The position numbers and the translations under genes were made by a program. Positions 1 to 44,363 of a stretch of 44,363 bases of DNA are shown here, piece after piece. The DNA lies in assembly GCA_946629885.1 (NCBI GenBank), contig CAMOYI010000006.1:1-44363 (forward strand), in the 5' to 3' direction. Positions within the stretch are counted from its first letter, which is position 1; every line of letters begins with the position of its first letter. This DNA comes from an uncultured Mycoplasmatota bacterium (lineage in GTDB: Bacteria; Bacillota_I; Bacilli_A; RF39; UBA660). Below the pieces are notes generated by a model, which was not told the DNA's origin, did no database searches, and was given only the letters and a program-made list of their open reading frames with translations.

Positions 1-717
1 ACAATTACATACTAAGTCTTTTCTAGCGGTCCATTTTTTCTTATATTCTTTACCTGTTAATCTATATGCTAATTCTTTAGATAGACACTCATCCTTTACA
101 AAACCATATTCGCGCAAGTTTTTTTCTTCATTGCAAGTATGAATTATGATATTGTGCTTTTTAGCACTTTTACTAAAAGATGTACCAATAACTTTATAAT
201 CATCTTCACATAATGCTCTATATTTTAACACCTTGTAATTTTTTCTAACATTCTTATAGTCATCTATGAAGTGAATTAATATTTTACTAATACAACCATC
301 TAGTAATTCACATATTCTATCAAACGCTTTAATATGGTAATCCAAATTATATTTTTCACTTATAAATATCGGATCATATCTTATTACGATGTTTTCTTTA
401 CCTATAAGACCTGATAATCTTTTAATAGCATCAATAACTTCTTTTTTAGACGGGACATTCGGTTCGATATCCTTTTTATAAGGAGTTAGTGTTATATGAA
501 AGTAGACTTTTTTATCGATATATTTAAACTTGTCTAATATCGGTATTGGGTTCTTAGTACAAAAAAATAGTAAATCGACATCTTCTAGCATTATTCTACT
601 TACTAATTTCGGATTGAATGGATTTCTTACATCTATGAAGCCTTCTTTTAAGCGATTCATTAGCCAATCTGTGTAAAATGCGACAATATCTGTTCTACCA
701 CTTATATTGAGGATCAC
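1..717 (-). CDS. DUF1848 family protein, C-terminus cut by window edge
   Basis: 239 residues are visible, reading leftward off position 1. The N-terminus VILNISGRTDIVAFYTDW and the following VRNPFNPKLVSRI match the conserved opening of DUF1848 proteins (typically ISVSRRTDIPAFY...NPFNPK). The visible end reads RKDLVCNC, which looks like the start of the C-terminal Cys cluster that these proteins carry (C-x-C followed by a CxxxCxYCYA-type motif), thought to bind a metal or FeS centre; the rest lies outside the window. The GTG start at 717-715 is chosen because it begins exactly where family members begin, with GGAAG at 728-732 as ribosome binding site. Biochemical function is unknown. Confidence 0.85.
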   Translation of the reverse strand, partial: MILNISGRTDIVAFYTDWLMNRLKEGFIDVRNPFNPKLVSRIMLEDVDLLFFCTKNPIPILDKFKYIDKKVYFHITLTPYKKDIEPNVPSKKEVIDAIKRLSGLIGKENIVIRYDPIFISEKYNLDYHIKAFDRICELLDGCISKILIHFIDDYKNVRKNYKVLKYRALCEDDYKVIGTSFSKSAKKHNIIIHTCNEEKNLREYGFVKDECLSKELAYRLTGKEYKKKWTARKDLVCNC

Positions 718-750
718 TTTACCATCACTTCCATTAAATCTATTTTCACT

Positions 751-759
751 ATTATATCA
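751..759 (-). promoter_or_regulatory. Extended -10 promoter of the DUF1848 gene
   Basis: On the minus strand TGATATAAT (TG at 759-758, TATAAT at 756-751) lies about 33 nt before the GTG start. No good -35 box is visible, as is common for extended -10 promoters. Confidence 0.6.
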
Positions 760-767
760 TCAATTTT

Positions 768-807
768 ACAAAAGAAAAAACAGATATTTTTAAAACAAAA
801 TCTGTTT
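768..807 (-). terminator. Terminator of the Nudix gene
   Basis: Minus-strand stem AAACAGAT (807-800) pairs with ATCTGTTT (785-778), followed by a T-rich run. The loop contains the Nudix stop codon region. Confidence 0.65.
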
Positions 808-1269
808 CTTTTTAACGTTCTCAATTAAAAACTTGCAAGCCTTAGTAACCACTGAAGAAGCCATTATTTCTTCATATGTCATAAAAAACAGTCCATCACA
901 TTTATCTGGTTCCATTATTTTTAACTTACCACCTTTATATTCGCCATAGTATATAATAAAGGTCCAGTTGATAAGATTTTTTTTGACATGCATTATGCCA
1001 ATAGAGTTACTAATATCGATAAGTGCCTCTGTACCTATTTCTTCTTTTAATTCTCTAATAATTGCTTCTTTGAATGAGTTGTCTGTTTTTTCTACTTTTC
1101 CACCGATTTCTTCAAGTAGGCCGATCTCATCTCTTGCTTTTGCCCCCCTTTTTTGAAGTAATATTAATCCATTAGAATCTTCAATATGTATAATTACTCC
1201 CAATTGTGTATTATCTTTTATAGTTATTTCTGATGGAGTTATTTCATGGTCAAGTGCTATGTACTTCAT
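790..1269 (-). CDS. Nudix (MutT-like) hydrolase
   Basis: 159 aa. The Nudix box runs from GGKVEKTDNSFKEA to IIRELKEEIG, giving the G-x5-E-x7-R-E-L-x-E-E-x-G pattern with the metal-binding Glu residues intact. The upstream GVIIHIEDSNGLILLQKRG strand is typical of the fold. Nudix enzymes cleave nucleoside diphosphates linked to another group, for house-cleaning or nucleotide-sugar turnover; the substrate cannot be read from sequence. The start ATG at 1269 has a GGTGA binding site just upstream. It is transcribed divergently from the ATPase gene at 1438. Confidence 0.9.
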   Translation of the reverse strand: MKYIALDHEITPSEITIKDNTQLGVIIHIEDSNGLILLQKRGAKARDEIGLLEEIGGKVEKTDNSFKEAIIRELKEEIGTEALIDISNSIGIMHVKKNLINWTFIIYYGEYKGGKLKIMEPDKCDGLFFMTYEEIMASSVVTKACKFLIENVKKKQILF

Positions 1270-1284
1270 AATATCACCAAATTA

Positions 1285-1313
1285 ATTATAAAAAAAATAA
1301 TATGCTAATGCAA
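1285..1313 (-). promoter_or_regulatory. Promoter of the Nudix gene
   Basis: Minus strand: -35 TTGCAT (1313-1308), 17-nt spacer, -10 TATAAT (1290-1285), about 15 nt before the start codon. Confidence 0.6.
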
Positions 1314-1404
1314 TATTTATATTTTTCCAATAAGAATGAATCATAACTGATTAACATCCGTTTTGTGTCAATTTTACATCTTTTATTTGTGTTTAATTTA
1401 AATA

Positions 1405-1410
1405 TATAAT
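1405..1410 (+). promoter_or_regulatory. -10 box before the HerA-like ATPase gene
   Basis: TATAAT at 1405-1410, followed by GAGGATGG as ribosome binding site (1422-1429). No convincing -35 box was found. Between this and the divergent Nudix promoter the sequence is AT-rich with nothing further recognised. Confidence 0.5.
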
Positions 1411-1437
1411 ATACTTAAATTGAGGATGGTATAGTGT

Positions 1438-3309
1438 ATGAAGTCATTTCGTGAAATATATTTAAATAGTAAATTCGTACCTAAAGAAGACTGGCAAGAA
1501 TTAATTAAAACTGTCTCTACTTATAATGGAACTTTTAAAAAATGGAAAATAGTCATTACGAACGATAAAAATAAGATACAGTTTTTTACGGAAACAAAAT
1601 GTAGTTTACCTGCCACAATAAATAACCTGACTTCATTTATCTTGAAAGAAAAAGAAAAAATAGATAAAATGCCAAAAGTGACTTTTTCTATACCATTTAC
1701 ATCTTTTAAACATGAGTACAACTTAATAGATATAATTAACCTATGTGAAGTAAGGAATAAAGGCGAATTCACTGCAATGACAATCAGTATTAAACCTCGT
1801 ACCAACGGTTTATTTAAAACTAAGATATTTTTTTACTTAACTAAAGATGTCAAAAATAAAAAATATAAAATGTTATTTACTAATCCTATAAATCTTTTGT
1901 CGATAGATTTTGATGGTAATAAAAGGTATTTTTATAAAGGAACACCAAAGTATTTAGATATCAACAAGGCCTTACATTTACTAAATACTGATAGTGCTTC
2001 ATCTATTTTAAAAGTCGATACTTTCCCATATTTACAAGGAGACTTTTACTTAAATCAAAACAACTATTCTTTCAATAAGCATTCTATCGTTATGGGATCT
2101 AGTGGAACTGGTAAATCTAAATTTATTAGTTTACTAATTCATAACATATATAAGAATATCAATTTAAAACAACAGTATAAAGTTGTAGTAATAGATCCAC
2201 ATGCCGCATTGGAAAATGATATCGGTGGTATCGGTAAAGTAATCGATTTTAAGTCTAGAAGAAATAGTATCGATTTATTTTCGAATAGTACTGATGATAT
2301 TATATCGAATACTGAACTACTAATGGAACTATTTAAGTCAATCATAGGATCTCAATTTAATTCGAAGTTGGAAAGGGTTCTTAGACATTCTATCAGTTTA
2401 CTATTAACTAATAAAGATTTTAGTTTCACGTCATTAAGAAAACTTCTTTTGGACATGGAATATAGAAATAACTTAGTTAAAGAACTAACTGATAAATTGA
2501 ATTCCAGCGTTGTAGAATTTTTCTTATCAGACTTCAATGAACTTAAAACAAAGTCTTATGGTGAAGCGATTTCTCCGATAATTGGTTTTATTGATGAAAT
2601 GGAAATGATACCAGTATTCAATGGAGATGCTTCTAGTAATACCATAAAAGATACTATACATGATAATTTTTTAACGATCTTCTCTTTAGATAGGACAAAA
2701 CTAGGAGATAAAATTACTAAGACGATTTCAGGACTTATAATGCAACAGATACTTACTCTTGTTCAAAGTGCAAGGATGAATGAACACATCATATTTATAG
2801 TCGATGAGGTTGCAGTAGTCGAAAGTCCAATATTATCGAGATTCCTATCAGAAGCGAGAAAATATAATCTATCTTTGATGCTTGCTGGGCAGTACTTTAA
2901 TCAAATATCAGACGAACTAAAAGACTCTATATTCGCAAATGTCGTAAATTATTATATATTTAGAGTATCGATGGCTGATGCTCAAGTGCTAGTTAATAAC
3001 TTCGATATGAAAGTGCCACTCGATGACACTAAAGAACGTAAAGTAAAAATATTATCAGAACTCAACAATAGGGAATGTATAGTTAGAATTGATTCCAAGG
3101 ATGTATTACTACCTGCATTTAAAGCTAAGACAATGGATTATACGAGTATTCCAAGGGTAGATGAAGAAGTATTCGATTTAGATGAAGTCAAACCAAATGT
3201 TATAAAAGAACAAGAAATTAAATTTGATATAGGAACGAGCATTAACTTAAAAGATATTTTAATAAATACATCTTCTAGTAGAAAGGTAGTGGGGAAAGAT
3301 GGACGATAG
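1438..3309 (+). CDS. HerA/VirB4-like P-loop ATPase (possible DNA or protein translocase)
   Basis: 623 aa. Walker A GSSGTGKS at residues 220-227; Walker B strand HIIFIVDEVAV around 450-459 with Asp456-Glu457; then SRFLSEARKYNLSLMLAGQY and a region around SIFANVVNYYIFRVSMADAQVL. This is the arrangement of HerA/TraG/VirB4-type ATPases (DUF87-like), which form hexameric motors. The N-terminal ~200 residues, rich in predicted beta strand, are not recognised. No transmembrane helix is seen. The last 11 bases overlap the next gene, which suggests translational coupling. There is no nuclease (NurA), relaxase or other type IV secretion gene beside it, so neither DNA repair nor conjugation is supported by context. 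Similar orphan ATPases are, from memory, common in CPR bacteria. Confidence 0.75.
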   Translation: MKSFREIYLNSKFVPKEDWQELIKTVSTYNGTFKKWKIVITNDKNKIQFFTETKCSLPATINNLTSFILKEKEKIDKMPKVTFSIPFTSFKHEYNLIDIINLCEVRNKGEFTAMTISIKPRTNGLFKTKIFFYLTKDVKNKKYKMLFTNPINLLSIDFDGNKRYFYKGTPKYLDINKALHLLNTDSASSILKVDTFPYLQGDFYLNQNNYSFNKHSIVMGSSGTGKSKFISLLIHNIYKNINLKQQYKVVVIDPHAALENDIGGIGKVIDFKSRRNSIDLFSNSTDDIISNTELLMELFKSIIGSQFNSKLERVLRHSISLLLTNKDFSFTSLRKLLLDMEYRNNLVKELTDKLNSSVVEFFLSDFNELKTKSYGEAISPIIGFIDEMEMIPVFNGDASSNTIKDTIHDNFLTIFSLDRTKLGDKITKTISGLIMQQILTLVQSARMNEHIIFIVDEVAVVESPILSRFLSEARKYNLSLMLAGQYFNQISDELKDSIFANVVNYYIFRVSMADAQVLVNNFDMKVPLDDTKERKVKILSELNNRECIVRIDSKDVLLPAFKAKTMDYTSIPRVDEEVFDLDEVKPNVIKEQEIKFDIGTSINLKDILINTSSSRKVVGKDGR

Positions 3310-3997
3310 TAAAGCATTAGAAATAGTTAATAAAATTTTTGTAGCGGTATTTGGAAAGCAAAATAGTTTTACACTAGAAGAACTTCTAGACAAGTTTGCA
3401 TTCGATGTTAAACTTCCAAAGCAAGTAATGGATTCAACTACAAATGAAATTACTTGGGCAGATTCTATCAATAGTGGTAGATATATAAAGTTTTCCAATA
3501 TGGAAAAACGCGATAAGACAACTGGCTGGATGTTAGAGAAAAAACAAATATCTAATCTACAAGACTTAATTGATATCTGGAATTCTGTTAATCTCACTGC
3601 TACTGAGCGTGTCAATGATTCCATTGATGTAGTTAAAAGTGATACTATATATAGAAGTGAAAAAATATATAGATGTTCTGATACATCAGACTCTAAAAAT
3701 ATGGTTTTCTGCGATTCTTGTGCTAATTGCGAGTTTGTGTTAGCATCTCAAAGATCTAGTATGAGTAACTTCTGTATAAGAGTTGATGATTCGACTAATT
3801 GTAGTAACTCATATGGTGTACAATACTCTAATAAAGTATCCAATTCTTTATTCATACAAGACTGTTTTGATGTCAACGAATGCATGTTTTGTTCGCATCT
3901 AGCAAATAAGAAATATTGTATAGCAAACATGCAGTTTGAAGAAAAAGAGTATTTTGAAATAAAGAAATTAATAATTGAATGGATCTTAAATTCATAA
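3299..3997 (+). CDS. Cysteine-rich solenoid-like protein of unknown function
   Basis: 232 aa. The N-terminal half (1-115) is a mixed helical region. From residue ~120 the protein has short repeats with Ser/Asn/Asp/Cys at regular spacing (SKNMVFCDSCANCEF, SMSNFCIRV, NKVSNSLFIQDCF, NECMFCSHL) and ten cysteines at 126, 138, 141, 144, 159, 168, 189, 195, 198 and 207. The pattern resembles a right-handed beta-helix with stacked Asn/Cys ladders. The ending NKKYCIANMQFEEKEYFEIKKLI resembles the KKYCIxNKQYxxEEYE ending I recall from Cys-rich solenoid proteins of CPR bacteria and archaea. It starts inside the end of the ATPase gene, so the two are probably co-expressed. Metal or FeS binding is possible but not shown. 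Confidence 0.7.
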   Translation: MDDSKALEIVNKIFVAVFGKQNSFTLEELLDKFAFDVKLPKQVMDSTTNEITWADSINSGRYIKFSNMEKRDKTTGWMLEKKQISNLQDLIDIWNSVNLTATERVNDSIDVVKSDTIYRSEKIYRCSDTSDSKNMVFCDSCANCEFVLASQRSSMSNFCIRVDDSTNCSNSYGVQYSNKVSNSLFIQDCFDVNECMFCSHLANKKYCIANMQFEEKEYFEIKKLIIEWILNS

Positions 3998-4001
3998 AAT
4001 A

Positions 4002-4030
4002 AAGTTTAATAGGAGGTTATTAAACTTTTT
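4002..4030 (+). terminator. Terminator after the ATPase/solenoid operon
   Basis: Perfect 9-bp stem AAGTTTAAT (4002-4010) / ATTAAACTT (4019-4027), followed by T residues. The 8-nt loop AGGAGGTT is itself a perfect Shine-Dalgarno sequence. Confidence 0.75.
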
Positions 4031-4031
4031 A

Positions 4032-4060
4032 TTGACAAGAAAAACCTTTATTTGTAGTAT
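4032..4060 (+). promoter_or_regulatory. Strong consensus promoter of the 4087 gene
   Basis: TTGACA (4032-4037), 17-nt spacer, TAGTAT (4055-4060). Transcription would begin near 4067, which places the upstream ATG at 4066 at the very edge of the transcript and favours the start at 4087. Confidence 0.75.
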
Positions 4061-4086
4061 ATAGCATGAAAGAAGGTATTGCGCAA

Positions 4087-5094
4087 ATGGAAAATATAAG
4101 TAGTGGAAATAATGGACATTTTGAAATTGGTTACTTAAAGCATGGTACGCCCATAATAGTTAAAATAACTAATGGTAATAATGTAAGAAAAACCGAAGTT
4201 TTTTCGGAGATTAATCCTGCATATTCAAAAAGTGCTGAGCCAATGTTAGATGGGTTTTATAGTAATAATGTTAAGCCGTATTTTGATGGAGACACTCAAG
4301 AAGATAAAGACATAAGAAAGGCTTGTCTCCAACAGCAATTGGCTCCACAGGAGGATTGGCCAGTATATCACATGTGGCAGAAAGAATCGATGCTAGAGCA
4401 CAGAGACGTATATAATGGTTTTGAAGGATTTAAAAGATTTGTTACAGATCGCGAAGTAGAACTTAATGATAAATCTACCCTTCGCTTTCTAGAACATTTA
4501 GGTATTACTGAAGAAGATTGGAAAGAATATGAAGCAGGTGTGCCTGTTGATTTTGCAGCAATTGCAGAGGCAATTCAATATAGAAAAAAAGGTAAACTTT
4601 TACCAGAAAATGATAATTATGCGGTTGGGTATGATTGGACTAATCATCCTGTATTGGTAGCTAAAGAAGATAATGGCGACTATGTTCCATTAAATAATAT
4701 TTGCGGTGATATTTGGTCGCCGTTTGCATTGGTGCCAAATACACAATTTGCGAATACGGATCGCGTCCTCTCATCTATTTTTTGGTTCCCTACTTATTTA
4801 TATACCAGATACACTAGTACTGGAGGGCTTGTTGCACCTGGTGATTTGCACTTAATTCCAACGTCACAGCATTTCTACGATATGTATTTTAAAAGATCAG
4901 GCCTTAACATAGATAAAGAGTTATGTAAAAAAATATTATTAGCATGTGCTTTTTCTGAGGAAGAGATTCAAAATGCTATTCTATACTTAAAACATTCTCC
5001 TAAGTTTATTGTTAGAAGCCTTTATCAGAAAGATCTTAAAAAAAGGTTACAACTACAAGGCAATCAAAAGCACATGACACCGGTAGATAAATAA
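4087..5094 (+). CDS. Hypothetical protein, no recognised family
   Basis: 335 aa, soluble, no signal peptide or membrane segment. An in-frame ATG exists at 4066, but the predicted transcription start falls there, and the AGAAGG at 4071-4076 sits 10 nt before the ATG at 4087, so 4087 is preferred. Visible features are many aromatic residues (WPVYHMW, IFWFPTYLYTRY), a short helical segment with ITEEDWKEYEAGVPVDFAAIAEAI, and a basic Lys-rich end. I do not recognise any enzyme motif. Codon choice looks somewhat different from its neighbours (more GTT, GCA and TTG), which could mean transfer but was not measured. It is monocistronic, between its own promoter and terminator. Confidence 0.65.
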   Translation: MENISSGNNGHFEIGYLKHGTPIIVKITNGNNVRKTEVFSEINPAYSKSAEPMLDGFYSNNVKPYFDGDTQEDKDIRKACLQQQLAPQEDWPVYHMWQKESMLEHRDVYNGFEGFKRFVTDREVELNDKSTLRFLEHLGITEEDWKEYEAGVPVDFAAIAEAIQYRKKGKLLPENDNYAVGYDWTNHPVLVAKEDNGDYVPLNNICGDIWSPFALVPNTQFANTDRVLSSIFWFPTYLYTRYTSTGGLVAPGDLHLIPTSQHFYDMYFKRSGLNIDKELCKKILLACAFSEEEIQNAILYLKHSPKFIVRSLYQKDLKKRLQLQGNQKHMTPVDK

Positions 5095-5132
5095 AATAAT
5101 TGAACAAAGAAATAAATGACATCCAAAATTTT

Positions 5133-5164
5133 AAAGAAACATTGAGATGATGTTTCTTTTTTTG
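5133..5164 (+). terminator. Terminator of the 4087 gene
   Basis: 10-bp stem AAAGAAACAT (5133-5142) / ATGTTTCTTT (5150-5159), 7-nt loop, T-tract to about 5163. Confidence 0.85.
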
Positions 5165-5170
5165 TATAAT
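5142..5170 (+). promoter_or_regulatory. Promoter of the deacetylase gene, -35 inside a terminator loop
   Basis: TTGAGA (5142-5147), 17-nt spacer, TATAAT (5165-5170). The -35 box lies in the loop of the preceding terminator hairpin and the spacer covers its 3' arm. Confidence 0.65.
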
Positions 5171-5185
5171 TAAAATGGAAGTAAA

Positions 5186-6586
5186 GTGAGCAGTATGAGA
5201 AAGTTGTTGATTCTTTGTTTAATATTGTTGACGGGTAGTCTAGTGCTGTTGGTATGGGTTTTATTTGTTAAGGATGATATAAAGTGTGAATTAAACGGAA
5301 AAGAAAAACAATCAGTGGAAGTATTTAGCAAATACAATGAGAAAGGTATTAAGATAACTAATAGGGGAAAAGTATTATCTAAAGATAAGTATACTTTAAA
5401 AATAAAAGGAAAAGTTATTACAGACAAATTAGGTGATAATGACATCATCTATATTGTTAAATATCATAAAAAGAAATATACACTTAAGAGGGTAGTAAGT
5501 GTAATAGATTCTACACCTCCTATAATATCTACAAATATTGAAACTGTAACTAAAGACGTCTGCACAAAAAAAGAAATTCAAGAGCTTACTTTTTCTGCCG
5601 AAGATAATTATGATAAAGATTTGAATGAGAAAATCGAAAGAAAAGATACAGAAGAAGAAATCAATCTCAGTGTCTCTGATTCTAGTGGCAACATATCGAC
5701 TAAGAAGTTAAAAATAGTCTATACAGAAAAACCAAAAAACATTTTTTCACTAAATGGCAAAAATATTATTTACGTACCAATAAATACAAAATATAATGAA
5801 AAAGGAGCTATATATAAAGATGGCTGTGGAGAACCATTACAAGCTAATATTAAAACCACTGGTAATGTTAATACATCTGTTATCGGTGACTACACAGTAA
5901 AATACACTTTGGAAGATGGAGAGTCATTAAAGAGAACAGTTAAAGTATATGACCCAAACATTCCAAATGAAAAAATAATATATTTGACCTTTGATGATGG
6001 CCCAGGAAATACTACTAAAAAAATATTAGACGCACTAGCTAAATACAATATAAAAGCTACTTTCTTTGTAACTAATCAATTTCCTAGTTATAGGAATCTA
6101 ATTAAAGAGGAATATATAAATGGACATGCAGTCGGTGTGCATTCATACACACATAAATACGATATCTATAAAAGCTTAGATAGCTATTTAAATGATTTTA
6201 ATAAAATGAATGAAATTATAAAAGAAGAGACTGGTACTTATTCGCAAATATTTAGATTTCCTGGCGGAGCATCTAATACCATAAGTAAGTCTTATAAAAA
6301 GGGTATTGTTAGCGAAATCGCTAAATACTTAACGGCTAAGGGATACTTATATTTCGATTGGAATGTAGATTCTACAGATGCTGCGGGTGCAGGAACAGAG
6401 GCGATTATAAAAAGAGTAACGACGGATGTATCAAAATGCAGTAAATGTGTCGTATTAATGCATGATATAAAAACTACCACTGCTAACGCAATAGATCCAA
6501 TTTTAGCAGAACTTACAAGCAGAGGATACTCATTTCAAGTATTAAATTCAGATGGACCGAAAGTTCAACATAAAATAGCCAATTAA
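5186..6586 (+). CDS. Membrane-anchored polysaccharide deacetylase (NodB domain) with Ig-like domains
   Basis: 466 aa. One N-terminal transmembrane helix (about 7-29) with the rest outside. Residues ~35-260 form bacterial Ig-like repeats (DSTPPIISTNIETVTKDV, NEKGAIYKDGCGE; DUF5011 type). The NodB domain (~265-460) shows motif 1 TFDDGPG, motif 2 HSYTH, motif 3 RFPGG, then DWNVDS and LMHD, so metal and catalytic residues look intact. It is predicted to remove acetyl groups from cell-wall peptidoglycan, usually giving lysozyme resistance. The GTG at 5186 is 4 nt after GGAAG; an ATG at 5195 is an alternative start and only shortens the cytoplasmic tail. Confidence 0.9.
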   Translation: MSSMRKLLILCLILLTGSLVLLVWVLFVKDDIKCELNGKEKQSVEVFSKYNEKGIKITNRGKVLSKDKYTLKIKGKVITDKLGDNDIIYIVKYHKKKYTLKRVVSVIDSTPPIISTNIETVTKDVCTKKEIQELTFSAEDNYDKDLNEKIERKDTEEEINLSVSDSSGNISTKKLKIVYTEKPKNIFSLNGKNIIYVPINTKYNEKGAIYKDGCGEPLQANIKTTGNVNTSVIGDYTVKYTLEDGESLKRTVKVYDPNIPNEKIIYLTFDDGPGNTTKKILDALAKYNIKATFFVTNQFPSYRNLIKEEYINGHAVGVHSYTHKYDIYKSLDSYLNDFNKMNEIIKEETGTYSQIFRFPGGASNTISKSYKKGIVSEIAKYLTAKGYLYFDWNVDSTDAAGAGTEAIIKRVTTDVSKCSKCVVLMHDIKTTTANAIDPILAELTSRGYSFQVLNSDGPKVQHKIAN

Positions 6587-6604
6587 AATAATTATTGGCT
6601 TTTT
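6577..6604 (+). terminator. Terminator of the deacetylase gene
   Basis: AGCCAAT (6577-6583) pairs with ATTGGCT (6594-6600), followed by TTTT. The stop codon lies in the loop. Confidence 0.7.
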
Positions 6605-6607
6605 AAT

Positions 6608-6635
6608 TTGACTTTTTTATATATTTATATATAAT
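6608..6635 (+). promoter_or_regulatory. Promoter of the 6664 gene
   Basis: TTGACT (6608-6613), 16-nt spacer, TATAAT (6630-6635). The predicted transcription start near 6642 supports the ATG at 6664 over the ATG at 6646. Confidence 0.7.
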
Positions 6636-6663
6636 ATGTAAATCAATGAAAGAGGGGGAAAAA

Positions 6664-8307
6664 ATGGCAAATATGTCCAATGGATCATTCAATAAATACG
6701 TGGACTTTGTAATTCATAACACAAGTGAATTTGATCCAGTGCGAAGAGCACTAGGTCAGGGTAATACACAGCCTGAAATCGAATCGTTTGCAATTTTTAA
6801 TGATACTCTTATAACTGCATATAAGAAAAAGGTTTTATTAGATGACGATATTGTCTCACTAGTTAGAGAATTGATTCTTCGAATTGTTGAATCGGGATAT
6901 ACCGAAAGATTAGTTGTTAGTTATACGATAATTATACAAAGGGAATATCCCACAGCACGCCAACTAGCTGCTTTAGATAGTGAGTTAATGTACTATGGGC
7001 TCGATAAAACAATTTTATCTATTTATATGAAAAAAATGAAATCTAATGTCAGACATTTAAATGGTATTTTTGCTAATGCTAATAATTATTTTGCTCCTAT
7101 TGCAGCAGCTGTTAAAAATGAAATTGGAAGAAGAGAAACAATTTTAAGGAGCCAATCGTCAGAATTACCATCACAAATAGATATAGAAGAAACCAACAAG
7201 CTAGCAACAACTTACTACTTTTTAAGTCACCAGGAAGATATTTATAGAAAGAGCATTTATATTAAAGATTTGTCAATTTTTAATCCAATTTTACAAATGT
7301 ATTCTGAAGATGAAGAATTATTAACAAATTTTATAAGTTGGTTTATTTCTCTTCTAAGTGACGTTGTCGATTATCTTTTTTCTGCAACAGAAGCAAATAA
7401 AAGAAGTAATAACCATGATTATGCTGATAATGAAATCAGAGCCGATAAGACTTCGAAAGAAAAAAAAGTTATAGGCTATTATGAATTTTCTAAAGACTAT
7501 CCAGATTCATATCTGGACCAACATAATCGAAAGCTTGAACAAATAGTGAATCATGTTTTTGAATCTTACAGATTTGTACCATTTGACACAGATGCAAATA
7601 ATAATCACCCTGAAGCTTTAACAAAATTGCAAGAACTAAGTAAGGCAAAAGAGGTTGTTAAAAGTAGTGAAAATTTAATAGATGACCGTAAAAGTAGCTT
7701 AGAAGCAATACGATGCCTACTAATTGAGTTAGGATTGGATGAAAAATTTGCTAATGTGTATTTTAAAAAAATGATGGATAGAATTATACCTGTGCCAAAA
7801 GCAAAGCCAGTAACTGTTGAACCAGATAGACAAAATTATAAAGACCAAATAAAAAGAGTGAGAAATGCTGAAACAACAATTGCTTCTATAGATAGCAAAC
7901 CTTCACCTGTTAGTATGGAAGATATGGAAAAATACATAAGCGCTAATGATGTGTTAAAAGAAGAAGTATCATCATTTTTAACAAAACAGATAGAAGCATT
8001 AATAAGAAATATAGATAACTTCTCCTGTATTGCTCAATTAAAGGATATATATAATAAATATAAAGATTTATTCGTATACTACTATAATAATTTGGAAACT
8101 AATGATGAAGATATACTTTTTTTTGAATTGGTGATTCGGGATATTGACAATATACCGGATAGTTTGGAATTGTATAGTAATAGAGAATTGATGGACATGC
8201 ACTCTTGTCTTATACCAGATTTAAAAAAATATCTTTTGCAAGCTTTATATAACATTAAACCTAGTGACATATATGTATTATTTAAATCGTTACAAAAACA
8301 ATTATAA
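6664..8307 (+). CDS. Large helical hypothetical protein
   Basis: 547 aa, no signal peptide and no clear membrane helix. Composition suggests almost wholly alpha-helical structure, with a charged Lys/Glu-rich middle (about 255-420) and a helical C-terminus ending SDIYVLFKSLQKQL. No catalytic motif is recognised. The start at 6664 is chosen because AGAGGGGG (6651-6658) is a strong binding site placed 5 nt before it; an in-frame ATG at 6646 lies upstream of that site. It stands alone between a promoter and a terminator, directly before the stand-alone AAA+ gene. Whether the two work together is a guess. Confidence 0.7.
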   Translation: MANMSNGSFNKYVDFVIHNTSEFDPVRRALGQGNTQPEIESFAIFNDTLITAYKKKVLLDDDIVSLVRELILRIVESGYTERLVVSYTIIIQREYPTARQLAALDSELMYYGLDKTILSIYMKKMKSNVRHLNGIFANANNYFAPIAAAVKNEIGRRETILRSQSSELPSQIDIEETNKLATTYYFLSHQEDIYRKSIYIKDLSIFNPILQMYSEDEELLTNFISWFISLLSDVVDYLFSATEANKRSNNHDYADNEIRADKTSKEKKVIGYYEFSKDYPDSYLDQHNRKLEQIVNHVFESYRFVPFDTDANNNHPEALTKLQELSKAKEVVKSSENLIDDRKSSLEAIRCLLIELGLDEKFANVYFKKMMDRIIPVPKAKPVTVEPDRQNYKDQIKRVRNAETTIASIDSKPSPVSMEDMEKYISANDVLKEEVSSFLTKQIEALIRNIDNFSCIAQLKDIYNKYKDLFVYYYNNLETNDEDILFFELVIRDIDNIPDSLELYSNRELMDMHSCLIPDLKKYLLQALYNIKPSDIYVLFKSLQKQL

Positions 8308-8422
8308 TTTATTCTATTAACATGTTTACATATGTTGACATCATATTACATAAGCTTAAATATGGCCATTTGAATGAAATAAAGAAAAAATTATAAAGTC
8401 AGTCACATGTAAACATTTTTAT

Positions 8423-8450
8423 AAAAAGTGTCTATTTACGACACTTTTTT
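8423..8450 (+). terminator. Terminator before the AAA+ gene
   Basis: 10-bp stem AAAAAGTGTC (8423-8432) / GACACTTTTT (8440-8449), loop TATTTAC. It ends either the 6664 transcript or a short transcript from within 8308-8450. Confidence 0.8.
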
Positions 8451-8478
8451 GTAAACTTTTAAAGAACTTTGTTATAAT
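8449..8478 (+). promoter_or_regulatory. Promoter of the AAA+ gene
   Basis: TTGTAA (8449-8454), 18-nt spacer, TATAAT (8473-8478), 16 nt before the ATG. The -35 starts in the terminator T-tract. Confidence 0.55.
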
Positions 8479-8494
8479 AATATTGGTGAGAATT

Positions 8495-9412
8495 ATGAAT
8501 GAGACTTTTAGTGTTCTTGAACGTTATGCTGAAGATTTAACTCAAAAAGAATATATAACAGATCCCGCTATTGCAAGGGATGATGTAATTAAAGAGATTA
8601 TACTAACTCTTTTGACTCCTGAGAAGGGAGCATTGCTAGTTGGTAAGCCTGGTATTGGTAAGACAGCAGTTGTAGAAGGGCTTGCATACCGCATACAAAA
8701 AGGAATGGTACCTAATGCTCTTTTAGGTTGGAAATTATATAAAATAAATATTACTAGCCTTTTGGGAAGTGCTGGAGATACAAATGACAGTAAAATAGAA
8801 GCATTGATTAAAGAACTTAAAAATTTAGATAAAACTATTATTTTTATAGATGAAGTACACTTATTAGTAAGTAGAAATGAATCGAATAGTATCGATTTTG
8901 CCAATTTATTAAAACCAGCATTAGATAGAGGTACAATTAAAATGATTGGTGCAACAACTACTGAAGAATACGAAACATATGTATTGCGCGATAGAGCATT
9001 TGTAAGACGATTCCAAAAAGTAGATGTATTTGAAACAGATGGCCCAACCACTGTAAGAATACTTATGGGTACACTGCCAAAGCTGGAAAAACAAATAGGG
9101 GTCAAGTTAGACTATACGCCATTTATTGTGGAAAGAATTATGAAATTTATAGTTGAAATGACCAGTGAGTATAAAAGGGTATATGAGGTATCTAGTAGAT
9201 ATCCAGATATATGCATAACCATAATTGCAAATGCACTTAGCTATGCATTATTCGAAAATTTAGATAAAGCAAGTATCAGACACGTCTACAAAGCAGTGGT
9301 AAATGCTAAAAACATCTACCCGGATGCCAAAGCAAAGGCTATCGAACAATTTAAAGAAGAATTTAACGACTTAATAAGAGAAGAAAATATTCTTTTGGAA
9401 AACTTAGTTTAG
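8495..9412 (+). CDS. Stand-alone ClpA/ClpB D1-like AAA+ ATPase
   Basis: 305 aa. Walker A GKPGIGKT at 50-57, Walker B TIIFIDE at 114-120, sensor-1 region GATTTEEYE at 152-160, arginine-finger region [11 protein letters not shown] at 164-174. All closely follow the first nucleotide-binding domain of ClpB/ClpC. Missing are the Clp N-domain, the middle domain, the second ATPase domain, any ClpP-binding loop, and the KYRG pore-1 loop: the matching stretch reads [14 protein letters not shown]. It is therefore unlikely to thread proteins and may act as an ATP-driven switch or adaptor. The start at 8495 has GGTGAG 4-9 nt upstream. Partner unknown. Confidence 0.85.
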
Positions 9413-9458
9413 CTCATAAAAGTTTTTGTACTGCATATAATCTTGTAGGTGAAGATTT

Positions 9459-12035
9459 ATGGGTAGAGATCATACTAGAGGACTAACTAAGGAAGAAGTA
9501 CTAAAAAGCCGCGAGAAATATGGTACTAATTGTATTACCAGTGATAATAAAAACAGTTTTTTCAAATTGCTAATCGAGTCACTCAGTGATCCGATAATAA
9601 AGATATTATTAATAGTATTAGCAGTTAAAACTGTTTTTTTATTTCAAAATTTTGATTGGTTTGAGACGCTTGGCATTGTTATTGCAATTACGATTGCATC
9701 ACTGATATCGACACTGAGTGAATATGGCAGTGAAAAAGCATTTGAAAGATTACAAGATGAGGCATCAAAAATTAATGCTCGTGTCTATAGAGATGGAACT
9801 TTAGAAACTGTAGATGTAAGTGATTTAGTTGTTGGCGACATAGTGGACGTCGTAACTGGGGATGTTATAAATGCAGATGGAGTCTTGATTAAAGGAAATC
9901 TAATTATAGATGAATCTAGTTTTACAGGAGAGACTAGGGACATAGCAAAGAAAGAAAATGATTCATTATTTAGGGGAAGCATCGTCATAAATGGATGTGG
10001 CCTTATGAGAGTAGAGAACGTGGGATTAAACACTAAATACGGAAAATTGGCATCTGAACTTTTGCAGAAAAATCCCGAGAGCCCACTTAGATTAAAACTT
10101 CGTGAACTTGCGAATACTATAAGTAAAATAGGCTATATTGGGGCGATTCTTACATTTTTTTCATACCTTTTTTCAGTCATATTTGTCGCGAACAGATTTG
10201 ATTTTTCGACTATAATTTCTATAATAAGTACTCCTAAAATAATTTTTGGTCACATTATTTATGCTCTTACTATTGCTGTAACTATAATTATAGTGAGCGT
10301 ACCAGAAGGATTACCTATGATGATTGCTCTCGTTCTTTCATCAAATATGAAAAGAATGGTTAAGAACAATGTATTAGTTAAAAGAATGGTAGGAATCGAA
10401 ACATCCGGTAGAATTGATGTGCTTTTTTCTGATAAAACTGGAACTATTACCGAAGGAAAAATGAAAGTTGCAGGTTTTATATTGGGTAGTGGCAAAGTAA
10501 TAAGTGATTTAGACGAATTACAAGATGGAACACTGAAAAAGTTAATAGTTGAAAACATGCTCATTAATAACGAAGTAAAGTTGGATAGTAGCAACAATAT
10601 AGTAAGTGGAAATAGTACAGATAGGGCATTACATGAATATATTAAAAATAATAACATTCTCTATAAATTACTAAATAGAACTCCTTTTAGTAGTTCAAAA
10701 AAGTATTCTAGTGTAAAGATAGACGATGGAACAGTACACACCCTCATCAAGGGCGCGCCAGACATTCTTCTAAAAAATGTAAAAGATTATATCACACAGG
10801 ATGGATTAAAGAAAAAAATAGATATGCATAGTATAAAGGAATCTATTGAAAAGTATTCTTCATTAGGATACAGATTAATTTTACTTGCAAATGCAATTAA
10901 TAATAATGATTATTCATATGTTGCGTCGATACTAATAAAGGATGAACTATCGCCATCCAGTAAAGAAGCGATTAAAATGATAAATAAAGCAGGCATACAG
11001 ATAATTATGATAACAGGAGATGCAAAAGATACAGGCCTTGCCATTGCAAAGGAATCTGGTATTTTTGTAACAGGCGATTTGGCATTAACAAGTAGTGACT
11101 TAGCTAATTTGACTGACGAAGAAATTATGCAAATGTTTACAAAAATAAAACTAGTTGCGCGGGCATTACCTAGCGATAAGAGTAGACTAGTAAAAATTGC
11201 TCAATCGATGGGGAAAATAGTAGGAATGACCGGAGATGGTGTAAACGATGCTCCAGCATTAAAGTGTGCCGATGTAGGATTCGCCATGGGAAGTGGAAGC
11301 GAAGTCAGTAAAGAAGCAGCAGATATAGTTATACTCGATAACAATCTTACATCTATTGCTAAAGCCATACTGTATGGAAGAACTATTTTTAAAAGTATTC
11401 GTAAGTTCATCATATTCCAGTTGACCATGAATCTTTGCGCACTTACACTAAGTATCATTGGACCTTTTTTAGGTATCAAAACGCCAGTCACGGTAATGCA
11501 GATGCTTTGGATAAACATGATCATGGATACACTTGCAGGACTTGCATTTTCTTTTGAAGCACCATTAAAAGAGTATATGAGTGATCCTCCAATTAAAAAA
11601 GATGAACCAATTATTAACAAGTACATGTATAATAACATTTTAGTATCTGGGCTTTTTACCTCAACACTACTTATCTGTTTTTTAAAAAGCAATTTTATAA
11701 GAGAAATCTTTCGATACGACATCAATGATAAATACGTTTTAACAGCATTCTTTGGTCTATTTGTCTTTTCTGGTGTGTTTAATTCTCTCAATGCCAGAAC
11801 GCACAGAATAAATATTTTTTCTCATCTATTGGACAATATACCTTTTATATTAATCACAATGTTGATTGTAGTAGTACAGATAATTTTGTTATATAGGGGT
11901 GGTTTAACATTTAGAACATTTGGTCTTACACTTAAAGAATTTTTAGTAATGTTATCTCTTTCATTACTCGTTATTCCAGTGGATATTATAAGAAAAATAA
12001 TTTTAAAGAAAACTAATAGTAGAAGAGGTGTTTAA
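9459..12035 (+). CDS. P-type cation-transporting ATPase, calcium-type (P2)
   Basis: 858 aa. Actuator motif SSFTGET (~145-151), membrane motif VPEGLP characteristic of P2 calcium pumps, phosphorylation motif SDKTGTITEG with Asp325, and hinge TGDGVNDAPALKCADVG. Four hydrophobic segments lie before the phosphorylation domain, and further segments in the C-terminal ~250 residues fit ten helices. It probably exports Ca2+ from the cytoplasm at the cost of ATP; PMCA-like (P2B) rather than SERCA-like is suggested by NMKRMVKNNVLVKRMVGIETSG, but ion choice is inferred. ATG preceded by AGGTGAAG. Its TAA overlaps the stop of the convergent UPF0316 gene by 2 bases. Confidence 0.92.
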   Translation: MGRDHTRGLTKEEVLKSREKYGTNCITSDNKNSFFKLLIESLSDPIIKILLIVLAVKTVFLFQNFDWFETLGIVIAITIASLISTLSEYGSEKAFERLQDEASKINARVYRDGTLETVDVSDLVVGDIVDVVTGDVINADGVLIKGNLIIDESSFTGETRDIAKKENDSLFRGSIVINGCGLMRVENVGLNTKYGKLASELLQKNPESPLRLKLRELANTISKIGYIGAILTFFSYLFSVIFVANRFDFSTIISIISTPKIIFGHIIYALTIAVTIIIVSVPEGLPMMIALVLSSNMKRMVKNNVLVKRMVGIETSGRIDVLFSDKTGTITEGKMKVAGFILGSGKVISDLDELQDGTLKKLIVENMLINNEVKLDSSNNIVSGNSTDRALHEYIKNNNILYKLLNRTPFSSSKKYSSVKIDDGTVHTLIKGAPDILLKNVKDYITQDGLKKKIDMHSIKESIEKYSSLGYRLILLANAINNNDYSYVASILIKDELSPSSKEAIKMINKAGIQIIMITGDAKDTGLAIAKESGIFVTGDLALTSSDLANLTDEEIMQMFTKIKLVARALPSDKSRLVKIAQSMGKIVGMTGDGVNDAPALKCADVGFAMGSGSEVSKEAADIVILDNNLTSIAKAILYGRTIFKSIRKFIIFQLTMNLCALTLSIIGPFLGIKTPVTVMQMLWINMIMDTLAGLAFSFEAPLKEYMSDPPIKKDEPIINKYMYNNILVSGLFTSTLLICFLKSNFIREIFRYDINDKYVLTAFFGLFVFSGVFNSLNARTHRINIFSHLLDNIPFILITMLIVVVQIILLYRGGLTFRTFGLTLKEFLVMLSLSLLVIPVDIIRKIILKKTNSRRGV

Positions 12036-12526
12036 AAGTATCCGTTTTTAACTTCTAGTGATTCATTTATAATAATAAATGCACTATTATCATATGTATC
12101 TATTAGACGCTTTAATTTTTTTAAGTTTTTCTTGTCGATTTCAACCAATATAAATTCTTTAGATTTATCTTTAACTATCGTACTTGCGCCATATCCACTT
12201 CTTTTTAGACATTGTCCCAAATTTACTGTTTTCTTAGTAAATATTAAGATAGTTAAATTTCCCTTTATTAAGTATTTATTTACAAGACCACCCATATAAG
12301 TTCCAACGGCGTATCCAAGTGCATAACTTACTACTACTAAAAAACTAATATTTCTCATCGTTATAGTTTCTCTTGCAACATAAAACCAAATTAGTAGTTC
12401 TATAAATGCAAGAAAACAAGCGATAAAGTTTTTCTGTTTTATCAGGTATACTGTTCTTATAGAACCTATACTGACATCTAAAATCCTAGCGAAAAAGACT
12501 TCTAAACACAATAATAACGTTTCCAT
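12032..12526 (-). CDS. UPF0316 membrane protein (DUF5698/DUF2179)
   Basis: 164 aa. Three N-terminal membrane helices containing ILDVSIGSIRTVYLIKQKNFIACFLAF in two pieces, the signature of UPF0316 proteins, followed by a small soluble DUF2179 domain (about 100-160). Function unknown; DUF2179 also occurs on YitT-type membrane proteins. No good ribosome binding site precedes the ATG at 12526. It lies downstream of the femX-like gene but a terminator stands between, so it may have its own weak promoter. Confidence 0.85.
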   Translation of the reverse strand: METLLLCLEVFFARILDVSIGSIRTVYLIKQKNFIACFLAFIELLIWFYVARETITMRNISFLVVVSYALGYAVGTYMGGLVNKYLIKGNLTILIFTKKTVNLGQCLKRSGYGASTIVKDKSKEFILVEIDKKNLKKLKRLIDTYDNSAFIIINESLEVKNGYF

Positions 12527-12542
12527 ATTATTAGTATGTTAG

Positions 12543-12582
12543 ATATTAAAAAAAATAAACAAAAGATCAGCCTCTTTTGTTT
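12543..12582 (-). terminator. Terminator of the femX-like gene
   Basis: Minus strand: AAACAAAAGA (12582-12573) pairs with TCTTTTGTTT (12566-12557), followed by a run of Ts. It covers the stop codon of the femX-like gene. Confidence 0.8.
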
Positions 12583-13790
12583 AATTCTTGTGCAAGTTTA
12601 CCACTCGACAATAAATATTTATAAAGTTTATCTCTAAATACTAGGTCATATTCACCGATATATTCGAAGACCATTGGATTAAATCCCAATTTAAATCTAT
12701 TCAATCCTTTATAAGGGTTATTACCCTTAAAATCACCGGTAATGCCGTTTAAATCTAAGAATTCGAAGTCGTCTTTATATCGTTCTATTATTGCATTGTA
12801 TAAGAAATAGTTTGCATTTAATGTAGAAAGTTTCTTGTCATATCCACTTTCCACTATGTGTACTCTATTATTATATTTGATTACTAGTGCACCTGCGACT
12901 ACAGCATGATTGTCATTTCTCAATCCGTCAGTTGCAAAGATAATTTCATTTTTTAAAATACATAGTTTGCTATCGCTCGCACTCTTAGAATTGATATCTT
13001 CCTTTCTGTGACTTCTATGTAGTATCTCATTTAATAGTGCATTGCGATTCAACTCTTCGTCATATAGTTCTTGTCCCTTTTTTATAAACTGTTCATAATC
13101 TATTTTTACTAGCAGTAATTCTATTTTGTCTTTCCCAAAGATATTGTATAAATTCTTATAATAAGTAAATGGTTTATCTGTATCTAATATACTATGTAGG
13201 TTTGCTAAATCATCATCCGTACCAACTTCTAAATATAGTCCTTTTCTTCTTGAATTGTTTATCTTATTTCTATTTGCCTTTGAATATAATTTAAAATCTA
13301 CTTTTCTTAGGTCTATATACGCATTAAATCTTGGTTCAACTGCTTCAAAAAATAAATTGTCCTTAAGTTTCCTAAAACCATATTTAGGAAAATTCTGTTT
13401 CAACTTTAAATTAGCGTTTGGATAGTATTCGTATGTCTTATTGTTATATTCTGCAGTTACAATCTCAGGATTAACTTTTATAAAGACAACTCCTTTTTTT
13501 TCATAATAATTTTTTAGTTCGTTAGTAAACGTAGTCAACAAGTCTATATCGTAATAATTTATTAAAAACCCTTTAGGAGCATATCCATAATATGTATTAT
13601 GACCAATCTTCTTAATTCCAATCAATGAAGCTGCTTTAATGGTGCTACCATCGACAAGTCCAATATATTCATAACTATACCCGTTTTCTCCCATGAATCT
13701 GGCATATTCTACTGTTTGCATATAGTTTTTTAATGGATGATTATTTGCAAATGAAGTAAACTCTTCAATAGTTAATTCTTTTATACACAT
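12567..13790 (-). CDS. FemAB/FemX-family peptidoglycan interpeptide bridge aminoacyltransferase
   Basis: 407 aa. The N-terminus (FTSFANNHPLKNYMQTVEYARFMGENG) and the segment YYGYAPKGFLINYYD match FemABX proteins, which contain two GNAT-like domains. A helical arm around 230-260 and the C-terminal part (HAVVAGALVIKYNNRVH, FLDLNGITGDF, NPYKGLNRFKLGF) complete the family pattern. These enzymes use aminoacyl-tRNA to add amino acids to the lysine side chain of lipid II, acting on the inner membrane face. The amino acid added cannot be told. ATG 13790 with GGGAG upstream; the SD lies between AACTC and GAGTT, a possible small hairpin. Confidence 0.9.
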   Translation of the reverse strand: MCIKELTIEEFTSFANNHPLKNYMQTVEYARFMGENGYSYEYIGLVDGSTIKAASLIGIKKIGHNTYYGYAPKGFLINYYDIDLLTTFTNELKNYYEKKGVVFIKVNPEIVTAEYNNKTYEYYPNANLKLKQNFPKYGFRKLKDNLFFEAVEPRFNAYIDLRKVDFKLYSKANRNKINNSRRKGLYLEVGTDDDLANLHSILDTDKPFTYYKNLYNIFGKDKIELLLVKIDYEQFIKKGQELYDEELNRNALLNEILHRSHRKEDINSKSASDSKLCILKNEIIFATDGLRNDNHAVVAGALVIKYNNRVHIVESGYDKKLSTLNANYFLYNAIIERYKDDFEFLDLNGITGDFKGNNPYKGLNRFKLGFNPMVFEYIGEYDLVFRDKLYKYLLSSGKLAQELNKRG

Positions 13791-13816
13791 GATATAACTC
13801 CCTTCTTGAGTTATTC

Positions 13817-13845
13817 ATTATAACACAATATATTGGAAATGTCAC
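13817..13845 (-). promoter_or_regulatory. Promoter of the femX-like gene
   Basis: Minus strand: -35 GTGACA (13845-13840), 17-nt spacer, -10 TATAAT (13822-13817) with TGn extension. The -35 box is directly next to that of eno. Confidence 0.75.
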
Positions 13846-13874
13846 TTGAAATATTTAATATAATCGTTTATAAT
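13846..13874 (+). promoter_or_regulatory. Promoter of eno
   Basis: TTGAAA (13846-13851), 17-nt spacer, TATAAT (13869-13874); RBS GGTGAGG at 13891-13897. Confidence 0.75.
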
Positions 13875-13901
13875 TTTATCTAGAATAAAAGGTGAGGCAA
13901 A

Positions 13902-15149
13902 ATGTTTAAGATAACAGGACTATGTGCACATGAGATACTAGATTCAAGAGGTAATCCAACAGTATACTGTGAAATGCGTGTGAACGAGGATATTTTTGTC
14001 TCTGCCAGTGTTCCAAGTGGTGCATCCACTGGCTCAAAAGAAGCCTTGGAATTGAGAGATGAAATACAAACTAGATTCGATGGTAAAGGCGTGAAAAGGG
14101 CAGTAACAAATGTCAATGAAATAATAAAACCTCGAATCTTAGGAGAAGATTTAGATCAAGAAAAAATTGATAAGATATTAATCGATTTAGATGGAACTCC
14201 AAATAAATCCAGATTGGGAGCAAACGCCATACTACCGGTGTCAATTTGTGTAATGAAAGCTCTTGCTAAAAGTTTAAAAATAGAACTATACGAATATTTG
14301 GGCAATGGTAATATATCTATGCCAATTGCAATGATAAACATATTAAATGGTGGCATGCATGCAAATAACGGAGTAGATATTCAGGAATTTATGATAGTGC
14401 CAGCTTTGAAAACTATTCATGAAAGAGTTCGTTGTGGAGCAGAAATATTCCATAAATTGCAATCTATACTTAAGAAAAAGGGACTTTCTACTGGCCTTGG
14501 AGATGAAGGAGGATACGCACCTAAACTAGTAAGTAATACGGAAGCTTTGGATTTATTAGTAGAAGCCATTACTAAAGCAGGATATGTACCAGGCAAAAAT
14601 GTTTTTATCGCTTTGGATGTCGCTGCAAATTCGCTGTATGACGAAAAAACTAACACATATAAACTAGATAATACTAAAATGAGTAAGGACGATCTATTGA
14701 ACTATTATAAATATATCGTAGGTAAGTATCCAATAATCAGTATTGAAGATCCTTTTCAAGAGGATGACTTGGATTCACTTCGTAAAATCACACAGGTATT
14801 AGGAACTAAACTCATGATAGTAGGAGATGACTATTTTGTTACGAACAAGAATCTTTTAGAAATAGCAGCTTACAAATCGTGTGGAAATGCAATACTACTA
14901 AAGCCTAACCAAATCGGAACTATAACAGAAATGATGGAAACTATCAACTTTGCTAAAGAAAAAGGGTATAGGACAATCATCAGTCATAGAAGTGCCGAGA
15001 CAACTGACGACTATATCGCAGATATGGCGGTTGGACTTAACATAGGTTTTATCAAGACTGGATCTATGGCAAGGGGAGAAAGAATTGCTAAATATAATAG
15101 ACTAATGCTTATTGAAGATAAATTGACTGGAAAGAGCGAGTTGGAGTAA
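13902..15149 (+). CDS. eno: Enolase (phosphopyruvate hydratase)
   Basis: 415 aa. Converts 2-phosphoglycerate to phosphoenolpyruvate in glycolysis. Motifs in order: ILDSRGNPTV, GASTGSKEALELRD, NGGMHANNGVDIQEFM, GDEGGYAP, SIED, GDDYFVTN, LLKPNQIGT, SHRSAET, IKTGSMARGERIAKYN. Catalytic Glu (GDEGG), Lys (LLKPNQ) and metal-binding Asp/Glu are present. It is shorter than usual (about 430) and divergent at places (SIEDP for SIEDG, SHRSAET for SHRSGET). It heads the eno-secG-rnr-smpB-ssrA block typical of Bacilli. Confidence 0.95.
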   Translation: MFKITGLCAHEILDSRGNPTVYCEMRVNEDIFVSASVPSGASTGSKEALELRDEIQTRFDGKGVKRAVTNVNEIIKPRILGEDLDQEKIDKILIDLDGTPNKSRLGANAILPVSICVMKALAKSLKIELYEYLGNGNISMPIAMINILNGGMHANNGVDIQEFMIVPALKTIHERVRCGAEIFHKLQSILKKKGLSTGLGDEGGYAPKLVSNTEALDLLVEAITKAGYVPGKNVFIALDVAANSLYDEKTNTYKLDNTKMSKDDLLNYYKYIVGKYPIISIEDPFQEDDLDSLRKITQVLGTKLMIVGDDYFVTNKNLLEIAAYKSCGNAILLKPNQIGTITEMMETINFAKEKGYRTIISHRSAETTDDYIADMAVGLNIGFIKTGSMARGERIAKYNRLMLIEDKLTGKSELE

Positions 15150-15151
15150 AA

Positions 15152-15652
15152 ATGCTAAGAATTATAAAGATAACTGGTATTTTTTTACTATCCGTATTTG
15201 TAATTCTATTAATTTTACACTTTTGGTATTTTTTTGAAACTGTAATGAGACTTAAGACTTATCCGGAATTTGCTTCATATAAAATGTATCTGATAAAAGA
15301 AAGACCAAATTTGACGGGAATTGAAAAAGGTGACCTTCTGATTATTAGGAATACTATAGAAGGCAAACCTGGAGATATTGTATTATATTTAAATAATAAC
15401 AGTAAATACGAGCTTGCAAGATTGATCTCTAAAAATAGTGTATCAGTAGAAATCAAAAAAGATAGCGATGAGGCTTCCACTACGATGAATAGTAGCGTAG
15501 TGATAGGTAAAGCAGTAAAAAAAGTGTCAAATTTTACAAATATTATAAAAATTTTTGGCAATAAACTAGTGGTAGTTGCATTTGGTTTAATAGGATTCAT
15601 TTTCGTCGTATTTGCCCAAGAAAGAATGTCTAGACCAAAACAAATAAATTAA
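15152..15652 (+). CDS. Signal-peptidase-I-fold membrane protein lacking the catalytic serine motif
   Basis: 166 aa. Helix at ~5-27, extracytoplasmic region, second helix at ~138-158. The middle (GIEKGDLLIIR, KPGDIVLYL, VVIGKAVKKVS) follows the S26/SipW pattern GDLVIV...GDIVVY...VIGKV. The usual catalytic SGSMEPT sequence before the first GD is absent: here YKMYLIKERPNLTG. It is thus probably not a working signal peptidase. It starts 2 nt after eno with a binding site inside the end of eno, so it is co-transcribed with it, and it sits just before secG. Confidence 0.65.
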   Translation: MLRIIKITGIFLLSVFVILLILHFWYFFETVMRLKTYPEFASYKMYLIKERPNLTGIEKGDLLIIRNTIEGKPGDIVLYLNNNSKYELARLISKNSVSVEIKKDSDEASTTMNSSVVIGKAVKKVSNFTNIIKIFGNKLVVVAFGLIGFIFVVFAQERMSRPKQIN

Positions 15653-15709
15653 AATGCTTGCATGCTTTTTACATGTATGTTAAAATTAATACCGAAATCA
15701 GGTGAAAAA

Positions 15710-15928
15710 ATGGAAATAGCATTGTTAATATTATCTATATTATTAATTGCTTTAGCATTATTACAAGGCAACAAGGCAAGTGATGCAGGGCAGATAATAA
15801 CTGGAGGAAACATAGAATTGTTCCAAGCTCAGAAGGAAAGAGGAGTAGAACTTTTTATTTCAAGACTAACTTTTGTTCTAGGCGGAGCTTTCATGATAAT
15901 AGCATTTTTAATTATGTTTACAGCATAA
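15710..15928 (+). CDS. secG: Preprotein translocase subunit SecG
   Basis: 72 aa. Two membrane helices (about 1-18 and 50-70) flanking the loop with LLQGNKASDAGQIITGG, matching the SecG pattern (LLQ..K..GL...GG). SecG assists SecYE during protein export. The ATG at 15710, preceded by AGGTGAA, is used; an open frame extends to 15662 but the extra residues do not fit the family. Position next to rnr is conserved in Bacilli. Confidence 0.88.
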   Translation: MEIALLILSILLIALALLQGNKASDAGQIITGGNIELFQAQKERGVELFISRLTFVLGGAFMIIAFLIMFTA

Positions 15929-15950
15929 ACACACATAGGTGTGTTTTTTT
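15928..15950 (+). terminator. Terminator after secG
   Basis: AACACAC (15928-15934) / GTGTGTT (15939-15945), 4-nt loop, T-tract to 15950. Confidence 0.75.
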
Positions 15951-15961
15951 ATTGTATTTTG

Positions 15962-15970
15962 TGCTAAAAT
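15962..15970 (+). promoter_or_regulatory. Extended -10 promoter of rnr
   Basis: TGCTAAAAT at 15962-15970; GAAGGTAG follows as ribosome binding site. Confidence 0.5.
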
Positions 15971-15991
15971 ACTCATGAAGGTAGATAACAT

Positions 15992-18112
15992 ATGAAAGAA
16001 AGAATATTAACTATTTTAAAAGGTGAACAGAATGCAATTACTACAGATGAATTGTGTTCAAGGCTAGATGCAAACGTGGAAGAAATACAGCGAGTACAAG
16101 AAATACTTAATGAAATGGTACAAAATTTCGAAGTTTATTATACTAATAAAGGTAAATATATATTATTCGAAAACTGTAAAGACATAGAAATCGGCGAAAT
16201 AGATGTCCATCCAAAAGGATTTGGATTTTTACTATTGCCTGGTGATGATGTACACATCGATAAAAACATGTTAAACGGTGCAATCGATGGCGATATCGTA
16301 ATAGTAGAAATAACTTCTAGAAAACCCAAACTAGAAGGTAGAGTCTTAAAAATTGCCAAGAGAAATTTAAATAATTTGGTAGGCGAGGTTAAATTTATTC
16401 ATGGAAAGCCATTCATGAAATTAGAGGATAGAAGATCACTTATTATAGAACTTGATTCTAAGACTACTAGAGACTGTGTGGATGGCACAATTATTACTGC
16501 AAGTATAATAAAGGAAGTCAGAAAAAACTATTATTTAGCTAGAGTAAAAGATATTGTTGGTCATAAAGATGATGCAGGTGTAGACATATTGACTATTGCG
16601 TATAAACACGAAATTTACCCAGATTTTAGTGAAAAAGCAATGAAAGAGACTGAATCAATACCAACCGAAGTGGGAGAAAGTGAACTCGTTGGACGAACAG
16701 ATTTAACAGATAAGGTAATATTTACTATAGATGGAGCAGATACAAAAGATATCGACGATGCGATAAGCTTAGAAGAGAAAAATGGAAATTATTTACTAGG
16801 AGTACACATCGCAGATGTAAGTTATTATGTAAAAGAAAACTCACAACTTAATTATGATGCAATGCATAGAGGAACGAGCTCTTATTTAGCAGATACAGTT
16901 ATACCGATGCTGCCACATAAGTTATCAAATGGAATATGTTCTTTAAATGAAGGTGTAATAAGATTGACTGAATCCTGTGTCATGGAAATAAATAAAGAGG
17001 GAAAAGTTATAGATTACGACATTTTTCCAAGCTATATAAAGTCTAGAAAGAAAATGACTTACGAACATGTCAACGACATATTAATGCGCGACATTGTCGA
17101 ACCTGGTTATGAAGAATTTGTCGATATTCTTAAAAAAATGAATGAATTGGCACATATTCTTCGCAAGAGAAAAGTTAAAAGAGGTTATATCGATTTTGGA
17201 ATAGACGAAGCTAAAATATATTGCGATGAAAACGGAAGAGCTAAAGAAATCAAAAGAATTATTAGAGAAGATGGAGAAAAACTAATCGAAGACTTCATGA
17301 TTATTGCAAACGAAACAGTAGCGTCACACATCTATAACATGGATTTGCCATTTGTGTATAGAGTACACGATATTCCGAGTAGAGAAAAAATAGATGACTT
17401 TATGAAATTTGTGTCAATCCTAGGATATAGTGTAAATGCCGATTTAAATAAGTTGACGCCTATCACTTTACAGAATATACTAAAGCAGTTGGAGGATAAG
17501 CCGGAGTATTTGGTATTATCTTCAAACTTATTAAGAAGTATGAAAAAAGCTAAATATCAGGTCGAAAACATTGGTCACTTTGGTCTCGGAAGTGAAACTT
17601 ACACTCACTTTACAAGTCCAATTAGAAGATATCCAGATTTGACAGTTCATAGACTGCTTCGAAAATATATATTCGATAAAGATATAATTTCTAGTACTAA
17701 AAACGATTTTACTGACAAACTAAGCGAAATCGCCGATATATCTAGTGATAGAGAATTAAAAGCCCAAGAAGCTGAAAGAGAAGTAGACGATATGAAGATG
17801 GCAGAATACATGGAAGGCCATATAGGAGAAGAATACGATGGTATTATCTCTGGACTAATGAATTTTGGCTTCTTTGTACAATTAGATAATCTTATAGAGG
17901 GATTAGTACATATAAGTACATTAAAGAAAGACTATTACAACTATAATCCAGATATCATGGCTATAGTAGGTGAATCACATAAAAAAATGTTTAGACTAGG
18001 AGATAAAGTAAGAGTAAAAGTGATAGATGCCTCTAAAGAAAATAAAACGATAGACTTTGAACTAGTCGAGGGGGATAAAAATGCAAATAATAAACAGGAA
18101 AGCAAGATTTAA
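15992..18112 (+). CDS. rnr: Ribonuclease R
   Basis: 706 aa, normal length. N-terminal winged helix (1-60), cold-shock-type OB domains (GEIDVHPKGFGFLL near 66), RNB catalytic domain with TIDGADTKDIDDAISL carrying the metal-binding aspartates, HFTSPIRRYPDL, and a C-terminal S1 domain (GEEYDGIISGLMNFGFFVQL). It is a processive 3'-5' exonuclease that degrades structured RNA and, with SmpB and tmRNA, the mRNA of stalled ribosomes. Overlaps smpB by 32 bases. Confidence 0.95.
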   Translation: MKERILTILKGEQNAITTDELCSRLDANVEEIQRVQEILNEMVQNFEVYYTNKGKYILFENCKDIEIGEIDVHPKGFGFLLLPGDDVHIDKNMLNGAIDGDIVIVEITSRKPKLEGRVLKIAKRNLNNLVGEVKFIHGKPFMKLEDRRSLIIELDSKTTRDCVDGTIITASIIKEVRKNYYLARVKDIVGHKDDAGVDILTIAYKHEIYPDFSEKAMKETESIPTEVGESELVGRTDLTDKVIFTIDGADTKDIDDAISLEEKNGNYLLGVHIADVSYYVKENSQLNYDAMHRGTSSYLADTVIPMLPHKLSNGICSLNEGVIRLTESCVMEINKEGKVIDYDIFPSYIKSRKKMTYEHVNDILMRDIVEPGYEEFVDILKKMNELAHILRKRKVKRGYIDFGIDEAKIYCDENGRAKEIKRIIREDGEKLIEDFMIIANETVASHIYNMDLPFVYRVHDIPSREKIDDFMKFVSILGYSVNADLNKLTPITLQNILKQLEDKPEYLVLSSNLLRSMKKAKYQVENIGHFGLGSETYTHFTSPIRRYPDLTVHRLLRKYIFDKDIISSTKNDFTDKLSEIADISSDRELKAQEAEREVDDMKMAEYMEGHIGEEYDGIISGLMNFGFFVQLDNLIEGLVHISTLKKDYYNYNPDIMAIVGESHKKMFRLGDKVRVKVIDASKENKTIDFELVEGDKNANNKQESKI

Positions 18113-18503
18113 TTATTTCATCGATAGAGAAGTAGAAGCTGGAATTGTATTAACAGGTACAGAGATAAAATCTATAAGAAAAGGTAGTGCCAATTTTAAC
18201 GATGCCTATATAACTATTAAAAATGGCGAAGCTTATGTCATAAACATGTATATTGCCAAATACGAAGATGGAAATAGATTTAATCACGATGAGCGAAGAA
18301 CGAGAAAGTTATTATTACACAAAAGTGAAATAAAACATATCGGTAATGAACTTAAAAATACGGGTATTACATTAGTACCATTGAAATTATATTTTAAGGG
18401 TAACTACGCAAAAGTAACAATTGGAGTTGCTAGAGGTAAAAAGCTTTACGATAAAAGAGAAACTATAAAACAAAGAGACTTAGAACGAGAAACAAGAAGA
18501 TAA
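18081..18503 (+). CDS. smpB: SsrA-binding protein SmpB
   Basis: 140 aa. Motifs NRKARFNYFI, EAGIVLTGTEIKSIRKG, MYIAKYEDGNRFNHDERRTRKLLLH (in parts) and LYFKGNYAKVTIGVARGKKLYDKRETIKQRD are all diagnostic. SmpB escorts tmRNA into stalled ribosomes. The start lies inside rnr with GGGGG 6 nt upstream, implying coupling. Its RNA partner ssrA follows at once. Confidence 0.96.
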   Translation: MQIINRKARFNYFIDREVEAGIVLTGTEIKSIRKGSANFNDAYITIKNGEAYVINMYIAKYEDGNRFNHDERRTRKLLLHKSEIKHIGNELKNTGITLVPLKLYFKGNYAKVTIGVARGKKLYDKRETIKQRDLERETRR

Positions 18504-18510
18504 TGACTAC

Positions 18511-18539
18511 TTGCAGGTTTAAGAACAATATGGTATAAT
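18511..18539 (+). promoter_or_regulatory. Promoter of ssrA
   Basis: TTGCAG (18511-18516), 17-nt spacer, TGG + TATAAT (18534-18539). Predicted start is a few bases before the mature 5' end at 18553, leaving a short leader for RNase P removal. Confidence 0.75.
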
Positions 18540-18552
18540 TTCAAGTACTTAC

Positions 18553-18919
18553 GGGGCCGTAATTTGGTTTCGACAGAGTATTGATTTGGTCTAACTGCAA
18601 GTAGAAGTTCATCTTCAACGAACAAAAATAAATTAAATGACAAAAATACAAGCGCATTTGGCGCTCCTGCACTAGCTTTTGCCTAAGATAGGTATTGGTG
18701 CATTCCATGTTGAGTTGACTTAGGGCTCGATATTGGGATTCATATTACTAAGTTATATCTGTATGCCAGTCTAAAGCATATAGAAGAATTTAATTAGACT
18801 TACTTGCTAGAGGGTTTTCGATACCTTAATCTTGTGAGGAAATTTTAATATCGAATAAACTTGTAGACGTTATTCTGAATGTACTTTGGACAGCGGTTCG
18901 AGTCCGCTCGGTTCCACCA
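18553..18919 (+). ncRNA. ssrA: Transfer-messenger RNA (tmRNA)
   Basis: About 367 nt. The 5' end GGGGCCG pairs with CGGTTCC (18909-18915) to form the acceptor stem, followed by A and encoded CCA (18917-18919). TTTGGTTTCGACAG near the 5' end and GGTTCGAGTCCGC in the T arm are hallmark sequences. The tag frame is read as 18639-18686: DKNTSAFGAPALAFA then TAA. The resume codon GAC is inferred from the DKN opening I recall for mycoplasma tags; a resume point up to a few codons earlier is possible. The -AFA ending differs from the usual -LAA. Confidence 0.93.
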
Positions 18920-18929
18920 ATGTGATTGC

Positions 18930-18950
18930 AAGAGCAATTGCTCTTTTTTT
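18930..18950 (+). terminator. Terminator of ssrA
   Basis: AAGAGC (18930-18935), loop AATT, GCTCTT (18940-18945), T-tract to 18950. Confidence 0.8.
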
Positions 18951-18963
18951 ATTATAAGAGAAA

Positions 18964-18972
18964 TGCTATAAT
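18964..18972 (+). promoter_or_regulatory. Extended -10 promoter of the 18993 gene
   Basis: TGCTATAAT at 18964-18972, 20 nt before the ATG; TGGTGA is the ribosome binding site. Confidence 0.6.
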
Positions 18973-18992
18973 ACGACTCAAATGGTGATATT

Positions 18993-19961
18993 ATGGAAGA
19001 AATTATTGAATTATCAAATATACTTACAAGATTTACAGGAGTGGTCATGTACTGTAGTTATGCTAGAGAAACCAATAATGCGTATTTACTTAGTCTAATA
19101 GATGGATTTAAAGACTTTAGCAAAATTGTAAATCCAGAACAACTAAAAAATAATTTCATGGAAGAAATAGGTAAAATTCACGAATTGGGATTCGACTTAT
19201 TTACAAGACTAGAGAGAATCTATAGACTTTATGGCATCACTACATTTGATGGTTGTGTCGAAAGAATACTTGAGATATGGAGTAATAATCATATAAACAA
19301 TCCAGAATTAATTAAAAACACGTTACTCAATCTTTCGGACATGTACAATTCTTACCCTGGTACGAGATCAGAAATTCGAAAATTTGCTACTAAATCTTTA
19401 GAACAACTATATGTCGATATGTTTTACGATGGTATGCTTGATCCAATGGCTAGTATTGGCACTTCTCATGAACCACTATATGCGTTATTACCAGTTGATG
19501 AAAAATTCTTTGATATAAACTTACAAATAATAGCAGATAGACGGATCGATTGGAGTATTTATAGCAATGGCATACATGTATTAGATAGATTATGCCAAGA
19601 TTATGAATCTGCCTGTGCTAATAAAAACGAAAAATTAGCAGCCTATTATCACGATGCCATAATGGCTGCCATAAGGGGCTCTTGTAGTTTATTTAGTAAT
19701 AAATTTTATACACCTGGTGATTTTAAGCCTATAATAATTCGCCCTCCACTATACTTTAGACTATTTGGACAGAACAAATTCTACAGTCATAATCTCGATG
19801 AGAAATTAAAAGAAGAGATTAGGGATTACCTACTAACTGACGAAGGCTTTAATAACCAATGTAATAACGAATTAGGATTATATAAGGATACAAGTGAACA
19901 ATCAGATGTAGAGATAGCCAAAATAGAGGAATTGAGAGCTAAAAGAAAGGAATTCATATAA
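18993..19961 (+). CDS. Hypothetical helical protein
   Basis: 322 aa, soluble, no signal peptide or membrane helix. Mostly alpha-helical composition, with a long first helical block (1-150), a middle containing RRIDWSIYSNGIHVLDRLCQDYESA, a proline-rich loop KPIIIRPPLYFRLFG near 250, and a charged C-terminal helix (IAKIEELRAKRKEFI). I recognise no family or catalytic motif. It has its own promoter directly after ssrA, no clear terminator, and is followed 59 nt later by the pilin-like/GDPD fusion gene. Confidence 0.7.
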   Translation: MEEIIELSNILTRFTGVVMYCSYARETNNAYLLSLIDGFKDFSKIVNPEQLKNNFMEEIGKIHELGFDLFTRLERIYRLYGITTFDGCVERILEIWSNNHINNPELIKNTLLNLSDMYNSYPGTRSEIRKFATKSLEQLYVDMFYDGMLDPMASIGTSHEPLYALLPVDEKFFDINLQIIADRRIDWSIYSNGIHVLDRLCQDYESACANKNEKLAAYYHDAIMAAIRGSCSLFSNKFYTPGDFKPIIIRPPLYFRLFGQNKFYSHNLDEKLKEEIRDYLLTDEGFNNQCNNELGLYKDTSEQSDVEIAKIEELRAKRKEFI

Positions 19962-19994
19962 TATTAAAAATATTGATACAAATGCGATAAAAAA

Positions 19995-20003
19995 TGGTAT
20001 AAT
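19995..20003 (+). promoter_or_regulatory. Extended -10 promoter of the fusion gene
   Basis: TGGTATAAT at 19995-20003; GGAG follows as binding site. TTGATA at 19973-19978 is spaced 19 nt, longer than ideal. Confidence 0.55.
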
Positions 20004-20020
20004 TAAATGGAGTTGATTAT

Positions 20021-21361
20021 ATGAAAAAAATATTATTATTTCTAATTTCGTTTTTACTAGTTACTAATGTCTTTGCAATACCAGTAAAGAATACTATACA
20101 AGATGAAGTTCAGTCTTCGGTTGTTGCCCCTAACGAAACTAGTACAATATTGGGTGAAGAATCTGAACAGAGTGATTCGAGTGACACTGTAACGATAACT
20201 AAATATGAAAACGATTTTTCATCTAACTGTATTGATTTTTCACCAGCTATGAGGGTAATAGGAGTAATTATATTAATACTGAAGATTTCAATTCCTATTA
20301 TAATTATTGTCATGTCATCTATTAATATATACAATACCATTACAAGTGACAAACCTAATGATTATAGTAGTGTTGCAAAAAAAGCTGGCATGTCTATCTT
20401 AGGTGGAGTATTAATATTTTTGTCATCAAATATCATAGATGTAGTTTTCTTAACTGTGACAAATATAATAGGCGTAGAAAAGGAAAATTTAGATATTAAT
20501 TATTGTAGAGAATGTATTTTCCATCCATTAAGTGAAGAATGCGAAAGAAATATTGAACTAAGTGATAATAGAAAATATGGCGAAATCATAGAATTGATCA
20601 CGTCTAGTACCACAACTACTAATGAAGAACAGAGTAGCAAAACCACTTCGACAAAGAATAGTGGAGGTGGCGGAGGTGGAGGCGGCAATAAAAACGTTAA
20701 ATATTCGCCATATAAAAACAGATTATTGCCAAATAGACCTTTTTCAAGTGGAGATTACGGTCTTTGGATAGCGCATCAAAAGAACACTAAAGCTGCCATT
20801 CAGGATGCTTTATCAAAAGGATTTTATGGAATAGAAGTAGATGTTTCAGATATGAACGGACAACTTATTTTGCATCATTCGGGAGTACCAGATGATGGTA
20901 CAACACTAGAAGACTTCCTTAAGATAGCAAAAGAAAATAATATATTAGCAGTACTGGATTTAAAGGTTATAAATAAAAAATATTCTGAAATAGTATCGCT
21001 CGTTAAAAAGCATTATTCCATGGACTCAGTCGTATTTATGGCCATGGAAAAAGATAAACTTGAAGGAATATATAATGTGGATAATACAGCTAGATTGTGG
21101 TACTGTAGAGGAACTGCCGAAACCGGAGCTTACAGCAGATTTGAAAGAGAAAATGTTACAGATGACTTTGCTAGCAAGTTAGAAGGTATTTCGACATTAG
21201 CAAAACTAATAGATAAAGACTTAGTCGACTGGGCTCATGAAAAAGGACTTACTGTTGAAATATTCTCATATATAGACATATTATACTCTGACTATTCTAC
21301 TAGCACTCTTAGGGAATGGGGAGTAGAATATTTCTCAGCAAATGAAATAGATGAAAAATAA
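20021..21361 (+). CDS. VirB2-pilin-like membrane module fused to a GDPD-like domain
   Basis: 446 aa. Signal peptide 1-19; acidic Ser/Thr stretch; two hydrophobic helices at ~78-100 and ~122-148 separated by a short loop, the layout of the T4SS_pilin/VirB2-TrbC family of Firmicutes; Cys-containing segment 160-175; Ser/Thr linker with eight glycines at 215-222; then a domain from ~245 resembling glycerophosphodiester phosphodiesterase: AHQKNT (His252), IEVDV (Glu272, Asp274), LHH (285-286), LDLK (312-315), and the ending AHEKGLTVEIFSYID. The usual HRG is HQK and the usual L(E)IK glutamate is aspartate, so activity is uncertain. Outward-facing phosphodiesterase acting on lipid or teichoic-acid glycerophosphate is plausible. 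Confidence 0.7.
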   Translation: MKKILLFLISFLLVTNVFAIPVKNTIQDEVQSSVVAPNETSTILGEESEQSDSSDTVTITKYENDFSSNCIDFSPAMRVIGVIILILKISIPIIIIVMSSINIYNTITSDKPNDYSSVAKKAGMSILGGVLIFLSSNIIDVVFLTVTNIIGVEKENLDINYCRECIFHPLSEECERNIELSDNRKYGEIIELITSSTTTTNEEQSSKTTSTKNSGGGGGGGGNKNVKYSPYKNRLLPNRPFSSGDYGLWIAHQKNTKAAIQDALSKGFYGIEVDVSDMNGQLILHHSGVPDDGTTLEDFLKIAKENNILAVLDLKVINKKYSEIVSLVKKHYSMDSVVFMAMEKDKLEGIYNVDNTARLWYCRGTAETGAYSRFERENVTDDFASKLEGISTLAKLIDKDLVDWAHEKGLTVEIFSYIDILYSDYSTSTLREWGVEYFSANEIDEK

Positions 21362-21391
21362 TAGGTATAAAATATTGGAGGGAGAAAGAAT

Positions 21392-22654
21392 ATGAAAATA
21401 CCATTTAAAAGTGGCAACATACTATTGCCAAAACAGACAGATATGACGAAATGGAGCGTAGTAGCTTGCGATCAATATACGAGTGAACCAGAATATTGGA
21501 AGAGCGTTGAAGAAATTGTTGGAGATGCTCCAAGTACATTAAAATTGACATTACCAGAAATATATTTGGAAGGTTCTGATGTGGATGAAAGAATCAAAAA
21601 TATTAACAATAATATGGAAGAATTGTTAAAGGAAGATTTCTTTCAAGAATATACTAACTCTATGTTCTATATAAGAAGAACTCAAGCAGATGGAAAAGTT
21701 AGAGAAGGACTTATTGGTGTAGTAGATTTAGAGGATTACTCTTATGAAATTGGTTCTCAAACAATGATTAGAGCTACAGAGAAAACTGTAATCGAAAGAA
21801 TTCCACCAAGGGTAAAGATAAGAGAAAATGCTCCTATCGAATTTCCACATATAATGATTTTAATCGATGATGAAAAGAAAGATATCATTGAATCATTACC
21901 TAGCACATTAACAGAAGAAGATGTTGTTTACGACTTTGATTTAATGAAAAACGGAGGACATATTAAAGGCTATAAACTAAGTGACAGTACGATTGAGAGT
22001 GTCAACGAAAAACTAGAAGCCCTTGCAGATCAGGAATATTTTAATAATAAATATGGTGTGGAAAATAAGGGCGTATTGCTATTTGCAATGGGAGACGGAA
22101 ATCACTCTTTAGCAACTGCAAAAGCATGTTATGAGGCACTAAAGAAAAATATGAGCGAAGAAGAGTATCTTGCTCATCCAGCAAGATATGCACTTGTTGA
22201 ATTAGTAAACCTACATAGTCCTGCACTAGAGTTTGAAGCTATTCACAGAGTTGTCTTCGATACCAATCCTACCGAACTAATTTCTGAATTAAAGAAATAC
22301 TATAATATAAATAGTGATGGAAATGGACAAGAGTTTGTACTAGTGACTCAATCAGGTGAGGAAAAGCTCTATATTTCTAATCCAAAATCAAATATTTCTG
22401 TTGGATCAATTCAAATGTTCCTAGATGAATATCTAAAAAATCATGCTGGCAAAATAGACTATATACATGGCGAGGATGTCACTAGGGATCTTACAAAGAG
22501 CAACCCAAGTAATGTAGGATTTATCTTCAACGCAATGAAAAAGGAAGAATTATTTAAAACAGTTATTTTGGACGGAGCATTGCCAAGAAAGACGTTCTCT
22601 ATGGGACACAGTTATGATAAGAGATATTACTTAGAAGGAAGAAAGATAAAATAA
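21392..22654 (+). CDS. DUF1015 family protein
   Basis: 420 aa, cytosolic. Family marks include VVACDQYTSEPEYW near the N-terminus, YIRRTQADGKVREGLIGVVDLEDY, LFAMGDGNHSLATAKACYE and the typical ending RYYLEGRKI. DUF1015 (COG4198) is widespread in anaerobes and archaea; its reaction is not established to my knowledge. Strong binding site GGAGGGAG before the ATG. The stop is followed in the same frame by a decayed sulfatase-like fragment. Confidence 0.92.
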   Translation: MKIPFKSGNILLPKQTDMTKWSVVACDQYTSEPEYWKSVEEIVGDAPSTLKLTLPEIYLEGSDVDERIKNINNNMEELLKEDFFQEYTNSMFYIRRTQADGKVREGLIGVVDLEDYSYEIGSQTMIRATEKTVIERIPPRVKIRENAPIEFPHIMILIDDEKKDIIESLPSTLTEEDVVYDFDLMKNGGHIKGYKLSDSTIESVNEKLEALADQEYFNNKYGVENKGVLLFAMGDGNHSLATAKACYEALKKNMSEEEYLAHPARYALVELVNLHSPALEFEAIHRVVFDTNPTELISELKKYYNINSDGNGQEFVLVTQSGEEKLYISNPKSNISVGSIQMFLDEYLKNHAGKIDYIHGEDVTRDLTKSNPSNVGFIFNAMKKEELFKTVILDGALPRKTFSMGHSYDKRYYLEGRKIK

Positions 22655-22972
22655 AAAACATCTAAAGAGGTTTTTGACGAACATCTATCTAATTCGTATG
22701 CTTGTGCGTCAAAGATAGTTGGAAACTATATAGAGTGGTTAAGAAGCCAAGATTTTTATAAAGATACAACTATAATTATCATGGGAGATCATACGATAAA
22801 TAAGGATTACAATAGAGTAAATAGAAAATTAGCAAAGGACGAAATATTAGAATTCTGTAAAAGAATAAGTTATAACTTTTTTTCACAAAATTATACAAAA
22901 ATTAATTTTACTACGAATAATCCTGTTTATATTAAAACACTTGAACTTAATGATAAAGACACTTCAATCTGA
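22655..22972 (+). pseudogene. 3' remnant of a sulfatase/LTA-synthase-like gene
   Basis: Directly after the DUF1015 stop, and in its frame, the translation reads EVFDEHLSNSYACASKIVG then NYIEWLRSQDFYKDTTIIIM then GDH. This is the alkaline-phosphatase-superfamily segment seen in MdoB/LtaS-type phosphoglycerol transferases (SNSxYxCDxxVxxFIEWIKxQDFYxxTTIVIxGDH). There is no start codon or ribosome binding site for it, the N-terminal membrane part and nucleophile are missing, and the sequence after GDH no longer resembles the family. It ends at TGA 22970-22972. A small frame from ATG 22781 exists but is not a credible gene. This is the only gene-free stretch over 300 bases. Confidence 0.7.
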
Positions 22973-22983
22973 AGTGTCTATTT
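22957..22983. terminator. Bidirectional terminator
   Basis: 10-bp stem AGACACTTCA (22957-22966) / TGAAGTGTCT (22970-22979), 3-nt loop. It holds the stop of the convergent binding-protein gene and the end of the sulfatase remnant. Confidence 0.75.
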
Positions 22984-23964
22984 ATTATAGAAGTTATTTA
23001 CTAAATCTTCATATGGAACATATTCTTTAATCTCACCAGAATTAATTATGATATCCTCAAGATTTTTAAAAAGTTTTTCCTCGATATATGGATTATCTAG
23101 CCAACTGTCAGCTTGTTTATATCTTTCTACAATATCGGTTAAATCGTTAATAGATGTATCAGGAAATTGATCTATTATGATCTCAGAAATTGTTTTAGAA
23201 TCGTTTTCTTTGACAAACTCAAGTCCTCTTGCAATTGCTTTTGTGAAACCTTCAATTATATCTTTATTTTTTTCTATGTAACTCTTTTTTGCGTTAAACG
23301 CAGTATATGGCATCTCACCAGACTTTTCTCCGATAGATGCAACTATGTGACCCAACCCCATTTTTTCTAACTTAGTAGCATTTGGTTCAAATAGGTTTAC
23401 ATAGTCTCCAGTGCCGGAAATAAATGCACTTGTAAGTGAAGCAAAGTCTACAGATGTATTTATTTTTACATCACTTTTAGAAATACTCGTATTTTTTAAT
23501 GCATTTTCAAAATTTAATTCTGGCATTCCACCAATTCTACCAGCTAGTACTTCGCTTCCTTTTAACATATCCCAATTAAAATTATCAATTTTTTTTCTAC
23601 TTACGATGAATTGACCATCTCTTTTTGTTAAACCTGCAAATGACTGTATATAATCTTTTGTCTTACCATTATAGACATAGATTGTAGCTTCTGGCCCACA
23701 AAATCCAATATCAATATCTCCGCTTAAAACAGCGGCTGCAACATTGTTCGCACCACTTATTAATACGATTTCAACGTCTAAACCCTCTTTTTCAAAATAT
23801 TTAAGTTCTTTAGAAACATATAGTGGAGCATAAAAAGCGCTGTGTGTTACTTCACCAAGAGTAATTTTCTTTAAATTACTTTTTGTCTTATTATTGCTGC
23901 AACCAGAGAATAAAATGCATGAACAAATTATCAAAAATATAAAAACATATAATATTTTTTTCAT
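22978..23964 (-). CDS. ABC transporter substrate-binding lipoprotein (NMT1/SsuA/ThiY type)
   Basis: 328 aa. Signal peptide with lipobox LFSGC (lipidated Cys21 or near), then ITLGEVTHSAFYAPLYVSKEL, YFEKEGLDVEIVLISGANNVAAAVLSGDIDIGFCGPE (in parts), and GEMPYTAFNAKKSYIEKN: the NMT1/THI5-like fold that binds aromatic, thiamine-precursor or sulfonate-type ligands. The ligand cannot be told. No permease or ATPase gene is next to it and there is no riboswitch in the ~117 nt upstream gap. RBS AAGGTGG precedes the ATG. Confidence 0.88.
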   Translation of the reverse strand: MKKILYVFIFLIICSCILFSGCSNNKTKSNLKKITLGEVTHSAFYAPLYVSKELKYFEKEGLDVEIVLISGANNVAAAVLSGDIDIGFCGPEATIYVYNGKTKDYIQSFAGLTKRDGQFIVSRKKIDNFNWDMLKGSEVLAGRIGGMPELNFENALKNTSISKSDVKINTSVDFASLTSAFISGTGDYVNLFEPNATKLEKMGLGHIVASIGEKSGEMPYTAFNAKKSYIEKNKDIIEGFTKAIARGLEFVKENDSKTISEIIIDQFPDTSINDLTDIVERYKQADSWLDNPYIEEKLFKNLEDIIINSGEIKEYVPYEDLVNNFYNK

Positions 23965-24044
23965 TTAACCACCTTACAGCGTATTTTATGTATTTTAGAA
24001 ACAAGTGTTACTGCGATATAACTATTTACAATTAAAAAATGTTT

Positions 24045-24053
24045 TGTTAAAAT
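24045..24053 (+). promoter_or_regulatory. Extended -10 promoter of the coiled-coil gene
   Basis: TGTTAAAAT at 24045-24053; ribosome binding site AGGGAGATG before the ATG at 24082. Confidence 0.5.
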
Positions 24054-24081
24054 ATATCTAGAATAGTAGGGAGATGCTAGT

Positions 24082-25287
24082 ATGGAAAGATTTGAAATGA
24101 TAGGCGATAGTAAACTAATCGAATTCAAAAGCTTTTTAAATAAAACTAAAGAATCGATTGGCAGTTTAATCGATGATATAAAGGAACATATCTCATCTTA
24201 TGAGACAAGTATTAAAGAAACAGAAGGAGAAATTAAAGAAGCAGAAAACTCTTCTCGCACATGTGAACAAGAAATTTCGAGATTACAGGAGCAGATAAGA
24301 GGATTAAAGAAATCTATCGATAATGTTGAAAAAACATATAAAAAGATGGTAGATGCATATTCTTCTACTAGTGAAGGCAGCACCAAAGACATTTATAGTG
24401 ATATCATCGAGAATGCAAGGGAAAACTGTGAAAGAGACGTTGAGAAGAACAATGCAGAGATAGACAGCATTAATGAAAACATTTATGGAATTAAAAACAA
24501 CATAAGGGAATTCAATTCTACAATTGACAGATTGAATAGAGATCTTGAAGATTATCAAAAAGAACTAGAAAAGTACAATAGATCTTTACAATATATGCAA
24601 AAAGTATATGATGGTGTAATTGAAGATCTAAATGATATTGAGTCTGGAAAAAATTCGAGATCAAAGACTATAGAGAGGACTATAGAACCTATTGTAATCG
24701 ATGAAAAACCTGTTGTAAATGAACCTGATGACGACAGTGATGAAACGAACAAGGCAAGTGAAGAGTTACAGAGAATTTATGATCTTACGGGTTATAAACC
24801 AGAAAAAGACAAACAGGAAGAGGAAGTTAAAGATGAAGTTTCAGAAGAATCTAAGGAGGAAACTGAACCAGTGTACAGTGGAAATCTTGAGAATCTTTTC
24901 TTAAATTCGGGAGTTGAAGATTTAAAGATTGAGACTACACCAACATCACCAAATGAAGAATATAACGATAATAAACTTTCAGAATGGGAAGAAATGTTAA
25001 ACGAAAAAACAATAACATTCGATGAGCCAGTTAAAGCTCCAAGTGAAATAGATACTGTAAATCAATTGCTCAAACCTTATGGAACAACTTATGAAACATT
25101 ATTAGGATTAATGGATGATAGAATCGAATACAAGGATGGAACAATTCTTCCAGTTACAATTGGAGTTGAAGACATTGTAAAAGCAGTAAACCAAATCGAT
25201 ACAATAGATCTAAAGTCGATGAAGATAGTAGGTCCTAACACAACTATACTTAAAAAGATAAAGAAGATAAAAGAAGGAGTAATGTAG
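24082..25287 (+). CDS. Coiled-coil protein with acidic linker and conserved-looking C-terminal domain
   Basis: 401 aa, no membrane segment. Residues ~10-195 show heptad-like spacing with high Glu/Lys/Ile content (long coiled coil). Residues ~205-300 are acidic and low in complexity (DDDSDETN, KQEEEVKDEVSEESKEE). The C-terminus (~315-401, DTVNQLLKPYGTTYETLLGLM ... TIGVEDIVKAVNQID) looks folded and helical. Two nt separate it from the next gene, so they form an operon. Function unknown; a structural or cell-organising protein is possible. Confidence 0.7.
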   Translation: MERFEMIGDSKLIEFKSFLNKTKESIGSLIDDIKEHISSYETSIKETEGEIKEAENSSRTCEQEISRLQEQIRGLKKSIDNVEKTYKKMVDAYSSTSEGSTKDIYSDIIENARENCERDVEKNNAEIDSINENIYGIKNNIREFNSTIDRLNRDLEDYQKELEKYNRSLQYMQKVYDGVIEDLNDIESGKNSRSKTIERTIEPIVIDEKPVVNEPDDDSDETNKASEELQRIYDLTGYKPEKDKQEEEVKDEVSEESKEETEPVYSGNLENLFLNSGVEDLKIETTPTSPNEEYNDNKLSEWEEMLNEKTITFDEPVKAPSEIDTVNQLLKPYGTTYETLLGLMDDRIEYKDGTILPVTIGVEDIVKAVNQIDTIDLKSMKIVGPNTTILKKIKKIKEGVM

Positions 25288-25288
25288 T

Positions 25289-25597
25289 ATGGGATTCTTA
25301 TATAAGTTTGGATTTACAGATGAAGAAATTAATTCTTTAAAGGAAACTTTGAGCAAGGATATGTACAGTGAGATGGCTTTCTTAAATAAAATAGTTAGTG
25401 AAAATTTGGATTACCTAAAATCGTTCGGAGTTACTAACTATAGTCAAGTGTTTGTAAAGTATCCAGAAATATTTATGAGAGATCCGGAATCATTTAAAAA
25501 TGTGCTTGGCAAGTTTGATAAGGCAGATTTAATAGATAAAGTACTCAAAAATCCAGCGGTTATAAAAAAGATGGTCGATTATGTAGACAATAATTAA
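25289..25597 (+). CDS. Small helical protein with mTERF-like spacing
   Basis: 102 aa. Predicted all-helical. The segment LKSFGVTNYSQVFVKYPEIF and the following LGKFDKADLIDKVLKNPAVI resemble the Gly-Val...Pro spacing of mTERF helical repeats, but only weakly. Starts right after the coiled-coil gene, with GGAG about 9 nt upstream, and ends in a terminator. Function unknown. Confidence 0.65.
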   Translation: MGFLYKFGFTDEEINSLKETLSKDMYSEMAFLNKIVSENLDYLKSFGVTNYSQVFVKYPEIFMRDPESFKNVLGKFDKADLIDKVLKNPAVIKKMVDYVDNN

Positions 25598-25614
25598 AGC
25601 CTTAGGGCTTTTTT
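25596..25614 (+). terminator. Terminator of the coiled-coil operon
   Basis: AAAGCC (25596?-25601) pairs with GGCTTT (25606-25611) around TTAG, then Ts to 25614. It overlaps the stop codon. Confidence 0.75.
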
Positions 25615-25628
25615 ATTTTATATAAAAA

Positions 25629-25637
25629 TGATATAAT
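25629..25637 (+). promoter_or_regulatory. Extended -10 promoter of the glucosaminidase gene
   Basis: TGATATAAT at 25629-25637, 23 nt before the ATG, with AGGGTGG as binding site. Confidence 0.6.
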
Positions 25638-25660
25638 AATAGAGAATAGGGTGGTACGCC

Positions 25661-27649
25661 ATGAGAAAATTGTTAATTCTATTAATAGTTCTTTTATCAT
25701 TTGTCATTAATATTAATGTATGGGCCGCAAACAAATATACGCATGGCGTAATCAAAGGAACTACAAACGTTTATAGTGATGCAAATTTTTCTAAGAGATT
25801 GTATAACGACACGGGCAATGCTATAACACTTTATAATGCCGATGTGGTCGAAGTTTTAGATGAAGATACAAAGTATTACAAAGTTTATTTTATTTATTCT
25901 GGTTTCTTTTATACTGGTTATATTGCTAAGAATAATGTATTAAAGACTGAATATGAAATTGATGATAACTATATTAATGAATTAGTATCAAAAGGTTTTC
26001 CGATGGATTATGCAAAAAAATTGGCAATTCTTCATGCAATACATCCAAATTGGACGTTTGTACCTTCCATGACCGGAAAAGTAAATGGAGGCATGGACTT
26101 TAATACTGCCGTAAGCAAAGAAGCCGAAGTCGTCTCTAGAAACTTAATAGACAGCGCTAACACATCTCTTAGATCGACAGAAGATGGTGCTTATATCAAT
26201 GGGCAGTGGATAGGTTTGAGTGGATCGAGATGGTTTGCTGCAAGTAGACAAACTATTGCGTTCTTTTTAGACCCAAGAAATTTTATGGATGAGTCTCACA
26301 TGTTCATGTTTGAAAACTTGGGATATAATCCTACGACACAAACTCGAGAAGTTATAGAAAAAATAATTGGTTCTAGCTTTATGAAGGATCCATTTGAATG
26401 TATTAGTACATCTAATATATGTTCTATTGGAACTCATTACTATGTCGATTCCTTTTTACAAGCAGGTGTCGATAAAAGTGTGAGTCCTGTCCATCTAGCA
26501 ACTAGAGTAATTCAAGAGCAAGGCTCAAAAGGATCGATCTTATCATTAGGTAAGGGATATAAAGATCAATACGTTGGTTACTATAACTTTTATAATATAG
26601 GAGCAAGTGGAAAAACTGATGAAGAAGTAATTACTAATGGTTTGACTTATGCTTACAATCGAAACTGGAATAATCAACATGCTTCTATTTATGACGGTTC
26701 AAGTACTATTGCTTCTAATTACATAAAGTTAGGTCAAAGTACTCTATATTATCAAAAATTTAATACAATACTATTGAATTTTTCGCATCAATACCAACAA
26801 AATGTGAAAGCTCCATATTCCGAAGGCTTTAACACGTATACTAGTTACTACAAGTCTTATGATTCACAAGAGGAATGGAATAACGCAATATACGAATTTT
26901 TAATTCCAGTATACTCAAATATGCCTGTAAGTACTACACTAGATGTATCAGGAAACGATGATTCAACGTTGCGAATGTTAAATATATCAGAATGCAAACT
27001 AAATCCGTCATTTCAATCCAGTGCAAGAGAGTACGATTGTTACTTAAAGAAAGATGTGACTGAAGTCGAGGTAGAGGCGATAGCGACTAATAGCCTTGCA
27101 ACTGTCGATGATATATCAAAAGTTACTTTAGAAAGTGATGAAACAAGGGTAGAAATAAACGTTACTGCTGCCAGTGGTAGCAAGTCGACATATGTTGTAA
27201 ATATACATAGAATTGACACAGATGGCTATTCTCCAAATGAAATAGTCAATGGAATTGGGTATAAAATAAACGGCAACTATATTACAAATATATCACAGGG
27301 TACAGACTTATCAAATATAGTAAATAGTGTCCAAAATAAATACCATTTTGCTTCTATTAATATTCTTAATGGAGCATCTGGAAAAGTAAAGACAGGTTAT
27401 AAATTAACTATTACCAACGCCGGCACTACAGGTACATATGGTTTAGTATTATTTGGTGATACGTCAGGCGATGGAGAAATAGACATACGAGACTTGTTAA
27501 TAATTCAAAAACACCTAGTAAAAGCTAATACTCTTAAAGATGAATATGAGGTAAGCGCCGATGTTAATCACGACGGAATTATAGATATAAGAGATTTGCT
27601 ATTAGAACAAAAACACTTATTGGGACAATATACTATTTCCCAAGGATAG
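25661..27649 (+). CDS. Secreted glucosaminidase with a dockerin domain
   Basis: 662 aa. Signal peptide (~1-22); SH3-like N-terminal domain (~27-85); glucosaminidase catalytic domain (~120-385) with WTFVPSMTG, LDPRNFMDESHMFMFENLGY, the putative catalytic Glu in ATRVIQEQGSKGS, and YNFYNIGA; a cadherin-like beta-sandwich (PF12733 type, ~428-505); another beta region; and a type I dockerin at 599-656 with two calcium loops, DTSGDGEIDIRD and DVNHDGIIDIRD, each followed by a helix. It should cleave N-acetylglucosaminyl bonds in peptidoglycan. The dockerin would dock it on a cohesin, and the next gene encodes one. Confidence 0.9.
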   Translation: MRKLLILLIVLLSFVININVWAANKYTHGVIKGTTNVYSDANFSKRLYNDTGNAITLYNADVVEVLDEDTKYYKVYFIYSGFFYTGYIAKNNVLKTEYEIDDNYINELVSKGFPMDYAKKLAILHAIHPNWTFVPSMTGKVNGGMDFNTAVSKEAEVVSRNLIDSANTSLRSTEDGAYINGQWIGLSGSRWFAASRQTIAFFLDPRNFMDESHMFMFENLGYNPTTQTREVIEKIIGSSFMKDPFECISTSNICSIGTHYYVDSFLQAGVDKSVSPVHLATRVIQEQGSKGSILSLGKGYKDQYVGYYNFYNIGASGKTDEEVITNGLTYAYNRNWNNQHASIYDGSSTIASNYIKLGQSTLYYQKFNTILLNFSHQYQQNVKAPYSEGFNTYTSYYKSYDSQEEWNNAIYEFLIPVYSNMPVSTTLDVSGNDDSTLRMLNISECKLNPSFQSSAREYDCYLKKDVTEVEVEAIATNSLATVDDISKVTLESDETRVEINVTAASGSKSTYVVNIHRIDTDGYSPNEIVNGIGYKINGNYITNISQGTDLSNIVNSVQNKYHFASINILNGASGKVKTGYKLTITNAGTTGTYGLVLFGDTSGDGEIDIRDLLIIQKHLVKANTLKDEYEVSADVNHDGIIDIRDLLLEQKHLLGQYTISQG

Positions 27650-27657
27650 GAGGAAAA

Positions 27658-28983
27658 ATGAAATATTTGAAGATTTTGCTCTTTGCAATAGTATCGTTTA
27701 TTTTTGTTGGAAATGTGCATGCGGCTTCAGGTTCAATATCAGTATCCAGTTCTACTAAAATGGCAGTCGTAGGATCTACATTTACTGTTACTGTAAAGGT
27801 AAGTTGTTCAGAGGCATTAGGGTCGTGGCAGTTTGGATTAGCATATGATAGTGCCTATGTTTCACTTCAATCTGGTGATACTTCAATCGCCGCATATGGT
27901 GATGGACAATCCAAAGTAAAAACTTATACATATAAGTTTAAAGCGATTAAATCTGGAAGTGCATCCATTAGAATTACAGGAGCTTCAATGGTCTCTTGGA
28001 ATGATGTGAACACATTATTTACGCCTAGCATTTCCAATACTTCGGTAAATGTAAAAACGCAGAAAGAAATAGAGGCTTCTTATAGTAAAGACAACAATCT
28101 AAAGTCACTAAGTGTCGAGGGCTTTGAATTGTCGCCAGCGTTTTCTAAGGATGTTACTGAGTATAGCATTAATGTTCCGGATGATGTATTGTCGATAAAG
28201 GTGGCTGCACAGGTAAATGATGGAAAAGCAAGCGTACGTGGTACTGGAACGATAGATGTGAGTGAAGGCAATAACAAATTGGAAGTAATAGTAACTGCTC
28301 AAAACGGTTCTACTAAAACATATATAATCAATGTTACTGTTAAGGATTTGAATCCAATCGTTGTAAATGTAGATGGAAAGGATTTAAGCGTTGTCAAAAA
28401 AGAATCGCTCTTGACTTGTCCAACTGGATATACACCAAAGACCATTAAGATTAACGATATCGATGTTCCAGGATTCATAAGTGAAATTACCAATTTCGTT
28501 TTAGTTGGACTAAAAGATGACGCGGGAGAAATTAATCTGTATAGATATGATGAAAAAGGATATCTAAGGTATGTCGAAGTTAAATCGAAAGGATTGACAC
28601 TGTATCCCGATAATGCTCCTAGTACACCAAAAGGATTCAAAAAGGAATCTATAACTATAAACGATATAAAAATGACTTCATATACCAGTGAAAACATTGG
28701 TAAAAAAGTTTTAATATATGCGATAAATGTAGAAAACGGTTATAGGGGATTCTATTTATATGATAAAGATGAAAATTCCTTTGTTAGATATGATGAGAAA
28801 ACACTAGAAATACTAGATAAGAAAGATAAAGAGAATAAATTTATCATACTTGCAATGTCTTTGATGTCTTTAATACTATTATGTATCTCGATAGTATTGG
28901 GAAGAAATTATACTAAAATTAAAAAAGCAGTTGTCAAAAAGACAACAAATGAAAAAGAGAACAGTCCTACAAAGGAAGATTAG
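27658..28983 (+). CDS. Membrane-anchored cohesin-domain protein
   Basis: 441 aa. Signal peptide (~1-22); cohesin-like domain at ~25-133 (GSWQFGLAYDSAYVSLQSGD, YTYKFKAIKSGSASIRITGA); cadherin-like beta-sandwich at ~145-228 (LSVEGFELSPAFSKDVTEYS ... KTYIINV); an unrecognised region with an internal duplication (PTGYTPKTIKINDIDVPGF at ~255 and PKGFKKESITINDIKMTSY at ~324); a membrane helix at ~395-415 and a Lys-rich cytoplasmic tail. It starts 8 nt after the dockerin gene with AGGAGG. Predicted role: surface receptor holding the dockerin-bearing glucosaminidase. Confidence 0.85.
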   Translation: MKYLKILLFAIVSFIFVGNVHAASGSISVSSSTKMAVVGSTFTVTVKVSCSEALGSWQFGLAYDSAYVSLQSGDTSIAAYGDGQSKVKTYTYKFKAIKSGSASIRITGASMVSWNDVNTLFTPSISNTSVNVKTQKEIEASYSKDNNLKSLSVEGFELSPAFSKDVTEYSINVPDDVLSIKVAAQVNDGKASVRGTGTIDVSEGNNKLEVIVTAQNGSTKTYIINVTVKDLNPIVVNVDGKDLSVVKKESLLTCPTGYTPKTIKINDIDVPGFISEITNFVLVGLKDDAGEINLYRYDEKGYLRYVEVKSKGLTLYPDNAPSTPKGFKKESITINDIKMTSYTSENIGKKVLIYAINVENGYRGFYLYDKDENSFVRYDEKTLEILDKKDKENKFIILAMSLMSLILLCISIVLGRNYTKIKKAVVKKTTNEKENSPTKED

Positions 28984-28994
28984 TTCTCTTTTTT
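28952..28994 (+). terminator. Terminator of the cohesin/dockerin operon
   Basis: AAAAAGAGAAC (28952-28962) pairs with GTTCTCTTTTT (28983-28993), 11 bp; the loop contains a smaller TCCT/AGGA pairing. Overlaps the coding end. Confidence 0.75.
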
Positions 28995-28995
28995 C

Positions 28996-29024
28996 TTGAA
29001 AAACTAAACCATGTATTGTATAAT
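28996..29024 (+). promoter_or_regulatory. Promoter of the 29047 operon
   Basis: TTGAAA (28996-29001), 17-nt spacer, TATAAT (29019-29024). The -35 begins right after the preceding terminator T-tract. Confidence 0.75.
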
Positions 29025-29046
29025 CATTTATAGAATAGGTGAAGAT

Positions 29047-29403
29047 ATGAAGAATAATAGAGAAGTTATAAGACATTGTCCTCATTTTTATACTATTATA
29101 AATTTCGAATATTACGGTAACGATGTGGTATCTGAAAAGTTAATCGAAGTATATGAAAAATATATTTTTGCGTGCGATATGAATATCCCAGAAAACGTAA
29201 ACAAAGTAGAAAAGTTAGATACTATACTATATAAATACATAACTGATTACAGCTTTAGAGAACAAGTAAAAAGTGATATAACGAAGGTTCGCGTAAAAAG
29301 AGGAGAAAACGTACTAGATGTAGTTGTAAGCGCGATAATAAATTTCTTCGATAATTACGAAAAATACAAATGTAGAAAAGTACAAGTTACTAGGTGGATA
29401 TAA
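29047..29403 (+). CDS. Small hypothetical protein
   Basis: 118 aa, soluble. ATG at 29047 follows AGGTGAAG and lies 22 nt after the -10 box; an upstream in-frame ATG at 29011 overlaps the promoter and is rejected. No family recognised: a short N-terminal stretch with HCPHFY, then helices, ending in a basic KCRKVQVTRWI. Its TAA shares a base with the ATG of the next gene (TAATG), so translation is coupled. Confidence 0.7.
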   Translation: MKNNREVIRHCPHFYTIINFEYYGNDVVSEKLIEVYEKYIFACDMNIPENVNKVEKLDTILYKYITDYSFREQVKSDITKVRVKRGENVLDVVVSAIINFFDNYEKYKCRKVQVTRWI

Positions 29404-30275
29404 TGGATGAAGATTTTAAAGATGTATATTCATCTAAAAGTAAGCTTACAACTATAGTTATAGTATCTATCATCTTGGGCCTTGTAGCGTTTGGCTATTT
29501 TTTTGTCTATTCTAAATACAAGTTTACTTTAAAGACAATTAAACATGAAATTGGGACTCCACTAAGTGTCGACGTAAACGACTATTTGAGAAAAAAACTT
29601 GTTGATACGGCAGGTTATAAGTTAGATACTTCTGGTGTAAACACTAGTGAAGTTGGGACATATGAGTATAAGATAAAATATAATAAAATCGTTAAAAAGG
29701 GCAAAATTCAGGTTCTAGACACCACTCCACCAGATTTTAAAGTTAAAGATAAGATCGAAGTAGAAGCTGGAGATGTAAATTTCTATCTTAGCGATACTCT
29801 TTCGAGTTGTACTGATGCTTCCATGCCTTGTTTCGTAAATTTTAGTGATGAAAACGATTCTGAAAAATTAAATACACCCGGAGAATATGACATAGATATA
29901 ATAGTTGAGGATTTATATAAGAATAGTAAAACATCTAAAGTGCATATAACTGTCTTCGAAAAAGGTACACTTGTAAAAGACGAAGAAAAAGACTTGGAAT
30001 TTGCATCTAGTTCATCACCATTAACAGACTTTAATGATGATTATTATGTCAAATTCGATAAGGCAATCGCAGATAATACCGATGAAATAGAGGATATTAT
30101 TTCTAGCATTACTACTGAAGACATGGAATCATATGTAAATAGTAACTATCCTGGATTTAGAATAACTGGTTCAGAAGTGATTAAAATGCATAACAAGAGT
30201 AACTACGTAATAGGTTTAGTTGTCAAGTTGACTATTAGCAATGGTTCAAGTAGAGTTGTGTACATGAAAAAGTAA
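29403..30275 (+). CDS. Single-pass membrane protein with Ig-like extracellular domain
   Basis: 290 aa. Short cytoplasmic N-terminus, membrane helix at ~18-38, then an Ig-like region (GTPLSVDVNDYL, GTYEYKIKYNKIVKKGKIQV, DTTPPDFKVKDKIEVEAGDV; DUF5011-like, as in the deacetylase at 5186), two Cys at ~143 and ~150 that could form a disulfide, a Ser-rich linker and a C-terminal globular part. The ATG at 29403 is 5 nt after GGTGG and overlaps the preceding stop. Role unknown; cell surface. Confidence 0.75.
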   Translation: MDEDFKDVYSSKSKLTTIVIVSIILGLVAFGYFFVYSKYKFTLKTIKHEIGTPLSVDVNDYLRKKLVDTAGYKLDTSGVNTSEVGTYEYKIKYNKIVKKGKIQVLDTTPPDFKVKDKIEVEAGDVNFYLSDTLSSCTDASMPCFVNFSDENDSEKLNTPGEYDIDIIVEDLYKNSKTSKVHITVFEKGTLVKDEEKDLEFASSSSPLTDFNDDYYVKFDKAIADNTDEIEDIISSITTEDMESYVNSNYPGFRITGSEVIKMHNKSNYVIGLVVKLTISNGSSRVVYMKK

Positions 30276-30296
30276 GAATACATCTTACTTTTTCTT
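30267..30296 (+). terminator. Terminator before the pilin-like cluster
   Basis: 11-bp stem AAAAAGTAAGA (30267-30277) / TCTTACTTTTT (30283-30293), 5-nt loop. Confidence 0.85.
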
Positions 30297-30314
30297 TATA
30301 TGGCTACAAAAATG

Positions 30315-30323
30315 TGTTATACT
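30315..30323 (+). promoter_or_regulatory. Extended -10 promoter of the pilin-like cluster
   Basis: TGTTATACT at 30315-30323, 25 nt before the first ATG of the cluster. Confidence 0.55.
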
Positions 30324-30348
30324 TCAATTATAGAATAGAGTGATAGTA

Positions 30349-31581
30349 ATGAAAAATAGAGGCTTTATTGCAACATCATTAATATATTCATTTTTCTTAG
30401 TATTTTTAGTATTATTGGCAGTAATCTTAAATAGTATGATTTTCAATAATCGTATACTCAATGTGTATAACAAATCCATAATGAATAAACTCAATAAAGA
30501 AATAGATAAGACTTCGGATGAACCATCATATGTCAAAGATGATTTAGAGATACTAGATATTAGGCCACAAACAGGCACACCTAATTTTAATTCGGTTGCA
30601 ACGACTAATGAGGGCGTTTTTATTGCAGAGGATAATCATGGTACAAGTTACTACTATCGCGGCAATATAGACAATAACTATATGGTTTTTGGCCATAAAA
30701 CTGGCGATCCTGATGATGGGCATCCACTATATTGGAGAATAGTTAGAATTAATGGAGATGGTTCTCTAAGGCTCATGTACGAAGGATATATGGATAGAAG
30801 AAACTTGATAAAAGATTCTATTGGAAACGTGGCATGGAGTACTAGTACTTCATCTGTTGGAATACATCAGGCCTTTAATAGAACACTAAATACGTTTTAT
30901 ACGGACAGCTTTTTAAATACAGAATATGAAGCATATATCAGTGATTCTGGTTTTTGCTCTACTATTGCATCTAAAACGAACAACCCGGAAAACTGTTCTA
31001 TGAGAGATGGAAACATAACTTGTGGTGGCCAAGCAATGGAAATTACAGATTTTTCAGATTACGACAAAGTGGCAACATTTGGTCCAACTGCTATTGGAGC
31101 TAGTCCATCTCTAAAGTGTGACAAGGCAAATCAATATACTGTATCAACTATTAACGGGAATGGTTATTTAACATATCCAATAGGTATAATAAGTTCTAAC
31201 GAAATAGTCATGGCTGGTGGCAGATACTTGCAGGAAAACAGCAACAAATATATTAATGAAGATTTTTACTTGTACAAACAGGAAGACTATTGGACCTCTG
31301 CTCTATTTACCAAAAAAACCAATAGCGGCGGAGGAGGATCTCTTATGTCAATTAGATTTTTAACTGGCAAAATAACTCCAACAGAACCAACAGATCCGTC
31401 AGCTGGTAGTACTGGAAACTACGTTTTAACGTATTCTACAGATGGATCACTAATTGAAAAGAGTATTAACGATGCAAAAATAGGTGTATACCCTGTAATT
31501 AATGTAAAAGAGGAGTATATTTCAACCATTGAAGGGGATGGAACTATAAATAATCCATTTATAGGAAAATTAGATAGGTGA
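30349..31581 (+). CDS. Pilin-like surface protein with large C-terminal domain, lacking Glu5
   Basis: 410 aa. The N-terminus KNRG-FIATSLIYSFFLVFLVLLAVI is like a type IV prepilin leader (short basic part, Gly, Phe, then a long hydrophobic helix) but has Ser where Glu5 normally stands. The rest is a large exported domain with YYYRGNIDNNYMVFGHKTGD, LYWRIVRINGDGSLRLMYEG, several Cys, YWTSALFTKK and a GGGG loop; this domain type recurs in surface proteins of gut Bacillota. In type II secretion the GspK tip subunit also lacks Glu5, so a tip adhesin role is a reasonable guess. ATG 30349 preferred over GTG 30340. It leads an operon with four more pilin-like genes. Confidence 0.75.
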   Translation: MKNRGFIATSLIYSFFLVFLVLLAVILNSMIFNNRILNVYNKSIMNKLNKEIDKTSDEPSYVKDDLEILDIRPQTGTPNFNSVATTNEGVFIAEDNHGTSYYYRGNIDNNYMVFGHKTGDPDDGHPLYWRIVRINGDGSLRLMYEGYMDRRNLIKDSIGNVAWSTSTSSVGIHQAFNRTLNTFYTDSFLNTEYEAYISDSGFCSTIASKTNNPENCSMRDGNITCGGQAMEITDFSDYDKVATFGPTAIGASPSLKCDKANQYTVSTINGNGYLTYPIGIISSNEIVMAGGRYLQENSNKYINEDFYLYKQEDYWTSALFTKKTNSGGGGSLMSIRFLTGKITPTEPTDPSAGSTGNYVLTYSTDGSLIEKSINDAKIGVYPVINVKEEYISTIEGDGTINNPFIGKLDR

Positions 31582-31585
31582 AGAT

Positions 31586-32116
31586 ATGAAAAATAAGGGA
31601 TTTGTATTACTAGAAACAATTGCTGTACTATCTATCATATGTATTACACTTGTCACCCTATATAGTGCTTACATAAGAATTATTAAAAATGTAAAAGAGC
31701 GAAGTTTCTATGATAATACGGAGTACATATATAAGACAAAATTAATTGGAGATTTACTATCTAGTGATATTAGTAGTGAAGATATAAAAGATAAAGATAT
31801 TTTTATATATTGTAATACTGCCGTATACAGAACTCAAGCTAATCCTAATCCAACATTGGTTACATGTAATAGTGATTCGATGAAATATAAGAACTTATTT
31901 ACTGCGATGAATGTAAAAGGTGTTTATATTACAACTTGGAATACGAGAGAAATAGATTCGATGTCATATATAGAGGTTGAACCAACCACACAGAAATATT
32001 TAAACCATATTAACGATAAGAGAGGTACAGGATATAAAATTATAGTAATGTACAGTGATAGAGTATCACCTAAAAAGTATCAATACGCATCACTTAGGTT
32101 TGTTCCTGAATCATAG
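31586..32116 (+). CDS. Type IV pilin-like protein (GFVLLE leader)
   Basis: 176 aa. MKNKGFVLLETIAVLSIICIT: prepilin peptidase site after Gly5 with Glu at +5 of the mature protein, followed by the hydrophobic assembly helix. The globular part has two Cys (~YCNTAVY and TCNSD) and no recognised family. Starts 4 nt after the previous gene, with AGGTGAAG as binding site. Confidence 0.85.
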   Translation: MKNKGFVLLETIAVLSIICITLVTLYSAYIRIIKNVKERSFYDNTEYIYKTKLIGDLLSSDISSEDIKDKDIFIYCNTAVYRTQANPNPTLVTCNSDSMKYKNLFTAMNVKGVYITTWNTREIDSMSYIEVEPTTQKYLNHINDKRGTGYKIIVMYSDRVSPKKYQYASLRFVPES

Positions 32117-32131
32117 GGAGTGTGAAAAAAA

Positions 32132-32497
32132 GTGAACAAGAAAGGTTTTACGTTAATTGAATTGTTAGTTATCATTGGGCTTTTGGCATTGATGGCAGGA
32201 CTTTTTTCAGTCAACATGGTGCAAATATTAAATAAAACCAACTCGGATTCAGAAGAGGAAGGCTATTCAGAGCTAATCGCGGCGACAGATGTGTACTTGG
32301 CAATTAATAAAGAAAAACTAGCCTTGCTACATAATGGCGAATCCAACAAGATTAAAATACCAATTAAAAGTTTAAAAGATGAAGGTCTTATCAGTAGGGA
32401 TTATTCTATAAATGGAAAAAAGATTCGAGATGATATGTCTATAGTCGTCATTTTAGGTGACAAAGGTGAACTTGAAATAAGTATTGAAAAGAGTTGA
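32132..32497 (+). CDS. Type IV pilin-like protein (GFTLIE leader)
   Basis: 121 aa. MNKKGFTLIELLVIIGLLAL is a textbook prepilin N-terminus with cleavage after Gly5 and Glu5 of the mature chain. Small globular domain without Cys; possibly the major subunit by simplicity, but this is a guess. Starts at GTG 32132 with AGGGAG 11 nt upstream. Ends in TGA, which confirms that TGA is a stop in this organism. Confidence 0.88.
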   Translation: MNKKGFTLIELLVIIGLLALMAGLFSVNMVQILNKTNSDSEEEGYSELIAATDVYLAINKEKLALLHNGESNKIKIPIKSLKDEGLISRDYSINGKKIRDDMSIVVILGDKGELEISIEKS

Positions 32498-32502
32498 ACA
32501 TA

Positions 32503-33219
32503 ATGAATAGAAAAGGTTTTACATTAGTCGAATTATTAGCTATTATCATGCTTTTAACTATTTTAGTTGTCTTGATAATTACAAATGTAACTGGACCTTT
32601 AGATAGTTCTAATAGTACTATAGAAAATTCGCAGATAAACGTACTTTTAGCAGCAGCAAAAAACTACGCAGAAGATAATATTAATGATTATGCAAGTTGT
32701 ACATACAATACTAATCTGCCAATACCAAGCTTGTGCTCAATAAGTACAAGAGTGCTTGTCGATGAAGGATACTTGAATGAAGAAGAGATAGATAGATTAG
32801 ATGACAAACACACCATAATAGCATGTTACAATTCTGACAACACTACTATTTCTGTGTATTATAAGGATAAGAGAACAGCCGACTGTAAAGATGTTGAATC
32901 TCATAGGATTCATATAGAACCACAGATAATGTCTACTTATTACTTAGACACGGCTACTTTGTCGACAAACATATCGACAAACGGCGTATTTGAATCTTTT
33001 GTTTGCGAGGTTAGTCCAGATGATTTCGAACGCTCAAGCTGGGCTACTTGTACCATTTCAAGCGACCATAAATCGATGTACATCCAATATTATGGAAGAG
33101 AAGATTTTCCTTATTTGAGTTCTCAAAATTTGACCATAAGAATAATAGGTAAATATAAAGATGAAAACGATAATGAAAAAGAACTAACGAAGAACTTTAG
33201 GTTAGTTATATTTAAATAG
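32503..33219 (+). CDS. Type IV pilin-like protein (GFTLVE leader)
   Basis: 238 aa. MNRKGFTLVELLAIIMLLTI: canonical prepilin leader. The mature part starts with a helix (NVLLAAAKNYAEDN, also found in pseudopilins of this type) and has several Cys, ending in a beta-rich domain (~150-238). ATG at 32503 lies 6 nt after the previous TGA; an in-frame TTG at 32494 would overlap it and is less likely. Confidence 0.87.
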   Translation: MNRKGFTLVELLAIIMLLTILVVLIITNVTGPLDSSNSTIENSQINVLLAAAKNYAEDNINDYASCTYNTNLPIPSLCSISTRVLVDEGYLNEEEIDRLDDKHTIIACYNSDNTTISVYYKDKRTADCKDVESHRIHIEPQIMSTYYLDTATLSTNISTNGVFESFVCEVSPDDFERSSWATCTISSDHKSMYIQYYGREDFPYLSSQNLTIRIIGKYKDENDNEKELTKNFRLVIFK

Positions 33220-33233
33220 GCGAGGGATATCAT

Positions 33234-33716
33234 ATGAATAGAAAAGGCTTTACAGTACTCGAATTGTTAGTAAGTATCATAATATTATCAGTAGTTTTGA
33301 CATTTGCTATGAATTTATTTTTAAGAGTGCGTGCTTCATATACTACAGAGAAAAAAAATATCGAGATGGAAGTGTCTAAAAGCATTGTGATAGATACAGT
33401 CATGAGTGACGTATACGAATATGGTGTTAGCAGCGTAAATTGTGTTGGAGATAATGTTACAATAAATTTTAATACAACTCCCGTCACTAAAAAAATTCTC
33501 GCTTTTAACAAAAGTGACGCTTCATACGATTATATAACATACAGAGATAATGCAAACGTAATTATGTCTAGAAGGCTACCAAAGGGCAGTCTAAAAAGTG
33601 GACCTATATGTAGATCAAGTCTTGGACTGAGTGAGGGCGCAATTACAAATATCTTCTATAGAATAGAGGATGACAATAAAAACGACTATTCCATAGATAT
33701 GTTCCTACCGGCATAG
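33234..33716 (+). CDS. Type IV pilin-like protein (GFTVLE leader)
   Basis: 160 aa. MNRKGFTVLELLVSIIILSVV: canonical prepilin leader; the layout RVRASYTTEKKNIEMEVSKSIVIDTVMSD resembles GspJ/ComGF-like minor pilins. Binding site GAGGG before the ATG. The last 31 bases overlap the convergent radical SAM gene. No assembly ATPase, platform protein or prepilin peptidase is in the window, so those must lie elsewhere. Confidence 0.87.
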   Translation: MNRKGFTVLELLVSIIILSVVLTFAMNLFLRVRASYTTEKKNIEMEVSKSIVIDTVMSDVYEYGVSSVNCVGDNVTINFNTTPVTKKILAFNKSDASYDYITYRDNANVIMSRRLPKGSLKSGPICRSSLGLSEGAITNIFYRIEDDNKNDYSIDMFLPA

Positions 33717-34606
33717 TCACCCTGATAAATATCATTATCTATCAAATATCTATCAATTTTGTTTAAAAGTGTAAACTTACCTACAAGCCACTCTGGTTTG
33801 TAGAGTTTTTTTAAATCGGGATTACTTATTATTCTGTGAATTACTATATTTTTATCTAAGTACTGTAATTGTTTAGCGACGATTGTAATATAATCTTTCT
33901 CAGTCAGCAATTTAAAAGGATAGTTCTCATATATATTGTAAAATTTCGTATCTTTTTCAATGTATAACATGTGAATTTTGATTCCAGATATTCCCAATGA
34001 ATTTACATATTTTGCTGTGTCAATCATCATCTTTGGAGTTTCATTTGGTAACCCATTTATTATGTGAACTACTATGTCTATTCCCAAATTTTTAAGTTTT
34101 TTAACTGCGTGAGTAAATTCATCTCTAGTATGATTTCTATTAATCGATTTAAGTGTTTTATCATGACAAGATTGAAGCCCCAATTCAACTGTCAGATATG
34201 TTCTTTTAGATAAGTCTTTTAAATAAGAAAGAACTTCTTCATCTAAACAGTCGCATCGTGTTCCTATATTAATTCCAACTACATCACTAATTTTTAGTAT
34301 TGGCTCATATATTTCTTTTAATTTATCAACACTTGCATATGTATTTGTACCAGCTTCGAAATATAAGATATATTTTGGATTTTTCCACTTATTTGACAAC
34401 AGTTTTTTCATCTTTTCTATTTGTACTATTATGTCGTCGTTTTTATCTCCAATATATGGCGTCTTACTACAAAAAATACAACCGCCAACACCTTTAGTTC
34501 CATCTATATTTGGACAGGTAAAGTTGGCATCTAAACTTAATTTTACGATTTTGCAACCAAATTTTTTCCTATAAAAGTCATTTAAAGTATAGTAATGTTT
34601 GTCCAA
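33686..34606 (-). CDS. Radical SAM protein, TIGR01212/YhcC family
   Basis: 306 aa. YYTLNDFYRKKFGCKIVKLSLD then the cluster motif CPNIDGTKGVGGCIFC (C-x12-C-x2-C spacing of this family), LYFEAGTNTYAS, GTRCDCLDEEVL, LTVELGLQSCHDKTL, and VHIINGLPNET. YhcC-type proteins bind a 4Fe-4S cluster and S-adenosylmethionine; I know of no firmly established reaction. TTG at 34606 is taken as start, with GGTGA about 10 nt upstream and the N-terminus aligned to the family. Confidence 0.9.
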   Translation of the reverse strand: MDKHYYTLNDFYRKKFGCKIVKLSLDANFTCPNIDGTKGVGGCIFCSKTPYIGDKNDDIIVQIEKMKKLLSNKWKNPKYILYFEAGTNTYASVDKLKEIYEPILKISDVVGINIGTRCDCLDEEVLSYLKDLSKRTYLTVELGLQSCHDKTLKSINRNHTRDEFTHAVKKLKNLGIDIVVHIINGLPNETPKMMIDTAKYVNSLGISGIKIHMLYIEKDTKFYNIYENYPFKLLTEKDYITIVAKQLQYLDKNIVIHRIISNPDLKKLYKPEWLVGKFTLLNKIDRYLIDNDIYQGDYAGRNISME

Positions 34607-34623
34607 TTTGCTTCACCAAAAGT

Positions 34624-34632
34624 ATTTTACCA
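34624..34632 (-). promoter_or_regulatory. Extended -10 promoter of the radical SAM gene
   Basis: Minus strand TGGTAAAAT (34632-34624), 17 nt before the TTG start. Part of the palindrome shared with the divergent promoter. Confidence 0.6.
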
Positions 34633-34646
34633 TATTTTTATTTTTA

Positions 34647-34655
34647 TGGTATAAT
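34647..34655 (+). promoter_or_regulatory. Extended -10 promoter of the PGM-like gene
   Basis: TGGTATAAT at 34647-34655, 22 nt before the ATG; TGGAGG is the binding site. Together with the minus promoter it forms ACCATA (34629-34634) ... TATGGT (34645-34650). Confidence 0.6.
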
Positions 34656-34677
34656 AATAAAAGAATGGAGGACTGAC

Positions 34678-36054
34678 ATGAAGAAAAGTATTATGTTATT
34701 GATAAATGGCTTTGGAATTGAAAAAAAAGACTCAGTAGAAATATACAGTGCTTCTCTAATGCCAGCGTTAGATTCATTAACTAAAAAATATATATTTGGA
34801 AGTCTTGAAGCTCCTGTAAGCGACTATAACAATGGATATAGACTCTTTAGCATTTCTCAAGAAAAGACTATCGAACAAGATGTTGTAGATAAAGCGATAG
34901 AAGATAAATCGATATCTAATATAGATGGAATGAAAAAGTTACAAGCAGAACTTCCTTCTGGAAATAAAATCCATATATTTTATGTAGTAGAATCTGGACG
35001 AAAACTGATGCAGGTTAGGGACTTATTACATCTTATCAATCCTTTGAAAGATAAGACTGTGTACCTCCATATAGTTTTTAGCAGCTCTGATGTAAATGGT
35101 TACGATGAAATTGAACGCATTTTATCTAAGTTAGCATTTGAACTTGGTGAATATTCTAAACTTGGAATTATCGTTGGAAAAGATAAATTAAACGATGAGA
35201 ACATTGATAAAACCGTACTTGGCAAGTATGGTGAGCATTGGGGAGAATATGCAAAGAAGATAGAAATATTAAAAAGAGACGTAGTCACACCAAATGAAGT
35301 TTCAGCATTTTTTATAAATAGTGGTTTTGAGTTCAGTAATCAAGATAGAGTTTTATTTTTAAATTATAGTCAAGTAGATTTTACTAGCATATTAAATGTT
35401 CTATCTGTTAATAACGCCGAATTATACAGTTTATTTGAAATGCAAGGATGCTCAAATCTATTTGAAAGAGGCGAGAGTAGTGTAGATTGTTTTAATAGTA
35501 AACTACTTAAAATTAATAAAAAAGTCTTATTTTTGACAGATAAGGAAAAAATAAACGATATAAACTATTATTTAAATGGAATGCAAACTAGAATAATTCC
35601 TAATGTAACTTATGCCGTAAGAAATCTAGACTTCTTAAAAGATAAGGAAAGTTTATCCAAAATATTTAACGACTCTTATGATGGTCTAATAATAGATTTC
35701 AACATAGGAAATTTGACAAAGGTAGATGAAATAAAGGGTAATCTAAAAGATATAGACTCGATTATAAAACCTTTGGAGGAATTTTCTTTGGAAAATGGTA
35801 TCTTATTTATGATAAGCAGTCTTTTTGGAATGCATGCGATAGTAATGGACGGAGCAATGCAAAAGACAGTCAATTTTTCAGGAAGAGTTCCTTGCATTGT
35901 CGTGAGTAAAGATTACTTAAAAAGTAATTATTCTATATCTGATAAAGATACATACGATCTATCTACTGCCTTTTTATCTAGTATAAGTGATACACAAATT
36001 GGTAGTGGAATAATTCATAAAAAGTCATTCTTAGAACAACTATTAAAAAGATAG
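34678..36054 (+). CDS. Degenerate cofactor-independent phosphoglycerate mutase homologue (probable pseudoenzyme)
   Basis: 458 aa; true enzymes are about 510. The N-terminus MLLINGFGIEKKD ... LMPALDSL follows the iPGM opening (LLILDGWG ... TPxLDxL), but the metal-binding Asp is Asn10. The middle contains a helix-rich insert region with KYGEHWGEYAKKIEILKRD. In the C-terminal phosphatase part, NLTKVDEIKGNLKDIDSIIKPLEEF takes the place of DMVGHTGN...AVExVDxxL and ISSLFGMHA the place of ITADHGN, so key metal ligands are lost. It probably does not catalyse the mutase reaction; a binding or structural role is possible. The family call rests on motif alignment by eye. Confidence 0.6.
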   Translation: MKKSIMLLINGFGIEKKDSVEIYSASLMPALDSLTKKYIFGSLEAPVSDYNNGYRLFSISQEKTIEQDVVDKAIEDKSISNIDGMKKLQAELPSGNKIHIFYVVESGRKLMQVRDLLHLINPLKDKTVYLHIVFSSSDVNGYDEIERILSKLAFELGEYSKLGIIVGKDKLNDENIDKTVLGKYGEHWGEYAKKIEILKRDVVTPNEVSAFFINSGFEFSNQDRVLFLNYSQVDFTSILNVLSVNNAELYSLFEMQGCSNLFERGESSVDCFNSKLLKINKKVLFLTDKEKINDINYYLNGMQTRIIPNVTYAVRNLDFLKDKESLSKIFNDSYDGLIIDFNIGNLTKVDEIKGNLKDIDSIIKPLEEFSLENGILFMISSLFGMHAIVMDGAMQKTVNFSGRVPCIVVSKDYLKSNYSISDKDTYDLSTAFLSSISDTQIGSGIIHKKSFLEQLLKR

Positions 36055-36077
36055 GTTTAAATTTAAACCTATCTTTT
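36046..36077. terminator. Perfect 32-bp palindrome, bidirectional terminator
   Basis: AAAAGATAGGTTTAAA (36046-36061) is the exact complement of TTTAAACCTATCTTTT (36062-36077). It serves the PGM-like gene on plus and smc on minus and overlaps both coding ends. Confidence 0.88.
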
Positions 36078-39021
36078 ATTTCATACTGTCGAGTTTAACA
36101 CTTACTAGTTTTGAGACACCTGACTCTTGCATCGTTATTCCGTATAGTGTATTTGCATATTCCATTGTCTTCTTCTTATGAGTTATGACTATAAATTGAG
36201 TTTTGTTTTCATATTCTTTTAAATAGTTACCAAATGTATCTACATTTGCTTCGTCAAGCGCTGCCTCAACTTCATCTAATATGCAAAAAGGTACAGTTTT
36301 AACATTCAATATTGCAAATAGTAGGGCAATTGCAGTAAGGGTTTTTTCTCCACCACTCAATAGTGAAATACTCTTTAGTTTTTTACCAGGTGGTTCAGCG
36401 ATGATGTCTATACCTGTTTCTAACATATCTAAGGGATTGGTTAACACTAACTCTCCATTTCCACCCTTAAATAATTGTCTAAAGACTTTCTTAAATTCAG
36501 AATTGACCTGATTAAATGTACTAGAAAATTCTTCAATCATAGTTTTGTCCATGTCATCAATAATTTGAAGTAAATCGTCTATCGATGACTTTAAATCATC
36601 CCTTTGATTAGATAGGAAAGTATATCTTTCATTGACACGCTCAAATTCGCTTATAGCGCCTGTGTTTACTTCACCTAAGTCTTTAATATTTCTCTTTAAC
36701 TCTTGTACTTTTCCTCTCGAACTCTCGATATCAGGATTAATTCCATATTCTATCTTAGCTCTCTCATAAGTAATAGAGTATTCATCATTTAATCTGATTA
36801 ATAGATTATCCAGCTTAATATCTAGTTTCCCAATGGCAACATCTATCTGATTCAAATCACTTACTAACTTGTTATAAGTTGAATTTACTTTTTTGTTTGC
36901 GAGTTCCAATTCGGAAAGTTCATCATTTGTACTAGATTTTTTATCTTTTAAACTGTCGATGATCTCTTGTAAAGAATTTTTTTCACTCGTCTTTTCATAG
37001 TAAGCATTTAGTACTCTATCGAGTTCTTTATCAAGAGCCCCGGATTTTAAATTATTAGTTCCATCTAATTCTTTTTTCTTATTAGAAATATTTTCTTGAA
37101 TGGAATCTATATTTGACATTTTAGTCTTTATGACGATATTGGAAGTAGTAATAGAATTGGTTAGTTCATTCATCATGTTCTCATTTAAATTTAAATCTTT
37201 TGCTAGACTTTCCAATTTTCCATTTTTATAGTCTATTTCCTCATTCAACATTCCTAGGGTGTGTTTAAGACTAACAAGAGTAGCTTTTTCATTGATAGTA
37301 TTTTTGTTATTCTTCTTATCACCACCACTCATAGAACCACCAGCATGAAGTATTTCTCCATCCAAAGTAATAACCCTGTAAGAATAATTTATTTCTTTAC
37401 CGATTTTGTTCATATCATAGATATTGTTAACAACTATTATATTGCCAAGTTGGTTAGAAACTATATTTTGATATTTTGTATCATATGTCACTAGATTTGA
37501 TGCGATGTCCACAAATCCTGAATATGATTTTACTTTCTTTAAAGTATCTGTATCTATGTATTTAGACTTGATGATATTCATAGGAAAGAATGTCGCTCTA
37601 CCTAAGTGGTTTTCTTTTAGAAAATTAATAGCTTCTGTTGCAGATACTTCATTATCACAGACGATGACATTCTGGTTATAAGATAATGCTGTTTCTATTG
37701 CAGTAGAATATTTTTCTTCTACGTCTATTAGACTACCGAGTGTTCCATGAAGCCCTTTTAATCTCGGATTCGCTAGGCATTGTTTTACAGGTGCTGGCAC
37801 TAAAGAATCATTTGCAATATTTGACTCTAATATATCTATTCTATTCTTAGTCTCTCCGAGCAATTTAGATTTAAGTGCAACTTCATTTGAAAGATTATTT
37901 CTAGATGCTATCAATTTTTTGTGTTCTAGTTCTAGTTCCGTCAATTTTTGATTTTGACCAGATAAATTTTCTTCTTCTATTTTTAATTCTTGCTTTAATA
38001 CTTTAACATTGTTTTCTAATTCTAATATAGCTTCCTTTAAAGAAATAATATTTGCACTTAATTTGACATCATCGACTTCATATTTTTTTCTTTCCGAAAT
38101 GACTTGTTTCTCTGCCTCCAGCGAGCTTATCTCTTCGGTAATTTCTAAAAGTTTAGCACTTTTAGCATTGATATCTTGATCGAGTTTGATAATTGTGAGT
38201 TTCAACTTCTCAATTTTCGCATCATCTTTACTAGATGACATATCTATTTCACTTATCTCTTTTTCAATTACTTCCTTATTCTTTTTTAAATTGTCGTATT
38301 CACTATTAAGCTTAGAAATATCGTTTATTAGTAGTGAGACTTCCAACTGTTCGAGTTCCTTTTTAAAGCTTAAATACTTACTTGCTTTTTCTTTTTGTTC
38401 TCTAAGTGGTTCCAAATTGACTGATAACTCATTAATTATTAAGTCTATTTTATTTAAATTGTCATTTGTCTTATCTAATTTTTTTAGACTGTCTATTTTT
38501 CTTTTCTTATACTTAAGTACGCCGGCAGCTTCTTCAATAATTACGCGCCTGTCTTCTGGTCGATTGTTAAGAATTTCTCCGATTCTACCTTGTCCAATGA
38601 TACTGAATGCTTCCTTACCTGCGCCGGTATCTAGAAATAAGTCAGTAATGTCTTTAAGTCTTACTCTTGCTCCATTGATAGTGTATTCGTTATCTCCAGA
38701 GGAATATACAGTTCTTTTTATTTCTAATTCGTCAAAATCGCTTTTTAAATAGTGGTCTTTATTGTCAAAGATTAGAGACACACTCGCTCTAGTCAATGGC
38801 TTTCTAGAACTAGATCCTTGAAATATTACATCGCTCATAGCATTATCTCCACGCAATGCTTTTACGGACTGTTCTCCTAAGACCCATCTAACTGCATCTA
38901 CAATGTTAGATTTACCGCTTCCATTTGGACCGACAATGCCTGTTATGCCATCTTTAATCTCTATATCAATTTTATCTGCAAACGACTTAAAACCGTATGC
39001 TTTAATACTTTTGAGTTGCAT
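36076..39021 (-). CDS. smc: Chromosome segregation ATPase SMC, short-armed
   Basis: 981 aa (about 1180 in B. subtilis). Walker A GPNGSGKSN at 31-39; coiled coil ~170-405; hinge ~410-575 with KGLHGTLGSLIDVEEKYSTA in its first part and GGSMSGG at its end; second coiled coil; ABC signature LLSGGEKTLTAIALLFA; Walker B PFCILDEVEAALDEANV. All functional parts are intact, but each arm is roughly 85-100 residues shorter than usual. SMC organises and segregates the chromosome with ScpA/ScpB. It follows rnc by 12 nt, the usual Bacilli order. RBS AAGGATG. Confidence 0.95.
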   Translation of the reverse strand: MQLKSIKAYGFKSFADKIDIEIKDGITGIVGPNGSGKSNIVDAVRWVLGEQSVKALRGDNAMSDVIFQGSSSRKPLTRASVSLIFDNKDHYLKSDFDELEIKRTVYSSGDNEYTINGARVRLKDITDLFLDTGAGKEAFSIIGQGRIGEILNNRPEDRRVIIEEAAGVLKYKKRKIDSLKKLDKTNDNLNKIDLIINELSVNLEPLREQKEKASKYLSFKKELEQLEVSLLINDISKLNSEYDNLKKNKEVIEKEISEIDMSSSKDDAKIEKLKLTIIKLDQDINAKSAKLLEITEEISSLEAEKQVISERKKYEVDDVKLSANIISLKEAILELENNVKVLKQELKIEEENLSGQNQKLTELELEHKKLIASRNNLSNEVALKSKLLGETKNRIDILESNIANDSLVPAPVKQCLANPRLKGLHGTLGSLIDVEEKYSTAIETALSYNQNVIVCDNEVSATEAINFLKENHLGRATFFPMNIIKSKYIDTDTLKKVKSYSGFVDIASNLVTYDTKYQNIVSNQLGNIIVVNNIYDMNKIGKEINYSYRVITLDGEILHAGGSMSGGDKKNNKNTINEKATLVSLKHTLGMLNEEIDYKNGKLESLAKDLNLNENMMNELTNSITTSNIVIKTKMSNIDSIQENISNKKKELDGTNNLKSGALDKELDRVLNAYYEKTSEKNSLQEIIDSLKDKKSSTNDELSELELANKKVNSTYNKLVSDLNQIDVAIGKLDIKLDNLLIRLNDEYSITYERAKIEYGINPDIESSRGKVQELKRNIKDLGEVNTGAISEFERVNERYTFLSNQRDDLKSSIDDLLQIIDDMDKTMIEEFSSTFNQVNSEFKKVFRQLFKGGNGELVLTNPLDMLETGIDIIAEPPGKKLKSISLLSGGEKTLTAIALLFAILNVKTVPFCILDEVEAALDEANVDTFGNYLKEYENKTQFIVITHKKKTMEYANTLYGITMQESGVSKLVSVKLDSMK

Positions 39022-39033
39022 ATTAACACATCC

Positions 39034-39681
39034 TTATTTTACACTTTTTCTATAGGCATCGAATGCTGCCTTTTGTTCTGCTTCTTTTTTGCTCTTGCCG
39101 GTACCTGTACCAAAAATCATATCGTTTATTACTACATTTACCACATAAGTTTTGTCGTGGGCAGGGCCAGATTCCTTGACGAGTTTATATTCTAAAGACT
39201 TTTTATCAGTTTGAACCATCTCTTGTAATAATGACTTGTAGTCCGAATAAAACTTGATGCCTTTTTCGATATAAGGCGTAATTATACTCAATATATATTT
39301 TTTACTTTCCTCATAACCGTAGCTTAAAAATATTGCACCTAAAATTGCTTCGAAAACATCTGCGATAATCGTTTCGTTTACATTATGTATCTGACCATTT
39401 CCAACTTTAATATATGGAATAAAGCCTAATGCTTTAGAGTATTCATATAAGGCATGCTCACATACATAACGAGAACGTATCTTAGTCATTTCTCCTTCTT
39501 TATACTTGCCAGTAGAGTAAAAGTATTCACTAGTTATTAACTCCAATACAGCATCTCCCAAAAACTCCAGTCTCTCATAACTTTCGACGTTGTGCTCATT
39601 GGAATATGATGAGTGAGTTAAAGCAGTCTCAATATTAGACACTTTGTTTACATCTAAACCAAACTTATTTAAGAAATTCAT
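39034..39681 (-). CDS. rnc: Ribonuclease III
   Basis: 215 aa. RNase III signature ERLEFLGDAVLELI, second catalytic region ADVFEAILGAIFLSYG, and a C-terminal double-stranded RNA binding domain (FGTGTGKSKKEAEQKAAFDA). It processes rRNA precursors and other double-stranded RNA. An ATG at 39699 is in frame, but it overlaps a TATAAT (39703-39698); ATG 39681 has GGTGA upstream and starts at MNFLNKFGLD, so it is preferred. Confidence 0.94.
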   Translation of the reverse strand: MNFLNKFGLDVNKVSNIETALTHSSYSNEHNVESYERLEFLGDAVLELITSEYFYSTGKYKEGEMTKIRSRYVCEHALYEYSKALGFIPYIKVGNGQIHNVNETIIADVFEAILGAIFLSYGYEESKKYILSIITPYIEKGIKFYSDYKSLLQEMVQTDKKSLEYKLVKESGPAHDKTYVVNVVINDMIFGTGTGKSKKEAEQKAAFDAYRKSVK

Positions 39682-39697
39682 ATTTTTCACCGTATTC

Positions 39698-39703
39698 ATT
39701 ATA
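39698..39703 (-). promoter_or_regulatory. -10 box of the rnc-smc operon
   Basis: TATAAT on the minus strand (39703-39698), 16 nt before the preferred ATG; it overlaps the alternative upstream ATG. -35 weak. Confidence 0.5.
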
Positions 39704-39745
39704 CTACTAAATAGGGTATAATTACTAGATTAATTTTTTTATGGT

Positions 39746-39774
39746 TTTACAAAAGTATTTTTTTATAGTAAAAT
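39746..39774 (+). promoter_or_regulatory. Promoter of the ZnuA-like lipoprotein gene
   Basis: TTTACA (39746-39751), 17-nt spacer, TAAAAT (39769-39774); binding site GTAGGTG follows. Confidence 0.6.
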
Positions 39775-39799
39775 TAATTTATCAAAGTAGGTGTCGTTT

Positions 39800-40675
39800 A
39801 TGAAAAAAAAGATATTATCCATTGTTTTTTTACTAACCGTGATGTTTAGTATGACAGGATGTATTATTAAGAGGGATAATCTAGAAAATGTAGATATATA
39901 TACTACGGTTTATCCAATAGAGTATTTAGTAGATACACTTTATGGCTATAATTCGAATGTATTGAGCATTTATCCTGCAGAGATAGATTTGTCTAGCTAT
40001 AAGCTTACTAAAAAGCAAATAGATAAATATTCTAAGGGCGAACTATTTATTTATAATGGGTTATCTAACGAAAAAAGTATTGCAAGAGATCTATTAAATT
40101 CAAATACGAGTTTAAAGATTATTGATGTATCTCAAGGATTAGAGTTTACATATTCTACAGAAGAGCTATGGTTAAATCCTAGAGATTACTTAATGATGGC
40201 TCACAACGTCAAAAATGGAATTGAAGAATATATTAGTAATAAATATATAATAGAAGAGATAGATAAAAATTATGAAAGTCTAAAATACTTGATAAGCAGT
40301 ATCGATGCTGAATTAGAAACTATACCAGAAAATGCCAAAGATAAGAATATCATTATTGCAAGTGATTCACTTTCTTTCCTTGAAAAATACGGATTTGTTT
40401 TGACTAACGTCGATAATACAAAAGGAGAAGTACCAAACACTGTAATTCAAAAAGCAAAAAAACTAGTGCAAGGAAAGACAGTTAAATATGTATTCTTATT
40501 GGATACTATGGAAGAAAGTGATGTAGTTAAAGATTTAGTTAGCGCCGGCGCTGAAGTTGTTAAAGTTAGAAGTATGAGTATAAAAAAAGAGACTGATAAA
40601 GAAAATGGCGTCAATTATAAGACGATGATGCAGGACATAATGGAAGCACTAAAAAAAGAAGTTTACGAAGAGTAA
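39800..40675 (+). CDS. ZnuA/TroA-like metal-binding lipoprotein homologue lacking the metal ligands
   Basis: 291 aa. Lipoprotein signal with lipobox MTGC. The order YTTVYPIEYLVDTLYGYNSNV ... IDLSSYKLTKKQIDKYSKGELFIYNG ... ELWLNPRDYLMMAHNV ... IIIASDSLSFLEKYGFVLTNVD follows the zinc/manganese binding-protein family. The metal-binding histidines are gone: HDYEP is LSSYKL, the HxWLDP histidine is replaced (ELWLNP), and the H in the HDAxxYF segment is Ser. No permease or ATPase gene is nearby. It is likely a surface protein with a changed ligand or role. ATG 39800 preferred over GTG 39791. Confidence 0.75.
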   Translation: MKKKILSIVFLLTVMFSMTGCIIKRDNLENVDIYTTVYPIEYLVDTLYGYNSNVLSIYPAEIDLSSYKLTKKQIDKYSKGELFIYNGLSNEKSIARDLLNSNTSLKIIDVSQGLEFTYSTEELWLNPRDYLMMAHNVKNGIEEYISNKYIIEEIDKNYESLKYLISSIDAELETIPENAKDKNIIIASDSLSFLEKYGFVLTNVDNTKGEVPNTVIQKAKKLVQGKTVKYVFLLDTMEESDVVKDLVSAGAEVVKVRSMSIKKETDKENGVNYKTMMQDIMEALKKEVYEE

Positions 40676-40686
40676 ACTTTTTTTTA
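40659..40686. terminator. Terminator, probably bidirectional
   Basis: AAGTTTAC (40659-40666) / GTAAACTT (40672-40679), 5-nt loop, T-run to 40685. On the minus strand a T-rich run also follows the stem (AAAAAAAG at 40651-40658 on plus). Confidence 0.8.
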
Positions 40687-40689
40687 AAA

Positions 40690-41049
40690 CTAGATTCCAA
40701 TATCGTTAATTTCACTGTCTGTCGATTTCAACTCCAAATACAAAGATATTCCCCCAGCAGTTAAGAATAGAATAGAGGTTATGACATTTATAAGAGTATC
40801 CCTATTTTTATTAGAATTATACCTTTTAAATGAAATAAAGATAAAATAAATATAGATAAAAAAAGCTATTGTTAGTACTACTAAGTTGACACTATGAAAC
40901 TCCGTCAACTTTTTTTTATCGTGCGTAAGAGTATATTCTTTTTCTAGTTTATTAGAGTACAAAGCTGCCACTGATATAAAAATATAAATATACCAAACCA
41001 AGTCGTCTAAATTTAATGCACTTATTTTTGATGATGTAGTATCACTCAT
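40690..41049 (-). CDS. Small membrane protein, unknown
   Basis: 119 aa from ATG 41049 (MSDTTSSKISALNLDD). Three hydrophobic segments at about 17-37, 60-82 and 93-112. No family recognised. No Shine-Dalgarno sequence is visible before the ATG; a TATGAT lies 6 nt upstream, which would put the transcription start at or next to the ATG, so the mRNA may be leaderless. A longer frame from TTG 41070 exists but has no better signal. Convergent with the ZnuA-like gene. Confidence 0.55.
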   Translation of the reverse strand: MSDTTSSKISALNLDDLVWYIYIFISVAALYSNKLEKEYTLTHDKKKLTEFHSVNLVVLTIAFFIYIYFIFISFKRYNSNKNRDTLINVITSILFLTAGGISLYLELKSTDSEINDIGI

Positions 41050-41055
41050 ACAATA

Positions 41056-41061
41056 ATCATA
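41056..41061 (-). promoter_or_regulatory. Possible -10 box for a leaderless transcript
   Basis: TATGAT on the minus strand (41061-41056), only 6 nt from the ATG at 41049. Confidence 0.35.
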
Positions 41062-41080
41062 TGCAATCAATAAAACTATA

Positions 41081-41109
41081 TTGAAAAAGAATGTTTAAAA
41101 TTATATAAT
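41081..41109 (+). promoter_or_regulatory. Promoter of nifJ
   Basis: TTGAAA (41081-41086), 17-nt spacer, TATAAT (41104-41109), 23 nt before the ATG; AGGTGA is the binding site. Confidence 0.8.
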
Positions 41110-41132
41110 CTTAATAGAGAATAGGTGATAAT

Positions 41133-44100
41133 ATGAAAAAAATCATGGACGGAAATGAAGCTGCTGCAAGCATTGCTTACCTTTTTAGCGACCTTGCGAG
41201 TATATATCCAATAACGCCTTCAAGTCCGATGGCGAGCACTGTAGATAAAGAATCGATTTCTGGATTAAAAAATCTTTTTAATAGTCCAGTAAAAGTTATA
41301 GAAATGCAATCAGAAGCAGGTGCTGCTGGATGTATGCATGGAGCACTATGTGCTGGCAATTTTGCTTCGACGTTTACTGCAAGCCAGGGATTGTTGTTGA
41401 TGATTCCTAATATGTATAAGATTGCAGGAGAAGAACTACCAGGTGTCATGCATGTTGCAAGCAGAACAGTAGCGACACATGCACTATCCATTTTTGGTGA
41501 TCACTCTGATGTCTACAGTGTTAGAGATACCGGATGGTGTATGTTATCATCTTCTAGTGTACAAGAGGCTCACGATTTGGCTGCAGTTGCTCACTTGTCT
41601 GCAATTAAAAGCTCTTTACCATTTTTGCATTTTTTCGATGGTTTTAGAACGAGTCACGAGATAAATACAGTAAATGTATTAAATAGTGAATTGTTGAGCA
41701 AATTAATAGATAAAAATAGAGTAAAAGAGTTTAGAGATAGATCGTTAAATATTAATAGACCATATACTAAGGGGACTGCCCAAAATGAGGATATATATTT
41801 TCAGTGTGTAGAAGCCAGAAGCAAAGACTACGACGGAGTATATGAGAATGTTTCATACTACATGAAAAAAATAAATGAAATTCAAGGAACTGATTATGCT
41901 CCATTCAACTATTACGGAGTAGATAATCCTAAATATGTAATCGTAGCAATGGGAAGCGTTACATCTACAATTAAGAAAGTTATAGACAACTTAAATAAAG
42001 ACAATCGTTCACTTGGATTAGTTACAGTACATTTGTATAGACCATTCAATAAAGAAGCTCTTTCTAGGTTATTACCTAAGAGTGTTAGAAGAGTAGCGGT
42101 TTTAGATAGAAGTAAATCACACGGAAGTGCTGGTGAACCACTCTATCTAGACGTTTCTTTAGCGCTTAAAGATACGAACATAGAAGTATATGGTGGAAGG
42201 TATGGTCTTTCTAGTAAAAATGTAACACCTAGTGATATTTATGCAGTATATGAAATGCTAGAGACAAATCCAAAAGATAATTTTACTGTTGGAATTATTG
42301 ATGATCTATCTAATACATCACTACCATCAAATGATTATAAGTGTCCTTCAAGTGCAAAAGAAATCGTAATATATGGTTACGGTTCCGATGGTATGGTTGG
42401 AGCATCAAAAGACTTATTAAAAATACTCGGTACAGTAAAAGATGAATTTGTACAGGGATATTTTCAATATGACTCTAAAAAAAGTGGTGGTGTAACAGTA
42501 TCTAACCTAAGATTTGATACTAAAAAAATAGAGGAACCATATTATTGTACCGAACCCAACATTTTAGTAGTGACAAAAGATATATATTTAAAGAAATTCA
42601 GAGTTACAGAAAACATTAGACAAAACGGAGTCATGATTATAAATACTACTAAAGTTGCAGACAAAATTGAAATGTTAGATGCCATTAAAAGAGACTTGAA
42701 AGAAAAAAATGTGACTCTATTTACTATAGATGCTGAAAAAATTGCAGAAAGAAATAATCTAAAGGGAAAGATAAGCATGATTTTTGAAGCAATATTATTA
42801 AGACTGTTGAAAGTAGATGATTACCAAAGTGTCTTAATAGAAAGCATTAAGAAAAAATTTGCAACAAAGGGAGAAAACATAGTAAACTCAAATATTCAAT
42901 GCGTCAAAGAGGCTGTCGCTGGGCTTTCACCATTTAGCGGTTCACTGTCTGAAACTGGATTTAATTTAGAAACAAATGACATAATAGATGTGATTAACGA
43001 ACGCAATGGTGATAGCATTTCAGTCGCATCTCTATTTGACTATAGATATGGCGATTTTCCATCTTCTACGACAAAATCTGAAAAAAGGGATGTCTCTACA
43101 CTCGTTCCGGTTTGGAATAAAGAAAATTGTATCCAATGTGGTATGTGCTCAATGGTATGTCCACATGCTGTGATTAGACCATTTATAGTAGAAAGTGATA
43201 GTACATATAAGGATGAAGCAATTTCATTGATCGGTGATAAAGACGGCAAATATAAATATATAATTAGTGTCAGTGAGGCAGATTGTACAGGATGTGGGGC
43301 TTGTATAAACGTGTGTCCTGGTAAAAAAGGAGAGAAGGCACTGCAATTTGGAGAAAAAGATGCAAGAAGACAGACACTAGCTAATACACTATTTAATTTT
43401 TATAAAAATCCTACTCTCTACGATAAATATTCAATAAAAGGTTCTCAGTTGGAAAAACCTGGATTTGAATTCTCTGGAGCTTGTGCCGGATGTGGAGAAA
43501 CACCATATATTAAGATCCTAACACAGCTCTATAAAGATAGATTGATTATCGCAAACGCAACAGGATGTTCTAGCATATATGGTGGAAGTATTCCATCTAC
43601 TCCATACAGCACTCCTTGGGCAAATAGTCTATTTGAAGATAATGCCGAATTTGGTTATGGTATCTATTCCGGTTATAAAGTAATCAGAGAGCGAATTAAA
43701 AACATCATGCAAGATGCAATGGACGGTGAAACACCTGTCGTAAAAGAACTATTCGAAGAGTGGATTAATAATATGGATGACTATGATGTTACTAAAAAAG
43801 TTAAGGACTCACTAAAGGGTGAAAATATTCCTCATGAATTGGAAGAATTGTTTGATTACTTAGAAAAGCCATCCGTTTGGTGTATCGGCGGAGATGGTTG
43901 GGCATACGACATAGGATTTGGCGGAATTGATCACGTACTAAGTACAAATGAAGATATCAACATTCTAGTACTAGATACAGAAGTTTATTCTAATACAGGT
44001 GGACAAGCATCTAAGTCGAGCCGTCTAGGACAAATCGCAGAATTTGCCAGTTCTGGTAAAAAGACCGATAAAAAGGATTTATTTAAAATAGCAATGAGTT

Positions 44101-44363
44101 ATCCTAATTGTTATGTTGCAAGCATTAGCATGGGCGCAAATATGATGCAAACGATTAAGGCATTCAAAGAAGCGGAAGAACACAAAGGCCCTTCGATAAT
44201 AATTGCATACTCTCCATGTATAGAGCAAGGAATAAAAAAAGGAATGGGATGTGCGATGAACGAACAAAAATTAGCAGTCGATTGTGGATATACAATGCTC
44301 ATGAGATATGACGGAGTAAACTTGACAGTAGACTCCAAAGAACCAGATTATGAAAAGTATGAC
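41133..44363 (+). CDS. nifJ: Pyruvate:ferredoxin (flavodoxin) oxidoreductase, C-terminus cut by window edge
   Basis: 1077 codons are visible without a stop; the full enzyme is about 1170-1190 aa, so roughly 100 residues lie outside. Domain order: pyruvate-binding domain I (DGNEAAASIAYLFSDL, YPITPSSPM); domain III; two 4Fe-4S motifs, CIQCGMCSMVCP (first Cys 666) and CTGCGACINVCPG (first Cys 718); and the thiamine-diphosphate domain with SGACAGCGETPYIKIL and WCIGGDGWAYDIG, DTEVYSNTGGQASKS. It converts pyruvate and CoA to acetyl-CoA and CO2, reducing ferredoxin, the normal route in anaerobes. Reading frame checked at the FeS and thiamine motifs: no frameshift. Confidence 0.95.
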   Translation, partial: MKKIMDGNEAAASIAYLFSDLASIYPITPSSPMASTVDKESISGLKNLFNSPVKVIEMQSEAGAAGCMHGALCAGNFASTFTASQGLLLMIPNMYKIAGEELPGVMHVASRTVATHALSIFGDHSDVYSVRDTGWCMLSSSSVQEAHDLAAVAHLSAIKSSLPFLHFFDGFRTSHEINTVNVLNSELLSKLIDKNRVKEFRDRSLNINRPYTKGTAQNEDIYFQCVEARSKDYDGVYENVSYYMKKINEIQGTDYAPFNYYGVDNPKYVIVAMGSVTSTIKKVIDNLNKDNRSLGLVTVHLYRPFNKEALSRLLPKSVRRVAVLDRSKSHGSAGEPLYLDVSLALKDTNIEVYGGRYGLSSKNVTPSDIYAVYEMLETNPKDNFTVGIIDDLSNTSLPSNDYKCPSSAKEIVIYGYGSDGMVGASKDLLKILGTVKDEFVQGYFQYDSKKSGGVTVSNLRFDTKKIEEPYYCTEPNILVVTKDIYLKKFRVTENIRQNGVMIINTTKVADKIEMLDAIKRDLKEKNVTLFTIDAEKIAERNNLKGKISMIFEAILLRLLKVDDYQSVLIESIKKKFATKGENIVNSNIQCVKEAVAGLSPFSGSLSETGFNLETNDIIDVINERNGDSISVASLFDYRYGDFPSSTTKSEKRDVSTLVPVWNKENCIQCGMCSMVCPHAVIRPFIVESDSTYKDEAISLIGDKDGKYKYIISVSEADCTGCGACINVCPGKKGEKALQFGEKDARRQTLANTLFNFYKNPTLYDKYSIKGSQLEKPGFEFSGACAGCGETPYIKILTQLYKDRLIIANATGCSSIYGGSIPSTPYSTPWANSLFEDNAEFGYGIYSGYKVIRERIKNIMQDAMDGETPVVKELFEEWINNMDDYDVTKKVKDSLKGENIPHELEELFDYLEKPSVWCIGGDGWAYDIGFGGIDHVLSTNEDINILVLDTEVYSNTGGQASKSSRLGQIAEFASSGKKTDKKDLFKIAMSYPNCYVASISMGANMMQTIKAFKEAEEHKGPSIIIAYSPCIEQGIKKGMGCAMNEQKLAVDCGYTMLMRYDGVNLTVDSKEPDYEKYD

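Follow-up and report, generated by a model that had tools for sequence, protein, structure and literature searches.

Operons in which a motor ATPase is encoded together with a partner protein are a known kind of arrangement. To our knowledge every described two-gene system of the HerA type pairs the motor with an enzyme, and we know of no precedent for a mechanism in which a motor works with a solenoid protein. The locus that we consider here lies in a stretch of 44,363 nucleotides from an uncultured Mycoplasmatota bacterium (contig CAMOYI010000006.1 of assembly GCA_946629885.1), referred to below as the window, and coordinates are those of its forward strand unless (-) is given. Gene A (1438-3309, +) encodes a 623-residue soluble motor ATPase that is assigned to the HerA/VirB4/TrwB superfamily from Pfam profiles, Foldseek matches and the lack of a hydrophobic segment, and gene B (3299-3997, +) is an open reading frame for a 232-residue Cys-rich protein. 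Both frames were found on the same strand at the positions given in a preliminary description of this DNA, with the 11-nt overlap reported there.

The closest described systems each share part of this arrangement. HerA-DUF4297 and Sir2-HerA (Foldseek chains 8xau, 8ziq and 8sub) are also two-gene operons of a HerA-superfamily ATPase and a dedicated partner, but A is only ∼13% identical to their motors and is not nearest to HerA alone, a third, Rob-like gene is usually present and a defence-island context is lacking. The partner, moreover, is neither Sir2, DUF4297 nor another known effector, B having no family match in Pfam, NCBIfam or PADLOC and bearing no signature of a nuclease, an NADase or another effector. 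The HerA central domain of HerA-NurA is present in A as DUF87, NurA itself is not found next door and B, the sole constant partner, has no nuclease match. VirB4 and TrwB (VirD4), the motors of type IV secretion, share with A a RecA core that carries a helical insertion (TM-score to target 0.62-0.65) and the TrwB_AAD_bind profile, whereas A is apparently soluble, shows 14% identity and is not encoded near membrane, relaxase or channel genes; the fold match to these motors is non-discriminating as HerA fits also, and no relaxase, channel or pilus gene recurs in 93 neighborhoods. The C-terminal ATPase of DndH, from the Dnd phosphorothioate system, is a further fold match (7es4, E = 1.6e-12, TM-score to target 0.63), but with a different domain set and with no Dnd genes around A. 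Of the other genes of the MADS system none is recurrent, mad3 being seen in 2 of 126 flanking proteins. Finally, the upstream regulator R that is described below resembles Rob and STM3175 in having HTH_18 and Cass2/GyrI-like domains over its full length, that is, an AraC-type helix-turn-helix with a GyrI-like ligand domain, but it is tied to a motor ATPase rather than to an efflux pump and scores far below the RobA cut-off. Full-text literature searches, incomplete in coverage, returned no published description of an R-A-B module, and as far as we have found, what is new is B as partner, R as sensor and the restriction of a mobile form to one lineage.

Results and Discussion

The coupling of a HerA/VirB4-like ATPase to a Cys-rich, probably solenoid protein had been proposed from the window alone, with adjacency in other genomes as the means of checking it, and it is well supported by the genomes that we have compared. 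Of 93 distinct loci, 90 have A immediately 5' of B in the same orientation, the spacing ranging from -50 to +9 nt (median -4 nt over the 90 pairs); the three others are a contig edge (L113), a fragment with a truncated B and no A (L102) and a stand-alone B (L049). Among 98 relatives, strong A matches and full-length B coincide, side by side, in 10 genomes, and the 88 others have neither (Fisher 7e-14, one B fragment being ignored). The A-B pairing is real and not due to chance, and it forms the inseparable core of the cassette. The stand-alone B of L049 (genome G004, contig C32, 3229-3921, (-)) is a second paralogue, 51% identical and with no adjacent ATPase, in a genome that carries a full A-B pair besides. 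In L135 the ATPase is interrupted (∼6587-8000), and the decaying copies L135 and L102 are consistent with ongoing loss.

The family is restricted in its distribution. B is found in 41 of 386 genomes (∼10%), from 30 genera, of one uncultured gut Bacilli family, and 259 B loci were detected when species-representative genomes were scanned; the 80 of 259 relatives that were kept are metagenome-assembled genomes labeled mostly as uncultured gut Bacilli, Erysipelotrichaceae or Tenericutes, and in a few cases as Clostridia. In a profile search of 392 genomes sampled evenly across the phylum B was confined to this same family (2 genomes), and A beyond the window copy gave a single weak partial match, outside the family. 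An origin from phages or plasmids was rejected, since neither A nor B has a relative in viral contigs, and phages and plasmids likewise lack B. Matches to A in the phage and plasmid sets are distant and partial, the nearest plasmid proteins (∼25% identity) being annotated as T4SS or TraM-recognition. For the KKYCIxN motif of B a link to Cys-rich solenoid proteins of CPR bacteria (Patescibacteria) had been suggested; scans of viral contigs for the motif yielded no true homologue, and the single exact match (L256) lies on the strand opposite to the gene there and was set aside as chance.

The AlphaFold2 model of A (mean pLDDT 84.5) begins with an N-terminal α/β domain, continues into a RecA core that carries a helical insertion and ends, after a disordered linker, in a C-terminal helix. 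The N-terminal domain includes residues 1-146 (1438-1875; block pLDDT 78-92), and the core contains the Walker A sequence GSSGTGKS (residues 220-227, 2095-2118) and the Walker B residues DE (456-457, 2803-2808), which are intact, as had been noted, with G220, S222, G223, G225, K226, S227, D456 and E457 invariant in 44 homologues. An AAD-like helical insertion at residues 288-388 (2299-2601), assigned from the secondary structure of the model, may be comparable to the insertions of VirB4, TrwB and HerA. A variable, disordered linker (579-596) precedes the C-terminal tail (601-623, 3238-3306), which is seen from both conservation and the model and contains a conserved LKDIL..NSxSRK peptide; because a conserved C-terminal peptide behind a variable linker is a pattern typical of docking peptides, the tail is a candidate docking site for B. 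Neither A nor B has a hydrophobic stretch that would suggest a membrane helix.

A matches DUF87 (E = 3e-8, 34.4 bits versus a gathering score of 23.2) and TrwB_AAD_bind (7e-5, above cut-off), and both profiles match all 44 members of the A family, with TraG-D_C matching most of them. Foldseek ranks HerA first (8.8e-14), followed by the C-terminal domain of DndH (1.6e-12), TrwB (4e-11) and VirB4 (8e-11), and TM-scores to the target are highest for VirB4 (4ag5, 0.65), DndH (7es4, 0.63) and TrwB (1gl6, 0.62). In PADLOC, A gives matches to mad8 (9.5e-15) and to HerA models (4e-10). From the profiles, the fold matches and the neighborhood, A can be placed in the HerA/VirB4/TrwB superfamily but not in any of the systems that were tested. 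The expectation that it has no firm place in the HerA-NurA or conjugation clades and is without their usual partners is thus borne out, the placement being one of profiles, folds and neighborhoods rather than of a tree.

In B an N-terminal α/β domain (residues 1-105, 3299-3613; block pLDDT 85-96) is followed by a Cys/Ser/Asn ladder (106-212, 3614-3934) that is predicted, from AlphaFold2 and from periodicity analysis, to be a β-solenoid and that is confidently modeled only to about residue 137, with pLDDT of ∼62 beyond. There are exactly ten Cys residues, the number counted before (126, 138, 141, 144, 159, 168, 189, 195, 198 and 207), and all ten are at residue numbers divisible by 3. The period-3 signal of Cys in a profile of 58 sequences reaches a power of 13.7, larger than in all 500 shuffles (95% level 7.0), so that the ladder cannot be ascribed to chance. 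The hydrophobicity of the same profile is correlated at a lag of 12 residues (r = 0.45), as expected of a β-solenoid with 12-residue turns, with the strongest Fourier peak not significant (p = 0.12). All 93 B sequences contain a C-x2-C-x-H-x6-C motif (C195, C198, H200 and C207; 3881-3919), and this candidate site may bind metal. No structure similar to B was found in the PDB, by sequence or by fold, or among viral models; a left-handed β-helix of the carbonic-anhydrase type appeared as a very weak match (E 4-10) and was not counted as evidence.

Clustering of all neighboring genes yielded one further recurrent family near A-B, namely R. In 65 of 90 pairs R lies no more than four genes 5' of A, in 55 of them directly next to it, so that the description of a two-gene system has to be revised: most copies have a third gene, an upstream Rob-like regulator, which the window lacks. 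R contains an AraC-type HTH_18 domain (1e-15) with Cass2 (5e-10) and GyrI-like (3e-8) matches, and its best match over its length is RobA (RobA_TF, 2e-21), at 77 bits versus a model cut-off of 380. Of the 98 relatives, 7 of the 10 with A-B also carry a close R homologue (at least 53% identity), and the 88 that lack the pair carry none (Fisher 9e-9). In the window R is not next to A, and no homologue was found in the rest of that genome, where absence is uncertain since the assembly is ∼70% complete. The earlier statement that A-B has no known partner nearby holds for NurA, relaxase and restriction genes, with R as the partner that had been missed. R is missing from some 15 copies whose upstream DNA can be read, the window included, and is hence not indispensable. 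The GyrI-like domains of other bacteria are drug-binding and give protection from DNA-alkylating or gyrase-poisoning compounds (PMC5684135; PMC10414762). In three loci (L043, L044, L093) a nitroreductase-family gene is located between R and A, and in L101 a protein that by eye is similar to ISAs1-type transposases is encoded there (12277-13629, (-)).

A conserved element, AAACTGACAAAACTGATT-N-AAAAAGTCAGTTTTTT, is located between R and A, with a -10 sequence (TATACT/TATAAT) and GAGGTG after it. This R-A intergenic element, AAACTGAC..GTCAGTTTT, is a candidate site for R, and conservation is higher in its right arm than in its left. The element forms a hairpin with a run of T and can therefore terminate R. 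It adjoins A in L042 and L044 despite another gene between R and A, and it precedes the nitroreductase-A-B run in L043 and L093; in L042 (2450-6880) it is present twice, on either side of an inserted transglutaminase-like gene that separates R from A. We infer that the element doubles as a control site of the A-B promoter, for which there is no -35 consensus in the window; the element, which is also the terminator of R, is at most a candidate operator for R.

For the window pair a single shared promoter and terminator had been claimed. Both are plausible, although the case is weaker than was stated, as a consensus scan found neither: there is no -35/-10 promoter in the 168 nt 5' of A and no G+C-rich terminator was reported after B by the G+C-based scan. 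By eye, a -10-like TATACT (1410-1415) and GAGG (1422-1425), the ribosome-binding site of A, can be recognized at 1410-1425 (+), in agreement with the conserved sequence before A in the family. After B an A+T-rich inverted repeat, AAGTTTAATA-GGAGGT-TATTAAACTT and then TTTA (4002-4030, +), is a probable terminator; its 10-bp arms are perfect, T follows and a sister genome has the same. A promoter-like TTGACA-17-TAGTAT is located at 4032-4060, 5' of the gene that follows B, so that A-B looks like a separate transcription unit. That gene (∼4066-5094, +) is an orphan of 342 residues with no Pfam or PHROG match, and within the genus a single other genome carries it, likewise after A-B; a larger operon that includes it was rejected on the basis of this single other genome and of its own promoter-like site. 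Further downstream, a 553-residue orphan precedes a gene for a short AAA+ protein (8483-9412, +; 309 residues), which matches phrog_4871 (3e-52), a phage-type ATP-dependent protease family, over only one AAA module.

The three genes diverge together. Correlations of pairwise identities are 0.93 for A-B, 0.87 for R-A and 0.84 for R-B, with none of 2000 permutations as high, while R, A and B versus enolase give r of -0.15 to -0.05 and versus RNase R 0.06 to 0.17. The controls are these two housekeeping markers only, which are near neighbors on the chromosome here and are correlated with each other at r = 0.61. In some pairs of genomes A is ∼81-84% identical and enolase only 51-57%, and the opposite case is seen too. 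Because R, A and B co-diverge with one another and not with the markers, the module is taken to move from genome to genome as a unit, and we regard its linkage, co-divergence and mobility as secure. At the DNA level, homology between cassettes of different genomes extends from ∼28 nt before R, at its -10 box, to the stop codon of B, where it typically ends; the L079 and L149 cassettes share a left site, so that the sharp edge reflects in part fast-evolving intergenic DNA. A precise transposon with terminal repeats was not seen, and no empty insertion sites were found. The flanks are of ordinary mixed families (radical SAM, NUDIX, cyclophilin, UDG and others). NUDIX, uracil-DNA glycosylase, Ham1 and YfbR genes are mildly recurrent near the module, with no base rate, including in the window at 790-1269 (-).

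What the module does can be addressed only tentatively. The reading that we prefer, without holding it to be probable, is that R-A-B specifies a small-molecule-induced protective DNA-motor complex, a horizontally transferred module of uncultured gut Bacilli. The module would usually consist of three genes, with A and B as core. R would bind a small molecule and activate the A-B promoter, which lies immediately 3' of the R terminator, and A would form a ring-shaped, ATP-driven motor acting on DNA, both ring and substrate being suggested by fold and family. B would dock on A, probably on its C-terminal peptide, via the N-domain or the Cys-ladder solenoid, and may be a non-catalytic recognition or adaptor subunit with a Cys3-His metal site. 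The complex would protect conditionally, most likely by clearing or repairing DNA that is damaged or blocked by the small molecule of R. The Rob-type regulator points to small-molecule induction and the HerA-superfamily motor points to DNA, and the nitroreductase within the module fits a xenobiotic setting, albeit in a small sample of 3 genomes; a protective benefit and a DNA target are proposed for the module by analogy. The fully specified version, a mobile resistance or repair module whose Rob-type sensor induces a ring DNA motor with a metal-binding Cys-ladder solenoid adaptor, is possible, yet doubtful.

It is this context of regulator, motor and nitroreductase that leads us to favor an inducible protective complex over three other explanations. 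The nearest contender, rather unlikely in our estimation, is defence against phages or plasmids, with a HerA-like hexamer of A that scaffolds B or is gated by it and with R tuning expression. Two-gene HerA defence systems do exist (PMC11291478), the PADLOC scores of A to mad8 and HerA models are in keeping with such a role and the module is patchily distributed and moves horizontally. The effector that this explanation calls for has left no signature in B, however, and a Rob-type small-molecule regulator is not known to be typical of defence systems. Nor is a defence island around the module supported, since the 126 flanking genes belong mostly to housekeeping families, with scattered PADLOC hits.

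Improbable, to our mind, is a function in DNA uptake or transport, or as a remnant secretion or conjugation motor, in which a VirB4/TrwB-like A would be coupled through B to DNA or to a membrane channel. The TrwB_AAD_bind and TraG-D_C matches across the A family, the TM-scores to VirB4 and TrwB and the annotations of the nearest plasmid proteins would all be accounted for, but relaxase, VirB6/VirB8 and pilus genes are not recurrent near A-B, both proteins are devoid of membrane-helix-like segments and close relatives are absent from plasmids, phages and viral contigs. We consider least likely of all a selfish or addictive cassette, where motor and partner would serve the maintenance or movement of the cassette itself and not the host; movement as a unit with both limits sharp and no recognized transposase is what would be expected, but no recombinase, terminal repeats or target preference were found, the neighbors are ordinary and R, A and B are under strong sequence constraint.

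Concluding Remarks

The motor of this family is inseparable from a non-catalytic-looking, periodic Cys-ladder protein with an invariant Cys3-His motif, usually together with a small-molecule sensor. If the inducible protective reading is correct, the module of R, motor and solenoid would be a mobile resistance or repair module of these gut bacteria that has not been described before. The sensor R provides a handle, in that finding its ligand should reveal the purpose of the module.
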